A stretch of DNA of 64,000 nucleotides from Flavobacteriaceae bacterium (lineage in GTDB: Bacteria > Bacteroidota > Bacteroidia > Flavobacteriales > Flavobacteriaceae). The notes beneath the pieces were generated by a model. It was given only the letters and a program-made list of their open reading frames with translations, ran no database searches and was not told where the DNA came from. The stretch is from contig JAKITQ010000001.1 of the NCBI GenBank assembly GCA_021647985.1, positions 62,001-126,000 on the forward strand, in the 5' to 3' direction. Each line of letters opens with the position of its first letter. The stretch's first letter is position 1. The translations under genes and the position numbers were made by a program. Shown piece after piece: positions 1 to 64,000 of the stretch.

Positions 1-1279
1 CCTCATTTTCAGTGATATCCCAAAATGGTTTCATGGCAGGACTACCATCATTATTTTGTTGTTGTGCCGTAGCATCTAAAGTAGTTGATCCTGAATTGAT
101 CAAATGGATGATGCCATTTTTAGCTTTACCTTGAAGTGATTTACCCGTAACTCTTTTTACAGATTCTGGACTCCAGTAGGTGCGTACATCAGAGAATATT
201 TGAGCCGTATTGGTAAGTAAATGACCAAATAGCATGGATACTCCATTTAAACTATCATTTTCTGTAGCCATCATAAAAGCTTGTCGGATACCGTTCCAGT
301 CAAAAGAGGAGTTTAATATAGCTTCCGAAAAATCGCCATTTGGCATATGATCTGTCCATTGGCGTTGCCCTTGAAAACCTGCAATTAATGCGTTTCTTCC
401 TAGAGCTTCTTCACCATAACCCATTTCTTTTAATTTGGGGTTTCCTATCATTAAATCGCGCATGATTAAGGTCATCTTAACTACAATTTCCCATTCCCAA
501 TCTTTTCTTTTATCATCTCCTTTTAAAGCATCAATATTATAATCTTTACCTTCTTCACAATTTTCTAATGTCCATTGTAGGGCTTTTTTATATTCATCTT
601 TGTCATAGATTTCTTCATCAATTCTTCTCATTATTTCTGTTTGGTCTACAAATTCGGTACGCATACCCAAATAATCATGAAAGAAATTTTGATCTACCAT
701 AGAGCCAACAATTCCCATAGACGAATAACCCAGAGATAAATAGGATTTGCCTTTCATTTGGCTAACTGCTAAGCCAGCTTTTACAAAACGCAAAATTTTC
801 TCTTTTACGTCCTCATGAATTTTGGTATCCCCTGTATCTTGTACTTCACGTCCATAAATACTAAAGGTTGGTAAACCCTTTTGGGCATAACCGGCTAAGG
901 CTGCGGCTAAATAAACTGCACCCGGGCGTTCGGTACCATTAAATCCCCAAATTGCTTTTGTAGTATTAGGATCAGCATCCATAACTTCGGTACCATAACA
1001 CCAAGCAGGCGTAACGGTTAAAGAAACTGTTACACCTTCTCTTTCAAATTTATCAGCACATAAGGCTGCTTCTGCAACACCACCAATATTGGTATCGGCA
1101 ATGATACATTCTACTTTTTCACCACTTGGAAATCGTAAATTTTCTTCAATTAGTTTGGCAGCATTTTTTGCCATTTCCATACATTGATCTTCTAGAGATT
1201 CACGAACACCTCTTTCTCTCCCGTCAATTACAGGGCGAATTCCTACTTTTGGTAATCTACCTATTAATCTATTGCTCAT
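1..1279 (-). CDS. fucI: L-fucose isomerase (C-terminus truncated by window edge)
   Basis: Minus-strand translation [33 protein letters not shown]...[27 protein letters not shown]...[22 protein letters not shown] matches the FucI family. Confidence 0.93.
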
Positions 1280-1335
1280 TTTTTTTTAATTTTGGTATTA
1301 AATAATTGTACTTAATTAATGGAATATGCATTAAT

Positions 1336-3012
1336 TTAACTTTTTACTTGGTTCTTTATTTGTATCAAATCTTTCATTACACTATAAAGTTCAATTTTAT
1401 TTTCGGCAAGTCCAAATGCATCGTGTAATTTTTTATAGATAAGATATAGTTTTTGATATGTTTTAACATTTTCAGGTATTGGCTGGTACACTTTATTTAA
1501 AATTTTGCAGCTTTTTTTCTGTAGATCATTGTATGGAATGTTTATTCCTTCGCTCAAATATGCGGCATGAGCGCCCATAAGTGCGGCACCCAAAGCAACT
1601 GTTTCATCTATCGCAGCGATTTTCATGGGTTTATTAATTATATCCGCATAGATTTGCATAAACAATGGGTTTTTATGAGAAATACCACCACAGTTTACCA
1701 CTTCGTTGATTACAACCCCTTGACGCTCCATGTCTTCAATAATTACTTTAGCACCAAAAGCAGTACTCTCCATCAATGCTCGATATATTTCAAAATTTTT
1801 TGTTTGTAGTGTTTGTCCAATAATAAGACCTGATAACATGGCATCAGTTAATATACATCTGTTACCATTGTTCCAATCTAAAGCAATAAGACCGCTTGCG
1901 CCGACTTTAATATTTTCAGCCTCTGAAGTTAGATTTTTATGTGTTCTAGTTTTTTTAAGGACTTCTTTGATAAACCAGTCTAGAATATCACCTACGGCAC
2001 TTTGACCAGATTCTATTCCGTAATAATTTGGCAAAACAGATTCGGTTGCTACACTTGCAACACCTTTAATATTTGAATTTCCTGTATCTAGATTTCCTAA
2101 AACTAAGTCGCACGTAGAAGTTCCAATAATTTTAACCAAACTACCATCTTTTATTCCTGAGCCAATCGCACCGGCGTGGGCATCCATAATTCCCATGGCA
2201 ATGGGGATGCCTTCTTGCATACCAAATTCGTCTGCCCATGCTTTGGATAATGTGCCACTGTTATAATCGTTGGAATATGTTTTTTTTGGTAAGGTTTTCA
2301 ATATTCTAGTAAGATCTGGATGTAAGGCTCTTATAAATTCTTTATCAGGAAAACCTCCCCAAGCTTCGTTGTAAAGTGCCTTGTGACCAGCAGCGCAAAT
2401 ATTCCTTTTAACTTGATCAACATCAGTTAATCCCGCTAAAACTGCTGGGATATAATCACTTAATTCGATCCATGTATAAGCCGCGTCAAAAACCTCTTGA
2501 TCTTCATTGCGACAATGTAAAATTTTAGCCCAGAACCATTCAGAAGAATAGGCTCCACCAATTTTATCCATGTATTGTGGCCTTTTTTCAAGGATTACCT
2601 CACTAATCAAATCGGCTTCTTTATGTGAAGTATGATCTTTCCACATCCAGGCATAGGCATTTAAATTATTTTTAAATGCTTCTAATTTAGATAATGGCTC
2701 TATTTTTTTGGTTACAGGCAAAGGTGTTGAACCAGTTGCATCGACTCCAATTCCGGAAACGGAAGACATAGGTATACCGAGTTCCATATTTTTTGATTTT
2801 GCTTTTTGCAAAGCATTTTTCATAGAACTTACATAATCAACTGCGCTTTGACGTGCAAGTAAACTGTTCGAATCTGAAAGGTAAACACCGTTCAATCCTT
2901 CTTTATAAACTTGTTCAACAGAATTTAATACATTTCCGCTTTTTAAATCCATGGTAAGAACCCGTACTGCGGTAGAACCAAAATCTATTCCTAAAACTAT
3001 TTTCTTGTCCAT
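1336..3012 (-). CDS. FGGY-family carbohydrate kinase, ribulokinase-like
   Basis: IVLGIDFGSTAVRVLTMDL, GIGVDATGSTPLPV, AWMWKDHTSHKEA, IIGTSTCDLVL motifs of the ribulokinase family; immediately upstream of fucI on the same strand. Confidence 0.85.
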   Translation of the reverse strand: MDKKIVLGIDFGSTAVRVLTMDLKSGNVLNSVEQVYKEGLNGVYLSDSNSLLARQSAVDYVSSMKNALQKAKSKNMELGIPMSSVSGIGVDATGSTPLPVTKKIEPLSKLEAFKNNLNAYAWMWKDHTSHKEADLISEVILEKRPQYMDKIGGAYSSEWFWAKILHCRNEDQEVFDAAYTWIELSDYIPAVLAGLTDVDQVKRNICAAGHKALYNEAWGGFPDKEFIRALHPDLTRILKTLPKKTYSNDYNSGTLSKAWADEFGMQEGIPIAMGIMDAHAGAIGSGIKDGSLVKIIGTSTCDLVLGNLDTGNSNIKGVASVATESVLPNYYGIESGQSAVGDILDWFIKEVLKKTRTHKNLTSEAENIKVGASGLIALDWNNGNRCILTDAMLSGLIIGQTLQTKNFEIYRALMESTAFGAKVIIEDMERQGVVINEVVNCGGISHKNPLFMQIYADIINKPMKIAAIDETVALGAALMGAHAAYLSEGINIPYNDLQKKSCKILNKVYQPIPENVKTYQKLYLIYKKLHDAFGLAENKIELYSVMKDLIQIKNQVKS

Positions 3013-3143
3013 ATTTATTATAAAATTCAGCTTTTATTTTTAATCAAAATCTATTATTAGCATTTTAACTTCAAAAACAAAATTAGAATTATTAAATTAA
3101 ATGGAAGGTTAAAATAATATATGTATTTAATAAAATTATAGAA

Positions 3144-3172
3144 TTGATTGATATTAAATTAAAATATATTTG
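3144..3172 (+). promoter_or_regulatory. Putative Bacteroidota-type promoter TTG-N18-TATATTTG
   Basis: TTG at 3144-3146 and TATATTTG (TAnnTTTG) at 3165-3172. Confidence 0.4.
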
Positions 3173-3212
3173 TGATATTAATTAATGTTTGGTTTAAATT
3201 GTTTGGTTAAAA

Positions 3213-3240
3213 AAGACTACTTTTCTAAGTAGTCTTTTTT
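3213..3240 (+). terminator. Rho-independent terminator-like hairpin (possible attenuator)
   Basis: AAGACTACTT-ttct-AAGTAGTCTT followed by a T run. Confidence 0.6.
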
Positions 3241-3290
3241 TTAATATGTCTATTTTTATAAATTATTTTCCATTTTATTAAACTTAATAT

Positions 3291-4418
3291 ATGAAAAATT
3301 CAATAATAATTATTTTCCTACTTTCTATTTTTTTTATTCAAGCTCAAAATGATCAAAAAATAGCATTTGGTCCGTATATTCAACAAATGAGTACTAAAGA
3401 TGCTACTTTATGCTGGTCGACCATTGAAGGGGAGTCCACAATAACTTTTCCTAAAGGTAAAACAGATACTATTAGAAGCTATAAACAACATAAAATTCAT
3501 TTGGCAAATTTAAAACCAAATACAAAATATGCCTATGATGTGCTTAACGATGGATCGGATGAAGGCAAGGGTATATTGACTACTTTTCCTGATAAATCAA
3601 TTCCATTTAATTTTGTCGCTATTGGTGATTCACGTAGTAGACATGATGTGCATGCGAAAATTGTGAAAAAAATTCAAGAAAAGAACCCGAGATTTGTAAT
3701 AAATTCAGGCGATTTGGTAGGAAATGGTTTATCAATAAAAGATTGGGAGGCTTTTTTTAAGGTGAACAAAGAATTTATGAAGAACACTCCTTATTACCCT
3801 GTTTTGGGGAATCATGAAAAGGACTCACCATATTATTATGATTTTTTCGATTTACCGAATAATGAAAGGTATTATTATTTTACTGTTGGAGATGCTCTTT
3901 TTATTGTTTTGGATAGTGAAGGATTAAGAACAACTGTTCCAGCCTATGTTAAAGGGGATAAGCAGGATCAATTTTGGTATGATTCAGGTATTGAATATTT
4001 AAAAACACAAAAAATTTGGTTAGAAAATGTGCTAAATTTAAATAAAGATGCTGGTTTTATATTTGTTTTTCAACATTTACCTTTATACAGTGTAAAGAAA
4101 AGTCGTGTGGAAGAATCTAAAATGGCTAGAAAATTTTGGGGTGATATTTTTTTTCGTCATGGGGTTCAGGTTTTTTTAAATGGTCATGATCATCATTATC
4201 ATCATGCCATAGATAACGGTGTGCATTTTATTACTGCCGCTGGCGCAGGTGCTCCATTGTATAAAGTAGATGCTCCGCAGCCAGAAACAGTAAACTACAA
4301 AGAAATAGAGCATTTTATCAATGTTGAAGTAAATAAAGATACCGCTGTTTTACATGTAATAGATATTGATGGAAATGAATTTGATACTATTGAAATAAAA
4401 AGAAGAAATACCAAGTAA
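3291..4418 (+). CDS. Metallophosphoesterase, purple-acid-phosphatase-like, secreted
   Basis: Signal peptide; FVAIGDSRSRHD, NSGDLVGNG, VLGNHEKD, LNGHDHHYHH metallophosphoesterase motifs. Confidence 0.85.
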   Translation: MKNSIIIIFLLSIFFIQAQNDQKIAFGPYIQQMSTKDATLCWSTIEGESTITFPKGKTDTIRSYKQHKIHLANLKPNTKYAYDVLNDGSDEGKGILTTFPDKSIPFNFVAIGDSRSRHDVHAKIVKKIQEKNPRFVINSGDLVGNGLSIKDWEAFFKVNKEFMKNTPYYPVLGNHEKDSPYYYDFFDLPNNERYYYFTVGDALFIVLDSEGLRTTVPAYVKGDKQDQFWYDSGIEYLKTQKIWLENVLNLNKDAGFIFVFQHLPLYSVKKSRVEESKMARKFWGDIFFRHGVQVFLNGHDHHYHHAIDNGVHFITAAGAGAPLYKVDAPQPETVNYKEIEHFINVEVNKDTAVLHVIDIDGNEFDTIEIKRRNTK

Positions 4419-4437
4419 TTATTTTAATAGAATAGGA

Positions 4438-4790
4438 TAGTAAGTATATTAAATTGTTTAAAACAAAAAGAACATTTGAGAAACCTTCAAATAAATTGTA
4501 AAAGTCCAGTTTATTATTAATATTGTCTGGTCTTGTGTGTGATGCAATTATTAACAGATCATCTTTTTTTATAAAGTAATCATAGTCAAATTTATTATTA
4601 TCGGTATTCCACTTTACATTTATATTGTTGATTTATTCTATTTTCTGCAAAAGTGAATTGAATTAATCGATTTCCAATATCTTTAACTTCAATGTCATTG
4701 ATTTTTGTGATTTCTTTTCCTGCTATTTTATCTTTAAGTGCATAGTTTTTTAATCCTTTATTCTGTAGAAATATACCACAGGAATTAAAG
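4438..4790 (-). pseudogene. Remnant of an unidentified CDS
   Basis: Two minus-strand frames give continuous protein-like sequence, CGIFLQNKGLKNYALKDKIAGKEITKINDIEVKDIGNRLIQFTFAENRINQQ then INVKWNTDNNKFDYDYFIKKDDLLIIASHTRPDNINNKLDFYNLFEGFSNVLFVLNN, joined by a frameshift with no intact ORF. Confidence 0.4.
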
Positions 4791-5062
4791 GCTAAAGCTT
4801 ATTAGTATTATTGTTATAATCAGGATGTTTCTTTTTCTTATTACCATTAAACGGTTAAAAATAAAAGGTTAAATTGAATATTACAATCAATGAGTTTTTA
4901 CCCTAAGCCTAAAGGGGAAAATCATTGAATGCTTAACTTTTTTGACTCCCTTCAGGGTAAGGGGAAGAACGAAAAAGCTTAACTTATTGACATTGGTCGG
5001 CAAGGCAGGGGCGAACGCCATTCAATTATGGATCAAGCCGTCTACTCGATTGCTTGTCATTT

Positions 5063-6586
5063 TTATTCAAATATTCTATTCTTAAATGATTTTTTCAATG
5101 CAGTAAAATTTTGCTTTGGGTTTTTACAAATATAAATTGTTTGCCAAAGTTCATCAACTTCATCTGAATATGGATTGTAGATTCTTTTTATGGGTTCTAC
5201 GTTTTCAAAATAGGTGCTAAAGAAACTGATTCTAGTATCACCATGACTAAATGCAATTACAGTTTCAGGTATTTCTCCATTTGGCGCCCAAATGTAAAAA
5301 CTACCATGATATGAAAAAGCATTTGGCAAATTGTATTCGGCTTTAAATAAGTTAACAGCACCTGCTTGGCTGTAATGCTTACCCCAAATCAAACAATTTT
5401 CTTGTTCAGATTTAGATAAACTATCAAAAACGGATTTTAGTTCTATCATTGTTTTTTTCCATTTTTCTTTAGAATACCTATCTTCATAACGTATTCCATA
5501 TTTCCCGCCTTCAATTTCTATTTTTTCATACGGATAATCATATTTAATATAATTCTCTAAAGAATAAATTGGTAAACCAAAAGGGATTAATGCTAAACCC
5601 AAAAGTAATAAAAATGACAAGGGGTAAATAATCCATTTGATTTTATTCAAAATTTTAGTTTCCCAAAATACTGCACCAAAAGGCAATAAAGTCAAAATAA
5701 TTGGAAAAAAATAATATTGTTTTCCTTGACTATAGGCCAAAACTAAAGTTGAAATTAATATTGTTAACGCAATTGGAAGATACCTTTTATTTTCTCTTGA
5801 ACTGAATAAATAAACAATTGCTGGAATTATTATCAATAGACTAATTGGGTTTATAGAAAGTATTAATTTCCATATAACATCAAGTGCAATAAGTTTATTT
5901 AGTTGTGTTTCATAAAGTCTATTCATCATTTGAATAAAGGGAAAATCATTAAGAATTTGCCAAATAATGTTGGGAGTTATTATTAAAATAAATAGCAAAA
6001 TGTTTCTCCAAAAGTTTTGTTCAATAAGTGCCTGTCTAATTTTTTTGAAGAAGAATAAAATTGGTAAGCCAATAATGAAAAATAGAATATCATACTTTGT
6101 AAGAAAGCCTAAGCCAATTGTAATTGTCAAATACCAAAGCGTTTTTGCATTAGGAAATTTTACATATTTTGTTAATTGATAAAAACTTAGTACCCAAAAT
6201 AATTGACTAAAAACAACAGGTTGAAACAATTGATGAGATCTCCCAAATCCAGGTGCTATTAAAATAGAAAGTAAAACAAGAAAAACTGCCTTTGTTTTCC
6301 CTCCTAACTCCACTGTTGTTTTAGCAGTATAAATAAGAATAAGAATACTTGCTATATGAACAAATATATGATGAACAAATACTGAGTTTGAGTGAAAAAT
6401 ATTTTGGATGAAAGCCAAAAGTCCAATTAATGGTGGAAATTCCATATATCCAATACCAAGATGATTACCAGCTTCAATATGTAGTAGTTCATCTCCTTGA
6501 AATCCTGTATGGTAATCTGCAAATAAATGTAAAGTCAATTTTATTAGGCAAAAAAAGAATACTACTATTTTAATTTGTTTAGTCAT
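5063..6586 (-). CDS. Glycosyltransferase family 39-like integral membrane protein (ArnT/PMT type)
   Basis: Multiple TM segments; DYHTGFQGDELLHIEAGNHLGIGYMEFPPLIGLLAF N-terminal pattern of ArnT-like GT39. Confidence 0.75.
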   Translation of the reverse strand: MTKQIKIVVFFFCLIKLTLHLFADYHTGFQGDELLHIEAGNHLGIGYMEFPPLIGLLAFIQNIFHSNSVFVHHIFVHIASILILIYTAKTTVELGGKTKAVFLVLLSILIAPGFGRSHQLFQPVVFSQLFWVLSFYQLTKYVKFPNAKTLWYLTITIGLGFLTKYDILFFIIGLPILFFFKKIRQALIEQNFWRNILLFILIITPNIIWQILNDFPFIQMMNRLYETQLNKLIALDVIWKLILSINPISLLIIIPAIVYLFSSRENKRYLPIALTILISTLVLAYSQGKQYYFFPIILTLLPFGAVFWETKILNKIKWIIYPLSFLLLLGLALIPFGLPIYSLENYIKYDYPYEKIEIEGGKYGIRYEDRYSKEKWKKTMIELKSVFDSLSKSEQENCLIWGKHYSQAGAVNLFKAEYNLPNAFSYHGSFYIWAPNGEIPETVIAFSHGDTRISFFSTYFENVEPIKRIYNPYSDEVDELWQTIYICKNPKQNFTALKKSFKNRIFE

Positions 6587-6599
6587 TTATTTGTTTTCC

Positions 6600-7865
6600 C
6601 TATTCCAATATGAGTTTCAATAATCTTTCTGTGTTGTTTTCTTTTTGCATTTTCCCTGCAATTAGTTCAGCATTCTTTTTGTAATTTTTATTGCTTAACA
6701 AGTCCAAAAGAAGTGTTTCAAAGTTGTCTTTATTTAACTTTTTTATTGATGTTCCCATTGTACCGACTTTTAACTTATGAATTATGGTATTCCAAAAGAA
6801 TTGGTCTATAAAATGTGGAATTATTAAACTTGCACATCCATATTTTAATGCTAAATGTGTAGTTCCTGAACCTCCGTGATGAATAACGGCATACATTTTT
6901 GGAAAAATCCAATCGTATGGAATGGTATTTACAAAATAAATATGCTCAGGATATTTTTCTGGTTTTATCAATCCTCCCCAAGCCGTATTAATTATTGCAG
7001 GTATTTTGTGCTTGGACAAAGCATTGACTATTGTATTTGTTTTTTGAGCAGGATTGGTATTTGAAATACTACCAAAAGTAATAAAGACAATCTTATCATA
7101 TTTTTTAATAAATTGATCTAAACTTTTGTCTGTTTCCCAATTTTTAATTTTATTCCGTTCAAAATATCCTACAACATTTGCATTGTTTTTCCAGTTTATA
7201 GGCTGTGGAAATAGAGTAGGCGAGATAGTATAAAACGATTTTGCTTTATTCAGTAATCTTTCTCTAATCTGTAACGGATTTATCGTTTTACCAATTAATT
7301 CTTTGTGGTACTTTTTTGTAGTAAAATAAGTAACCAAGGATAATACAACGTTTGGAAACGAATAACTTAATCTATTTAGAAATTTACCATAATTTCCACC
7401 ACCACCAAACCCAATAATAGAGTGATTGTCAACTTTATGTAGTAAGCAAGGGAATGGGAGAACTAAAATTCCTTTATTAGGGTTTATAAACTCCCACAAT
7501 ATTGGATAAACACATTTATGATTGTAAAAAATATAGTCAGGTTGTTCTTTGTCAATAATTGTTTTTTGTACTAACGTTACTTCTTTATTAATTTTAATTG
7601 ACTTTATAGCCAAAGCAAAAAGTGTTTTTAACCTTTTAAAAATTGAACCGCTTCTGCTCGTTATTACTTTCGATTGTTTGCTTGCAAGTAAAACCTCAAT
7701 AAACTCTTTAGTAAAGCTATAAAAATCATCATTTCCTACAAGGTCTCTAAACTGTTCTGGAAAGACATAAACAATTTCCCATTTTTTTTCTTTAAGTATT
7801 TCTCCTAAAGCCAAAAATGGTTCTATATCGCCACGGCTACCTAATGAAAATAATATTGCTTTCAC
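6600..7865 (-). CDS. UGT-type (GT1) glycosyltransferase
   Basis: ILFSLGSRGDIEPFLALGEIL N-terminus; VIHHGGSGTTHLALKYGCASLIIPHFIDQFFW C-terminal signature. Confidence 0.88.
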   Translation of the reverse strand: MKAILFSLGSRGDIEPFLALGEILKEKKWEIVYVFPEQFRDLVGNDDFYSFTKEFIEVLLASKQSKVITSRSGSIFKRLKTLFALAIKSIKINKEVTLVQKTIIDKEQPDYIFYNHKCVYPILWEFINPNKGILVLPFPCLLHKVDNHSIIGFGGGGNYGKFLNRLSYSFPNVVLSLVTYFTTKKYHKELIGKTINPLQIRERLLNKAKSFYTISPTLFPQPINWKNNANVVGYFERNKIKNWETDKSLDQFIKKYDKIVFITFGSISNTNPAQKTNTIVNALSKHKIPAIINTAWGGLIKPEKYPEHIYFVNTIPYDWIFPKMYAVIHHGGSGTTHLALKYGCASLIIPHFIDQFFWNTIIHKLKVGTMGTSIKKLNKDNFETLLLDLLSNKNYKKNAELIAGKMQKENNTERLLKLILE

Positions 7866-8431
7866 GGATTATTATTTTGTGATATTAAATTCCTTAAAAA
7901 TACTATTTTTGTCAATATAATTTCCATTTTGTCTTTCAATTCCACGCCACCATCTATTCTCAAGATGTCGCATTTTAGTAATGCAATCCAATCATTATGA
8001 ATTTTTAAAGACCTACCGGTAAAGTTAGGGTTTTCATATTGATTAGCCCATTTTAGAAATGCTTTTGAATCCCTTTGCATTGTTTTGTTCGTTAATAATT
8101 TTTCTCCATAACGTTCAGTTTCTCGATTTTCAAGTCGTTGTATTCTAACAGTATTGTTCAAATAAATAAATATTGCTAAATCAAATGAAGTTTCCCATTC
8201 TTTTCCCCAACTTACCATTGAACCACTTACGATGACATTTTCAAACTTTTCAAAATCTGCTTTTAAATTATCATTCCGTTTGTTCAAAGGTATTTTTTCT
8301 TGAAAAGGGGGTTTGGTCTTTTTCCAATAGTAATCGTCAACGTCCAAATGCTTAAAATTCGTTTTGTTTTCAATTTCCTTTGCTAGCGTTGTTGTTCTAG
8401 AACCTGACGCTCCAAATATCAAAATTTTCAT
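7862..8431 (-). CDS. P-loop adenylate/shikimate kinase-like protein
   Basis: MKILIFGASGSRTTTLAKEIE P-loop-like N-terminus; overlaps the downstream GT start by 4 bp. Confidence 0.65.
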   Translation of the reverse strand: MKILIFGASGSRTTTLAKEIENKTNFKHLDVDDYYWKKTKPPFQEKIPLNKRNDNLKADFEKFENVIVSGSMVSWGKEWETSFDLAIFIYLNNTVRIQRLENRETERYGEKLLTNKTMQRDSKAFLKWANQYENPNFTGRSLKIHNDWIALLKCDILRIDGGVELKDKMEIILTKIVFLRNLISQNNNP

Positions 8432-8529
8432 TCCTAAATATCAATGTTTTTGGTTTTCATTATAATGGATTGTGTATGAGTTGTGGCGATTAAAGAAGCA
8501 TTACTTTTCAGTTAAACACAAAACTACAA

Positions 8530-8562
8530 AAAAGTACAAACTTTGAGGTTTGCACTTTCTTA
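8530..8562 (-). terminator. Terminator-like hairpin downstream of katG
   Basis: Minus strand AAGTGCAAAC-ctcaaa-GTTTGTACTTTTTT. Confidence 0.45.
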
Positions 8563-8658
8563 GCCATTACTTATACATCTTGTTAGGCTTTCGTACTTGT
8601 TTTATTATCTATTTCTTTTCAAATAAACATATACGAATGTTATAGTTTATGTTAAGTC

Positions 8659-10923
8659 TTATTTATAAACCAACTCAAATCTATCAAGATTCATTACTTT
8701 TGTCCAAGCAGCAATAAAATCTGTTACAAACTGCTCTTTAGAATCATCACTTGCATAAAATTCTGCTAATGCTCTAAGTTCTGAGTTTGAACCAAATATT
8801 AAATCTGCTCTTGTCGCTGTCCATTTATTTGCTCCTGTTTTGATGTCTTTCCCTACAAACTCTTCTTTAGTGTCAGATGTGGCTTCCCATTGAACGCCCA
8901 TACCTAATAAGTTAACAAAAAAGTCATTGGTAAGTTTATCCTTATTTGTAGTAAATATTCCGTTTTCACTTCCATCAAAATTTGTATTTAATGCGCGCAT
9001 TCCTCCAATTAAAACAGTCATTTCTGGTGCAGTAAGTGTTAGTAATTGTGCCTTATCAACCAGTAATTCTTCAGTAGAAACCGTGTATTTTGTTTTCAAA
9101 TAATTACGAAAACCATCTGCCATTGGCTCAAGGAGGTTAAATGAACTAATATCGGTTTGTTCAATAGTAGCATCTGTACGTCCTGAAGTGAATGGTACTT
9201 TATAGTTAAAACCTGCATTGCTTACAGCTTTTTCTACTCCAACAGTACCTGCCAAAACAATTAAATCTGCTATTGATACTTTTTTTGCACCTGATGTAGT
9301 ATTGAACTTTTTTTGAATTTTCTCTAAAACAGTCAATACTTTTTTCAATTGTTTAGGATTGTTTACTTCCCAATTTACTTGTGGCTCTAATCTAATTCTT
9401 GCGCCATTTGCTCCACCTCTTCTGTCTGAATTTCGATACGTTGAAGCAGAAGCCCAAGCTGTAGAAACCATTTCGCCAATTGATAAATCAGAATTTAAAA
9501 TTTGTTTTTTTAAAGACTCAACATCATTTTTAGTGATTGCTTCATAGTCAGCAACGGGAATTGGATCTTGCCAAATCAAATCCTCCGTTGGGGCTTCTGG
9601 TCCAAGATAAGTAGATTTCGGTCCCATATCTCTATGTGTTAATTTGAACCAAGCTCTTGCAAAAGCTTCATCAAAAGTATCTGGATTTTTATAAAATTTC
9701 CTTGATATTTTTTCATAAATAGGATCAAAACGCAATGCTAAATCTGTCGTGAACATTCCTGGTTTCACCATTTTATCTGAATCATAAGCATCTGGAACCA
9801 TCATTTTTGGGTTTTTAGGCTCCCATTGATGTGCTCCTGCCGGACTTTTTGTTAATTCCCATTCGTTTTCAAATAAATTAAAAAAGAACAAGTGACTCCA
9901 TTTTGCAGGAGTAGATGTCCAAACAACTTCTAAGCCTGATGTAATTGCATCTGCACCTTTTCCAGATTTATAATCACTTTTCCATCCAAAACCTTGCGCT
10001 TCAATACCTGATGATTCAGGGTCTGATCCAACGTGAGATGCGCTTGCAGCTCCGTGTGCTTTACCAAGTGTATGACCTCCAGCAATCAAGGCTACGGTTT
10101 CTTCATCATTCATTCCCATTCTTCCAAATGTTTCGCGAATATCTTTTGCAGCAAGGAGAGGATCTGGATTGCCATTTGGTCCTTCTGGGTTTACATAGAT
10201 TAATCCCATTTGAACTGCTGCTAAAGGCTGTTCAAGCTCTCGATCTCCTTTATAGCGTTTGCTATCGTCTAACCATTTTTCTTCAGAACCCCAATAAACA
10301 TCTTCGTTTGGTTGCCAAACATCTTTTCTACCTCCTGCAAACCCAAAAGTTCTAAAGCCTGTAGATTCTAAAGCTACATTACCTGTAAGAATCATTAAAT
10401 CTCCCCAAGAAATTTTATTACCGTATTTTTTCTTTATAGGCCAAAGCAATCTTCTTGCCTTATCCAAATTGGCATTGTCAGGCCAACTATTTTGTGGCGC
10501 AAATCGTTGTTGTGCAGATCTAGAACCTCCACGTCCATCTCCTGAACGATACGTACCTGCATTGTGCCAAGCCATTCTAATCATAAAGCCTGCATAAGTT
10601 CCGTAATCTGCTGGCCACCAATCTTGAGAGTCTGACATAAGTGCACGTATGTCTTTTTTTAATGCGACATAGTCTAAGCTTTTAAATTCTTTTACATAAT
10701 TAAATTCTTCATTTGTAGGGCTTGTTAACGCAGCGTGTTTACGTAGTAAATCTAAATTCAATCTATTGGGCCACCAATCACTATTACTAGCATTTCTACT
10801 GTTTAAGTTACTTTTTTTAGTAACAGTTGCGCCTGAAATTCCGTCTGTTGATTTGTTGTTATTTTCATTCCCACATGACGTAAGAAGTAATAACAAAATA
10901 ATAAATGATGCTGTTTTTTTCAT
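8659..10923 (-). CDS. katG: Catalase-peroxidase with predicted lipoprotein signal peptide
   Basis: [53 protein letters not shown]-terminus [21 protein letters not shown] has a lipobox. Confidence 0.95.
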
Positions 10924-11235
10924 TTTTTTATATTTTTATGCGAGTGTAATGCAAATTAACAGATAATTAAGTTTTTTAATGAATTAAATAAATTGATAGT
11001 TTTTATAACTTCATAGATAATATCGATATTAGGTATTTTTTGGATGTTCGTTAAGATACATTGTTTACACAAGTTAAAGATTATACTTTACACTAAATGG
11101 GTTTCTAACCTTATTGACTTTTATTTTCAAATATTAATGCAAAATTGAAAATTTTTCAGACTTTCTTCATAGCACTTCACTTTGGGTTAAGCAACAAAAC
11201 CCATATTAACTATAGCCATTCTTACCCAGCGTTTT

Positions 11236-11898
11236 TTATATTCTTTTCATAATTCCAATTCCAAAAGCGAATGACTTTAATTTAAAATCGGACTCCTTAT
11301 AAAGTTTTGAAATTACATTATTATAATCCATAGTCATTTGTAATGCTATTTTTTTTGATAAATTGTATTCAATTCCTCCTCCAAATTTAACTCCCAGTCC
11401 ATATGAATTATCTGTTACTTCTTTATTTAATGAAAAAAGATTATTAAGTCCAACCTCTCCAAATAATCGAATTTTATTTGGAAGAAAATAATATTTTAAT
11501 GTTAGAGGCACCTCAATAAATCTAAAATCAATATTTTGTGGACTCGGAGGAACTATAAAGAAACAAACAGCACAATAATAAGTTCCAGTAAAGTCTTTGT
11601 TAGAATAATTGATTGCGGTGTTTATTGAAAGTCTCGTTTTTATTTCATATTCTAAGTTCAATCCTATTCGGTAATTTGTTTTATTGTAATCAGCAGAGTA
11701 GCCAGTATATTTATCAAATGCTATATTTTCAGAACTTAAATTCTTTTCAAGACTAGTATTTAGACCAATTCTCAGTTTGCTAAGTTTTTCTTGGGCATTA
11801 ATTCCATATGTGAAGAAAAGTATAATTCCAAATATTAATAGTGTCTTTTTCATTTTCTTGATGTTTTTCATAATGTTGGGTAACGTGAGTATAAACAC
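11236..11898 (-). CDS. Outer membrane beta-barrel protein
   Basis: Signal peptide ...FFTYGINAQ, alternating amphipathic strands, C-terminal FGIGIMKRI; likely start at an internal Met of MKNIKKMKKTLL. Confidence 0.65.
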   Translation of the reverse strand: MFILTLPNIMKNIKKMKKTLLIFGIILFFTYGINAQEKLSKLRIGLNTSLEKNLSSENIAFDKYTGYSADYNKTNYRIGLNLEYEIKTRLSINTAINYSNKDFTGTYYCAVCFFIVPPSPQNIDFRFIEVPLTLKYYFLPNKIRLFGEVGLNNLFSLNKEVTDNSYGLGVKFGGGIEYNLSKKIALQMTMDYNNVISKLYKESDFKLKSFAFGIGIMKRI

Positions 11899-12131
11899 AC
11901 CACGGTGTTTATTTCATAAATACATCAACCCAAATATACGTAAATACTTCTTTGTTTGGAGGTTTGTAAAAGTTGATTTCTCAAATTCACTCCTGCAAGG
12001 TTTTTTTGAACCTTGTAGGTATAAAATGCAATCTACCACTTAAAAAATAAAAGCCCTTAGAAAGGAGCTTTTAGGTTACTATTTTACTTTTTAATCGCTT
12101 GATGCAACGATAACCTTGGTTGGGCAAGCAA

Positions 12132-13305
12132 CTATTCCATAATGTAGTCATTTACATCTTTTCTCCACGATTTATAAGAAATTTTTGCACGTCCGACACG
12201 GACAATCATTTGTGTTTTTTCTCCATCGTTTATTTTTGCTAATACCCTAAATTTCTTTTTCAAGTTTCCCATTTCAGAATATTCTTGAATTACTTGATTG
12301 TATGGATGTGTTATAATTCCAAGTTTAGCAATTGCGATATTAAAGCGTGCATAATCTCTACCTGATTTTATCCAATCGAGTTTAGTATTTGTTTTTGTAG
12401 TGAAAAATATTAATCCTTTTGAGCTTTCAATTCCTTTATTAATTCCTTTCATTGTTGCTTTAAATGTCTTTTCGCTATGCCAAGTTAAACTGTCTCCATT
12501 ATTCATTTGTTTTGTTGCAATTTTCAATATAAATCCTTCATATCCCATTTGTGGCAGGCTTATTCCATCTCGCTTTTCTGCAAGTTCTTTTTCAGAGAAA
12601 CGAAACTTATTCCTTGTTTCTTCGTTGGTAGCTTTTGTTCTTGTCTCAATTTCCATTGCTGTGGTAAAAATATTTAAATATGGACGCATTTGTTCTTTAC
12701 CTGTGAAAAATTGTAATTGGCTATGATAATTACCCATTAGCGATTTTATACTTTCAAATTCAGTTTGTGTAATCATTTTTCCCGTATAAGGTTTCCGGTT
12801 TGTTCCACGCTGATAAATATAATCGTACAAAACATCTTTGTTTTTATTTGACGTTTTTACAAATGTGATTCTTGCAACAGGTTTTTCAGTCATTTCATTG
12901 GCTTTTAAAGTATAATCTCCTTGTGGTAAATACGCTACTTTGGTTTGGTAACCTTCTTGGCTCATTCCTATGCTTACAAGTTCTATAAAACAACCTGCTC
13001 CCATATGAATTTGTCTCGCTGGTGGGTCTGTCTCTGGTAACACGTGTTTTACATACAATAACATTTGGGTATCCAGAAATAGTATCTAAATACCACGACT
13101 GTGTGTTGTGTGGACTTGGTGCTGTTATACCATAAGCAATGGCTTTCATTACAGGTTTAGTGTAATCATTTGGGTTTGCTCTTTTTTCATATTGCGCATT
13201 TACGCTTGTCGTAACAACTGTAAGTAGTGAAATAATTGTGTTTCTTAATAGTTTCATAATTTCTAAATTTAATTCAAAAGTATGCTGAAAATAAAAGTAA
13301 GTCAT
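12132..13305 (-). pseudogene. Frameshifted Acg/nitroreductase-family FMN protein
   Basis: ORF 12895..13305 encodes the N-terminus (signal peptide, AIAYGITAPSPHNTQSW); ORF 12132..13064 encodes the rest (FLDTQMLLYVKHVLPETDPPARQIHMGAGCFIELVSIG) in another frame, with an in-frame stop between; break near 13075-13095. Confidence 0.7.
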
Positions 13306-13332
13306 TGACCTACATCAAGAAAAAATATAAAA

Positions 13333-13922
13333 CTAATTGGATGTTATTCTCTTTCTAATTCGACTAAGTGTTTCAGGTGAGACATTGAGATAAGATGCAA
13401 GAAGATATTGCGGTACTCTTTGTGGTAAATCTGGTTTCAACGTTATTAGGTTTCGATATCGAGTCTCTGCATCATCCATAAATAAGGATTTGGCTTTTAT
13501 GCCAATTAATAAAAAGTCCTTCTGCCATTAACCTACCGATACGTTCAAATACAGGGTTATCTGTATACAGCTTATCAAATTTTTCAGTATTGGCTACAAA
13601 AATTTCACAATTTTCAAGACAAATAATATCTTTATCGGTAGGAGCTTTTGTTAGAACGCTTAAATAATCTGTTATAAAATCGTTTTCAAACGAAAATTCA
13701 TCAATTTTATCAACTCCTTCTTTATTGTAAACGCAAATACATTGCCCCTTTGTTGATAAATGCTATTTTATTACAAAAACTTCCATTATGTAAAAAATAG
13801 TCTCCTTTTTTTAGTTTTTTTAACTCAAATTGTTCTACAAATAATTCAGAACTTTCTCTGTCAATTTGTAATTGTTCTGTTAGGTACTTTATTAAACTGC
13901 TGTTGTTCATTTTTATGCCCAA
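13333..13922 (-). pseudogene. Crp/Fnr-family transcriptional regulator with at least two frameshifts
   Basis: MNNSSLIKYLTEQLQI...KKGDYFLHNGSFCNKIAFINKGAMYLRLQ (frame 1), then DEFSFENDFITDYLSVLTKAPTDKDIICLENCEIFVANTEKFDKLY, then [41 protein letters not shown], in different frames. Confidence 0.7.
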
Positions 13923-14106
13923 AAGGTTTGGTTATACTTCTGTTGTGTACTAAGTTAGCCAATTTTTTTCACTATTAATTAATTTTGTAAATCAGTCAAT
14001 ATTTTATAACACACGCATTCACAATAAAGTATAACCATTGCTAGTATTGGATCAAGTCCATCAGCTGATGGATGGGGTTTAACCTTTTATATTATCAAAA
14101 CAAAAG

Positions 14107-14178
14107 TACCCTCGCTAGGAATCGAACCTAGATCTAAAGTTTAGGAAACTCTTGTTCTATCCGTTGAACTACGAGGGC
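14107..14178 (-). tRNA. tRNA-Arg (anticodon CCT)
   Basis: Minus strand GCCCTCG TA GTTCAACGGATAGAAC A AGAGT TTCCTAA ACTTT ... CTAGG TTCGATT CCTAG CGAGGGT A folds as a cloverleaf with anticodon CCT. Confidence 0.93.
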
Positions 14179-14191
14179 TGAATTCATATTT

Positions 14192-14701
14192 TTAGGGTTT
14201 TTGTTCCAATGCCGTTTCAAATGATGTTATATAAGTATGAATTCGTTGATCTATATTCTGATAAAATAATTTATTGTATTTGGTATATTTATTATTGGAT
14301 ATTTGATAAACTTCAATCTCGGCGGTTAAGCCTGATTGCAATATAATAAAATCAGAAACTTTGTACAGGTATCTTTCATTTCTAATTTTAAAGTAAAAAG
14401 TAGGAGATACAGTGACATAATATTCTTTAAAATCATTTGGCCCCCACAGTAATTTAAAAGATACTTTTCCTGAAATTTCTTTATATTTATTATCATTGGT
14501 TGCTATTTCTTCAACCTTTTCGCTATGGTTTAATAACCATTTTTTTGCATGTAAGTGTAAGCTGTCTTTCGATACATCTTTAACCTCTAAAACACTAGAA
14601 TATAAAACTTTACCATTTTTTAACGGAAGTGCATCCAAGAGTTTGTTTTGTGCATTACAAACCAACGTAGAGAATAATAAAATGGTAATTATTTTGAGCA
14701 T
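14192..14701 (-). CDS. DUF4468-like secreted protein
   Basis: Signal peptide; LPLKNGKVLYSSVLEVKDVSKDSLHLHAKKWL pattern resembling DUF4468. Confidence 0.55.
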   Translation of the reverse strand: MLKIITILLFSTLVCNAQNKLLDALPLKNGKVLYSSVLEVKDVSKDSLHLHAKKWLLNHSEKVEEIATNDNKYKEISGKVSFKLLWGPNDFKEYYVTVSPTFYFKIRNERYLYKVSDFIILQSGLTAEIEVYQISNNKYTKYNKLFYQNIDQRIHTYITSFETALEQKP

Positions 14702-14812
14702 TATATGATGTTAGTTTTTGTTGAAAATAAAAATAATTAAAGGATTTTACTAATTTTTATTCACTAATATTCGTTTAAAAATAATATATATTTGTTGTAT
14801 TGTAAAAACAGG

Positions 14813-15868
14813 ATGAAAGCCACCTATAAAAAATATATACTTCATTTTAAAATACCAGGTGGTACGTCAAGAGGTATTTTAAACACGAAAGAAACTTATT
14901 TTTTAAAAATTCAACAAGAAAATTTGATAGGAGTAGGTGAGTGTGCTTTATTCAAAGGGCTAAGCATTGATGATCGCGACGATTATGAAGATAAATTAAT
15001 ATGGTTGTGTAAAAATATCAATCTTGATAAAGATTATTTATTGACAGAATTAAAAGAATTTCCTTCGATACAATTTGGATTAGAACAAGCGCTGTTATCT
15101 TTTAAAAGCAGCGATATTTTTAATTTATTTCCTTCCGATTTTACTGATGGATTGGATAAAATTGCTATTAATGGATTAATTTGGATGGGAGATAAATCAT
15201 TTATGCAAAAACAAATCAAAGAAAAATTAAAAAAAGGTTTTACAACGATAAAATTAAAAATTGGGGCCATTGATTTTAAAACCGAATTGGATTTATTAAA
15301 ATCTATAAGAAGTGAATTTACAGCTAAAGAAATAGAACTTCGGGTTGATGCAAATGGCGCTTTTCATCCACAAGATGCATTGGAAAAGTTAAAAAAATTA
15401 TCGACATTTGATTTACACTCTATTGAACAACCCATTGCAGTAAAACAATGGGAAACGATGGCTTTTCTCTGTGAAAAAACACCATTACCAATTGCCTTAG
15501 ACGAAGAGTTAATTGGTGTTTTTGACAGAGCGAAAAAAGAAAATATGATGCAAATCATTAATCCACAGTTTATTATATTAAAACCTAGTTTGATAGGGGG
15601 TATTCAGGGAACTGATGAATGGATTGAAATATCTACTAGGCAGGGTAGTGGATGGTGGATCACATCAGCACTTGAAAGTAATATAGGTTTGAATGCCATT
15701 GCCCAATACACCTATACTTTACAAACTAATATGCCACAAGGATTGGGTACCGGTGGTTTATTTACAAATAACATACCTTCGCCTTTACTGGTAGATTGTG
15801 GTAAATTATTTTATAAGGTATCCGCAAAAAATAATTGGGATTTTACATTTTTAAATAGGAATAAATAA
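14813..15868 (+). CDS. menC: o-succinylbenzoate synthase
   Basis: Enolase superfamily: TIKLKIGAIDFKTELDLLKSIR, LRVDANGAF, SIEQPIA, ALDEELIG, ILKPSLIGG; adjacent to menE. Confidence 0.88.
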   Translation: MKATYKKYILHFKIPGGTSRGILNTKETYFLKIQQENLIGVGECALFKGLSIDDRDDYEDKLIWLCKNINLDKDYLLTELKEFPSIQFGLEQALLSFKSSDIFNLFPSDFTDGLDKIAINGLIWMGDKSFMQKQIKEKLKKGFTTIKLKIGAIDFKTELDLLKSIRSEFTAKEIELRVDANGAFHPQDALEKLKKLSTFDLHSIEQPIAVKQWETMAFLCEKTPLPIALDEELIGVFDRAKKENMMQIINPQFIILKPSLIGGIQGTDEWIEISTRQGSGWWITSALESNIGLNAIAQYTYTLQTNMPQGLGTGGLFTNNIPSPLLVDCGKLFYKVSAKNNWDFTFLNRNK

Positions 15869-15870
15869 AC

Positions 15871-16824
15871 ATGAATTATATTCAACAGGCATACAAAGGC
15901 AACAATAACTTTTTAAATTATTTAGCCGCAATAATAATAATAACTATTGGTTGGCAAGTTTTAGGAATGATTCCTTTTATGCTAGTTGTCTCAGCACATA
16001 CTAATGATATTACTGAATTACTAGAAGCTTCAAAAGATACCTTTACGAGTTTAGGAATTGATAAAAACTTGTATTTATTTGTCATGCTTCTCATGTTTGT
16101 TTTTGGGTTGATTTCCTTGCTATTTGCTGTGGTAAAAATTCATAAAAGGCCTATTGTCAGTTTAGTAACGAGTAGAAAAAAAATTGATTGGAATAGAGTA
16201 TTTTATGGTTTTATTTTATGGTTTGGCATTACATTGGCAACAATATTAATAAATTATTCGTTAAGCCCAGAAAATTATATTTGGAATTTTAAAGCCATAC
16301 CATTTTTTATTTTGGTGATTGTTTCTATTGTAATGATGCCTATTCAAACTAGTTTCGAAGAATTATTATTTCGTGGATATTTTATGCAGGGATTGGGCGT
16401 GGTATTTAAAAATGCCTTTGTTCCATTATTTGTCACCTCCATTATATTTGGTTTGTTGCATATATTTAATCCCGAATATGATAAATTAGGTCCGTTGGTC
16501 ATGGTATATTACATAGGTACTGGGTTTTTATTTGGAATCACTACTTTAATGGATGAAGGAACTGAATTGTCTTTAGGTATGCATGCCGCAAATAATATAG
16601 TGGCGGCAATATTTGTGACAACGAATTGGGTAGTTTTACAAACGGATGCATTATTATTAGATATCTCAGAGCCAAATATTAGTTTTGAAATGGTTTTACC
16701 AGTATTTGTTATTTACCCTTTGGTGCTATTTGTTTTATCTAAAAAATATGGATGGACCAATTGGAAACATCATTTATTTGGTAGCATTGAAAAACCGGAA
16801 TTAATTACGGAAACAAGTGAATGA
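15871..16824 (+). CDS. CPBP-family intramembrane metalloprotease
   Basis: FEELLFRGYFMQGL, FGLLHIFNP, GMHAANNIVA motifs in a polytopic protein. Confidence 0.88.
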   Translation: MNYIQQAYKGNNNFLNYLAAIIIITIGWQVLGMIPFMLVVSAHTNDITELLEASKDTFTSLGIDKNLYLFVMLLMFVFGLISLLFAVVKIHKRPIVSLVTSRKKIDWNRVFYGFILWFGITLATILINYSLSPENYIWNFKAIPFFILVIVSIVMMPIQTSFEELLFRGYFMQGLGVVFKNAFVPLFVTSIIFGLLHIFNPEYDKLGPLVMVYYIGTGFLFGITTLMDEGTELSLGMHAANNIVAAIFVTTNWVVLQTDALLLDISEPNISFEMVLPVFVIYPLVLFVLSKKYGWTNWKHHLFGSIEKPELITETSE

Positions 16825-17894
16825 AAAAAGGTCATTTACATATAGCTTTTAAATTAAATGGAGAATCGTTTAAAAACGAAAGCGATTTACTAAAATTCAT
16901 TAAGAATAAACACCCTGATATTGCCTTGTTCTTAACGCAATGGTTCGATGGCTCGGAATTTATTACGGTGCAAACATCGGGTTCTACCGGTAGCCCAAAA
17001 CCGATTAAACTGAAAAAAGAATTTATGATTAATTCTGCCAAAGCTACAGGTATATATTTTAATCTACCACAAAACACAAGTGCATTATTGTGTTTACCGA
17101 TAAATTTTATTGCTGGTAAAATGATGTTAATTAGATCTTTAGTTTTAGGTTGGCACTTAGACATTGTTGAATCAAGTACCAACCCATTAAAAGGAAATAA
17201 TAAGCAATATGATTTCGCGGCAATGGTACCCATACAATTATTTAACAGCCTAATTTTTATGGGGCATATAAAAAAATTAATTGTAGGAGGAGGCTTGGTT
17301 TCTAAAGAGATTGTTTTAAAATTACAAAAATTATCCACAGGAATCTATGCTACCTATGGTATGACTGAAACCATTACACATATTGCAGTAAAACCATTAA
17401 ATTTTGCAGCTAGTGATGCGTGTGAAAATGATGTTTTTCAAACTTTACCATCAGTTAGGCTTGGTAGAGATGCGCGTGGTTGTTTGCTAATTGATGCTCC
17501 AAATTTATCGGACGAGAGAATAATAACCAACGATTTGGTAACATTGATTTCCAATACTGAATTTAAATGGCTTGGCAGATATGACAATATTATAAATTCT
17601 GGAGGTGTAAAATTGATTCCTGAACAAATTGAAGAAAAGTTAAGCGAAATTATTTCGAATCGTTTTTTTGTTATTGGAATTCCTGATACTGTTTTAGGTG
17701 ATAAATTAATCCTTATTTGTGAAGGAGATCAACAAATAGATTTATTAAATAAAATTATTGGGTTTCAAAAAGAAAACGCAACAGATCTTGCTAAATTAGA
17801 AGTGCCAAAAAAGGTTTATTTTGTAAATAAATTTATAGTAACAGAATCTAATAAAATAAAAAGAACGGAAATATTAAAAACCATTAAATTTTAG
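16821..17894 (+). CDS. menE: o-succinylbenzoate-CoA ligase (short AMP-binding enzyme)
   Basis: VQTSGSTGSPKPIKLKK, YATYGMTETITHIAVKPLN, WLGRYDNIINSGGVKLIPEQIE adenylate-forming motifs. Confidence 0.88.
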   Translation: MKKGHLHIAFKLNGESFKNESDLLKFIKNKHPDIALFLTQWFDGSEFITVQTSGSTGSPKPIKLKKEFMINSAKATGIYFNLPQNTSALLCLPINFIAGKMMLIRSLVLGWHLDIVESSTNPLKGNNKQYDFAAMVPIQLFNSLIFMGHIKKLIVGGGLVSKEIVLKLQKLSTGIYATYGMTETITHIAVKPLNFAASDACENDVFQTLPSVRLGRDARGCLLIDAPNLSDERIITNDLVTLISNTEFKWLGRYDNIINSGGVKLIPEQIEEKLSEIISNRFFVIGIPDTVLGDKLILICEGDQQIDLLNKIIGFQKENATDLAKLEVPKKVYFVNKFIVTESNKIKRTEILKTIKF

Positions 17895-17895
17895 T

Positions 17896-20136
17896 ATGAT
17901 AAAATTGACTACACAAAAGAAAATAAATATAGTGTGCATGCTATTTTTTGCCTTGAGCAATTTTTTTATCCATGCAAATAGAATAAATCCCAATCCAAAA
18001 AAAATAAATATATATTGGGATAACTCTTTGTCTATGCAAAATAAAGATTTAGAAAAGGAGATAGCTTTTTTAGATAATTATTTGGTAAATATTAAAGAAG
18101 TCGAAATAAATTTAATCGTATTTAGTAATACAATTAGTTTAGAAAAAAAATATCAAATAAATAATGCAAATTGGGCAGATTTAAAAGAAATATTACAGGG
18201 TATTACCTATGATGGTATGGCCTTATATGAAAATATTGGCAATGCTAATTCTGCAGATATAAATTTATTATTTACTGACGGGTTTGCGGTAATTGATAAA
18301 CTAAATCTGGAATCGGCAAAACCAACTTACATAATAAGTAGTAGCAAAAATGCCATGGTAAATTTGTTAAAAAGACAAAGTAATATTTCTAATGCGAATT
18401 ATATTAATTTGTTAGAAAACAATATAAAAGAAGCACTTTTGCTATTTGATTTTGAGCCTAATAAAATTTTATTGGTTGATGATTTGCAAATATTTGACGA
18501 TAAGCAATTAGAAAACAATACCATTCAAGGAATTGTTTACAGTAAAGATGGAGTTTTGATTGGGGCGGAAATTAAAGTTAAAGGTAAATCAACTGCTACT
18601 ACTACCAATGAAAATGGAAAGTTTTTAATTCATGCCAATAAGGGAGATGTTTTAGAAATCAAATATTTAGGTATGGAAACTAGAGATTTACTGATTGTAA
18701 AACTAAAGTTCTATGATGTATTGTTATTAGATGGAAATAGTGAATTGGATGAAATAATTCTTGAAGGAGCGTATAAAGATCCAACAGTAAATACAGGTTA
18801 TGGTAAAAAGGATAAAGAAAAGATAGGGTATGCGGTACAATCTGTTAGTGGTGAAGATTTGTCTTTAGCGAGACCGGATAATATAGCATTGCAAGGTAAA
18901 TTCTCGGGAGTAAATGCATATGGACAAAATGATGATATAAGCCAAATGGTTTTAAGAGGAAATTCACTATTATTAAATATATACCCACTTATTGTTTTGG
19001 ATGGAACACCATTAAGAAGGTCTAATTCGGTAACGGGACAAATCCAGATTTCTAATTTTATTAATCCAGCAAATATAGCCAATATTACTATTTTAAAAGG
19101 TCTTGTTGCTACAAACAGATGGGGTAGTGAAGGGGCTAATGGAGTGATTTTAATAACAACTTTAACCGCTACACATACTAAATCAAAAGATAGCAAGCCA
19201 TTTGACCGGGCATTGGTTAGAGATAATGATTATGAAGAAAATTTATCTGCTGTAAATACTTCCATTCGTGTAAAATATATGGATGAGATAATTAAGGTAG
19301 ACGGAATTGTCAAAAAATATGCTTTTTATTTAAAGAATAGAACTGGTTATAAAGATGACTTTCAGTACTATATAAATATGTCAAACTATTTTTTACAATT
19401 GGGTTATAAAGACTTGTCAACGAAAGTGCTAACTAATATTTTAGAAAAAAATATAGGTGACCTTAATAATTTAAGGTTTGTGGCTTTAAAGGCTGAAGAG
19501 AATAAAGATTTTGAATTGGTTGAGAAAATATATTTAAAAATTGCTGAGCTAAAACCATTAGAACCACAAAGTTACAGAGATTTGGCATTGATTTATACAA
19601 TAAATGGCAAGTACAATAAGGCTTTAAATATCTATTTGAATATTAAGCAAGATAAGTTTGTAGGCGTGAATTTTTCAGGGTTAATGAAAAATATCAATAA
19701 TGAAATGCGGCATTTAATATTAAATCAAAAAAGTGAATTAACGCTTACAGGCGTGCCAAAAGCATACTACAATTATGTACAATACGATGCCAGAATTGTT
19801 TTTGAATGGAATGATAGAGATGCAGATTTCGAGTTTCAATTTGTAAACCCTAAAAAGAAATTCTTTATTTGGTCACATACCAAAGATAAAAATGCCTCTC
19901 GAATTATTAGAGAAAATAATCAAGGGTTTAATGCAGAAGAATTTTTATTAACAGGGGTTGGTAAAGGGGAATGGATCATTAATATTGAAAGTAATATTAA
20001 AAGTAATAACGAGCCAGTTGCGGTAAAATATACAGTATTTAAAAATTTTGGTAAGGCAAATGAAACTATAGAATCCAAATTATTACTATTGAATAACATA
20101 TCTGGAAAATATACTATTGGCAGAATAAAAATTTAA
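17896..20136 (+). CDS. Carboxypeptidase-D-regulatory-like plus TonB-plug protein lacking an evident barrel (VWA-like N-terminus, TPR-like region)
   Basis: INIYWDNSLSMQNKD; IQGIVYSKDGVLIGAEIKVKGKSTATTTNENGKFLI; LQGKFSGVNAYGQND...PLIVLDGTPL...ILKGLVATNRWGSEGANGVILITT; then repeats, no barrel-like C-terminus. Confidence 0.75.
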   Translation: MIKLTTQKKINIVCMLFFALSNFFIHANRINPNPKKINIYWDNSLSMQNKDLEKEIAFLDNYLVNIKEVEINLIVFSNTISLEKKYQINNANWADLKEILQGITYDGMALYENIGNANSADINLLFTDGFAVIDKLNLESAKPTYIISSSKNAMVNLLKRQSNISNANYINLLENNIKEALLLFDFEPNKILLVDDLQIFDDKQLENNTIQGIVYSKDGVLIGAEIKVKGKSTATTTNENGKFLIHANKGDVLEIKYLGMETRDLLIVKLKFYDVLLLDGNSELDEIILEGAYKDPTVNTGYGKKDKEKIGYAVQSVSGEDLSLARPDNIALQGKFSGVNAYGQNDDISQMVLRGNSLLLNIYPLIVLDGTPLRRSNSVTGQIQISNFINPANIANITILKGLVATNRWGSEGANGVILITTLTATHTKSKDSKPFDRALVRDNDYEENLSAVNTSIRVKYMDEIIKVDGIVKKYAFYLKNRTGYKDDFQYYINMSNYFLQLGYKDLSTKVLTNILEKNIGDLNNLRFVALKAEENKDFELVEKIYLKIAELKPLEPQSYRDLALIYTINGKYNKALNIYLNIKQDKFVGVNFSGLMKNINNEMRHLILNQKSELTLTGVPKAYYNYVQYDARIVFEWNDRDADFEFQFVNPKKKFFIWSHTKDKNASRIIRENNQGFNAEEFLLTGVGKGEWIINIESNIKSNNEPVAVKYTVFKNFGKANETIESKLLLLNNISGKYTIGRIKI

Positions 20137-20639
20137 ACTTTATTAAACTAAACTGTGTGCGAGTTTTACTATATGATTCTTTAATATAAATTTTTTTATT
20201 GCTCCACTAGCTTTGCTTAAAATCATTCTCATACTTTTTGCCATAATTCAAATATACATTTATGGACTCAATTAATTCGCCTCAACAATAAAAGACATTC
20301 CAATAATTGCTGTTATAATTAGAACTTAGGTTAATATAAACTATGTTTATAATCAAGTTGGGCTAGGAGCTAAAAAATTAGGGGGAAACCACAAGCGAAA
20401 TTAAATTTTAATACAGCCTTATTTTTTCAATAAAACCAAAAATAAATCCTGTTTATTAGGGATAATTCAGGAAATTAACTAAGTTTGAAAAATCTTTAAG
20501 ATGGGAGTGAATTATTTTAAATAATAGTGTCATTAGTTAATAATGGTTGCCTTATTGAAAAATGGATCAGCTTGTTGAATTATAAAAGGTTACAATTAAG
20601 TTGTCTTTTTCACTTTCATATAAACCGTATTTTTATATC

Positions 20640-23600
20640 ATGAAAAATATCTTTCTCATAGTCGCATTTTTAGTAATAGTAATTTCTTGTCAAAAAAAAC
20701 AATCAGAAAGTAAGATTGATACGAAAGTAAAACAGTTTACAAAAATTGTTTCAACTAAATCTAACATCGATTTTAAAAATTCGGTAACTGAAAATAAGTA
20801 TTTTAATTTCTTAAATTACCCATATATATATAATGGTGGAGGTGTTGCTGTTGGCGATATCAATAATGATGGATTGGTAGATATTTATTTTTCGTCTAAC
20901 CAACATGCTAATAAACTCTATTTAAATAATGGAGATTTTGTTTTTGATGATATCACTGAAGCTGCAAAAGTAAAAGATGACAAAGGTTGGACTACTGGAG
21001 TTTCTATGATTGATATTAACAATGATGGATGGTTGGATATTTATATTTGTAAATCAGGCGCTTTAGAGGATATTGAACTTAGGAAAAACAAACTTTTTAT
21101 CAATCAAAAAGACAATACTTTTAAAGAATCCGCAAAAGAATATGGATTAGATTTTTATGGATTTTCTGTTCAAGCATATTTTTTTGATATGGATAATGAT
21201 GGTGATTTAGATATGTATTTGGTGGAGCACCTTGTTGATTTTAGACAAAGTGTAAAAATAGATTTAGGAAAAGATAAAAAATATGACTACGATGGTTCAG
21301 ATCAATTATTTAGAAATGATGATGGCAAGTTTACCAATGTTACGAATGTATCGGGTATTGTAAACAAAGCATGGGGCTTGAGTGCTTCAATCGGAGATTT
21401 TAACAACGATGGTTGGATGGATGTTTTTGTGGCGAATGATTTTTATCAAGGAGATAATTTATATATAAACAATCAAAACGGAACATTTACCGATGAAATT
21501 TTAACGCGATTCAATCATATTTCTAATAACAGTATGGGTTCTGATTTTGCCGATATCAACAATGATTTACATCCAGATTTGATAGTGTTAGATATGCTGG
21601 CAGAGGATCATATTAGAGGTAAAACGAACATGGCATCTATGAATACCAAAAGTTTTAATATGATAGTAAATTCTGGATATCATCATCAATATATGGCCAA
21701 TGTGCTGCAATTAAATAATGGTAACGGAAGTTATAGTGAAATTAGCTTTTTAGCTGGAATAGCAAAGACGGATTGGTCTTGGGCCCCGCTAATTGCCGAT
21801 TTTGATAACGATGGTTTTAAGGATGTATTTGTAACTAACGGAATTGAAAAAGATATTTCTAATCAAGATTTTAAAGCTCAAATGCGACAGAATGTAATGC
21901 GTCGTAAAAAGGTGAGTCTTAAAAAAGCCATAGCGATGATGCCTTCTGAAAAATTACAGAATTATATTTTTAAAAACAATGGTGATTTAACATTTAGTAA
22001 TAATTCAAATGCTTGGGGAATTACAGAAAAAATTAATTCTAACGGAGCTTCCTATGCCGATTTAGATAACGATGGAGATTTGGATTTGATCCTCAATAAT
22101 ATGGAGGATGAGGCAAGTGTGTATCAAAACAATGCTACCCAAAATTATATTCAGATACAATTAAAAGGGTCTGATAAAAATCTCTTAGGAATTGGTGCTA
22201 AAGTGGTGGTGCAAACCAAAGATATTAGTCAGTTACAAGAAGTATATTTATCACGTGGATATCAATCTTCGATAGATCCTAAATTGACTTTTGGTATTGG
22301 AAAAGATCAAATCATAGAATCTATAAAGGTTGTATGGCGGAACAATAAATTTTCTGAATTGAATAATATTGTGGTTAATCAGTTATTAGAGATTGATTAT
22401 AAAAATTCAAAAGAGATTATCACGAAAAAAAAGAAAATAAAGCCATATCTCGAAAAAGTAAGTCCTATAGATTTGGAAATAACTTATAAACATGAGGAAA
22501 ATGTTTTTGATGATTTTAAAAAACAAATTCTATTGCCGCATTCCCAATCTACAAATGGCCCATTTATAGCTTCTGCTGATATAAATAAAGATGGCTTAAC
22601 AGATTTTTTTGTTGGAGGAGCTCTTGGTCAGGCAGGAGAATTATATCTCCAAAAAGAAAATGGGAAATTTCAAAAACAATTTTTCGATACTTTTAATAAA
22701 GATAAGGCATTTGAAGATTTAGGTGTTCTATTTTTTGATAGTGATGGTGATGGCGATCAAGATTTGTATGTGGTAAGCGGTGGTGCAGAACGCCCTTATC
22801 AAAGCAAAATGTACCAAGATAGATTGTATTTAAACGATGGGAAAGGAAATTTTAAAAGAGATTTAAATGCTTTACCAGAAATGTTGACAAGTGGTCAAGT
22901 GGTCATTGCCAATGATGTAGATAACGATGGCGATTTAGACCTTTTTGTTGGAGGAAGAGTGATACCTGATAAATACCCGTATTCTCCAAAGTCTTATTTG
23001 TTAATCAATGAAAATGGAGTCTTTAAAAATAAAACCAAAGAGTTTGCCAAACAATTTGAAAAAATGGGGCTCATTACGGATGCTATATTTTCGGATTATG
23101 ACAATGACGGTGATGAAGATCTAATTGCTGTAGGCGAATGGACAAAAATTCAGGTTTATGAAAATAATCAAGGTAATTTTCGGAAAAAAGAACTCCCAGA
23201 TTTGAATAAAACATCTGGTTTATGGTTTTCAATTGAGCAAAAAGATATGGATGGTGATGGTGATATGGATTATTTTGTTGGTAATTTAGGATTAAATTCT
23301 AAGTTTAAAGCAAAACCAGATAAACCATTTCAAATATTCTGTGATGATTTTGATAAAAATGGAACTTATGATATTATATTAACGAATAATTATAAAGGTA
23401 AATTGGTGCCTTTGAGAGGAAAAGAATGTACATCGCAGCAAATACCCGCTATCAATAATAAATTTAAAACATTTAATGATTTTGCTAAAGCGGATATGAA
23501 TACAATATTTGGTGAACAAAATTTGAAGAATGCCTTACATTTATCTGCAAATATTTTTTACAGTATTTATCTAGAAAATAAAGGAGGAGGCGAATTCAAT

Positions 23601-23915
23601 ATAGTAAAATTACCCAATGCGCTACAGATATCTCCAATAATGGATTTCGATTTTCTAGATATGAACCAAGACGGCATTGATGAAATAATAGCTATTGGTA
23701 ACATGTATAATACAGAAGTTGAAACTGTGCGATACGATGCTTCTTATGGAAATGTATTGCAATTTAATCAAGGTAAATTTAACGTGCTACCTTATACAGA
23801 AACCGGTTTTAGTATAAAAGGTGATGCCAAAAACTTACATATAATCGAGAATCCTTTAAAAAATAAAATTCTACTTATATCAAGGAATAATCAAAGTGTC
23901 TTGATTTTTAATTAA
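20640..23915 (+). CDS. VCBS/FG-GAP repeat, ASPIC/UnbV-type secreted lipoprotein
   Basis: Lipobox VIVISCQKK; many D-x-[DN]-x-DG repeats (VGDINNDGLVDIYFSSN, FFDMDNDGDLDMYLVEH); start taken at internal ATG 20640. Confidence 0.88.
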   Translation: MKNIFLIVAFLVIVISCQKKQSESKIDTKVKQFTKIVSTKSNIDFKNSVTENKYFNFLNYPYIYNGGGVAVGDINNDGLVDIYFSSNQHANKLYLNNGDFVFDDITEAAKVKDDKGWTTGVSMIDINNDGWLDIYICKSGALEDIELRKNKLFINQKDNTFKESAKEYGLDFYGFSVQAYFFDMDNDGDLDMYLVEHLVDFRQSVKIDLGKDKKYDYDGSDQLFRNDDGKFTNVTNVSGIVNKAWGLSASIGDFNNDGWMDVFVANDFYQGDNLYINNQNGTFTDEILTRFNHISNNSMGSDFADINNDLHPDLIVLDMLAEDHIRGKTNMASMNTKSFNMIVNSGYHHQYMANVLQLNNGNGSYSEISFLAGIAKTDWSWAPLIADFDNDGFKDVFVTNGIEKDISNQDFKAQMRQNVMRRKKVSLKKAIAMMPSEKLQNYIFKNNGDLTFSNNSNAWGITEKINSNGASYADLDNDGDLDLILNNMEDEASVYQNNATQNYIQIQLKGSDKNLLGIGAKVVVQTKDISQLQEVYLSRGYQSSIDPKLTFGIGKDQIIESIKVVWRNNKFSELNNIVVNQLLEIDYKNSKEIITKKKKIKPYLEKVSPIDLEITYKHEENVFDDFKKQILLPHSQSTNGPFIASADINKDGLTDFFVGGALGQAGELYLQKENGKFQKQFFDTFNKDKAFEDLGVLFFDSDGDGDQDLYVVSGGAERPYQSKMYQDRLYLNDGKGNFKRDLNALPEMLTSGQVVIANDVDNDGDLDLFVGGRVIPDKYPYSPKSYLLINENGVFKNKTKEFAKQFEKMGLITDAIFSDYDNDGDEDLIAVGEWTKIQVYENNQGNFRKKELPDLNKTSGLWFSIEQKDMDGDGDMDYFVGNLGLNSKFKAKPDKPFQIFCDDFDKNGTYDIILTNNYKGKLVPLRGKECTSQQIPAINNKFKTFNDFAKADMNTIFGEQNLKNALHLSANIFYSIYLENKGGGEFNIVKLPNALQISPIMDFDFLDMNQDGIDEIIAIGNMYNTEVETVRYDASYGNVLQFNQGKFNVLPYTETGFSIKGDAKNLHIIENPLKNKILLISRNNQSVLIFN

Positions 23916-24068
23916 AATCATTTGGCGATAAAATATGATTTTCAACTTTATAAATATTGGTAATGGTGCCAAAAACAGTTGGTATTTTTCTCAATAATAT
24001 ATTATACAAATCAAGTCGTTTAAAGGTTTTTTATGCCTTTGATCAATTTTTTTATTTCACCTTAAAAA

Positions 24069-24089
24069 ACCACCTGCTTTGCAGGTGGT
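24069..24089 (-). terminator. Rho-independent terminator for clpB
   Basis: Perfect 9-bp stem ACCACCTGC-ttt-GCAGGTGGT; T run on the minus strand. Confidence 0.8.
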
Positions 24090-24118
24090 CATGTTCTGAC
24101 GGCTTCACCTGAATTTCA

Positions 24119-26707
24119 CTACTTATTTCTAAATACCAGTTGGTCATCAAAAGCATCTAGTAAAATATGACTTTTAGCCGTAATTTTACCAGCAAGAATT
24201 TCTTTAGATAACTCATTCAACACTTCTCTTTGAATAACTCTTTTAATAGGTCTGGCTCCAAATTGTGGGTTGTAACCTTTATCAGATAAGCTTTTTATAG
24301 CTTCCTCTGTAGCCGAAAAAACGATATGCTTTTCTTTTAGCATTTTAGTCAACCCTTGCAATTGCAATTTTACAATTTGAGAAACTTCTTCTCTGTTTAA
24401 AGGAGTAAACATGATTATTTCATCAATACGATTTAAAAATTCTGGACGAATTGTTTTTCGCAGTAATTCCATAACACCTTCTTTGGTATTTTTAATAACA
24501 TCATCACGATTATCCATATCTATATTTTCAAAATTCTCCTGAATAATATGGGCACCCATATTAGAGGTCATTATTATAATCGCATTTCTAAAATCTGCAA
24601 CCCTACCTTTATTATCCGTTAATCTTCCTTCGTCTAAAACTTGCAATAAAATATTAAAAGTATCGGGATGCGCCTTTTCTATTTCATCCAATAAAATTAC
24701 GGAATAAGGTTTTCTTCTAACCGCTTCTGTTAATTGACCGCCTTCTTCATAACCTACATAGCCTGGAGGTGCTCCAATTAATCTACTTACCGCATGTCTT
24801 TCTTGATATTCACTCATATCAATTCTAGTCATGGCATTTTCATCATCAAATAAATAATCAGCTAATGCTTTAGCGAGTTCGGTTTTGCCAACACCAGTTG
24901 TTCCCAAAAATAAGAAGGAGCCAATAGGTTTTTTATCATCTTGTAACCCTGCTCTAGATCTCCTAACTGCGTCAGAAACAGCTTCTATTGCCTCTTCCTG
25001 GCCAACAACTCGTTTGTGCAATTCATCTTCTAATTGCAATAATTTAACACGATCACTTTGTAACATTTTTTGTACAGGTATACCTGTCCATTTTGCTACA
25101 ACCTCTGCAATATCTTCGCTAGTAACTTCTTCTTTGATCAAAGAATTCTCTTGATTTTTTTCTAATTCAATTTGAAACTGTTCTAATTTTTCTTCAGCAT
25201 CTTTGATTTTTCCGTATCTTAATTCAGCTACAAGTCCGTAATCACCATCTCTCTCGGCTCTTTCGGCATCGAGTTTGAATTTTTCAATACTTTCCTTAAC
25301 GGATTGCACTTGGTCTACAGCTTCTTTTTCACTAGTCCATTTGGCATTTATTTCATTCCTTTTTTCTTTTATATTAGCCAATTCTTCATGTAGACTTTTC
25401 AATTTATTTTTATCATTTTCTCGCTTAATCGCTTCAATTTCAATTTCTAGCTGCATAATTTTACGGTCTAAAACATCTAGCTCTTCTGGTTTTGAGTTGA
25501 TTTCCATTCGCAATTTTGCCGCAGCTTCATCCATTAAATCAATAGCTTTATCTGGTAAAAACCGATCAGAAATATAGCGTTGAGAAAGTTCAACCGCCGC
25601 AATTATTGCACTGTCTTTAATTTGTACTTTATGGTGTGTTTCGTATTTGTCTTTGATACCACGTAAAATAGAAATAGCGCTTTCTGTATCTGGTTCGTCC
25701 ACTTTAACTTTTTGAAAACGTCGTTCTAAAGCTTTGTCTTTTTCAAAATATTTTTGATATTCATCAAGTGTTGTTGCACCAATTGCTCTTAATTCGCCTC
25801 GAGCTAGGGCGGGCTTTAATATATTTGCCGCATCCATAGCTCCTTGTCCGCCTCCTGCACCTACAAGTGTATGTATTTCATCAATAAACAATACAATTTC
25901 TCCTTCTGATGCAATTACTTCTTTAACTACCGATTTTAATCGTTCTTCAAACTCACCTTTGTATTTTGCACCTGCAATTAATGCACCCATATCCAAAGAG
26001 TAAATGGTAATATTTTGTAGATTTTCGGGTATATCTCCTTTAACAATTCTGTGTGCTAATCCTTCTGCAATAGCAGTTTTACCCGTACCGGGTTCACCAA
26101 TTAATATTGGATTATTTTTGGTACGACGAGACAATATTTGTAAGATTCTTCTAATTTCTTCATCTCGTCCAATTACAGGATCTAATTTTCCATCATTGGC
26201 AAGTTGATTTAAGTTTTTGGCAAATTTATTTAAGGAATTATAAGTTTCTTCTGCACTTTGTGAAGTAACTTTATTTCCTTTTCGCAATTCTTCAATGGTA
26301 TTCAATAGATCTTTTTCATTGATTCCGTTGTCTTTTAAAAGTTGTGTAGTTGCTCCTTTTGAGTTTAAAATGGCTAATATTAAATGCTCTAAAGAAACAT
26401 ATTCATCTTTCATTTTTTTAGCAACATTACTTGCATCGATAAGCATTTTATTTGCATTTTTAGAAAGCATTAAATCACCTCCATCAACTTTAGGAAAGCT
26501 TTTTATAATACTTTCTAAGGTTTGTTTGAATAAGTCGATATTAACACCAAGTTTATTAAGAATAAAAGGTGTTACGTTTTCATCAATTTCAAATACACCT
26601 TTTAAGATATGTGCATTTTCAATTTGTTGTTGACCAAAGCCTTGTGCAATTTGCTGCGCTTTTTGTACTGCTTCTTGGGATTTTATAGTGAAATTATTAA
26701 AATTCAT
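24119..26707 (-). CDS. clpB: ATP-dependent chaperone ClpB
   Basis: [90 protein letters not shown]. Confidence 0.98.
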
Positions 26708-26777
26708 AATTCTTATTTTTAAAGTTCAAATTATGAATATCAAAATGTATTCCAATGGTAAGATCACAAAAAAATAT

Positions 26778-26819
26778 GTCAAAAAGTCTGTTATTTAAGG
26801 CATTAGCTGACTTTTTGAC
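26778..26819. repeat. Perfect 11-bp inverted repeat GTCAAAAAGTC-N20-GACTTTTTGAC between DUF3817 gene and clpB
   Basis: Arms 26778-26788 and 26809-26819; T-rich tract follows on the minus strand, so it may be a terminator. Confidence 0.7.
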
Positions 26820-26854
26820 GGATTAACAGATTAGATTTGGAAATATTTTACTGA

Positions 26855-27136
26855 TTATTTAACTTTTACAAAGTATTTCTTATCTGCATAAAAAGTTCCG
26901 AAAGGAATAACAGATGCCAATAGAATTATTATAAAGGCTTTATTTTTCCATTGGTATTCAGGTCTAATGAAAAATGCTAGTAGTACATAGGCTATAAAAA
27001 AGACACCATGTGGCATGCCCAAGGATTTAACTAAAATGTCATTATTACCAAAATATTTTAATGGGACAGCAATAAAAAGCAATAATAAAAATGAAATCCC
27101 TTCCAAATAACTAATAATTCTAAATATATTTTTCAT
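26855..27136 (-). CDS. DUF3817-family membrane protein
   Basis: RIISYLEGISFLLLLFIAVPLKYFG...LGMPHGVFFIAYVLLA. Confidence 0.8.
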   Translation of the reverse strand: MKNIFRIISYLEGISFLLLLFIAVPLKYFGNNDILVKSLGMPHGVFFIAYVLLAFFIRPEYQWKNKAFIIILLASVIPFGTFYADKKYFVKVK

Positions 27137-27287
27137 TCTAAATATTTGTAAAAATGTTTGTATTTAACATTGTATTTTTTGAAAACAGTTAGCGTGCTTT
27201 TCTGTTTTCAAATTTATAATTTAAATCTTTGATTAATAATAAAGTCTTAATTCGTAATTTATAATTCAAAATTAAACGAAGTGTTGT

Positions 27288-28298
27288 TTATAGATCTAAA
27301 CTATTTAAAAGTTTTTTTAAATTAGGGTTTGATGGGCGAGGAGCATTCGCATCATAAATATTGCCTTCTTTATCTATTAAAATAAATCGCGGTATGCCTT
27401 GTATGTTATAAGCTCTTACAAAAGTAGAATTCCAATCTTTGTCGGCCATAATTTGTACACCTTGAAGTTGTTCATCTTTTACCATTTTAAGCCATTTGTC
27501 TTTGTGTTCCATCTTGTCAATAGACATACTTAAAATTACTAGGTCAGTATCTTTGTATTCCTCATCCAATTTCTTTAAAAATGGTATTTCACGTTTGCAA
27601 GGACCACACCAGGTTGCCCATACATCGATATAAACATATTTACCTTTAAAATCATCTAAAGATACATTTTTACCATTGGTATCAGGGTAATTAAATTTTG
27701 GAGAAGGCATTCCTTTTTTAAATGCGGTATAATTTGCATTTTCTTTTTTATAATTAGATTGGTAAAATTCAATTAATTTGATATTATTTTCTTTTTCTAA
27801 TTTGAGTACTTCAGGGTCTACATCATCAAATTCAACCAATAAGTCATCTAATTTTTGACTTACCTCCATCATTCGATTATCGAAAGTATCTTTATCTAAC
27901 TCGAATACTGATTTGTAATTATCTAATTTTTCATTTTTAACAAATTGTAATTTTTTAGTTAAATAATTATTTGTACTGGCTCCTTCACCTTCAAATTGGA
28001 TAGAATTAGGGAAATCATTACTATCAAAATTTAGAATAACATCATAACCATTTCTCAAATAAATAATAGATTGTTTGCTCGCATCATTAAATCCGTGAAA
28101 ACCATCAGTAACTTTTAGTGTGTCTTTAAAAGTTCCATCTTTATTAATTTTTATATCTTTTTTGAATTTTTTACCCATAATGGTAAGTATTTCAGAGTCT
28201 GAATTTGTAATTTTCCCTTGAAAACTCACATAATCTTTAGGTTCGTTTTTACATGAAAACAACACAAACGCAATAATAAGTAATAGAAATTTTTTCAT
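27288..28298 (-). CDS. TlpA/thioredoxin-like lipoprotein disulfide reductase
   Basis: Lipobox VLFSCKNE; GKYVYIDVWATWCGPCKREIP. Confidence 0.88.
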   Translation of the reverse strand: MKKFLLLIIAFVLFSCKNEPKDYVSFQGKITNSDSEILTIMGKKFKKDIKINKDGTFKDTLKVTDGFHGFNDASKQSIIYLRNGYDVILNFDSNDFPNSIQFEGEGASTNNYLTKKLQFVKNEKLDNYKSVFELDKDTFDNRMMEVSQKLDDLLVEFDDVDPEVLKLEKENNIKLIEFYQSNYKKENANYTAFKKGMPSPKFNYPDTNGKNVSLDDFKGKYVYIDVWATWCGPCKREIPFLKKLDEEYKDTDLVILSMSIDKMEHKDKWLKMVKDEQLQGVQIMADKDWNSTFVRAYNIQGIPRFILIDKEGNIYDANAPRPSNPNLKKLLNSLDL

Positions 28299-28673
28299 TA
28301 GATTTTTTTAATTTTGAAATCATGCAAATTTATACTTTTCACATGAATTAATTTAGATGTTTGTGTTAAAACCAGAGTTTGACCTAAGAGTTAATTTGCA
28401 GAAAACAAAAAAAAGATGAGATTTGAAGTGAAAAAATCGAATAATAACCAGTTATATGAAATTTTTTCACGAAAAAGATTGTCTTTTTTTGTTTTCCCAT
28501 CGGATTTGATGAATTTTTTCCAATTTTAGTCAATTTTTTTCAAACTAACCCATTAGTCCTTTTAAAATTTACCTTCAAATTGAATAAAAATTCATTTAAA
28601 CTGCAAACAAATATTAGATCGAAATCAGGTTTAAACAAAGTTAAAAATTAATATATATTCGGTTTGGACGTAA

Positions 28674-28707
28674 AAAAGCCATTTTTATTACTATAAAAAT
28701 GGCTTTT
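28674..28707 (-). terminator. Rho-independent terminator-like hairpin
   Basis: Perfect 15-bp stem AAAAGCCATTTTTAT-tact-ATAAAAATGGCTTTT downstream of the 28724 CDS. Confidence 0.7.
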
Positions 28708-28723
28708 AGTTTTTCATTTAACC

Positions 28724-30106
28724 TTAAATTTCAAGATCATTGAAGGTTTCAATTAATTTATCGGAAGACGGTCTTGGTGCATTCGCATTGACTATATTTC
28801 CTTCTGGATCTATCAATATAAATCTAGGAATACCCATAATTCCGTAATCACTTACAAAATCAGATTTCCAGTCGTTCGGTGCAAATAACTGAATGCCTGA
28901 CAATTCTTTTTCTACAACCATGGTTCTCCATTTGTCATAATCTTTTTTCTTGTCAATGCTCATGCTAACAAAAGCAATATTTTTATTACGATACTTTTCT
29001 TCAGTAGATTTTAATGCAGGAATTTCAGCGATACAAGGACCACACCAGGTAGCCCAAACGTCTATATATACATATTTTCCTTTAAGGTCGTCTAAGGATG
29101 TTGTACCTCCTTTAAAATTTTCATATACAGTAAATTTAGGCGATAATTTACCTTTGCTGAGCTTTATAAGTTTATTATATTTATCTGTAATATCTTTTTT
29201 ATGTGCTTCATCTGTAGAGCTGGCCATAAATGTGTCAAAGTATTTTTGTAAATCTGAGGTATAAGAAATGCCATATTTAGCCGCACCAAATAAAAGAAAT
29301 TCTTTTATTTTTGGAGATTTTACTTCTTTTGATACTACATTTAATAAAGCTATGTCATCTTCAATATCTTTCTCTTTCGCTAGTTCACTTCCTTTTTGTC
29401 TATAATAAGTTGTTATATACCTTTTATAGGTAGGTATTTGTAATAAGTTTTCATCTTCCAAATTAAGGTCTTTTTCAAATGCATAAAAGTTGTCTGATGC
29501 ATTATAGGTTTGATCTTTTGAAATATATCTTTTATAGGGTTCATGCAATTGCAAGTTTGCCGCCCATCCGTAAGTAATAGAAGCTTGTTCAAGCGCCTTA
29601 AAGTCACGGTCTAAATTTTGTTGTTTATTTAAATAATCGGTATGTAATACTTTGAGAGAGTCCATTTTAGAAACATATTCAGCTTCATCCAAAGTTCCTA
29701 AGTATTGGTACGAATTTAATTTCCCTAAAGCTTCTTTATTCAAGTAAACTTGAGCCAAATAATTGTTTTCTTCGCTTCCATTTCCCAAATAATTTACAGA
29801 TTCATCAAATTCTTTGGTGTCTAATTTTAATTGTAAATTATACCCTGGTTTTAAATAAAAAGCTGACGTTTCATTACCATATTTAAAGGTATAATAGCCA
29901 GTATCTAAATTGTGAATAGTATCAGAAAAGGTGCCATTTTCAAGTACTGTAATTTCTTTTATTTCTTTTTCGCTGTTGCGGACGGAAAGTTTACCGCCAT
30001 CTATGTTTTCAATTTTACCGCTAAATAAAACATATTTAACTTGATCTTCTTCCTTGGAACAAGAAATTATTGAAAGTGCAATTATTACAAAAAATATTTT
30101 TTTCAT
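28724..30106 (-). CDS. TlpA/thioredoxin-like lipoprotein disulfide reductase
   Basis: Lipobox SIISCSKEE; GKYVYIDVWATWCGPCIAEIP; paralogue of 27288..28298. Confidence 0.88.
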   Translation of the reverse strand: MKKIFFVIIALSIISCSKEEDQVKYVLFSGKIENIDGGKLSVRNSEKEIKEITVLENGTFSDTIHNLDTGYYTFKYGNETSAFYLKPGYNLQLKLDTKEFDESVNYLGNGSEENNYLAQVYLNKEALGKLNSYQYLGTLDEAEYVSKMDSLKVLHTDYLNKQQNLDRDFKALEQASITYGWAANLQLHEPYKRYISKDQTYNASDNFYAFEKDLNLEDENLLQIPTYKRYITTYYRQKGSELAKEKDIEDDIALLNVVSKEVKSPKIKEFLLFGAAKYGISYTSDLQKYFDTFMASSTDEAHKKDITDKYNKLIKLSKGKLSPKFTVYENFKGGTTSLDDLKGKYVYIDVWATWCGPCIAEIPALKSTEEKYRNKNIAFVSMSIDKKKDYDKWRTMVVEKELSGIQLFAPNDWKSDFVSDYGIMGIPRFILIDPEGNIVNANAPRPSSDKLIETFNDLEI

Positions 30107-30199
30107 TATTAAGAATTAATGTTAGTTTTCAAAAATAATATTAAAATTTAAATGGACAATCTTTTTGGATCTAATTCTTCTTTTGTTGGAAATTTATAT

Positions 30200-31927
30200 T
30201 TATTCCACTTTAATTATTTTACTAATGGAAACTGGTAAACCATTTTCATTAAACCCCTCAATACAAATTTCAAAATCACCTTTTAGATCTGATGTATAAA
30301 AAGAATAACTAGAATCTTTATTTAAATTAAAATTTGGTTCCCACACCAACTGTGACCTATAATCGGGTATTCTATCTAAGTTATTACTTGAATCATAAAC
30401 TTGATTAAAATATTTCTTTTTTTCTATGGGTTTGAAGAGTTTTATCTTTTTTCCAACATGCATTACTGGTAGTTTATTGTAATTACCATCAAAGGTTTCT
30501 AAGAGTATGATTCCTTCAAAAACTTGCGATCCATATACATATTGTTCATTTACAAGACTGATTTTTTTAATACTACTCGATTTAGAATTGACAATATCAT
30601 TGTGATTTTGTACAAAAATACCATCAACCAATAACAATGATTTTAAACTCGACTCTACATTATCATCATATACTCTAACATGAATGAAAAAATCTTCTTT
30701 AGATTTTCTGATGGAAGCTTGTTCAATTACTTCTAAAATAGTTTCTTTAACCGTTGAAAATCTAGTATAATCATCGAGTATATATTCGTAAGTAGGTTTG
30801 TTAAAAAATGGAGGTGTAATTTTAATATTTACCAAGCTGTCTTGTTTAACATCAGCATAGGCATTTTCTATTTGATTTGATATACTATGTTGTAATATTA
30901 ATTTATCAATAGCTGGAGTTATGATAAATTGTTCAAAATTTAATGTGCTATAATCTAATGCAGCAGGTTCTGTAAAGTTAAAATCATATTGATCTTTATG
31001 CTTATCAATAATTTGAATTAGAGCATTTTTATTTTCATATTCTCTTATTAAATTGAAATAAAAAACACCTAATTTATTTGTATTGGACACTTTAAATATA
31101 TAATTTTTACCAGGTATTGATAGTGCTACTTTTATATTTTCAGCTGGTTTATTAGTATCTTTAAAAAACACTTTCCCCATAAGCATTTCTCCTCTTAACT
31201 CAGGAATTACAATGTTTGATTTATTTGTATTTGTTCGAATATTTTCTTTTTGAGAATTAGATATAGCAAATTGTATGGCTGTATTTCTTTTTGGTGTTTT
31301 TAAAGGTTCTATTTTTTTTACTGAAATTGAATAATTACCTTTTGTAGAATTCATAAGATCATCAAGTGCAATGGTTACTTTATCTCTTGATCCGAACGTC
31401 GTTCCATTAGTGTTCAATTTTGAAATTGACTTGTCAATTTTACCTTTTTCAAGAGTTACAGTTTTTACACTAACCTCTTTCTCGTTTGGAAGTATATTTT
31501 TTTGATCACTTTGAAAAGGGTTTATAATACTAATGTCATTTTGGTAAAAATTATCTATGCTTGTATTTTTCATCCATTGGGTATAGGCAATAATTTTATA
31601 ATTTCCTGATAGTACTGAGCTTGGTATAAAAAAATCACCTTGTCCAACACCATAATCAAGAGTAATTTTATGTTTAAAAATTTCATTACTTTCACTATTC
31701 ACCAGTACAACATAAGCAATTTTGCTAAAATCACTCAATTTATCGGTTACGTCATTCAAACAATATACTTTGTAGTAGATGTATTCACCAGTTAGAAAAA
31801 ACGTATCATTGTGATGTAAATAGATTTTCTCTTGCGGAATTTTAATAGGCTCTATTGCATTTATAGTTTGACTATAAGAATAAATATGAATAGATACTGC
31901 AATAATAAACAAAATTGTTTTTTTCAT
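30200..31927 (-). CDS. Secreted macroglobulin (MG2-like) or carboxypeptidase-regulatory-like protein
   Basis: Signal peptide MKKTILFIIAVSIHIYSYSQ; QEKIYLHHNDTFFLTGEYIYYKVYCLN pattern; same operon as DUF4249 and TonB receptor. Confidence 0.55.
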   Translation of the reverse strand: MKKTILFIIAVSIHIYSYSQTINAIEPIKIPQEKIYLHHNDTFFLTGEYIYYKVYCLNDVTDKLSDFSKIAYVVLVNSESNEIFKHKITLDYGVGQGDFFIPSSVLSGNYKIIAYTQWMKNTSIDNFYQNDISIINPFQSDQKNILPNEKEVSVKTVTLEKGKIDKSISKLNTNGTTFGSRDKVTIALDDLMNSTKGNYSISVKKIEPLKTPKRNTAIQFAISNSQKENIRTNTNKSNIVIPELRGEMLMGKVFFKDTNKPAENIKVALSIPGKNYIFKVSNTNKLGVFYFNLIREYENKNALIQIIDKHKDQYDFNFTEPAALDYSTLNFEQFIITPAIDKLILQHSISNQIENAYADVKQDSLVNIKITPPFFNKPTYEYILDDYTRFSTVKETILEVIEQASIRKSKEDFFIHVRVYDDNVESSLKSLLLVDGIFVQNHNDIVNSKSSSIKKISLVNEQYVYGSQVFEGIILLETFDGNYNKLPVMHVGKKIKLFKPIEKKKYFNQVYDSSNNLDRIPDYRSQLVWEPNFNLNKDSSYSFYTSDLKGDFEICIEGFNENGLPVSISKIIKVE

Positions 31928-31941
31928 AATTTTAAAATTAA

Positions 31942-33156
31942 TTATTCTATCCAAAATTCAGGTATTTCACTTGATCCTAATTGCGTACAATCACCACAAG
32001 CTTTTGGTACAGTTTTATAAGGGCCTTCTTTTCTGCCCGGATTCAAATTATCTTCTAAAAATTTAACTCTTCCTTCTCGAATTGAATGTAATAATACTGT
32101 ATTACCTCCATCGTTATAAAAAGGTGGGCTAGTTACTCGACAATCTATAAAATAAGGAGGAAGGTCTTCGTTAGGAAAAAAGTCTGTATAATTAAAAAAA
32201 ATTCTTTTTTCAGAAACGGAAGTCATTTCAAAAAAACCTAAAACCATTTCACTTTTATTATCAACGGAAAAAATATTACTATTGATAAACCCAGGTTGAA
32301 TTTGAGCAAACAAACTACTTGATCCAGACAATTGATTCAAAATATCATAATAAGTATAAGCTTCTAAAGATTGTACATATTGTTTTACTAAAATACTATA
32401 TCTACTTGATATAATTGCATCATCTGCAGATATGCTTCTCACTATAAATTCGGATACTCTATCTTCACTTAAATCTGTTGTTGATATTTGAATAATACTA
32501 TTGGATATAACAGAATTATAGCATATTCTTTCATCTCTAGACCTTGGACCAAAACCGGGTGCCGCCAAATCATTTCCTTCATCATCTTGTAAAACAACAA
32601 AATCCAGATTTGTCCAATTTGGTGCTATAATTTTATAGGTCTCCTCATATACATATCGGTAATAATTAGAATTTCTATTAGTATCATAACTTTCAATCTT
32701 AATATGCATAACTTCATTGCCAAAATTATTGGTATCTCGTGTGGCATATAGGTTATCAATTTGAGTTTCGTTGGTTAATTGTATATTGGCCGTGACATAT
32801 TTTTTACTGTCGCTTGTGGTTATAATCAGTTGGTAATCCGTATTTATAACTGCTTTAAATTTAATGTTTGAGGTATAAACACCAGGTTCACCTTCCGTAA
32901 AAAGGTAATTATTACCTGCATTGTCTACAATATTAACAACAGCATTAGATTCTAATTTTGGCCCTTCCTCCTCAAATTTAAAAGTTCGTGTTAAAAAAAT
33001 TTCGTGATATTTGAACGCATTGGTGATACTTGCTTCAACAACTAAGGCATCTACAAATACTAATTGCTCATCTATATCAAAAGGCTCAGTACATTTTGAT
33101 GTTATCAAACCAATTGTAAATAAAAAAATTATATATAATATTTTATTTTTTTTCAT
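31942..33156 (-). CDS. DUF4249-family lipoprotein
   Basis: Lipobox ITSKCTEPFDIDE; tandem paralogue of 33163..34380; downstream of TonB receptor. Confidence 0.8.
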   Translation of the reverse strand: MKKNKILYIIFLFTIGLITSKCTEPFDIDEQLVFVDALVVEASITNAFKYHEIFLTRTFKFEEEGPKLESNAVVNIVDNAGNNYLFTEGEPGVYTSNIKFKAVINTDYQLIITTSDSKKYVTANIQLTNETQIDNLYATRDTNNFGNEVMHIKIESYDTNRNSNYYRYVYEETYKIIAPNWTNLDFVVLQDDEGNDLAAPGFGPRSRDERICYNSVISNSIIQISTTDLSEDRVSEFIVRSISADDAIISSRYSILVKQYVQSLEAYTYYDILNQLSGSSSLFAQIQPGFINSNIFSVDNKSEMVLGFFEMTSVSEKRIFFNYTDFFPNEDLPPYFIDCRVTSPPFYNDGGNTVLLHSIREGRVKFLEDNLNPGRKEGPYKTVPKACGDCTQLGSSEIPEFWIE

Positions 33157-33162
33157 AGGTGT

Positions 33163-34380
33163 TTAATCAATCCAAAATTCGGGTTTTTCACTTGTTCCTA
33201 GCGCTGTACAATGACCACAAGCTGTTGGTACCACTAAAAAAGGTCCTTCATTGACAGGAGCATTTATATTTTCTTCCCAATAAACAACTTGTTCTTCCTG
33301 AATCGCTTCTATCAAAGGAAACCGTGGTGGTGCACCTTTTACAAGTACAGGAGCTATCTCTTCGCAATCTACAAAGTACTGAGGGAAGGTCGCACTTGGA
33401 AAAAAATCTGTATAATTAAAAAATAATCTTTTTTCTGATACAGACGTTAATTCAAAAAACCCCAAAACCTTTTCATTTTTGTTATCTAAAGCATATATGT
33501 TACTGTTGATAAAACCTGGCTGAATTTGTGAAAATAAACTGGAAGAACCAGACAATTGGTTGAGTATATTATAATAAGTATATGCCTCTAATGATTGCAC
33601 ATATTGCTTAACTAAAATACTGTATCTGTGTGAAATAATAGCATCATCAATTGGAATATTTCTAACTGAAAATTTAGAAACCCTATCTTCTGCAAGGTCT
33701 GTAGTAGAAATTTGAGTGATTGCATTAGACAAAACTGTATTGTAACAAACCTTTTCATCATTAGACCTTGGAACCAATCCTGGCAAGGGTAGTATATTGC
33801 CATCATCATTGGTTAAAATAATAAAATCCTGATTAACCCAATTTGGAGCAACAATTTTATACGTTTCTTCGTATTCGTAGCGATAATAATTTGAATTGCG
33901 ATTTGCGTCGTAACTATCAACAAAAACAGACATGACTTCAGAGCCTATACTATTAGTTTCACGTGAGGCATAAAGGTTGTCTATTTGCGTTGTATTTGAT
34001 AATTGTTTGTTAGTAGTAGCATATTCTTTACCATCATTTAAAGTGATAAATAATTGATAATCAACATTTGAAACAGCTTCAAATTTTGTGGTAGAAAAAT
34101 ACACGCCAGGATCATTTTCAGTGAATATATAGGTGTTATTAGCACTATCAATAATATTTACGCTGGCGTTAGATTCTGCTTTTGGGCCCTCATCTTCAAA
34201 ACGAAAAGTTCTGCTTAGTATTATTTTTTGATATTTATACTCGTTGGTAATACTTGCTTCAATAACAATAACATCTTCAAAAGATAATTGGTCATCAATA
34301 TCAATAAGTTCCGTACAACTAAATACAAATACGCTTAGTAGAGAAATGAATATAATGTAAATTGTTTTAAAAATGTTCAT
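33163..34380 (-). CDS. DUF4249-family lipoprotein
   Basis: Lipobox FVFSCTELIDIDD; strong similarity along its length to 31942..33156. Confidence 0.8.
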   Translation of the reverse strand: MNIFKTIYIIFISLLSVFVFSCTELIDIDDQLSFEDVIVIEASITNEYKYQKIILSRTFRFEDEGPKAESNASVNIIDSANNTYIFTENDPGVYFSTTKFEAVSNVDYQLFITLNDGKEYATTNKQLSNTTQIDNLYASRETNSIGSEVMSVFVDSYDANRNSNYYRYEYEETYKIVAPNWVNQDFIILTNDDGNILPLPGLVPRSNDEKVCYNTVLSNAITQISTTDLAEDRVSKFSVRNIPIDDAIISHRYSILVKQYVQSLEAYTYYNILNQLSGSSSLFSQIQPGFINSNIYALDNKNEKVLGFFELTSVSEKRLFFNYTDFFPSATFPQYFVDCEEIAPVLVKGAPPRFPLIEAIQEEQVVYWEENINAPVNEGPFLVVPTACGHCTALGTSEKPEFWID

Positions 34381-34402
34381 AGTTTTTTGTTATAAAAAAA
34401 TA

Positions 34403-37156
34403 TTAAAATCTAAAGTTGTAAGTTATTGTTGGTACAGGTACAGCAAAAATAGAACTTTGATAAGCTTTTATTTCTCCATTTTCTGTTACAAAGAAAACTG
34501 AAAATGGGTTGTTTCTTCCTAAGACATTGTATACAGATATATTCCAAAAACTATGTGCTAATTTTTTAATTTTATGATTACCTTCAATATTAATTCCGAG
34601 ATCTAAACGATAATAATCAGGTATTCTAAATTCATTTCTATTGCTATAAAAAACATATTGCGAATTGTTAAACACATAATTACCAACAGGGAAGGTAACT
34701 GGCCGCCCTGTTTGGTAAATAAAATTCATTGAAAAACTATAGCGTTTGGTTAATTTATAATTTGCCACTATACTAAAGTCATGCGGCTTGTCAAAGTTAG
34801 AAGGAAAAAAATCACCATTATTAACACGTTCTACATCAAATTCACTATCTAATTTAATTAAAGACCGTGAATATGTATAACCTATCCATCCATTAAGTTT
34901 TCCTTTATTCTTTTTAATTAATAACTCAACACCATAAGCCTTGCCTTCTCCCTGTAAAACTTCTGTTTCAATTCTTTCATTTAATAATAAATCGGATCCT
35001 ACTTTATAATCTAAAATATTATCAGATAATTTATAGTAACCCTCTAAACTTAATTCATAAACGTTTCCGTCTATATTTTTAAATAAGCCAAGAGAAAATT
35101 GCTTGGCTTGTTGTGGTTTGATATTTGAATCTGATAATTTCCAAGTATCCATTGGTGTTGCAGTGGTATTGGTTGTTAATGAATGAATAAATTGATAATT
35201 ATTATTATAACTAGCTTTAACAGAAAAGCTTGGAGTAAAAGAATAGCGGGCAGAAACTCTTACTTCTGGACCTCCATAAGTTTCAACAACTTCATTATTG
35301 CCATAAGATTTCGTATCAGTCAATGTGGCATCATTCTTTGGTAAACCATCAATATAAATATTTTGGGTAGTCTCTCCAAGAAATGCATAGAAAGAATAGC
35401 GAAACCCTAAACTAACAGAGAAATTCTCGCTAACATCAAAATTATCAGAAATAAATATTGCTGATTCTAAGGCTTTTTCACCTTGAATATTTGTAGGTGT
35501 GACTATTGATTCACTTCCAATAGGCGTAATGTTTCCTGGGGTGTTATTATACAATTTACTCGACAATCCGTAATTAAAAGAATGCTGATCATTGAGTTTA
35601 TAATTCATTATTAATTTAGCTTCTGTTTCTTGAACTTTATAATTAAGATCAAAATTTCTATTTGCATTACTATCAAATTCTATATTAAAATCATAATTAC
35701 TATTTGCTATGATTAAACTTCCTCTGTTTTTTTCATTAAATATATGGTTCCACTTCAATGAAAAAAGAGTATTGCTGTAACTGAAAGTAGAGTCAGATGA
35801 AACACTAAATACATCTTTGCTGTAATACCCTGTTGTTTCGATATTATTTTTTTCATTTATTTGATGATTGTATTTGGCAATAATGTCATAAAATGATGCC
35901 TCACTATTTTGTAATGATTCTTCATCTAGTCGTTTTAATATCCAATCAGAATATGTTGCTCTACCACCAATTATTAAGGATGCTTTTTCTTGAACTACTG
36001 GAATTTCTAAAGTTAAATTACTGGTTACTGGCCCTACAGCTCCCTCGCCTGAAAATTTTTCTTTGTTTCCAATTTTTGTGTTTATTTCAAATACCGAAGA
36101 AAGTCTACCACCGTATTCTGCAGGAATACTTCCTTTGTAAATATTCAAATCTCCTGTGGTATATGGGTTTAACGCCGAAAATATTCCGAAAAAATGTGTT
36201 GGATTATAAATAACAGCATTATCTAAAAGCATTAAATTTTGATCAGCATTTCCGCCCCTTACGTTAAAACCTGATGTTCCTTCTCCTGCTGTTGAAATAC
36301 CAGGTAAGGTTGTAGCAACTTTTAAAACATCTCTTTCACCCAATACCAAAGGAATGTTCTTTATATCTTTAACTTGAATTTGTGTGATTCCGGTAATTGC
36401 TTCTTTAACGTTTTTGTCTTTATCTGCATCGATAATCACTTCATCAAGAAGCTCCAAATTTTCAGCTAGTTTAAAGTTGTAAACGCCATCGCTATAAATA
36501 ATAATTCTTTTTTTTAGGTTTTCAATACCTAAAGATTTGATTTCAATATTATTAATACCGCTAGGTATTTTGATAGAGTAGAAGCCATCAATATCAGATA
36601 CTGCATTGATGTTTTTATCCGGAACCGAGAGAACAAGGTTAGGTATCGGTTCTCCTGTAACATTATTTTTTACATACCCTGATAAGCTATATGTTTTTTT
36701 CTTTAAGCTTTTATTTTCTTTACCAATACGAATGGTTTCAACACTTGATTTTTTTGTAGAAGCCTTTACAGCATAAAAAACTGGATTGGGACTATCTTTT
36801 ACAATATCATCCTCTTTATTTAAATTAAAAAAACCTTTAGGTAAGCTATCGTATATTAAATTATTTAGCGTTAATATTATTTTATTATCTTCTGATATAT
36901 AAAAATTGATAACAGTATCGTTAAAAATATCGTTTAAGATTACACGTAAAGAAATATTCGAATAAACACCAGATACAGGCTTGTCATCTAGCCATTCTTC
37001 TACAAAATAAAATGTATAATTCGTTTTGCTTTCTATTTGTTTTAAAACATCAATTTTAAGTATTTCATTAAACTTAATGGTAATCTTATCTTCTTTTTTT
37101 TGACTGTGAACCAGTTGGATACTTAAAGAGAGAAGTATAAACAGTAGTTTTTTCAT
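34403..37156 (-). CDS. TonB-dependent receptor with N-terminal STN-like and carboxypeptidase-regulatory domains
   Basis: STN-like N-terminus; LSGYVKNNVTGEPIPNLVLSVPDKNINAVSDIDGFYSIKIP; plug GFNVRGGNADQNLMLLDNAVIYNPTHFFGIFSALNP; C-terminal barrel ending TYNFRF. Confidence 0.93.
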   Translation of the reverse strand: MKKLLFILLSLSIQLVHSQKKEDKITIKFNEILKIDVLKQIESKTNYTFYFVEEWLDDKPVSGVYSNISLRVILNDIFNDTVINFYISEDNKIILTLNNLIYDSLPKGFFNLNKEDDIVKDSPNPVFYAVKASTKKSSVETIRIGKENKSLKKKTYSLSGYVKNNVTGEPIPNLVLSVPDKNINAVSDIDGFYSIKIPSGINNIEIKSLGIENLKKRIIIYSDGVYNFKLAENLELLDEVIIDADKDKNVKEAITGITQIQVKDIKNIPLVLGERDVLKVATTLPGISTAGEGTSGFNVRGGNADQNLMLLDNAVIYNPTHFFGIFSALNPYTTGDLNIYKGSIPAEYGGRLSSVFEINTKIGNKEKFSGEGAVGPVTSNLTLEIPVVQEKASLIIGGRATYSDWILKRLDEESLQNSEASFYDIIAKYNHQINEKNNIETTGYYSKDVFSVSSDSTFSYSNTLFSLKWNHIFNEKNRGSLIIANSNYDFNIEFDSNANRNFDLNYKVQETEAKLIMNYKLNDQHSFNYGLSSKLYNNTPGNITPIGSESIVTPTNIQGEKALESAIFISDNFDVSENFSVSLGFRYSFYAFLGETTQNIYIDGLPKNDATLTDTKSYGNNEVVETYGGPEVRVSARYSFTPSFSVKASYNNNYQFIHSLTTNTTATPMDTWKLSDSNIKPQQAKQFSLGLFKNIDGNVYELSLEGYYKLSDNILDYKVGSDLLLNERIETEVLQGEGKAYGVELLIKKNKGKLNGWIGYTYSRSLIKLDSEFDVERVNNGDFFPSNFDKPHDFSIVANYKLTKRYSFSMNFIYQTGRPVTFPVGNYVFNNSQYVFYSNRNEFRIPDYYRLDLGINIEGNHKIKKLAHSFWNISVYNVLGRNNPFSVFFVTENGEIKAYQSSIFAVPVPTITYNFRF

Positions 37157-37176
37157 TAGTTGGTTTTTTTAAGGTT

Positions 37177-37905
37177 TTAACTACTTATTTGTTTGCTTAA
37201 TTGAATCAGAAACATTTCATAATTTGATTTTAATAAAAGTCTATTTTTTTTATAAAAGCTGTTGATTGTTTTTTTATGATTTGGAAATAACTTTGTTAAA
37301 TCTGATTTTGAATCAATCAAATAATAACTTCTTTCATTGTAGATATAAAAAGTGTCTTTATTTTTGAATTCACTAAATATTATTTTTTTTTCATAATGTT
37401 TAATTCTAAATTTTGAATGTTTTTTATAAATAATTAGATCAGCAGCACGATACGAAATTTGGTAAAAACCTTGGATTAAAGTTGAAGAATTATGCACCTC
37501 ATGCTCAAAAAGATTCACGAATTTTTTATTGTTTAAAGTAAAACTTTCTACAAATTCATTTATTAATTGAAAGATACTATTCCCAGATTTGGTTTGAAGA
37601 TTTATTAGAACCTGATCCTCATAAAGGTCATATTTTAATTCAATATTATAATAAGTCTGATTTTTATAAACAATTTTCCCTTTGATAAAATTTGGGCTTT
37701 GATAAAATTTATGTTTTCCGTTTTTTACTCGATAAAGCTCTTTATAACGGATACCGTTATATAAGTCAGTGTTTTCAATTCCTACCTGATTATCAAACCA
37801 GTTATAGTAGTTTTCTTGACTCACATTTTGTTGACCATGCAATGTCAAAGAAGTGGCAAACAAAAAAAATACTATTATAATAGGACTAAGGTGCTTGTAA
37901 TTCAA
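37177..37905 (-). CDS. Hypothetical secreted protein
   Basis: Signal peptide ...ATSLTLHGQQ; upstream of and co-oriented with the TonB receptor. Confidence 0.55.
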   Translation of the reverse strand: MNYKHLSPIIIVFFLFATSLTLHGQQNVSQENYYNWFDNQVGIENTDLYNGIRYKELYRVKNGKHKFYQSPNFIKGKIVYKNQTYYNIELKYDLYEDQVLINLQTKSGNSIFQLINEFVESFTLNNKKFVNLFEHEVHNSSTLIQGFYQISYRAADLIIYKKHSKFRIKHYEKKIIFSEFKNKDTFYIYNERSYYLIDSKSDLTKLFPNHKKTINSFYKKNRLLLKSNYEMFLIQLSKQISS

Positions 37906-38004
37906 TAGTTCAAATTTTTTAGTTAAAAGGAAGACGAATATAGAACAAACACTTTACTAAAAAAAATGAAAAATTAAATAAGCTAAATATTATCATTGTC
38001 GTCC

Positions 38005-38036
38005 GACAAAAGACAAAAGACAAAAGACAAAAGACC
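38005..38036. repeat. Short tandem repeat, 7-mer (ACAAAAG) about 4 copies
   Basis: GACAAAAGACAAAAGACAAAAGACAAAAGAC in the intergenic region. Confidence 0.9.
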
Positions 38037-38124
38037 GCTTCGCTTTAAGACACAAGACGTAAGGCTTGATTGTAACTTCCACAAAAACAGAAGTTTAATT
38101 TTTTTTTTTAGTAATTTAAAAAAA

Positions 38125-39066
38125 CTAGATGTTATTTTTTTTAGCCATTTGTTTTTCTTTGTTTTTGTCTTGCAGTTTCAATAAGCTTGTATTTAACTCA
38201 AAACCTAGAAGTAAAATAATAGAATTTAACCAAATAAATAACATAATAACCAAGATGGTTCCAATTGAACCATACAATTGGTTGTATTGGGCAAATTTTT
38301 CAATGTAAATTTGAAATATTTTAAAATTGATAATAAAAAGAAGAATAGTGAAAATAGTTCCTGGAGAAAAAAATGAAGTTTTCTTTCCTTCTCGGGTACC
38401 AAAATAATACAGTAGTGAAATAGCAACAAATACCATCAATAATAAAATGGTACCTTGAATAATTCCTATCCAAAATGAAACATCACCAACAATACCTTGC
38501 CGGCTTAAAGAATTAATAAAGAATTCTAAAAAAATAATCACACCAACCGTTAATAATAATAAAAAGGCCAAAACTAGCGACATGATTAAAGAGACAATAT
38601 ATTGTCTCATTACGGTACGGGTTTCAATATTGTGATAGGTAAATTCAAAACCACTTAAAATCGCATTAACCCCATTGGTCATTAAAAATATAGAAAGAAT
38701 AAAACCAAAGGAAAGTAACTCTCCATATTTATTGTTTGCAATATCATTAAGTACATAAGAAACCGCATCACTCGATTCTTTCGAGGGCATTACTTTAAAA
38801 ATAAATGACATGAAATCATCTTGAAACCCGTCTATGGGCACAAACGGAATTAGCGTAAGTACAAAAAGAGCGAAAGGAAACAGGGCGATAAAGAAACTAA
38901 ATGCGATACTACCGGCACGAGAGGTTAAGGCTCCTTTAATAATTCCAGAAATATACATTTCAAGTAAATTAAAAAGGTTCATACCTTCCAAACCAGGTAT
39001 TTTAATACTTTGAAAAAACCTTATAAACCATTTTATAAAAGGTATTTTAAGTAATCTAACTTGCAT
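38125..39066 (-). CDS. YihY/BrkB-family inner membrane protein
   Basis: Polytopic; GSIAFSFFIALFPFALFVLTLIPF and GTREGKKTSFFSPGTIFTILLFIINFKIFQIYIEKFAQYNQLYGSIGTILVIMLFIWLNSIILLLGFELN. Confidence 0.9.
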   Translation of the reverse strand: MQVRLLKIPFIKWFIRFFQSIKIPGLEGMNLFNLLEMYISGIIKGALTSRAGSIAFSFFIALFPFALFVLTLIPFVPIDGFQDDFMSFIFKVMPSKESSDAVSYVLNDIANNKYGELLSFGFILSIFLMTNGVNAILSGFEFTYHNIETRTVMRQYIVSLIMSLVLAFLLLLTVGVIIFLEFFINSLSRQGIVGDVSFWIGIIQGTILLLMVFVAISLLYYFGTREGKKTSFFSPGTIFTILLFIINFKIFQIYIEKFAQYNQLYGSIGTILVIMLFIWLNSIILLLGFELNTSLLKLQDKNKEKQMAKKNNI

Positions 39067-39245
39067 ATTTATTTTTAAAAATATTTAGTGCTTGGTCGAA
39101 AATAGGCGTATTTCACAAACCAATCTATTTTTGAGTGATTTTTTATTTTTATTAATTTTTAGATGCCGTAGTATCAAAAACTTAAGAAAGATGGAAAAGC
39201 GCCAAAAAGAAATGGTTTTAATTTTGATCTATTTCCGACCAGGCA

Positions 39246-39767
39246 CTATTTAGCATCAAATTGATCTTTCCATTTTCCTTGAACCTTTAAAACTTGTTCA
39301 ATAACATCTCTTACACAACCATTACCACCTTTTTTTTGAGAAATATAATTCGATATATTTTGTATTTCAGGTACGGCATCTTTTGGGCAGGCTGCCAACC
39401 CAGCCACTTGCATTACCGGATAATCTGGTATGTCATCACCCATATACAATACATTTTCTTTATCTATTTCATAACTATCTATAAATTCTTCGAAGGGTTC
39501 TAGTTTATTATGTGCACCTAAATAAATATCTGTAATACCCAAACCCTGTAAACGTGATTTTACGGCAGCATTTGTTCCACCTGATATGATACAAACCTTG
39601 TAGCCCATATCTACAGCCGTTTTTAAAGCATAGCCATCTTTTACGTTCATCTTTCTAATAAGTTCACCATTAGGGAAAATGGTTACCGTTCCGTCAGTTA
39701 ATACACCATCAACATCAAAAATAAAGGTGTTAATTTGTGGCATTAGTTCTTTATAACTTTTTTCCAT
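39246..39767 (-). CDS. KdsC-like HAD phosphatase (KDO-8-phosphate phosphatase type)
   Basis: FIFDVDGVLTDGTV, GYALKTAVDMGYKVCIISGG, YMGDDIPDYPVMQVAGLAACPKDA. Confidence 0.9.
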   Translation of the reverse strand: MEKSYKELMPQINTFIFDVDGVLTDGTVTIFPNGELIRKMNVKDGYALKTAVDMGYKVCIISGGTNAAVKSRLQGLGITDIYLGAHNKLEPFEEFIDSYEIDKENVLYMGDDIPDYPVMQVAGLAACPKDAVPEIQNISNYISQKKGGNGCVRDVIEQVLKVQGKWKDQFDAK

Positions 39768-39855
39768 GGTATATTTTTGTTTTTATGGATCAAAATATTT
39801 GATGCGTTAAAAATACTTAATCAAATGTAAAAAATTAATTGAATACAGTTAAGTA

Positions 39856-40647
39856 TCAATTATTATTAATAATTGATTCCGTAATTATATTGTAAATTTC
39901 TTTTTGTTCACCAGAAACTTGCTCTAAATGTTTTTTAATAATACTTTGATCGTTTCTTTTTGCTGGACCTGTTTGTGCTTGTTTTGGATCAATGTTTTGT
40001 ATTTTTTCAGCAGTTTCCTTAATTAAAGGTTTTAATATGTCAAATGAAATATTGTGCTCATCACAAATATCTTTGGCAATTTTAAACATATGATTACTAA
40101 AATTATTGGCAAATACTGCTGCAACATGAAGTTTTTCTCTTTGAAAAGAATCAATTTCATAAACATAATTACTTATTGATTTAGCAAAGCGTTCTAACAA
40201 ATCAAAATCTTTTTTATGCGCAACTTCAATATTAATTGCCACGGATTTGAAATCGACGGTTTGTTCTTTAGAAAAAGTTTGTAAAGGGTAAAAGACGCCT
40301 TTGTTATTCTCACATTGTAAAGCACTTAATGGCAAACTACCTGATGTATGCAATACCAAACCTTGTGTAAGGTTTAATTGTTTTGACAAAGATGTAACTG
40401 CATCATCATTAATTGCAATAATATAAATATCAGCAATTTTCAATTCGTTTAAGTCATCCGTTTTGGGTATATCAAGTTCAAAATATGCATCATTTTTATT
40501 ATTGCGCCTGTAATGTTGCACAAAATTAATATTAGAAGATAATTTAAAGGCTTTTGCCAAATGATAAGCTACATTGCCAGCGCCTAGTAAAACTACTTTA
40601 ATCATAAAGCGAAGATAAGAAATACCAACTTTAAAATAAAATTGCAA
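39856..40647 (-). CDS. Rossmann-like and DUF2520 domain protein
   Basis: MIKVVLLGAGNVAYHLAKAF; LHTSGSLPLSAL; AAVFANNFSNHMFKIAKDIC. Likely start at the internal Met of MIKVVLL. Confidence 0.85.
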   Translation of the reverse strand: MQFYFKVGISYLRFMIKVVLLGAGNVAYHLAKAFKLSSNINFVQHYRRNNKNDAYFELDIPKTDDLNELKIADIYIIAINDDAVTSLSKQLNLTQGLVLHTSGSLPLSALQCENNKGVFYPLQTFSKEQTVDFKSVAINIEVAHKKDFDLLERFAKSISNYVYEIDSFQREKLHVAAVFANNFSNHMFKIAKDICDEHNISFDILKPLIKETAEKIQNIDPKQAQTGPAKRNDQSIIKKHLEQVSGEQKEIYNIITESIINNN

Positions 40648-40661
40648 ACCATATTTTATAA

Positions 40662-40690
40662 AAAAAGAGGTAATTAAAATACCTCTTTTT
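40662..40690. terminator. Rho-independent terminator-like hairpin
   Basis: AAAAAGAGGTA-attaaaa-TACCTCTTTTT downstream of ppdK. Confidence 0.65.
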
Positions 40691-40703
40691 TCTTTGACCC
40701 CAT

Positions 40704-43442
40704 CTAATTAAATTTTAGATTCTTTTTAATTTCAGCCTGTGCAGAAGCAAGTCGTGCAATAGGCACTCGATATGGTGAACAACTAATATAATCCATTCCT
40801 GAATTGTAGAAAAATTCAATAGAATTTGGTTCGCCACCATGTTCGCCACAAATACCGATTTTTAATTTAGGATTTGTACTTCTCCCTTTATCAATTCCCA
40901 TTTTAACCAATTGACCAACACCTACTTCATCAATAACTTCAAAAGGGTCGACCTTTAAAATGCCTTTTTCAATATATATCGGTAAAAACTTACCGGCATC
41001 ATCTCTTGAATATCCAAAGGTCATTTGAGTGAGGTCATTCGTTCCAAATGAAAAGAATTCTGCCCTTTGTGCAATTAAATCGGCAGTAACCGCAGCTCTT
41101 GGAATTTCAATCATAGCACCAACTGAATATAAAATCATATCTTTTCTTTCCTCAAAAACTTTATTAGCTGTGGCACGAATTACATTTTCCTGTTCAACAA
41201 ATTCTCTTAAGGTACCAATTAAAGGAACCATAATCTCAGGGTTTGTTTTAATACCTTTTTCCTTTAAATTTAACGCAGCTTCAATAATTGCCCTTGTTTG
41301 CATTTCGGTAATTTCCGGATAGGTATTTCCTAACCTACAACCTCTGTGACCTAGCATAGGATTGAATTCTTCCAATTGAGCAACCTTATTTTTAACCGCT
41401 TCTAAAGAAATATGCATGTCTTCTGCAAGGTCTTTTTGAGTTGCCAATTGATGAGGAACAAATTCATGTAAAGGGGGATCTAATAAACGAATCGTTACAG
41501 GTAAACCTTCCATTGCTTCGAAAATACCTTCAAAATCACCTCTTTGCATAGGTAATAATTCCTCTAATGCTTGTTTTCGGCCTTTGATAGTTTCAGCCAA
41601 GATCATCTCACGCATGGCTTTAATCCGATTGGTATCAAAGAACATGTGTTCTGTTCTTGTCAATCCAATGCCTTGCGCACCAAAGTTTTTAGCAATTTTT
41701 GCATCTTTAGGACTATCGGCATTAGTTCTCACTTTCATGGAAGCATATTTATTTGATAAGTTCATGATCTTTTCAAATTCATCACTTAATTCTGGCTCAA
41801 TAGTTGCTACCTTTCCTTCAATTATATTTCCAACACTACCATTTAAAGAGATCCAGTCACCTTCGTGATATTTTTTGCCATCGACAATCATGGTTCTTGT
41901 TTTATAATTTATTCGAAGTGATCCGGCACCCGAAATACAACATTTGCCAATTCCACGTGCAACAACAGCCGCATGGGAGGTCATACCACCACGAGCAGTT
42001 AAAATACCTTTGGCAATATGCATGCCTTCAAGATCTTCCGGAGAGGTCTCTATTCGAGTTAAAATAGAATATTTATATTTATTAGCTTCATCGGCAAAGA
42101 AAACTAATTGACCAGTTGCTGCACCTGGTGACGCAGGTAACCCCTGAGCAATTATAGTTGCTTTTTTTAACGCTTTCGGATCGAAAATAGGATGTAATAA
42201 TTCATCTAACTTATTAGGTTCTATACGCAATAATGCTTCTTCTTCATTGATAGATCCATCCTCTAATAATTCAATGGCAATTTTAACCATTGCCGCACCT
42301 GTACGTTTACCATTTCTGGTTTGTAATATCCAGAGTTTTCCTTCTTGCATGGTAAACTCCATATCTTGCATATCCCGATAGTGTTTTTCAAGTTTATCTT
42401 GATATTCATTTAGTTCATTAAAAATGGAAGGCATTAACTCTTCTAAGGAAGGATATTTTTCTATTCTAAGCGCTTCATCTATTTTAGCCAATTCAGCCCA
42501 GCGTTTAGACCCTATTTTTGTGATTTGTTGTGGAGTTCTAACACCAGCTACCACATCTTCACCCTGTGCATTAATCAAATATTCTCCATTGAATATATTT
42601 TCACCAGTTCCGGCATCTCGGGTAAAACATACACCGGTACCAGAATTGGTTCCCATGTTCCCATAAACCATGGCTTGTACATTTACTGCCGTTCCCCAAT
42701 GAGCAGGGTAACCATGCATATTTCTGTAATAGATTGCTCTATTGCCATTCCAACTGTCAAACACAGCTGTTACAGCACCCCAGAGTTGATCCCATGGGTC
42801 TGTTGGAAAATCATGCCCCGTACGCTTTTTTACAGCATCCTTAAAATCATAAACCAAATCTTGAAGGTCTTGAATAGTGAATTCTGTATCCAATTCAATT
42901 TTTCTTTTTTCTTTAAGATTCTCCATTATTTCCTCAAATGGATCGATATCATCTTTTGTTTCGGGTTTCATACCCAATACTACACTGCCATACATTTGAA
43001 TAAATCTGCGGTAGGAATCCCAGGCAAAACTTTTATTATTCGTTTTGCGTGATAAACCTAAAACAATCTCATGGTTTAATCCAAGATTTAAAACAGTATC
43101 CATCATTCCAGGCATGGATACTCGAGCTCCTGATCGAATTGAGATTAATAATGGATTGTCTTTATCTCCAAATTTTGAGCCCATTATATTTTCAATGTTT
43201 TCTATGGCTTTTTTAACATCTTCTTTTATTAGTTCAATTACGGCATCTTTTCCAAGTTCATTATAAGTGGTGCAAACCTCAGTAGTTATAGTAAACCCAG
43301 GAGGTACCGGTATACCTAATGAACTCATTTCAGCCAAATTAGCCCCTTTACCGCCCAATAGATTTTTCATTTGACTGCTGCCGTCAGCCGTTTTGTTACC
43401 GAATTTGAATACACTTGCTTTCATTTCTTGTAATAGTTCCAT
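40704..43442 (-). CDS. ppdK: Pyruvate, phosphate dikinase
   Basis: LLGGKGANLAEMSSLGIPVPPGFTITTEVC; GILTARGGMTSHAAVVARGIGKCCISGAG; GTNDLTQMTFGYSRDDAGKFL. Confidence 0.97.
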   Translation of the reverse strand: MELLQEMKASVFKFGNKTADGSSQMKNLLGGKGANLAEMSSLGIPVPPGFTITTEVCTTYNELGKDAVIELIKEDVKKAIENIENIMGSKFGDKDNPLLISIRSGARVSMPGMMDTVLNLGLNHEIVLGLSRKTNNKSFAWDSYRRFIQMYGSVVLGMKPETKDDIDPFEEIMENLKEKRKIELDTEFTIQDLQDLVYDFKDAVKKRTGHDFPTDPWDQLWGAVTAVFDSWNGNRAIYYRNMHGYPAHWGTAVNVQAMVYGNMGTNSGTGVCFTRDAGTGENIFNGEYLINAQGEDVVAGVRTPQQITKIGSKRWAELAKIDEALRIEKYPSLEELMPSIFNELNEYQDKLEKHYRDMQDMEFTMQEGKLWILQTRNGKRTGAAMVKIAIELLEDGSINEEEALLRIEPNKLDELLHPIFDPKALKKATIIAQGLPASPGAATGQLVFFADEANKYKYSILTRIETSPEDLEGMHIAKGILTARGGMTSHAAVVARGIGKCCISGAGSLRINYKTRTMIVDGKKYHEGDWISLNGSVGNIIEGKVATIEPELSDEFEKIMNLSNKYASMKVRTNADSPKDAKIAKNFGAQGIGLTRTEHMFFDTNRIKAMREMILAETIKGRKQALEELLPMQRGDFEGIFEAMEGLPVTIRLLDPPLHEFVPHQLATQKDLAEDMHISLEAVKNKVAQLEEFNPMLGHRGCRLGNTYPEITEMQTRAIIEAALNLKEKGIKTNPEIMVPLIGTLREFVEQENVIRATANKVFEERKDMILYSVGAMIEIPRAAVTADLIAQRAEFFSFGTNDLTQMTFGYSRDDAGKFLPIYIEKGILKVDPFEVIDEVGVGQLVKMGIDKGRSTNPKLKIGICGEHGGEPNSIEFFYNSGMDYISCSPYRVPIARLASAQAEIKKNLKFN

Positions 43443-43571
43443 TTTACCAATAATTTAAAAAGGTTAAACTTAAAATCTAACAAGAGCCGTATAAATCGAT
43501 TAATTTGTATTTTTTATCACTTCTAAATTGCGGTTTAGGGGATCAGCGTTAAATAAGAAATATGTAAGTAG

Positions 43572-43614
43572 TAAATTTAATAATTTTTAAACTGATTAGT
43601 AATGACTTAAATCA
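43572..43614 (-). promoter_or_regulatory. Putative FNR/CRP-type site (one mismatch) with spaced -7-like element upstream of ppdK
   Basis: TGACTTAAATCA 43603-43614 (centre 43608.5); minus-strand TAAATTTA 43572-43579, spacing 36.5. Confidence 0.35.
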
Positions 43615-43858
43615 TTAAATGGAAATAAATGATATTCCTTTTTTTAATGGAAAAACGAATATTTAAGTGTTAGGATTAAGTGGCTAAAGAAACAATTACC
43701 AAAAGGGCAAAGGCTAACAACTAACAACTATAAAGCACCAATTAACAAAATGCAAATTCCAATTAGTTGCTACCAGATACCTGCTGCTAAATTCTAATAA
43801 CAAAAGCCAAAAGCATTTAATCATCAAATACACGTTATAAGTATATTATATCACAATA

Positions 43859-45187
43859 CTAATAATCTGCACCCAGCACTTTACCACTTAATTGCAATAA
43901 TTTTAATTCAGCAATTTTGGCAGTATATTTCGCTTGATTGTAATTGTTTACTGCATTTAATAAGTTGACTTGTGCCAATCTAAACTCTACAGAAATGATT
44001 TGACCGAGTTTAAACTGTTCTTCACTTCTTGAAAAATTTCTTTTATTCGTGTCAACATTTTTTTGCTCTGCCTGTAAAATAAAAAGAGAATTTTGATAAG
44101 TTTCCCATGCATTGGCAACGTTGCGTTCTAAGTCTAATGCAATTTGATCTTTTTGTATTTCACGATTATCTATCGCAATTTTAGCATTATCAACCCTGTT
44201 TTTAGTGGCTCCACCATCAAATATATTCCACGATAAATTAAGACCCGTATTTATTCCTGTAGAGTATTGTGCTGTTAAAGAAAACGGATTGCTAGTATTT
44301 GAATTTATATTTAAATTATTCCAGCCATAAGAACCGTTAACTCCAATAATTGGCATCCAGCCTGATTTGCTTATTCGCAGATCAAAATTACTCATTGTAA
44401 TATTTTTTTCTGCTTGTAATAATACTGTGTTATTTATTTTAGCCGAATTTAATAGATTATTATAAGTTAAATGAATATCATAATTTACAGTGGTATCTAC
44501 CTTGAAATCAGCTGTAATTTCTCTTCCTAAAATTACATTTAGATCCCTTTTCGCATTGCTTAACTCTCTGCTAATAGTCAATAAGGCAATACTGTCATTG
44601 TTCATGTTTACTTCTGAATTCAACACGTCCAATTGGGTGTTTTGACCAAATTCATAATTGTATTGTTCACGTAAGGATCTATCTTTAGAAATGGATAATG
44701 ACTGTTCTTGATTGATCTTATTCTCCGTTAACATCGCAACATCATAATAAGATGCTAATAATTGCAGAAGTGTAGCTTCTATTACCTGACGAGCCTGTAT
44801 TTCAGATAAATTATATAGTTCTTGTAATTTTTTATAATTGTACCTTCTGCCCAAACCGTCAAATAACACATAATTTACACCAACAGAAGCACTGTAAAAT
44901 TTAGTTTGTGAAGAATTACTTTGTACACTACCATCTTCAAACGTATTTTCATTGCTTTTGTCTTGGTAATTGCCGCCACCGTTGGCACTTACTGTTGGTA
45001 AATACCCACTATTATAAATGCTAGAGTTATTTTTTGCAGCTTCAACATTGTTATTTACAACCAAAATATCAAAATTGTTTTTTAATGCCATGTTCACCGC
45101 ATCTTGCTTTGATAAAATTTTTTGAGAAAATCCTAAAATTGAATTTAGTAATAACCCAATTAGAAATATTTTATTTGTGTGTGTCAT
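43859..45187 (-). CDS. TolC-family outer membrane efflux protein
   Basis: Signal peptide; ILSKQDAVNMALKNNFDILVVNNNVEAAKN; repeated coiled-coil/barrel halves; last gene of RND operon. Confidence 0.9.
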   Translation of the reverse strand: MTHTNKIFLIGLLLNSILGFSQKILSKQDAVNMALKNNFDILVVNNNVEAAKNNSSIYNSGYLPTVSANGGGNYQDKSNENTFEDGSVQSNSSQTKFYSASVGVNYVLFDGLGRRYNYKKLQELYNLSEIQARQVIEATLLQLLASYYDVAMLTENKINQEQSLSISKDRSLREQYNYEFGQNTQLDVLNSEVNMNNDSIALLTISRELSNAKRDLNVILGREITADFKVDTTVNYDIHLTYNNLLNSAKINNTVLLQAEKNITMSNFDLRISKSGWMPIIGVNGSYGWNNLNINSNTSNPFSLTAQYSTGINTGLNLSWNIFDGGATKNRVDNAKIAIDNREIQKDQIALDLERNVANAWETYQNSLFILQAEQKNVDTNKRNFSRSEEQFKLGQIISVEFRLAQVNLLNAVNNYNQAKYTAKIAELKLLQLSGKVLGADY

Positions 45188-48100
45188 TTTCTACTTTTAA
45201 TTCTTTTATTGCTCTTGTAACTTCTTCTTTGCTAACTTCTTTACCGGTAATGTACCACTTGATAAACACTGTAATAGAGTTAGTTACTGATAGTAATAGT
45301 GGAAGCATTAGTAAGGTTAAAAATGTAGCAATTACAATACCATAAGAAATGGAAATTGCCATGGGTTTTAAAAATTGTGCCTGCCTACTTTTCTCTAATA
45401 ATAAAGGGGCTAATCCGGCAACGGTTGTTAAAGTGGTTAAAAATATAGCTCTGAATCTCGACACTCCTGCTTTCACTAGCGCATCGTCAAATTTCATACC
45501 TTCTTTTAAGTAACTGTTAAACTTACCTACTAGTACCAGGCCATCATTAACCATAATACCTATTAAGGCTATTATACCTAACCATGACAAAATGTTAATT
45601 GAAAAACCATGAATATAATGCCCCCAAATAATTCCTATCAAACTAAAAGGTATCATAAGCAAGAGAAGTAATGGCTGACTATACGATCTAAATGTAAAGG
45701 CTATTACCAAATAAATAAGTAATAAAACGATTAAACCAACCGTATTTACGGAGTTCTTCGTTTTATTAGCTTCGCGATTCTGACCTTCATAACTAACAGT
45801 TACTGTTGGATATTTTGATAAAATATTGGGCATTATATTATTTTGAATATTTTCCATAACTGCAACTTCACTATCATCAGGAGATTTTAAATCGGCTGTG
45901 ATCTGAATTTCTCTTTGCCCATTCAAATGGTTGATAGCCACATCACCACGAGCAATTTCATAGTCTGCAATTTCAGAAAAGGGTATCTTATTACCGTTTT
46001 GTGTGGTAATCCACATATCATCTAAATGTTTTATAGATGATCGGTTTTTTTTATGATATCTAACCCATACTTTGATCTCGTCCTGACCGCGTTGAAAGCG
46101 TTGCGCCTGAAACCCAAAAAACCCATATCTTACCTGATTCATAACCGATTGCAGGTTTAGGCCAAGTATATATGCATCATCTTTTAATTTAATGCGTATT
46201 TCTTTGATGCCAGCAGGGTCATTATCTGCTATATCTTTAAGGATTGGGTTGGTTAACAAATGATCTTTTAATTCTTTTTTCGCAGCTTTTAATTCGCTTA
46301 TATTATTCCCCAAAAGGGAAACCGCTACCGGGCTGCCACCAAAATTAGAACCAGAACCAAAGGTTAAACTTTCAATACCGTAAAATGATCCGGCTTTATC
46401 ACGAATGGCATTGGTTATTTCAAAGGAAGCGAAATCTCTTGATTCACCTGGTAATAAATTTACTGTTAAAGTAGCCTTATTGGTACCTGGTCCAATCCGT
46501 TTGATTACATTTTGAACCACGGATGCATTGCCCGTTTGTTTTTTCGTAAATTCTTTATCCACCAACCAGGTTGCTTCTTCAATTTTCGAAATAATGGAAT
46601 CGGTTATTCTTTCATTGGTGCCCTGAGGCATGGTTAAGGTAATAGCAATTCTATCACTTGCCATTCTTGGAAAAAATGATGTACGAACAACACCACTTGT
46701 AATGCCACCAATAGAAAAAATCAACAAAGCAATTGGAATGGCAAACCCTAAGAATTTATTTTTTAAGAAAAACCTTAAATAAGGAGCATATAAACGGTCA
46801 CGCACATAAGTAAGTTTGTTATCGGCTTTTTGATTGATTTTTGAAAATACTTTAAATAAACCCGTTGGTGCTTTCTTTTTTTTGATCAAAGCCTTTGAAT
46901 GTGCGATATGTGCAGGTAATATAATCAATGCTTCAATAAGTGAAACCGCTAGGGTTAATATCACCACAGTAGATACTTCTTTAAAAAAGTCGCCCATTCT
47001 ACCATCTAAAAAATAAAAGGTTGAAAAAGCGATCATGGTAGTTAAAATGGCAGATACAATTGGCGGAATAACTTCTAAAGTACCGTCAATTGCCGCATTT
47101 ATTGGGTTTTTACCTTTTTCATAATGTTGGTATATATTTTCACCAATCACAATACCATCATCTACCAAAATACCAATAACGATAATCATTCCAAAAAGCG
47201 ACAGTATATTAATGGTAACGCCTAATTGTGCCGCAAAAATAAACATACCAAAAAATGCGATAGGTAGTCCGGCGGCAACCCAAAACGCAAGTCTTACGTT
47301 TAAGAATAAGGCCAAAAAGAACAATACCAAAAGCATTCCTATGATCGCGTTTTCGGTTAATAATTTTGTTCTTTGGGTTAAAGTAATCGATCTATCACTA
47401 GCAATATTTATGGTTACATTATCATGCTGTTCATTAAATTTTGCTATATATGTTTTAATGTCGGTTGCTGATAAGATCATATCTTCATTGTTTGTATTAT
47501 TTACCTGAATATTGATTGCAATTTCACCGTTATAATAAATTCTATCTGGGTTTTCGTTCCAAATATCTTTAACATCTGCAACATCTTTTAAATAAATAAT
47601 ATTTCCTGATCTATCTGCTTTTACAATGATAAAGCTCAGTTCATCAGCATAATACTGACGATTTTTAGCTCTTATCAAATAATCTTCAGCTTCTGTTTTG
47701 ATATTACCACCTGTAATTAATAGATTGGATTGTCTAACAGCTTCGGCAACATCTGTAAAAGTTAAATTATAAGCTCTCAAATCTATTTCTCGAACAGCGA
47801 TCTCAATTTCTTCCAAAGGAAATCCGGTTAAAAAAACCTGTGAGATACCAGAAATACCTCTTAAATCATTTTCAATATTTCGTGCATATTGTTTTAAAGT
47901 TGTTAAAGAAATATTTTTTCCACTTAAAGTAAAACTAACTGTAGGTGTCGTATTTTCAACTTTGGCTATTACCGCAGGTTCCATACCAGTAGGAAATGAA
48001 GGTACTCTGTCAACCGCATTTTTTACCTCAGCTAAAACTACATTTATATTTTTATCATTTTCAATTTCAACATTGATGGATGCCGAATTTTCTCGGGATA

Positions 48101-48350
48101 CAGAAGTTACCCTGTCAATACCAACAACTCCTTTTAAGTTATCTTCAATTTTTAAAACAATACCTTCTTCCATTTCCTCTGGTGAGGCTCCTGGATAAAA
48201 AAGACTAATGGTTATATTCTTGGAGTCCGTCAAAGGAAAAAAAGAAGATTTCATTGATTTGGCACCAATTACTCCGAAAACGATAAATGCTAGTATAAAA
48301 ATATTAACCGCAACGGGATACTTTATAAAGTAGGTAATGACTTTTCTCAT
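45171..48350 (-). CDS. RND efflux permease (AcrB/MMPL family)
   Basis: FFPLTDSKNITISLFYPGASPEEMEEGI; FGMIIVIGILVDDGIVIGENIY; GIIALIGIMVNDGLVLVGKFN. Confidence 0.95.
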   Translation of the reverse strand: MRKVITYFIKYPVAVNIFILAFIVFGVIGAKSMKSSFFPLTDSKNITISLFYPGASPEEMEEGIVLKIEDNLKGVVGIDRVTSVSRENSASINVEIENDKNINVVLAEVKNAVDRVPSFPTGMEPAVIAKVENTTPTVSFTLSGKNISLTTLKQYARNIENDLRGISGISQVFLTGFPLEEIEIAVREIDLRAYNLTFTDVAEAVRQSNLLITGGNIKTEAEDYLIRAKNRQYYADELSFIIVKADRSGNIIYLKDVADVKDIWNENPDRIYYNGEIAINIQVNNTNNEDMILSATDIKTYIAKFNEQHDNVTINIASDRSITLTQRTKLLTENAIIGMLLVLFFLALFLNVRLAFWVAAGLPIAFFGMFIFAAQLGVTINILSLFGMIIVIGILVDDGIVIGENIYQHYEKGKNPINAAIDGTLEVIPPIVSAILTTMIAFSTFYFLDGRMGDFFKEVSTVVILTLAVSLIEALIILPAHIAHSKALIKKKKAPTGLFKVFSKINQKADNKLTYVRDRLYAPYLRFFLKNKFLGFAIPIALLIFSIGGITSGVVRTSFFPRMASDRIAITLTMPQGTNERITDSIISKIEEATWLVDKEFTKKQTGNASVVQNVIKRIGPGTNKATLTVNLLPGESRDFASFEITNAIRDKAGSFYGIESLTFGSGSNFGGSPVAVSLLGNNISELKAAKKELKDHLLTNPILKDIADNDPAGIKEIRIKLKDDAYILGLNLQSVMNQVRYGFFGFQAQRFQRGQDEIKVWVRYHKKNRSSIKHLDDMWITTQNGNKIPFSEIADYEIARGDVAINHLNGQREIQITADLKSPDDSEVAVMENIQNNIMPNILSKYPTVTVSYEGQNREANKTKNSVNTVGLIVLLLIYLVIAFTFRSYSQPLLLLLMIPFSLIGIIWGHYIHGFSINILSWLGIIALIGIMVNDGLVLVGKFNSYLKEGMKFDDALVKAGVSRFRAIFLTTLTTVAGLAPLLLEKSRQAQFLKPMAISISYGIVIATFLTLLMLPLLLSVTNSITVFIKWYITGKEVSKEEVTRAIKELKVENDTHK

Positions 48351-48491
48351 TTGCTAGTGGTTTATTAAAATCGAATTTGTCTAAACGTATTGTTTTCAAT
48401 GCATCATTGCAATACTTAATAGATATTTAAAAAGCGTGAAATTCTTATAGAAGTTTTGTTTATCATCATGCTATTTGCTTAAAATTTATAT

Positions 48492-49616
48492 TTAAGGTGC
48501 AACAGAATCATTATTAATTTCTTTAACAACCATTCCAGAAAAGGCTCCCGGTACATTTTTTGCTAAAATTTTAGTACCATTTTTAAGACCTTTGATCACC
48601 ACATTTTTATCTTTAAAATAAACAGGGTTGACTTTTACAAGTTCTAAAACTGAATCGTTTAAGACATAAACACTTTCGTTATTCACCAAAAGTTTTCTTG
48701 GTATTTCAAAAGCATTTTTCTCTTTTTTGGCTACCAATTTTGCTTCCAAATACATGCCTTCTTTTAATGTTTTGCCTGCAACCTGAATATAAGCTTTAAC
48801 GGTTTGTGATGCCTGATCAACTTTGCCATTAACGCGTATCACTTTTCCGCTCCAAGTTTTAGACCTATCTAATTTGTGTAATGCAACCGTATTTCCTTTT
48901 TGTAATAAATCAAAATAGTTGGCATTGATAGCAACTTCCATTTCATAAACACTGGGGTTTATAAATTCACCTAATTTTTGGCCTTGACGCACCAAAGACC
49001 CAGGGTTTACCAAGGCATCGGTTAAAATTCCATTGTAAGGTGCTCTTATGATATATTTATTTAACCTTACTTCTAAATTTTTAACATTATAATAGGTAGT
49101 GTATATATTCCTTCCAGATATAAAGAATTTTTCCTTTTCGGAATTTATTTCAGGTAATTTAGGTGTAGTTTTGTTAAAATCAAAATTACTTAAATAAGTC
49201 TGCCATTTTAAATATTCATTAGGATAGTCTAACCTTATATCTGGCATTATTGAGGTTATTGTATTATACAAATTACTTTTTTGAGCTTGTAGGTTTGCAT
49301 AAAACTCTTCACTGTTTATCTTTAAAATAATTTCTCCTTTTTTATAGGATGTGCCAGGTCTAAATTCTTTTTTTGTTACATGTAAAACTCCTTGTACTTC
49401 ACTAAATATTTCTATTTTATTTTTAGCGACTAAATTACCATTAGCAGTTATGATAATAGGGATGTCTGTATTTTGGACTTCGTTAATAAAAACTGTTTTT
49501 ATAATTTTTGGAGCTTTTCGTTTTACTTTATTCTGACTGCTTATCATAGTTTTAACAACAAAGAATGAAGCTATTAAAATGACGAATCCAAGACCAATAC
49601 TAATATATTTTCTCAT
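48492..49616 (-). CDS. Efflux RND transporter periplasmic adaptor (HlyD/MFP)
   Basis: IITANGNLVAKNKIEIFSEVQGVL...IILKINSEEFYANLQAQKSNL...YIIRAPYNGILTDALVNPGSLVRQGQKL. Confidence 0.93.
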   Translation of the reverse strand: MRKYISIGLGFVILIASFFVVKTMISSQNKVKRKAPKIIKTVFINEVQNTDIPIIITANGNLVAKNKIEIFSEVQGVLHVTKKEFRPGTSYKKGEIILKINSEEFYANLQAQKSNLYNTITSIMPDIRLDYPNEYLKWQTYLSNFDFNKTTPKLPEINSEKEKFFISGRNIYTTYYNVKNLEVRLNKYIIRAPYNGILTDALVNPGSLVRQGQKLGEFINPSVYEMEVAINANYFDLLQKGNTVALHKLDRSKTWSGKVIRVNGKVDQASQTVKAYIQVAGKTLKEGMYLEAKLVAKKEKNAFEIPRKLLVNNESVYVLNDSVLELVKVNPVYFKDKNVVIKGLKNGTKILAKNVPGAFSGMVVKEINNDSVAP

Positions 49617-49621
49617 GGTAT

Positions 49622-50107
49622 TTAGTTTAGTTGTTTTTTTAATTTTTTACAAATATTATTTTCAATATGATTCAAAACCTTAATCGTTCTTTGGATGTCT
49701 TCTTCGTTGATCTCATGCTGCAATTCATTAATTATTTTTGATAATGTTGGAAGAGATTTTTCAAAAACCGACTTACCAAGGTCGCTCAAATGAATATGAT
49801 TTATTCTTTTATCACTTTTCGAATTTACTCGATAAACCAATTCTTTTTTTACCATGGTATTTATTAGTCTGGTAAGTGAGGTTTTAGAACGGTTGGTAAT
49901 AAAAGCCAAATCGTTTTGAATTTGACCATCTTTATCATGTAATTTTTTTAATACAAGCCATTGTTCTTTAGATAATTCTATACCGTTTTCACGAAATGTA
50001 TCTATAAAATAAAAACCAGCAAATTTTGCTGCTCTACCTAAAAATGGAAGTATTGTTTTTTCAAATTGAATATTTTGTTTCAATGGACTTTGCTTTATAA
50101 TGAACAA
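49622..50107 (-). CDS. MarR-family transcriptional regulator
   Basis: LSKEQWLVLKKLHDKDGQIQNDLAFITNRSKTSLTRLINTMVKKELVYRVNSKSDKRINHIHLSDLGK wHTH. Confidence 0.92.
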   Translation of the reverse strand: MFIIKQSPLKQNIQFEKTILPFLGRAAKFAGFYFIDTFRENGIELSKEQWLVLKKLHDKDGQIQNDLAFITNRSKTSLTRLINTMVKKELVYRVNSKSDKRINHIHLSDLGKSVFEKSLPTLSKIINELQHEINEEDIQRTIKVLNHIENNICKKLKKQLN

Positions 50108-50112
50108 GTTTG

Positions 50113-50153
50113 CAAAGATAACACAAAATATAAATTAGTTGCACATGCAACTA
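50113..50153 (-). promoter_or_regulatory. Putative MarR operator/promoter
   Basis: Perfect inverted repeat TAGTTGCA-CA-TGCAACTA at 50136-50153; minus-strand TATCTTTG (TAnnTTTG) at 50113-50120. Confidence 0.6.
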
Positions 50154-50240
50154 TGTTAATTTTATCTTAAAGAAAAGGGGGGAGTATTTTGAAATTACTG
50201 TAACAGAAAAGCATTGTAAATCTTTAGTTAGAAAACAAAA

Positions 50241-50268
50241 AAAAGAGGAGTTGAAAAACTCCTCTTTT
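50241..50268 (-). terminator. Rho-independent terminator
   Basis: AAAAGAGGAGTT-gaaa-AACTCCTCTTTT directly downstream of the 50279 CDS. Confidence 0.8.
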
Positions 50269-50278
50269 AAACAATAAG

Positions 50279-50683
50279 TTACTCTACCAGAGTCCTCATA
50301 TAATTTACAACAAGCCACCTGTCTTCATCGTCAGGTAATTTTTTTGTATATTCTGGCATATCGTCTCTACCTTCCGTAGTTTTATAAAATAATGCGCCAT
50401 CACTTTGGGCTTGAAACTCTGCAGTAGAAAAATCTCCTAAATCACCTTCTACTTCATCTGCTTTTGTACCATCACCGTAGCCTTCTTTACCATGACAAGA
50501 CTTGCAATGTTTGTTGTACAAAGATTTACCTATGGCAATATTTTCTTTGTCTGCCTTATCTGTAGGGTTTTTCATGTTTTCATACTTTTCTGGAACTTTC
50601 CATTCATCTTGAACAATAAGTGAAAAAGAATAAAGAGCAAATGCTGCAATTGCGATCATTGATAATATTAAATTTTTTCTCAT
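50279..50683 (-). CDS. Monoheme c-type cytochrome
   Basis: Signal peptide MRKNLILSMIAIAAFALYSFS; one CKSCHG; MPEYTKKLPDDEDRWLVVNYMRTL cytochrome c class I C-terminus; start at internal ATG 50683. Confidence 0.9.
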   Translation of the reverse strand: MRKNLILSMIAIAAFALYSFSLIVQDEWKVPEKYENMKNPTDKADKENIAIGKSLYNKHCKSCHGKEGYGDGTKADEVEGDLGDFSTAEFQAQSDGALFYKTTEGRDDMPEYTKKLPDDEDRWLVVNYMRTLVE

Positions 50684-50734
50684 AATATGAAATTTAATTA
50701 AAGTTATTTTAATGCTTATTTTTTTATTGTTATA

Positions 50735-50777
50735 CAAATATCAGTAACATTGGTTATTTAAATTATGATTTAAATCA
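50735..50777 (-). promoter_or_regulatory. Putative FNR/CRP-type site and promoter of the monoheme cytochrome
   Basis: TGATTTAAATCA 50766-50777 (centre 50771.5); minus-strand GATATTTG 50735-50742, spacing 36.5. Confidence 0.55.
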
Positions 50778-50788
50778 GTTTCAAAAAA

Positions 50789-53700
50789 CTAATTTACTTT
50801 ATGATTTGTCTTCTTACTTTTAATGCCAGCAGCTATAATTAAAATTAATAATAATAGAATCGTAATCCAAGCCCATATTGGAAAAACGGGTGTTTCACCA
50901 CTTGCATAACTGTGTAATCCTTTAGATAAATAATAGTTTACACCAAAAAATGTCATAAGTACACTCGCAAAACTTATAATAGATCCTACATTAAAAATAT
51001 ATAAACTTTTCATTTTAGGTACCAATCTAAAGTGTAGTATAATGGTATAAGCCATTACAATAACCAATGCCCATGTTTCTTTGGCATCCCACCCCCAATA
51101 TCTACCCCAAGATTCATTAGCCCAAATACCTCCAAGAAATGTTCCAACTGTAGCTAAAAACAAACCAATTGTTATATTCATTTCATTGATTTGAGTAAGC
51201 TCTTTGATAATTAAATTAATTCTTTTACCATTTTTTTTATTTTTAATTAAATAGAGTGTCATATTCATCAATCCAAGTACAAATCCCAGACCTAAAAATC
51301 CATAACTAATGGTAAGGGTGGCAACATGAATAATTAACCAATACGATTTAAGTACTGGTTGTAGATTGGTTAATTGCGGGTCGTAACTACTATGACTAGC
51401 AGTCATTAGTGTAAAAAAGGCCAATAAAGCTGTCGCAGCTAAGGTTATTTTAGAATAGCGAATAAAACTAAACCCTGCTAGTAAACTACCCCACGACACC
51501 AATATTAGAGCCTCATATCCATTACTCCAAGGAGCATGACCTGATAGGTACCATCTTAAAGCCATACCATATGTATGATAAATAAATGCAATGCCTAATA
51601 ATAAAATGAAAAAATTCAGAGTATAGCTTAATATTTTACTTTTTTTATCTTTTAAATTATCAATAAAAGCAAGCACCAATAATATCACACTTAGCAGAGC
51701 ATAAATATTTTTTAAATTAATAAATATTTTTGCTTTGGTGTATTGTATTTCTTTATCAACTTTTGATTTAGAAGGTAATATAAGAGCAGAATCACTTTGT
51801 CTTTGAATATTATCTAAATATCCTAAGATCTTATTTGCTCTAGTATAATCACCTGACTTTGTTGCTTGAAATACTTCTGTTAAATATTTTTTAAACAGAT
51901 TGTTATAATTAAATTCTTTTAATTGTAAATCGTCATTTAATATTTTTATAGATCCTTTTAAAGGGTTTTTAGCAATTGGATCCATCCAATTGATCCATTT
52001 ATTATTTGAAGATTCTTGGTCTGGGAAAATATTGAGTAATTTACCTTGAAACCCTAGCATAAAAATTTCAACACGTTCATTTATTTTAATAATTTCTTTA
52101 TCAAAAACATTTTGTTCTGTAGGTTTTTTTCTAAACGCTGGTTCTGCAACAGACCTTAATTTATAATCGCCTTTTTCGTTAAAAAAGTCATTAAATGATG
52201 CGTATTTCCCTTCTGCGCCAATAATATTCATAACAGCTTGTTCACGTACATAAATAATTTTTTGTTGTTTCCAAAACTCTGCATTCAAGATTATATCCAT
52301 AAATACCTGCATAGCATCCATTTTTCCTTTTGTTGGAATATCAAAATTATCTTTTCTTGATATTTTATGCATTACGTCGTAAGCCAGTGTATTGATAGGT
52401 ACAAATCTTCCGCTGTAATTTTGAACAAGTAAATTTCCGAATTTTTTAGCATGAACAACACCAACAGAATTTTGATCTACATTATGGATGTGATTTGTAT
52501 TATTATCTTGAGAGTAGGTATTTCCAACAAAAATAATACCAAATATCATCGTAGCAATAAGTGATTTCCTTTTGGCTCGTGTATTCTTTATTTTATGAAT
52601 TAATTCATGATATCTAGAATTTTTATTGAATAATGTAGCAATAAAACCTAATCCCATAAGTAAGTATCCTATATAAGAGATCCAAGTGCCATAAAAATCA
52701 TGATTTACAGATAATACAGTTCCTTTTTCATCTTTGTCATAGGAAGATTGAAAAAAACGATAACCCTTATAATCTAATACATTATTCATATAAATTCTGT
52801 GATCTTCACTTAAGCCCTTATTCTTATCTATTAAGGTAACTTCACTAGCGTAAGATGATGGGCTATCAGAACCGGCGTATCTTTCTAATATAAATTTATT
52901 TAAATGAAGAGAAAATGGCAATTCTATTTGTTTCATACCATAAGACATTGCTATATCAATACCATCGATATTAACTTTTTGAAAATTGTTAACATAACCT
53001 CTACCTCCCAAGATAGCAACTTCTTTATCTTTTCCATTAACCGAAAGATTTACCAATAAAACATCAGGGCCTCTAGCTTCGTCATTTCCGGCAACATATT
53101 TTATTTTTGCGTTATTATACATCTTGGTTAATACAAATCCAATACCTGTTTCTAAAGGTTCATATAAATATTTTGGTTTCAATTCGCCTATAGAGTCTTT
53201 TGGTATTTCACCAATAGTTAATTCGGGCATTTTACTTGTTTTAATTGCACCAGGATAGCTAATTAGTGTTTTGCCATTATTGCTTATCAGTATAACTGCA
53301 TCTTCTCGATCATAATTATTATAGGCAAAAAAATGTCCATGAGTCTCTTTGATTTCGCCGTCCTTAATTAAAATAATGTCTTTATGACCGTCTACACTTA
53401 CCGTTAATTCTATTACTTTGATACCTTTTTGATCACTTTCTAGGTAGGTTTCTGTGGCATTCTTTAGGTAATCTTTATAACTTACCTCGATTTTAGATTT
53501 TTCATTAGTTTCTATTTCTACATTAAAATAATTATCTGTAATTGCACTAAAGTTTATCAATCGATCTACCTTGTAATTTAGTTTGTTTTCTACTGCATTT
53601 ACAATTAAATATGGATCGGAGCTTACCATAATATTTGATGATTCACCTTCACGTATATGCATACTTCCTTCAAACCCAATGTATCTTGTTACACCAGCAC

Positions 53701-53971
53701 CAATAATAACAACGATAAACGCTGAATGAAATAAAAGCCCAGTCCATCTACCTATGCGGTACAAGTGATACTTTTTAATACTTCCAATAAAGTTTACTGC
53801 CAATAAAAATAATAGAAACTCAAACCATTTAGCATTGTATATCAGTAATTTAGCTGTTATTGTGTCGTAGCTATCTTCAACAAAAGTAGCAGCGGCTATG
53901 GCAATTGTAAAAATTATGAGTAGAATTAAAGTGGCTTTTGACGAAATTATTAAATTGATAAGTTTTTTCAT
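50789..53971 (-). CDS. Fused ResB/CcsA (CcsBA) system II cytochrome c synthase
   Basis: ResB-like N-terminal half (LLFHSAFIVVIIGAGVTRYIGFEGSMHIREGES) and CcsA WWD-type motif GGIWANESWGRYWGWDAKETWALV. Confidence 0.93.
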   Translation of the reverse strand: MKKLINLIISSKATLILLIIFTIAIAAATFVEDSYDTITAKLLIYNAKWFEFLLFLLAVNFIGSIKKYHLYRIGRWTGLLFHSAFIVVIIGAGVTRYIGFEGSMHIREGESSNIMVSSDPYLIVNAVENKLNYKVDRLINFSAITDNYFNVEIETNEKSKIEVSYKDYLKNATETYLESDQKGIKVIELTVSVDGHKDIILIKDGEIKETHGHFFAYNNYDREDAVILISNNGKTLISYPGAIKTSKMPELTIGEIPKDSIGELKPKYLYEPLETGIGFVLTKMYNNAKIKYVAGNDEARGPDVLLVNLSVNGKDKEVAILGGRGYVNNFQKVNIDGIDIAMSYGMKQIELPFSLHLNKFILERYAGSDSPSSYASEVTLIDKNKGLSEDHRIYMNNVLDYKGYRFFQSSYDKDEKGTVLSVNHDFYGTWISYIGYLLMGLGFIATLFNKNSRYHELIHKIKNTRAKRKSLIATMIFGIIFVGNTYSQDNNTNHIHNVDQNSVGVVHAKKFGNLLVQNYSGRFVPINTLAYDVMHKISRKDNFDIPTKGKMDAMQVFMDIILNAEFWKQQKIIYVREQAVMNIIGAEGKYASFNDFFNEKGDYKLRSVAEPAFRKKPTEQNVFDKEIIKINERVEIFMLGFQGKLLNIFPDQESSNNKWINWMDPIAKNPLKGSIKILNDDLQLKEFNYNNLFKKYLTEVFQATKSGDYTRANKILGYLDNIQRQSDSALILPSKSKVDKEIQYTKAKIFINLKNIYALLSVILLVLAFIDNLKDKKSKILSYTLNFFILLLGIAFIYHTYGMALRWYLSGHAPWSNGYEALILVSWGSLLAGFSFIRYSKITLAATALLAFFTLMTASHSSYDPQLTNLQPVLKSYWLIIHVATLTISYGFLGLGFVLGLMNMTLYLIKNKKNGKRINLIIKELTQINEMNITIGLFLATVGTFLGGIWANESWGRYWGWDAKETWALVIVMAYTIILHFRLVPKMKSLYIFNVGSIISFASVLMTFFGVNYYLSKGLHSYASGETPVFPIWAWITILLLLILIIAAGIKSKKTNHKVN

Positions 53972-54011
53972 GATTGCTTTTGAATTAATTTCTAGTTGGA
54001 TAAATTTACGT

Positions 54012-54085
54012 CAAAAATATTTAAATATTTTCATGTAAATTATGATTAAAATCATAAGTATTATAACATATGTTGCGGATATTTG
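54012..54085. promoter_or_regulatory. Putative FNR/CRP-type site in a divergent promoter (ccsBA / NrfJ-like)
   Basis: TTATGAT-TAAA-ATCATAA 54040-54057 (centre 54048.5); plus GATATTTG 54078-54085 and minus TATTTTTG 54012-54019, both 36.5 nt from centre. Confidence 0.65.
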
Positions 54086-54118
54086 TATCAAATTAAATAA
54101 ATAACTAAATAAATTAAT

Positions 54119-54835
54119 ATGAAAAAAATTATTATTTTTCTTGTAATGATTGGTTTCTTTTTGAGCTGTCAAAATAATAATAAATCACAAGGAGAGAACC
54201 AAACAGATGTTCACGGTGTTAAAGTTCAAGAAGTTTTGCAAGTTAGTGAATATACCTATTTACGAGTTTTAGAAGATGGAAAAGAGAAATGGCTGGCAGC
54301 GCCTTCGGTTCAGGTAGAGAAAGGAAAAACATACTATTTTAAAAATGGTATGGAAATGACGAATTTTGAAAGTAAAGAATTAAATAAAACTTTTGAAAAG
54401 ATTTATTTTATAGATAAGTTAAGCACAGATCCTAATATGAAAGTGGAAACGGCAAATTCGAGTATTCCAAAAAAGAATGACATGTCGCATCAGGCAACCA
54501 AACCAAAACTGGAAAAGGCAAAAGTTCAAATTCCACCAACAGAAGGTATTGTTACGATAGCAGAATTGTATGAAAATATTAAAAAATATGAAGGAAAACA
54601 AATTAAGATAAGAGGAAAAGTGACCAAATATAATCCTGCAATTTTGAAAAAAAATTGGATCCACCTTCAGGATGGCACGGCATTTAATGATAAATTTGAT
54701 TTTACAGCAACCATAAATAACGAAGTTAAAGTGGGCGATTTTGTTACCATAGAAGGTGTTATTGCCGTAAATAAAGATTTTGGCTATGGTTATGTTTATG
54801 AAGTGATTATGGAAAATGCCAGTTTGGTTAAATAA
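54119..54835 (+). CDS. NrfJ-like / OB-fold-containing lipoprotein
   Basis: Lipobox FFLSCQNN; VQEVLQVSEYTYLRVLEDGKEKWLAAPSVQVEKGKTYYFKNGMEMTNFESKELNKTFEKIYFI; C-terminal GKQIKIRGKVTKYNPAILKKNWIHLQDGT OB-like. Confidence 0.65.
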   Translation: MKKIIIFLVMIGFFLSCQNNNKSQGENQTDVHGVKVQEVLQVSEYTYLRVLEDGKEKWLAAPSVQVEKGKTYYFKNGMEMTNFESKELNKTFEKIYFIDKLSTDPNMKVETANSSIPKKNDMSHQATKPKLEKAKVQIPPTEGIVTIAELYENIKKYEGKQIKIRGKVTKYNPAILKKNWIHLQDGTAFNDKFDFTATINNEVKVGDFVTIEGVIAVNKDFGYGYVYEVIMENASLVK

Positions 54836-54857
54836 GAACCTTTTCAATTCAACAAGG

Positions 54858-55559
54858 ATGCATTATAAAAAGTTTTTAATATTGGTGTTGTTTATCGCTT
54901 TATACAATATCAGTTCAGCACAAGTTACAAGTTCAAAATTCAATAAAATTACAGTTAAAGAAATTCTACAAGTAAGTTCTTATACCTATTTATTTGTAGA
55001 TGAAGGTGCTGAAAATAAATGGTTGGCGGTTCCGTATTTTGATGCAAAAATAGGTGGCGTTTATTATTACAAAGGTGGTATGGAAATGGTTAATTTTGAA
55101 AGTAAGGAGTTAAATAAGACCTTTGAATCCGTTTATTTTATATCCGCAATTTATGATAACCCATTCGAAGAAAAAAAAACTACTTATAAACACGCAACAG
55201 ATGCTGATCTAAAAAATGACAGTCAGCAAAAAAACGAAAAATTAAATTTAAAGTTAAAACCATTAGAAGGAGGTGTTTCGATAGCTGAATTATTCAAAAA
55301 TAAAAATCAATATTCCGGTAAAAAAATTAAGATAAAAGGGCAGGTTACAAAGTTCAGTATGCAAGTAATGCGTAAAAACTGGATACATTTACAAGATGGA
55401 ACTGATTACAATAATAATTTTGATTTGACCTTAACATCAAATGCCGAAGTAAAAGTAGGAGATATTATTGTTTTAGAAGGAATTGTTTATTTAGATAAGG
55501 ATTTTGGCTATGGGTATTTTTATGAGCTAATCATTGAAAATGCCATTTTAATCAAATAG
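54858..55559 (+). CDS. NrfJ-like / OB-fold-containing exported protein, tandem paralogue
   Basis: VKEILQVSSYTYLFVDEGAENKWLAVPYFDAKIGGVYYYKGGMEMVNFESKELNKTFESVYFI and GKKIKIKGQVTKFSMQVMRKNWIHLQDGTDYNNNFDLTL; start at internal ATG 54858. Confidence 0.65.
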   Translation: MHYKKFLILVLFIALYNISSAQVTSSKFNKITVKEILQVSSYTYLFVDEGAENKWLAVPYFDAKIGGVYYYKGGMEMVNFESKELNKTFESVYFISAIYDNPFEEKKTTYKHATDADLKNDSQQKNEKLNLKLKPLEGGVSIAELFKNKNQYSGKKIKIKGQVTKFSMQVMRKNWIHLQDGTDYNNNFDLTLTSNAEVKVGDIIVLEGIVYLDKDFGYGYFYELIIENAILIK

Positions 55560-55707
55560 ATTTTTCATTGCTGTCCGATTAAGATTTACTATTGAATTTT
55601 ATAAAAAATAATATTAATCCAAATCATTGTTTACGTCATAGTTATAATCAAGTCTTTGCTCTTAAAACGTAACAGTCTTTTATCTTTTGTTGGAAACTAA
55701 TATTTAA

Positions 55708-56517
55708 CTATTTTTTATGACATGTTAAACATAGGGCACTGCCGTCGTTAGATTTCCACAAAGATAAAGATTTAGTAACCATACCTCCACCTGCTTGAAT
55801 TTGATGGCAACCAACACAGCCTTGTGTATTTCTTGAAATATGTACATCATGACACGATGTACATTCCAATCTGTCATTTTCCAAAAGGTCTACTTCTATT
55901 GTATTTCCCAATCCTGAAGATGTAGAACTTGGATCGTGTAAATAACCATCAACATCTGCCAAAGCTGAATCATATATTACAGAAATTGGGTGATCATTTC
56001 GCAGATTTGTTGAAATATTTCCGAAACCCACAAATGCTGTTCCATTTGTAAAACCGCTATGATTGTCAACTGCTACAGTTCCATCATGACAAGAGAGGCA
56101 AAGCTTTGATTTTCCTAATGGTTGCCCCAATACCCCATCTAAAGTTGGGCTAGTATACATTTCGAACACGCTACTGGTTACCTGATGATTCCATAAAGGA
56201 GAGTCAGGCACTTCCAAATTAGCATTATGTGGGGTGTGACAGGGTTTGCAATATTCATTTCCACTCCATGATGCCCTACTAAAATCATGATGGCTCAACC
56301 TAAGCCCCTGACCAATTGTTATACTACAGAATAGTAATAATAAGACTGTAAAAATCGTGCTTTTTATTGATTTTTCTTTTTGAATGTTAGATTTTAATTC
56401 TAATAATTGATAAATAAAATTTAGAAATAGAGGCAATAAATATAGTGTGAATTTGAATTTTACACTTTTATAAAAAAGATTGTTTACTAATAATATTTTG
56501 AAAATTTGGGTTTTCAT
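55708..56517 (-). CDS. Pentaheme c-type cytochrome (cytochrome c3 / doubled-CXXCH family)
   Basis: Five CXXCH (CKPCH, CLSCH, CTSCH, CVGCH, CLTCH); paralogue of 62063..62686; start codon uncertain. Confidence 0.88.
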   Translation of the reverse strand: MKTQIFKILLVNNLFYKSVKFKFTLYLLPLFLNFIYQLLELKSNIQKEKSIKSTIFTVLLLLFCSITIGQGLRLSHHDFSRASWSGNEYCKPCHTPHNANLEVPDSPLWNHQVTSSVFEMYTSPTLDGVLGQPLGKSKLCLSCHDGTVAVDNHSGFTNGTAFVGFGNISTNLRNDHPISVIYDSALADVDGYLHDPSSTSSGLGNTIEVDLLENDRLECTSCHDVHISRNTQGCVGCHQIQAGGGMVTKSLSLWKSNDGSALCLTCHKK

Positions 56518-56582
56518 AACGGTTTGATATTTATTCGTATATATCTTGTAATATACATTAAAAATAATTCTTTACACTTAAT

Positions 56583-57644
56583 TCACCTTGTATATCTTTT
56601 TTCTTTATGACAACCTTTACAAGATCCACCATCTTCATAATTTTTAAAGACCAATGGCATATTCCATTTACCAAATTTCACCGTTTCCGGAATTAGATGT
56701 TCTCGAGATGAACCATGCAAACTATGGCAATTATTACATGTTCTACCTTTTTCTTTATTCACATGTAAAAAATGCAAATTTCTATCGCCATCTCTAAATT
56801 CTGTGGCATACTTGGTTCTTTCTTCTAAAAGCAAATCGGCATCATGACATTCAAAACACATTTCGTAATTTTCTTCGGTGCCTTTTGCATAGTTTCCTGT
56901 AGGGTAGGAGGTTGTCATCAAAAATTTGTTATTGGAAGCATGGGGATCATGGCAGGCGTTACAACTTTTTTCAAGCGCTTCATGAACAAATTTACTATCT
57001 TCTAGTAATTTGCCAATATTTGTTATTTTCCTATCATCTACAGTAATAGTTTTATCATGGCAGCTTAAACACAATTCTCTACCACCAGAAATAAGTAATT
57101 TTTTTCGTGAAGAAGAATGCGGTGAGTGACAGCCTATACATCCATCTTCGTCAGTAGCAGGTGAATGTACAAGGGTTGACTCTTCAATGATTTTTTCAAT
57201 TTCATCATGGCAAAAATAACACAAATCAGGTGCTTTTGCAAAAATGAATTTAGGGTCATTAGAACTGTGTATTTCATGGCATTCAGAACATTCACCTTTA
57301 GCAACAGGCTTGTGCACATATTTGTTTTTAATGATGGCATCTTTTTCTTCGTCATGGCAAGAAAAACAAAGGTCTGCACCTTCTTCTAAATAAGTAAAGC
57401 TTTCAATATCTTCTACTGGATGCTTTTTACCATTGGGCTTGTGACAACTAATACAATCGGACGCTGGGCCGTGAAGAATTTCCTTTTTAATAGTTCTCTT
57501 ATGACATTCTATACAAGTTTTTTCCTTTTTTTGTCCGTAAATATTTACCTGGAATAGTAATACGCAAATAAGTGTTAATCCTTGAAAATATTTGGCATTG
57601 GTTAACCAAAACATTGGGTTCGAAGTTTTTTTAAAGATTTTCAT
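56583..57644 (-). CDS. Undecaheme c-type cytochrome, doubled-CXXCH repeats, predicted periplasmic
   Basis: Eleven CXXCH motifs (CIECH, CISCH, CFSCH, CSECH, CYFCH, CIGCH, CLSCH, CNACH, CFECH, CNNCH, CKGCH). Confidence 0.93.
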   Translation of the reverse strand: MKIFKKTSNPMFWLTNAKYFQGLTLICVLLFQVNIYGQKKEKTCIECHKRTIKKEILHGPASDCISCHKPNGKKHPVEDIESFTYLEEGADLCFSCHDEEKDAIIKNKYVHKPVAKGECSECHEIHSSNDPKFIFAKAPDLCYFCHDEIEKIIEESTLVHSPATDEDGCIGCHSPHSSSRKKLLISGGRELCLSCHDKTITVDDRKITNIGKLLEDSKFVHEALEKSCNACHDPHASNNKFLMTTSYPTGNYAKGTEENYEMCFECHDADLLLEERTKYATEFRDGDRNLHFLHVNKEKGRTCNNCHSLHGSSREHLIPETVKFGKWNMPLVFKNYEDGGSCKGCHKEKRYTR

Positions 57645-57673
57645 TATTAGTTATTTTTATGTTTGTTAATATT

Positions 57674-59659
57674 TTAAAATCGCCTTGAAATTTTAAGTGA
57701 AACTTTGTTAAAATCTAATTGTTCATCTACCAATTCACGTCGATATATTTCTGCAGCTGCTGTAATAAATATTTGACGATATATGGTTGTAAACTCAAGC
57801 CTTGTGGTTAATAAATTTAAATATATTCCTTTTGCATCTCCATCTTGTTTTCGATAACCTCCTTCTAAATTTATTCTTGTTTTTGGCGTGAAATTATAGG
57901 TAATGTTTCCGGAAAGATTATAGTACACTTGTCTTTGCCCTTCAAATTCAATCATTAAATAATCTATAAATTCGCTATTTAAAGAATAATTCAATTTTTG
58001 ATTGATATTTCCTTGCAGTATTAAATAATAGCGCATCAATCGATAAGGTATTATCGTACTGTCGTAATTATCATATTCAATACCTCCACTTAAAAATTTA
58101 TAATTGAAACGAGTTCCGTAAAGGTTTTTATTAAAATAATTTAATGTTAGATTTTCTTGGTTTTCAATATCTATATAATCTTGTTTGGATCTATTTACAT
58201 AAAACTCTAATAGGTTTTTAAATAAGCTTACTCTTATGCCAAAAAAGTTGTTAATGGAATTAAATTTGTAAGAAAGTGGTTGATCGGCTTCATAATCTAT
58301 TAAAACTGTCGTGTTATTTGCAATGAGGCCACCTGGCACTCGTTGTATTTCAAGAAATTCATTTCTTTGAATTAAAATATAATCCAAATTTAATTGGTAT
58401 ATAATCGTGTTTGTAACATCCCTAACAATCACAGTTGGTAAAATTATGTCTTGATTTTTTAGCAGTACTATTTGACCATCAATCAATCTATGTGTTTCAT
58501 TTTGAACGACCAATGTTTCTGAATCTCCTTGCCTGTTTTGTTTGTTAGAGTTAATTCTATAAGTCATTGATAAATGCCCGTTTAACGGAATTTTTTTATC
58601 GTAAATAATATCGAACCCAGCTCTTCTAACGTTATCTTGAAATTGTGTATTGTTAATAATATTATATTCTAAAGAAGCTGTAGTTCTTAAACTTTTGTAC
58701 AACTGATGTGTTATTGAACTATTGATATTATGTTGTTTAGAAACTTGAGCATCAGACCTATAATCATTAAAATTATAACCGCTATACCATGTGAAGTTTT
58801 TTGGTAATTTAAAAGTTAAGTTTTCTAAAACCTGAAATCTTTTAAAATTTATATTACCATACTGGTTGTCATTTATAATTCTTGATCTTAGATTGTAATT
58901 TTTTTTAGAATCGAAATATATATTATTATTAAGATTCCATGTAGTAATATTGCTTTCTACAAGTTTACCATTGGGGTTGGTTGAAGCATTGATAAAACTA
59001 TCATCATAGGTGTATTCACTATGTGAAAATCTAAACTCATTTCTATCATACTGACCGAATGTTTTGGTCGCTCGGGCATCAATATTATTTCTTTCGGTTT
59101 TAAATATTCTTGTGGTTTGAATTTCTTCCTGTTCTCCTTTTCCTCTATCGTAGGAAATAAAAAGGGGTGCAATTTTATTAGAATAATTGAGCGATCCACC
59201 ATAGGTATAATTTTTTGTTTTGATATTTGTTAGGTTTTCTCTGTTACTGTAATTTTCATTGTAATTGATAAAAAAATTGAAATTAAAATCATTTCGTTGT
59301 AAAAAGGTCGTTTTGATATACAATTTTTTTAAACTATGTGTCTCATTTCTATCCGGTGTGACTAAAGAATATCTTTGTCCGGTATCGGGGCTATAACCTA
59401 TATTAAAATCTAAGGTTAAAAAATTAGGGTGGTAAAAATAACTGTTGGTATTCAATAATAATCCAGCAGAAAATAAGGAGCTTTGCTCATCAATTTTATT
59501 GTTGTTTCTAACAGTTACCTGATCCCAATAAGTTCCATACAAATTTACTTCACCACTATAGTAATTCAATTTCCAAAAAGAAGTCTTGGTAGTCGAATTT
59601 TGCGAATAACTATATAAAGTAATTAATAAAATGATATATGTAAATTTTATTCTATGCAT
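57674..59659 (-). CDS. Outer membrane beta-barrel protein (candidate porin of a porin-cytochrome complex)
   Basis: Signal peptide ...LYSYSQN; many alternating amphipathic strands throughout; C-terminal ...VSLKISRRF; embedded between two multiheme cytochrome genes (gaps 6 and 29 bp). Confidence 0.75.
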   Translation of the reverse strand: MHRIKFTYIILLITLYSYSQNSTTKTSFWKLNYYSGEVNLYGTYWDQVTVRNNNKIDEQSSLFSAGLLLNTNSYFYHPNFLTLDFNIGYSPDTGQRYSLVTPDRNETHSLKKLYIKTTFLQRNDFNFNFFINYNENYSNRENLTNIKTKNYTYGGSLNYSNKIAPLFISYDRGKGEQEEIQTTRIFKTERNNIDARATKTFGQYDRNEFRFSHSEYTYDDSFINASTNPNGKLVESNITTWNLNNNIYFDSKKNYNLRSRIINDNQYGNINFKRFQVLENLTFKLPKNFTWYSGYNFNDYRSDAQVSKQHNINSSITHQLYKSLRTTASLEYNIINNTQFQDNVRRAGFDIIYDKKIPLNGHLSMTYRINSNKQNRQGDSETLVVQNETHRLIDGQIVLLKNQDIILPTVIVRDVTNTIIYQLNLDYILIQRNEFLEIQRVPGGLIANNTTVLIDYEADQPLSYKFNSINNFFGIRVSLFKNLLEFYVNRSKQDYIDIENQENLTLNYFNKNLYGTRFNYKFLSGGIEYDNYDSTIIPYRLMRYYLILQGNINQKLNYSLNSEFIDYLMIEFEGQRQVYYNLSGNITYNFTPKTRINLEGGYRKQDGDAKGIYLNLLTTRLEFTTIYRQIFITAAAEIYRRELVDEQLDFNKVSLKISRRF

Positions 59660-59665
59660 CCCAGA

Positions 59666-60514
59666 TCAATTAAAAATAAAATTTTCATTACTTCCTCCGT
59701 GAGGATCATGACATTCCGCACAATTTTTATCTTCCGTTTTTTTATGTGCTTCACTTTTGTACAATTCTTTTGAATCATGACAGTTGGTACATAAGTTATC
59801 AATAGAAGCTATTAATAACTTGGGATTGTCTGTTTCATGTGATCCATGGCATTGCGAACAATTATCTGAAGCCACAGGAGCATGCAAAAATTTAAATTCT
59901 TTTTCATAATTATCATGACATTCATAACAACTCCCTGCCAACAAGCTATAATTATTGTTTCCACCATGAGCACTGTGGCATGTGGTACAACTTTCTTCTT
60001 CAATTTCTTTGTGAATTTTATCCGCAACAATTAAGGCTTCATCATGACAGCTTAAACAGAGATCCTGACCTTTTTGAATGAGTAATTTTTTGAATTTAGA
60101 TTGGTGGGGGTTATGACATTCTGAACAATTTCCAGCTGCTACAGGGCCATGTAATACGGCATACGTTTCGTTGAAATTATCATGACATTCATAGCATAAT
60201 TCGGGAGTGGGTGCCTTGGTTTTTCCCATGGCATTTCTATCATGGCAACTTGAACACTCTCTTTTTTGATAAGGTTCATGTAAGTTTAAATCATTTCTCG
60301 TATCATATGCTCTTCTGGTTATTAGCATTGAAGTGCTATCTGCTACCGACATAGAATCTTTTACAACACTAACTTCAACTTTATCGAGGACAGGAACCCC
60401 ATCAAACAAAAATGATTGTACATCATGACTAAACTTAGGAGAACAATTCCAAAACAATAAAGATATTATAACAATGCCTAATGAACGTATATTTTTAATT
60501 TTATCAAAAAACAT
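59666..60514 (-). CDS. Nonaheme c-type cytochrome lipoprotein
   Basis: Lipobox SLLFWNCSPKF; nine CXXCH (CSSCH, CYECH, CSECH, CLSCH, CTTCH, CYECH, CSQCH, CTNCH, CAECH). Confidence 0.93.
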   Translation of the reverse strand: MFFDKIKNIRSLGIVIISLLFWNCSPKFSHDVQSFLFDGVPVLDKVEVSVVKDSMSVADSTSMLITRRAYDTRNDLNLHEPYQKRECSSCHDRNAMGKTKAPTPELCYECHDNFNETYAVLHGPVAAGNCSECHNPHQSKFKKLLIQKGQDLCLSCHDEALIVADKIHKEIEEESCTTCHSAHGGNNNYSLLAGSCYECHDNYEKEFKFLHAPVASDNCSQCHGSHETDNPKLLIASIDNLCTNCHDSKELYKSEAHKKTEDKNCAECHDPHGGSNENFIFN

Positions 60515-60592
60515 GTATTGTTAGTTTAACATGGTTTGAAATTTTATTTCATTCAATCATATAAAATTTAAATGAATAGCAATTAAGCTCAA

Positions 60593-61663
60593 TTATTTTT
60601 TTATTTCCTTTCTGTATTTATCTCTAATTCTTCCGTATACACTAACCTTGTCAGGTCCAAATTGATTGGTAACATAGATCAAGTATTCTAAATCGTATTT
60701 AGGATCTACATACTCTTGAAAATATTGTAAATTATCATAATCAATTCTAACTTTTACAGGAAGCCACATCCCTCCAGGTCCTTTATAAGCGCCACCGAAA
60801 TACAGTAATAATTTGCCATCTTTATCAAAAATTTGTACATTTTCAAAGCTTGCATCCACCACGTATAAATTTTCTTCTTTGTCAACTGCTACGCCCTTTG
60901 GGCGAACAAAATCACCTATTCTATCACCATATTTACCTACGGAGCTTAAATATTCTCCTTTATGAGTATAAATTTTCACATTACTACCAGCCATATCCGT
61001 GACATAAACTTTATTTTCAGAAACAAATATATTTGTAGGTTTAAACAAATAGCTTTCGTCATCTTGTTCTGATTTTGGGAAATAAAAATCAAATGCGTAG
61101 GTCTTTCTATTGTAAACATTAACTCTGTGATTGCCAGAATCAACCACCCATATTTTATCTCCTTTCACAAAAACATCTGTAGGTTTTAGATTTTCTTTTT
61201 TACCAAATGAAGTAACATATTCTTTATTTTTATCAAATACCATTATTTTTTGAAGCGTTATATCAGCGATATAGAGTTGATCATTTTTATCTACATAAAT
61301 ATTAAGAGGTAATTTTAATTGGTATTGATCTTTCGGAATAAAGTAATTAAATTCTTTATTTTCTAAATCAATTATTTCTAATCCGGCAATATTAACATCA
61401 CAAACATACATTTTACCGTTACGAACAAATACCCCGTAAGGTTTTAAAATGGATTGCACTTTGTCTTCACCAACAATAGATTTAGAAAATGCAGATTGTT
61501 TTACGACATCTTTGGAGGTACTTATACTGGTTAAATATTGTATTCGGCCTGCATCTGGTGGCGGTGGATAAATAATAGATTTACTTGTACTTTGATTTAA
61601 TTTTGGAGAGCATGCACTAAGAAACGAAAATATCGCAAATATTAGATAGATTATAGACCTCAT
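60593..61663 (-). CDS. NHL-repeat / six-bladed beta-propeller lipoprotein
   Basis: Lipobox SFLSACSPKL; repeats LKPYGVFVRNGKMYVCDVN, LPLNIYVDKNDQLYIADI, KPTDVFVKGDKIWVVDSGNHRVNVYN, RPKGVAVDKEENLYVVDASFENVQIFDKDG. Confidence 0.88.
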   Translation of the reverse strand: MRSIIYLIFAIFSFLSACSPKLNQSTSKSIIYPPPPDAGRIQYLTSISTSKDVVKQSAFSKSIVGEDKVQSILKPYGVFVRNGKMYVCDVNIAGLEIIDLENKEFNYFIPKDQYQLKLPLNIYVDKNDQLYIADITLQKIMVFDKNKEYVTSFGKKENLKPTDVFVKGDKIWVVDSGNHRVNVYNRKTYAFDFYFPKSEQDDESYLFKPTNIFVSENKVYVTDMAGSNVKIYTHKGEYLSSVGKYGDRIGDFVRPKGVAVDKEENLYVVDASFENVQIFDKDGKLLLYFGGAYKGPGGMWLPVKVRIDYDNLQYFQEYVDPKYDLEYLIYVTNQFGPDKVSVYGRIRDKYRKEIKK

Positions 61664-61716
61664 AATGTGAATTTTTATTACTTGATTAGTAGAGTTATTT
61701 GTTTTTAAGTATTGGT

Positions 61717-61759
61717 TAAAAGTATTAATAAAGTTAGCTACAGCCTATGATTAATATCA
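61717..61759 (-). promoter_or_regulatory. Putative FNR/CRP-type site and promoter of the NHL-cytochrome-barrel operon
   Basis: TGATTAATATCA 61748-61759 (centre 61753.5); minus-strand TACTTTTA 61717-61724, spacing 36.5. Confidence 0.5.
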
Positions 61760-61954
61760 GTTTTGGGCTAATAATCAGTTAAATAAGGCCAATAATTACA
61801 AGTTTTTATGAACAATATTTTTTGGAGTGCTATATAACTGTTTTGATTCTTTTAATATAATGTGGACTAGGGTGCTTTATTTTAATAAAAGATATTGTAT
61901 TTGATTCCGTAATAAAAAGCGAGATTAGCCTGCCTATAGTAGGTTTTGCTAATA

Positions 61955-61990
61955 TTGATATATTTTCATCAAAAGATGAAAATATATCAA
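61955..61990. repeat. Perfect 16-bp inverted repeat with AAAA loop
   Basis: TTGATATATTTTCATC-AAAA-GATGAAAATATATCAA. Confidence 0.9.
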
Positions 61991-62017
61991 TAAGTTTCAC
62001 TAATAAAATATTTACAT

Positions 62018-62046
62018 AAAAAAAGGGCAATCATTGCCCTTTTTTT
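62018..62046 (-). terminator. Rho-independent terminator of tetraheme cytochrome gene
   Basis: AGGGCAAT-c-ATTGCCCT flanked by A/T runs. Confidence 0.8.
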
Positions 62047-62062
62047 ATTGCGTCAAACTATT

Positions 62063-62686
62063 TTATTTATCATGACAAGTTAAACAAAGTGCACTTCCTG
62101 CGTTAGTTACTCTTAATAGGTTGGGTAATCCAGCTCCATTATGAACATCATGACAAGACGAGCATTGTAATTGACCTGCTAGTAAAAAATCTGCGTCAAT
62201 TGTACCTCCAACACCAGAATTTGTTGTTGTAGGGTCGTACAAGCCACCATCACTAGTTGCTAAAGCAGCATCATAAGTAAACGAAATTGGGTGGTCATTA
62301 GATAGGTCTGTACCAATAAGGTCACCACCAGTCATAAAGTCACCACCATTGGTTCTACCACCAAAATTGTCCATTGCTACAGTACCATCATGACAACTTA
62401 AGCATAATTTAGATGCACCAGAGGGTTGCCCTATAGTTGCAGAACCTTCAAAAGAAGGTGAATCATAAAGTGTAAAATTAGCTTGGGTTACTTCGTGATT
62501 CCATAAAGGAGCATCAGGTACAGTAATGTCCGCATTGTGAGGCGTATGACATACAATACAAATCTCTCCAGTATTGTTCCAGTTTTCAGTAGAAAAATCA
62601 TGATCCGATCCTGTTATTTGGCTAAAACCAAATGATGACATCAACATGACTAAACTTAGTGTTAAAAATAATTTTGTTTTTTTCAT
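62063..62686 (-). CDS. Tetraheme c-type cytochrome (cytochrome c3 / doubled-CXXCH family), secreted
   Basis: Signal peptide MKKTKLFLTLSLVMLMSSFGFSQ; four CXXCH (CIVCH, CLSCH, CSSCH, CLTCH). Confidence 0.92.
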   Translation of the reverse strand: MKKTKLFLTLSLVMLMSSFGFSQITGSDHDFSTENWNNTGEICIVCHTPHNADITVPDAPLWNHEVTQANFTLYDSPSFEGSATIGQPSGASKLCLSCHDGTVAMDNFGGRTNGGDFMTGGDLIGTDLSNDHPISFTYDAALATSDGGLYDPTTTNSGVGGTIDADFLLAGQLQCSSCHDVHNGAGLPNLLRVTNAGSALCLTCHDK

Positions 62687-62726
62687 GGTAATTAATTTAA
62701 TTTAAATTAAAATATTATTGATACAG

Positions 62727-62769
62727 TAAAATTAATGACAGAAGGGCTATAAAAAGATGATTTTTATCA
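62727..62769 (-). promoter_or_regulatory. Putative FNR/CRP-type site and promoter of tetraheme cytochrome
   Basis: ATGAT-TTTT-ATCAT, core 62758-62769 (centre 62763.5); minus-strand TAATTTTA 62727-62734, spacing 36.5. Confidence 0.5.
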
Positions 62770-63004
62770 TAAAATGTAGTATTTGTTACTAAAAAATTAA
62801 ATATATTTTGTATAAAAGAAATAAGTGTTTTAATATATTGATAATAAGTATTTTATATAGGATTTGTAGACCTATATTTATTTGAAGTTAAGCGATAAAT
62901 ATTCTATATTTTGAATAAATTAAGTACTGAATCATATTTTTTTAAAATTTGTCCTATATGGTCATATATAATTGATGATATGCCATCATTATGAAGGTAG
63001 TATT

Positions 63005-63832
63005 TTATTGAAGTTTAGCAATAGTTTCTATAATAAATACCCCCGGTACAACCTCGGCCAAATCGAGCTGCTGTGCTTCTACTGAAGTTTTATATGCTGA
63101 TTTAATCTGGGTAATTTTTACTCTTTCTTTACTAATTAAACCGGCAATAAATTGCGTTGTTTCAATATGCATTTCACCGCGGTAAGTTCTTCCGGATTGC
63201 ACAAAATATACTGGGCCACCACTGTTGCCTTTAAATATTTTAATGTCCAGCAAATAATTTCCAACTTGTTTTCCTGGTGTTATTGGGTAAGAAGAGAGGA
63301 TGCCTCTTCTCACAATTGGAAAACCATATTTATTAGATTCTTGGCCTAAGGGAAATCCTAAACATAAAAACTGATCTCCAGGGTGAATATTAATTTTTTC
63401 ATATAACTTGTCCGTTCCAATCATTCCAATGTTTAAAAATTTAAAATGTATATTTTTAGGTAAAGTAACATAGAGGGCAGCAACATCTGCAGAATCATGA
63501 TTTACCCAACTTTGTTCACCATTGTCTCTTATTTTAATTTTATAGTTAAGCTTTTTATATTCTGTATTATTAATTTTCCACCTTAAAAATAAAATTGCCG
63601 AGTCGCCTTTCATTTCTCTTAACACATGATCGGCAGTAATTAGAACAAATTGTTTTTTTTTCGTTTCACTATTTACAGGTTTTTCCAAAATAAATGCTGT
63701 ACCGTATGAGCCGTTCAAACCTTTGATTTTAAAAGTTGAATTCATTAAGGCTGTATTCAATTCAATCCTTTTTTGAGCCTCCAACAAATGGATATTAAAA
63801 AATAAAATAATTATTAAAAATATTTGTTTCAT
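63005..63832 (-). CDS. Secreted trypsin-like (S1) serine protease
   Basis: Signal peptide; catalytic contexts LITADHVL, HDSADVAALYV, FKGNSGGPVYF. Confidence 0.88.
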   Translation of the reverse strand: MKQIFLIIILFFNIHLLEAQKRIELNTALMNSTFKIKGLNGSYGTAFILEKPVNSETKKKQFVLITADHVLREMKGDSAILFLRWKINNTEYKKLNYKIKIRDNGEQSWVNHDSADVAALYVTLPKNIHFKFLNIGMIGTDKLYEKINIHPGDQFLCLGFPLGQESNKYGFPIVRRGILSSYPITPGKQVGNYLLDIKIFKGNSGGPVYFVQSGRTYRGEMHIETTQFIAGLISKERVKITQIKSAYKTSVEAQQLDLAEVVPGVFIIETIAKLQ

Positions 63833-64000
63833 TGTGTTTTGCTTTAAAGACTTGGTTAGGTTTTGATAGGGTTAGGTTGGTCAAAAATAAGAATATGAAT
63901 TTGAGAATTAAAACAATCCAAAAATAACTTATCAACAGTATTTTAAACTTCAAAAGAGTAGGTTCTTTCAATAATATAATTTAAAATCAAGTCTTTATTT

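Follow-up and report, generated by a model that had tools for sequence, protein, structure and literature searches.

The locus raises the question of whether a palindrome repeated near its cytochrome genes is a real switch and, if so, which protein works it and on what signal. The window, that is, the whole stretch of 64,000 nucleotides that was analysed, contains nine copies of TGATN4ATCA, against 2.4 expected from shuffled sequence. The four that the initial annotation had placed at the cytochrome locus are present (Table 1), and the fixed distance of 36.5 nt reported there is exact: the -7-like elements GATATTTG, GATATTTG, TACTTTTA and TAATTTTA finish on the 37th base from the respective centres. 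Primary-sigma promoters of Bacteroidota consist of a -7 box, TAnnTTTG, and a -33 TTG element. All four elements are -7-like; in its letters GATATTTG differs from TAnnTTTG at a single base, as had been half said. Another element, TATTTTTG, absent from the initial annotation, lies exactly 36.5 nt from 54048.5 on the other strand. Thus -7 elements flank this centre on both sides, each at 36.5 nt, which fits two divergent promoters, and we infer from the sequence that one palindrome may serve both. When at most one mismatch in total is allowed over palindrome and -7 element, the window yields 8 matches at a gap of 23, 0 at 22 and 1 each at 24, 15 and 30. Two one-mismatch copies with the spacing kept were likewise absent from the initial annotation: one at 43608.5, upstream of pyruvate phosphate dikinase, and one just outside the window (L067:12992), upstream of the NHL2-undecahaem unit.

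Table 1. Sites, promoter elements and genes in the window. Predicted transcription start sites (TSS) are derived from the -12 to -5 placement of the -7 box (PMC9723704).
Feature	Position	Strand	Remark
Palindrome aTGATTTAAGTCAt (one mismatch) and, at the exact spacing, TAAATTTA (43572-43579)	43603..43614, centre 43608.5	-	Upstream of pyruvate phosphate dikinase
Pyruvate phosphate dikinase (PPDK) gene	40704-43442		3' of the 43608.5 site
FNR-type palindrome cTGATTTAAATCAt, monohaem cytochrome promoter	50766..50777, centre 50771.5	-	
-7-like element GATATTTG, ends 36.5 nt from the 50771.5 centre	50735..50742	-	Predicted TSS ~50730
FNR-type palindrome aTGATTAAAATCAt, common to two putative divergent promoters	54043..54054, centre 54048.5	.	
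-7-like element GATATTTG toward NrfJ-like gene	54078..54085	+	Predicted TSS ~54090
-7 element TATTTTTG toward ccsBA	54012..54019	-	Predicted TSS ~54007
FNR-type palindrome cTGATATTAATCAt, NHL-cytochrome-barrel operon	61748..61759, centre 61753.5	-	
-7 element TACTTTTA, NHL-cytochrome-barrel operon	61717..61724	-	Predicted TSS ~61712
FNR-type palindrome aTGATAAAAATCAt, tetrahaem cytochrome promoter	62758..62769, centre 62763.5	-	
-7 element TAATTTTA, tetrahaem cytochrome promoter	62727..62734	-	Predicted TSS ~62722
Monohaem cytochrome c (Cytochrome_CBB3)	50279..50683	-	Predicted target
ccsBA-type cytochrome c assembly protein (ResB + Cytochrom_C_asm)	50789..53971	-	Predicted target
Two paralogous putative NrfJ-like proteins (54119-54835, 54858-55559)	54119..55559	+	Predicted target; name from the initial annotation
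Uet-like conduit operon	55708..61663	-	Predicted target
NHL propeller, conduit operon	60593-61663	-	
9-haem cytochrome, conduit operon	59666-60514	-	
Outer-membrane barrel, conduit operon	57674-59659	-	
11-haem cytochrome, conduit operon	56583-57644	-	
5-haem cytochrome, conduit operon	55708-56517	-	
Tetrahaem cytochrome (UetA-like)	62063..62686	-	Predicted target

The genome-wide scan for this spacing, which the initial annotation had called for, shows that the 36.5-nt arrangement is specific and strongly over-represented. In these pattern searches a single spacing among the 30-31 tested holds 10 of 42 matches with ANNTTTG (P 7e-7) and 9 of 52 with TANNTTTH (P 5e-5) in the own genome, 39 of 116 in genus relatives (P ~7e-29) and 16 of 65 in six other families of the order (P 2e-10), where the P values assume uniform spacing and the relatives are not independent. 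Across 148 genomes of the phylum, spacing 43 exceeds the control spacing 38 in the own family (65 vs 4), in family f5 of the order (8 vs 0) and in the rest of the class (22 vs 3), whereas in the rest of the phylum the two are nearly equal (14 vs 13), which rules out a phylum-wide generality of the arrangement. By chance ~1 to 1.5 matches fall at each spacing, so that 2-3 false ones are probable among the 19 exact sites, of which C15:11200 lies inside a gene; several right-spaced matches in the relative G013 look like chance. Right-spaced sites lie inside ORFs in 1 of 14 cases vs 30 of 43 for other sites. The N4 spacer, whose A/T content was not a criterion in choosing sites, consists of A/T only in 18 of 19 right-spaced sites vs 27 of 75 elsewhere (P 3e-6).

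The consensus of the right-spaced sites is aTGATWWWWATCAT, with A as the outer base in 13 of 18, where the E. coli FNR box has T. Over 18 sites the -7 box is composed of T16/G2, A18, TTT 18/18 and G10/A8, part of this motif having served for selecting the sites. A conserved TTG of the -33 element was looked for in the aligned right-spaced sites and not found, which fits an activator taking its place. The -7 box occupies -12 to -5 according to transcription starts mapped in Flavobacterium (PMC9723704), so the measured distance to this box would place the palindrome centre at -41.5, the class II position, from which E. coli FNR mostly activates (PMC3688515). Within the window, no sigma-54 promoter came up when the conduit genes were searched for one.

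Respiratory, denitrification and haem genes are found 3' of the right-spaced sites. In the own genome these are the nosZ operon, norCB-like genes and ccsBA, two hemA loci and a hemJ-like gene, as well as POR/KOR (2-oxoacid:ferredoxin oxidoreductase) and DsrO/DsrP-like modules. The nos sites recur in the relatives G004, G135, G131 and G081; the PPDK orthologues of G004 and G135 carry perfect sites with identical spacing, and G081 has sites at cbb3 genes and a HemN-like gene. In an independent experiment with Flavobacterium psychrophilum, oxygen limitation induces the cbb3 oxidase and haem synthesis genes (PMC9723704). A candidate FNR-activated small RNA (L072:5671-5755) also emerged; its pattern is found within the genus in G013 and G017, and a pattern search of 120 family genomes, mostly with a single species for each genus, gave no second convincing copy.

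The syntenic locus of the relative G011 is diverged (the NHL protein is 51% identical) and keeps the palindrome and -7-like element at gap 23 at six of six matching promoters, with no such pair at gaps 22, 24 or 13 in these six. The two-sided arrangement of 54048.5 is present there at the same place. The conduit loci of the distant relatives L173, L174 and L179 have no such sites. In L114 and L116 a palindrome overlaps the fnr promoter at ~-27.5, as expected for autorepression.

Judging from sequence features, the most likely activator is an Fnr-like protein adjoining the cbb3 oxidase genes (L079:5704-6393). It matches PF13545, and its best NCBIfam match is the E. coli Fnr subfamily model (E 9e-28, below the model cut-off). 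Three Crp/Fnr proteins of the genome are over the Pfam cut-off, and the candidate alone has the Glu and Arg expected for TGA half-sites (rule from PMC1274295); in the other two clear paralogues Pro or Val stands at the place of Glu. Glu209 and Arg213 belong to the recognition helix GTATESTIRLL, invariant in the aligned genus orthologues, with Ile, not Ser, at position 212. The gene is kept in the genus at 70-83% identity with C5, C8, C54 and C107 conserved, the equivalents of E. coli C20, C23 and C122 among them. The third N-terminal cysteine of E. coli, C29, has no equivalent in these orthologues, which thus depart from the C20/C23/C29/C122 arrangement; with C54 conserved instead, we term the protein only Fnr-like. 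An Fe-S cluster is plausible given these cysteines. C26, considered as a ligand, was dropped because it is not conserved.

Can the sites be explained differently? TAnnTTTA-like strings are common at ~30% GC, and AT-rich elements might show an apparent regularity by chance; however, the spacing peaks in the own genome, genus, family and order, the G011 locus keeps the arrangement at all its matching promoters, and with the spacing tests in own genome, relatives and window we reject this explanation, which has a negligible probability. Operators for a repressor, or for a regulator of some unrelated family, are also a very improbable reading of the palindromes. A bound repressor would look the same in sequence as a bound activator, but repressor sites vary in position, while a fixed -41.5 without a -33 element is the signature of a class II activator.

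The same sites might also work in the class II mode with another Crp/Fnr protein, either an NO sensor similar to DNR or a protein that the incomplete genome does not include, with NO or redox state rather than oxygen as the signal. We consider this unlikely, yet the most serious of the alternatives: the targets include nos and nor-like genes, as for DNR, the DNR box is also TTGATN4ATCAA-like (PMC1274295), and the MAG is 86.6% complete, so that another Crp/Fnr could be missing. Against it, the targets reach haem synthesis, cbb3 oxidase, PPDK, KOR and ccsBA, a breadth typical of an oxygen regulon; the two remaining clear paralogues do not have the Glu, and the Fnr-like gene is kept across the genus.

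We suggest, with a probability of about 0.86, that an FNR-type activator centred at -41.5 in the class II mode, the Fnr-like protein beside the cbb3 genes, governs a low-oxygen regulon that includes the conduit; it is very probable that the motif repeated near the cytochrome genes acts as a genuine switch. The proposal of one regulon under an FNR/CRP class II activator is supported at the sequence level by the site, its specific spacing genome-wide, the target set and the conservation in relatives, G011 included, together with the published TSS placement. In the mechanism that we infer as to binding, activation rather than repression, activator identity and oxygen as the signal, the Fnr-like protein would be active at low oxygen and its dimer would bind aTGATWWWWATCAT centred at -41.5, recruiting the Bacteroidota primary sigma holoenzyme to the TAnnTTT(G/A) -7 box without a -33 element. 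This would co-induce ccsBA for cytochrome c maturation, haem synthesis, N2O and NO reductases, 2-oxoacid:ferredoxin oxidoreductase and the multihaem conduit of the window locus.

More tentatively, at slightly less than even odds, Flavobacteriia and allied Bacteroidota may have a conserved anaerobic regulon that operates via an Fnr-like sensor with re-arranged cysteines (C5, C8, C54, C107) from -41.5 without a -33 element, sometimes with one palindrome for two divergent promoters and with an FNR-activated small RNA, and the genus regulon may have captured a Uet-like conduit. Clade II NosZ can occur in Bacteroidota, giving them the capacity to consume N2O; to our knowledge, the control of their NosZ genes is little described. 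The promoter rule ATGATWWWWATCAT-N22-TAnnTTT(G/A) would allow sequence-based prediction of low-oxygen-type targets family-wide and beyond, and links an outer-membrane electron conduit to the same putative switch as the nos, nor and haem genes. With this rule, class II activation through the unusual -7/-33 sigma can be put to a direct test.

We regard the system as FNR class II control in a form that would use the -7/-33 sigma. With the E. coli FNR class II regulon (narG, nirB, dmsA, nrfA, fnrS) it shares the TGATN4ATCA core, the predicted -41.5 centre, anaerobic respiration targets and a candidate small RNA target; the FNR site of E. coli fnrS is at -42.5 (PMC3688515). Unlike there, the outer base is A instead of T, a TAnnTTT(G/A) -7 box takes the place of the -10, the candidate has conserved C54 and no C29 equivalent, and the target set differs. 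The DNR/ANR regulons of denitrifying Proteobacteria likewise have an FNR-like box upstream of nos and nor (PMC1274295). However, the targets here are broader (haem, KOR, ccsBA, conduit), and DNR is described as being without the FNR cysteine motif, whereas CxxC and a counterpart of C122 are present in the candidate. HcpR of Bacteroides and Porphyromonas also represents Crp/Fnr proteins in Bacteroidota; HcpR2 recognises GTAACN4GTTAC, has mostly one target (hcp) and Pro at position 181 (PMC1274295). The C53 paralogue looks like this type, the candidate activator does not.

In Tenderiales and Gallionella the Uet electron conduit unites, within a single locus, undecahaem and tetrahaem cytochromes, a barrel porin and two NHL proteins (PMC10734462), and the cytochrome locus resembles it. 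All these kinds of components are present here in one locus; the likeness is one of component lists, and unlike Uet there are nine- and five-haem cytochromes, and the trihaem trio and peptidyl-prolyl isomerase were not seen. The AlphaFold model of the conduit barrel has pLDDT 89, and its top fold match is MtrB (6r2q_B, Z 18.9, rmsd 7.1, 431 aligned), with an usher tying at Z 18.6. In other lineages the Uet-like extracellular electron conduit adjoins a histidine kinase and an NtrC-type regulator.

Direct inspection of the window confirmed the four FNR-type palindromes (TGATN4ATCA) and -7-like elements from which the initial annotation had proposed one FNR/CRP class II regulon across the cytochrome locus. 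Counted outward from the palindrome centre, the final base of the element is number 37 at all four, so that it ends 36.5 nt away (gap 23; such sites are called right-spaced here). The 54048.5 palindrome has a second element, TATTTTTG, at equal distance on the opposite strand and thus points towards ccsBA as well as the NrfJ-like gene. When the window was scanned with relaxed criteria, eight palindrome and -7 combinations had the right spacing and at most one occurred at each of four other spacings; a further site emerged at 43608.5, upstream of pyruvate phosphate dikinase (PPDK).

The exact spacing also proved over-represented genome-wide. The window's own genome (3.0 Mb, 86.6% complete, 80 contigs) holds 153 TGATN4ATCA sites; 10 of 42 matches of the palindrome with ANNTTTG over 31 spacings are right-spaced, as are 9 of 52 with TANNTTTH over 30 spacings. 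Two or three of these 19 exact sites are likely to be chance matches. Right-spaced matches make up 39/116 among the matches listed for genus relatives and 16/65 in six genomes from other families of the order. In a search of 148 genomes of the phylum, the right spacing was compared with a control five bases shorter: 65 versus 4 in the own family, 8 versus 0 in another family of the order (f5), 22 versus 3 in other members of the class and 14 versus 13 in the phylum outside the class. Hence, the architecture is a trait of the family, order and class, not of the whole phylum. The own family covers at least 119 genera among the genomes searched, a breadth that points to Flavobacteriaceae.

Features independent of the selection also set these sites apart. 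N4 is entirely A/T in 18/19 right-spaced sites versus 27/75 others, and 1/14 lie inside reading frames versus 30/43 others. The flanks prefer ATGAT...ATCAT (A 13/18, T 16/18), and the right-spaced sites share no conserved -33 TTG.

Of 19 genomes from the genus, G011 is the only one to encode a close relative of the NHL protein (51% identity). In its version of the locus, gap 23 separates a palindrome (at most one mismatch) from a -7-like element at the tetrahaem, NHL, NHL2-undecahaem and monohaem promoters and on both sides of the ccsBA/NrfJ-like interval; no such pair occurs in this locus at gaps 22, 24 or 13. The bases around the sites have diverged between the two loci. This conservation is the strongest single evidence for selection on the element pair at gap 23.

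Target genes and other features of the proposed regulon
Feature	Genome	Coordinates	Observation
Window's cytochrome genes	own	window 50771.5 (monohaem), 54048.5 (ccsBA/NrfJ-like), 61753.5 (NHL operon), 62763.5 (tetrahaem)	right-spaced sites upstream
nosZ clade II operon	own		right-spaced site upstream
Small cytochrome c and haem-copper-oxidase-like subunit, read as norC-norB	own		right-spaced site upstream
POR/KOR operon, then nuo-like genes	own		right-spaced site upstream
hemA paralogue and divergent UPF0093 (HemJ-like) gene	own		one common right-spaced palindrome
Operon of hemA, then genes read as hemC, hemB, hemL	own		right-spaced site upstream
Sulfide:quinone-reductase-like gene	own		right-spaced site upstream
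TonB	own		right-spaced site upstream
Two DsrO/DsrP-like modules	own		right-spaced sites upstream
600-aa protein	own	L069:4426-6228	downstream of perfect right-spaced site; no match in Pfam or NCBIfam
One-mismatch site TGATGTAGGTCA with TACTTTTG	own	window 13306-13317	right-spaced; no Pfam match for two overlapping ORFs downstream
Candidate FNR-activated small RNA region (predicted)	own; relatives in L275, L277	L072:5629-5755 (G000:C35:17623 onward)	right-spaced site, no gene downstream
Apparently orthologous promoter	own, G004, G012	G000:C70:111856-111906; G004:C15:163556; G012:C33:113	palindrome shifted upstream by 8 nt (match length 51), preceding AAAACA(C/T)CTTA(T/C)TTTTG
Second Crp/Fnr gene	own	L073:16505-17520 (C53)	stops in N-terminal part; Pro at specificity position
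fnr/ccoI interval	own	L079:5614-5634	perfect inverted repeat GATGGAA-N7-TTCCATC; no FNR-type site
fnr-like gene promoter	two genus relatives	L114 and L116, about 1452-1464	overlapped by TGATAAATATCA, centre near -27.5
CXXCH-motif histidine kinase and NtrC-type (sigma-54) response regulator	other conduit loci	L174:3993-6886; L179:4043-6934	adjoin conduit

In relatives, right-spaced sites accompany nos genes (G004, G135, G131, G081), hemA (G004), PPDK (G004, G135), a DsrO-like module (G131), and cbb3 oxidase genes and a HemN-like gene (G081). The own genome's pta-ack and succinate dehydrogenase/fumarate reductase operon have upstream sites with spacing one base shorter. Since the TAnnTTTG box of Flavobacterium psychrophilum lies at -12 to -5 (PMC9723704), the palindrome centre is predicted here at -41.5, the site position of most E. 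coli FNR-activated promoters (PMC3688515). In F. psychrophilum, cbb3 oxidase and haem synthesis are induced when oxygen is limiting (PMC9723704); genes of these kinds carry sites here and in relatives, which indirectly supports oxygen as the probable inducing signal. The case for the regulon is built on sequence evidence throughout; a search of open-access literature turned up no account of a regulon of this kind in Bacteroidota.

Three Crp/Fnr proteins of the own genome exceed the Pfam cut-off. The candidate activator resembles Fnr, and its gene adjoins cbb3 oxidase genes. It is 70-83% identical to its genus orthologues, which keep its cysteines (CxxC at 5 and 8, C54, C60, C107) and, invariantly, the helix GTATESTIRLL with the predicted TGA-reading Glu and Arg; these residues read TGA half-sites in Crp/Fnr proteins (PMC1274295). 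We call it Fnr-like because it lacks a counterpart of E. coli C29. In the other two proteins, Pro or Val stands in place of the Glu, and Pro there is typical of HcpR2, which recognises another motif (PMC1274295). The C53 gene product looks HcpR2-like, and the gene appears either decayed or mis-assembled. The overlap of TGATAAATATCA with the fnr-like promoter suggests possible autorepression.

With its tetrahaem cytochrome, two NHL proteins, large barrel and two undecahaem cytochromes (one beyond the window), the locus resembles the Uet conduit (parts list from PMC10734462). The best structural match to the predicted barrel (pLDDT 89) is solved MtrB, with a pilus usher scoring level. Homologous NHL-barrel pairs are found in many phyla. 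Five distant conduit loci scanned lack the palindrome and -7 pair. In L174 and L179, from other lineages, the histidine kinase and NtrC-type regulator stand alongside the conduit instead, and an NtrC-like gene is present in 7/80 loci. This suggests that conduit control may have been rewired in the present genus.

The candidate small RNA, a predicted transcript of ~85 nt, matches no Rfam family. FnrS of E. coli is an FNR-activated small RNA (PMC3688515); no homology between the two is claimed. The predicted transcript would comprise a hairpin, whose loop is G-rich, and an intrinsic terminator (fold z -4.1). G013 and G017 show this arrangement too, downstream of perfect sites of their own, and there both partners of two pairs have changed (compensated).

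Follow-up and report, generated by a model that had tools for sequence, protein, structure and literature searches.

A Flavobacteriaceae gene cluster encoding OmcE-type cytochromes and an outer-membrane barrel: a putative extracellular filament with its own conduit

A cluster of multiheme cytochrome genes

The window, a stretch of 64,000 nucleotides from a Flavobacteriaceae genome, contains six successive genes on its minus strand (55708-62686) whose products have 5, 11, 0, 9, 0, and 4 CXXCH motifs respectively, 29 in all (Table 1); our recount of the open reading frames and motifs bears out an earlier note on this DNA in both coordinates and numbers. The gaps between the genes are 65, 29, 6, 78, and 399 bp, with the first five tightly packed and the 4-heme gene set apart by the last of these. 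The four cytochromes are the only products of window ORFs of at least 60 aa to have more than one CXXCH motif, and each of them matches Paired_CXXCH_1 in Pfam. In the genome as a whole (G000; a 3.0 Mb assembly of 80 contigs, 87% complete), 13 of the 14 Paired_CXXCH stretches are on the cluster contig, inside the cluster and its continuation, and the sole match elsewhere is in a lipoprotein that has eight CXXCH motifs and a C-terminal half of repeat-like character (G000:C43, L021:6556-8742).

The cluster extends beyond 62686. Outside the window lie a gene for an 11-heme protein of 558 aa and another NHL gene, followed by hemA and then a UPF0093 gene that we take to be of the HemJ family (all on G000:C52). 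A trypsin-like secreted protein is encoded between the 4-heme gene and the gene for the 558-aa protein, at 63005-63832 of the window, in this genome alone; we do not regard it as part of the cluster because it is absent from the other loci compared.

Table 1. Genes of the cluster, its neighbors, and associated loci. Coordinates are those of the window unless a contig or locus is named.
Feature	Location	Strand	Evidence or remarks
5-heme OmcE paralog, 269 aa as listed (OmcE core plus one added CXXCH)	55708..56517	-	Alignment with OmcE-like proteins
11-heme soluble cytochrome, 353 aa, Sec signal, probably periplasmic	56583..57644	-	Paired_CXXCH_1 2.1e-46
Outer-membrane beta-barrel, 661 aa, no Cys; candidate sheath of cytochrome wire	57674..59659	-	AF2 model; no Pfam or NCBIfam match
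9-heme outer-membrane lipoprotein cytochrome, 282 aa; candidate wire in or below barrel	59666..60514	-	Paired_CXXCH_1 1.9e-47; lipobox Cys24
NHL1 beta-propeller lipoprotein, 356 aa, 0 CXXCH; candidate assembly or morphology factor	60593..61663	-	Pfam NHL 1.6e-12; DUF5128 6-bladed propeller; lipobox
4-heme OmcE homolog, 207 aa, Sec signal peptide; candidate filament subunit	62063..62686	-	phmmer; 4 CXXCH and H29/H50/H132/H182
558-aa 11-heme protein, OmcE domain N-terminal	G000:C52:126224-127900, past window		OmcE domain 5.6e-29
NHL2, second NHL protein	G000:C52:127902-128885, past window		
Second hemA and UPF0093 gene	L018:12173-14211 (G000:C52:129173-131211)		
Aestuariivivens extra hemA	L024:292-1509		
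CcsBA-type cytochrome c maturation protein (System II)	50789..53971	-	Pfam ResB and Cytochrom_C_asm; adjoins cluster in eight related loci too
Two paralogous secreted proteins, possible OB-fold domain	54119..55559	+	Weak sub-cut-off DUF1980_C match; beside cluster in eight related loci
Monoheme c-type cytochrome, possible periplasmic carrier	50279..50737	-	Cytochrome_CBB3 4.7e-11; homologs beside cluster or NrfCD module
NrfD module loci	L076 (G000:C80:1-9998); L077:10417-16309; L078:6436-15928; L025:112-5367		
Second cluster type, other Bacteroidota families	L080-L083		OmcE-like 4-heme, OmcE-fused 10-heme, NHL proteins, 8-heme protein, 558-567 aa barrel

Three proteins related to the OmcE filament cytochrome

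When the 4-heme protein is compared with the PDB using phmmer, its best match is 7tfs_A, the OmcE filament of Geobacter (1.1e-27, over residues 6-207 of 207), and the second is 9yuq_N, a chain of a 16-chain entry named 'putative multiheme cytochrome c' (1.1e-25, over nearly the full length); no other PDB sequences match at E-values up to 0.1. In the OmcE wire, whose published helical rise is 34 A, an interfacial heme is coordinated by histidines of two neighboring subunits (PMC12954529). Alignment with 7TFS places all four CXXCH motifs in register together with H29, H50, H132, and H182, which are candidate bis-His ligands, and these eight ligand positions are invariant among 20 relatives, with the exception of H50 in three divergent extra paralogs. 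The paralogs lacking H50 (the His of a CHTPH motif) are encoded at the cluster end (L036:14241-14834, L039:13345-14013, and L040:13501-14124), and they are possible caps or terminators.

The 5-heme protein is 53% identical to the 4-heme protein and consists of the OmcE core with one CXXCH added ahead of the last heme. Its homologs are confined to loci from MAGs that are unclassified or labelled as Calditrichota or Bacteroidetes, and because they begin about 45 codons downstream of the listed start, the true start of this ORF is probably at that point. In the 558-aa protein, residues 15-199 form an OmcE domain with the same eight histidines, and this is followed by seven further CXXCH motifs. 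No OmcS chain is found among the PDB matches of the 4-heme and 558-aa proteins at E-values up to 0.1.

Distribution and conservation of the cluster

A scan of a genome contig collection with a single barrel sequence gave no match; a profile of five barrels identified 17 loci in the same collection, and with genome searches included we compared 19 distinct loci besides the window. A recurring order is seen (NHL2, OmcE-fusion, OmcE, NHL1 lipoprotein, 5/9-heme lipoprotein, barrel, multiheme) in Flavobacteriaceae, one of them the isolate Aestuariivivens sediminicola, in other Bacteroidota, and in MAGs labelled Calditrichota; a Lutibacter MAG is also represented. The genes for NHL1, the lipoprotein cytochrome, and the barrel are adjacent in 19/19 loci, NHL1 is immediately preceded by an OmcE gene in 16 (at the remaining three that position falls on a contig end or in a stretch of N), and the OmcE-fusion gene is present in 15. 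Porin-cytochrome systems are recognized by a barrel gene with at least two multiheme genes, and here the lipoprotein cytochrome is upstream of the barrel at every one of the 19 loci, while a multiheme family of 8-18 hemes, represented in the window by the 11-heme protein, is encoded directly downstream in 16. Conserved synteny across Bacteroidota, which the earlier note had proposed to survey, is thus borne out, and since the gene order is kept across 19 loci a chance assembly of the cluster can be excluded. In the more distant loci (L034:3845-6774, L036:3728-6608, and L039:4460-7310) the OmcE-fusion gene is separated from the OmcE gene by those for a histidine kinase and for a response regulator of the sigma-54 type, a placement that suggests dedicated regulation.

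The cluster is patchily distributed, being present in five of 400 genomes of the family, with full-length barrel matches in two of 398 genomes of the phylum, the window's own included; neither the barrel nor OmcE has a match in a plasmid collection. In G011, which belongs to the same genus as the window, the cluster is in the same neighborhood (PPDK, an efflux operon, MarR, and cytochrome c), and the PPDK and efflux flanks are 67-82% identical to those of the window, whereas the cluster genes are 40-57% identical. The cluster genes of G278, a different genus, are 57-73% identical to those of the window. Because cluster identity in G011 is thus below both that of its flanks and that of the other-genus genome, transfer or replacement of the cluster block would be the simplest reading. 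The G278 cluster (L026/L025, on G278:C276) is the closest relative found, with 60% barrel identity; its GenBank label is Chlorobiota, the genome collection places it in the window's family, and the label is probably wrong. We know of no metal respiration in the Flavobacteriaceae, and a search of the open-access literature found no paper on OmcE or porin-cytochrome systems in this family.

In comparison with MAGs whose label is Calditrichota or unclassified Bacteroidetes, OmcE proteins are mostly 63-68% identical, the fusion proteins 55-57%, the lipoproteins 37-43%, and the barrels 30-36%. The high OmcE identity would fit a subunit that contacts itself on both of its faces, and it has a bearing on an alternative in which the locus encodes a conduit and no filament, the 4- and 5-heme OmcE-like proteins being monomeric carriers at the surface or in the periplasm. 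That alternative accounts for the conserved barrel and multiheme genes, and filaments are known for only some homologs of filament cytochromes (PMC12977616). We give it real weight but think it unlikely, as conservation of the OmcE protein far exceeds that of the rest of the cluster, the eight candidate ligands are kept, including the one expected to act between subunits, and the 16 chains of the 9yuq match are consistent with an assembly.

The outer-membrane barrel

An AF2 model of the barrel (18 sequences) has a mean pLDDT of 85.3 and a pTM of 0.69, with about 28-30 strands of at least 10 residues and no plug. Among the 50 Foldseek matches listed, the highest TM-score is to MtrB (6r2q_B), at 0.43 on both lengths and so below 0.5, and the others are at 0.40 or less; the best E-values are those of TonB receptors (Cir, FecA) and SusC. 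None of the 18 family members matches an MtrB/PioB model of Pfam or NCBIfam at E-values up to 0.1, none has a TonB plug or receptor match in Pfam, and a barrel profile finds only chance-level matches among PDB sequences. The earlier note had raised the prospects of a pore too narrow for a cytochrome and of a TonB-type barrel; the predicted pore is instead a wide one, and neither the model nor Pfam shows a TonB plug. Its further suggestion of a distinct Bacteroidota family stands as regards distinctness, in that the barrel is set apart from MtrB/PioB by the Pfam and NCBIfam models, and fails as regards the restriction to Bacteroidota, the family being found also in MAGs labelled Calditrichota.

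In four other genomes of Bacteroidota, OmcE-like genes and NHL genes are accompanied by one for a second barrel type, of 558-567 aa. Comparison of the two barrel profiles with hhalign gives a weak alignment (E 6.5e-6, probability 85%), which may reflect mere common barrel character.

It could also be that the barrel serves to secrete the OmcE-type protein and that electrons reach the wire by another route, such a secretion role having been proposed for OscE/F/G with OmcS (PMC13194489), and the OmcE gene does accompany the barrel wherever the upstream side of a locus is complete. We attach little credence to this, because the closest partners of the barrel are the lipoprotein cytochrome, whose gene is 6 bp away in the window and overlaps the barrel gene in other loci, and the downstream multiheme, and export would need neither of them. 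A TonB-type barrel, or some other nutrient transporter that lies beside cytochrome genes by chance, is very improbable in spite of the Foldseek E-values that put Cir, FecA, and SusC first, given TM-scores below that of MtrB and linkage to multihemes in all 19 loci, and a TonB receptor in particular is rejected by the lack of a plug in both Pfam and the AF2 model.

The lipoprotein and the 11-heme cytochrome

Whichever cytochrome such a barrel would sheathe, the lipoprotein and the 11-heme protein are the candidates. All homologs of the lipoprotein contain a core of five hemes in which ten histidines are invariant, five of them in CXXCH motifs and five possible second ligands, and the lipobox Cys24 and an FDGVP motif are likewise invariant. 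The 9-heme form is this core plus a 4-heme extension that is present in some Flavobacteriaceae-type loci only. An acidic run following the lipobox Cys is the surface-export signal of Bacteroidota lipoproteins, and no such run is seen in the aligned residues of the lipoprotein homologs; because this signal is missing, we favor the periplasmic face of the outer membrane as the more likely location of the 9-heme lipoprotein, which would therefore be no less plausible an occupant of the barrel lumen than the 11-heme protein. The earlier note had the 11-heme protein in the periplasm, which is probably correct, and the lipoprotein at the outer membrane, a placement that we would narrow to the periplasmic face. 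In one Lake Pavin MAG (L035:9423-14314), the gene after the barrel is the OmcE-fusion, behind which comes a second copy of the 5-heme lipoprotein. The AF2 model of the 11-heme cytochrome, with a pLDDT of 44.6, is not usable. Against the NCBIfam models for MtrA/DmsE (TIGR03508) the window cytochromes reach 97 and 89 bits vs a cut-off of 192, and against that for OmcA/MtrC (TIGR03507) 29 vs 209.

Electron source and heme supply

NrfD is found in all five cluster genomes, and a module of NrfD with a 4Fe-4S protein, which adjoins the cluster in G278 and G011 and lies elsewhere in G000 and G265, is a possible quinone link. Also encoded in the module are a DUF5777 barrel, a small c-type cytochrome, and an EB_dh or 6-heme lipoprotein. 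We reject an NrfH/CymA-type quinol dehydrogenase as a general partner, there being no match to PF03264 (NrfH-type) in G000, G265, and G278. All five cluster genomes encode COX1-family oxidases, and the cells are probably able to use oxygen; the gene content is compatible with a conduit for either export or import of electrons.

There are two hemA genes in the window's genome, one beside hemC- and hemH-like genes on contig C77 and the second beside the cluster. In Aestuariivivens, too, a second hemA adjoins the cluster; this copy is divergent, with 28% identity to the one beside the window's cluster. G011, G278, and G024 have one copy each. The placement of an extra hemA beside the cluster twice, apparently independently, fits a heme-hungry system.

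Comparison with known systems

The 4-heme protein resembles OmcE of Geobacter sulfurreducens (7TFS) in its full-length homology, its aligned four CXXCH motifs and four histidines, and its Sec export. As a candidate filament subunit it differs in that its gene is clustered with those for a barrel, a lipoprotein cytochrome, two propellers, and an OmcE-fused 11-heme protein. With the porin-cytochrome conduits (MtrCAB, OmbB-OmaB-OmcB, and ExtABCD) the locus shares a wide outer-membrane barrel encoded beside multihemes, although it has no match to the MtrB/PioB models, the barrel is predicted to have about 28-30 strands as compared with 26 in MtrB (PMC12133095), and the cytochromes fall under the NCBIfam cut-offs for MtrA/DmsE and OmcA/MtrC. 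In the Ignavibacteria (Melioribacter and Ignavibacterium), of a phylum near Bacteroidota, there are also clusters of barrel and multiheme genes, but these were detected by MtrB, OmbB, ExtB/E, and ExtI models, and OmcE and NHL genes are not mentioned in that paper (PMC7399161).

The nearest system in its logic is the osc operon of Geobacter, where OscD is presumably a beta-propeller. As described in a paper that cites Shen 2025, OscE/F/G are proposed to act in secretion and OscD in morphology of the OmcS wire, and a nanowire cytochrome is encoded with channel-type proteins, large multihemes, and accessory factors, as appears to be the case here (PMC13194489). The wire of the present locus would be OmcE-type rather than OmcS-type, however, and its cluster includes no OscH-like folding factor.

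A model for the locus

We consider it somewhat probable that the product of the locus is an extracellular cytochrome filament of the OmcE type, encoded with a conduit of its own across the outer membrane and with propeller accessory proteins. Electrons would be exchanged with the menaquinol pool via the NrfCD-type module, and their route would lead through the periplasmic 11-heme cytochrome and the 9-heme lipoprotein of the outer membrane, one or both of which the 661-aa barrel would sheathe. Outside the cell, the OmcE-fused 11-heme protein would be a base or adaptor and the 4-heme OmcE protein would polymerize by means of an inter-subunit heme ligand, and the NHL propellers would likely be assembly or morphology factors. 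The earlier note had read the locus as a candidate porin-cytochrome conduit, which is probably correct; that reading was incomplete in missing the OmcE-family nature of the 4- and 5-heme proteins and the two cluster genes beyond the window.

We favor a filament with a conduit because of the OmcE homology in three proteins, the eight ligands, and the synteny of 19 loci; because the barrel is wide and plug-less, with MtrB as its top TM-score, and has CcsBA, NrfCD, and hemA genes as neighbors of its cluster; and because OmcE and NHL genes are paired with a second barrel type in other Bacteroidota. To be weighed against it are the rarity of the cluster, the lack of known metal respiration in the family, the TM-score to MtrB of less than 0.5, and the poor prediction of filament formation by homology, even inside Geobacter (PMC12977616); the respiratory or physiological role of the OmcS and OmcE filaments is itself disputed (PMC11077965, PMC13194489). 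A bolder version, which we put forward tentatively, is that this is a self-contained nanowire machine outside Geobacter, with an OmcE subunit, a docking fusion, a new-family barrel with a lipoprotein wire, and propeller factors, which has spread by descent and transfer across the Flavobacteriaceae and related phyla, among bacteria that are not known to respire extracellularly.

Implications

The electrical connection between a cytochrome nanowire and its cell is, to our knowledge, an open question, and the occurrence in a fixed order of a filament-type subunit, an OmcE-fused multiheme, and a conduit provides concrete candidates for the base of the wire. An isolate, Aestuariivivens sediminicola MTV5-3, has the whole cluster set as well as COX1-family oxidases and makes the nanowire question testable outside Geobacter. 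That some Flavobacteriaceae make OmcE-type cytochrome nanowires is thus put forward as a testable claim. Members of this family are usually studied as polymer-degrading heterotrophs, and if the claim is true it would extend likely extracellular electron exchange to the Flavobacteriaceae.
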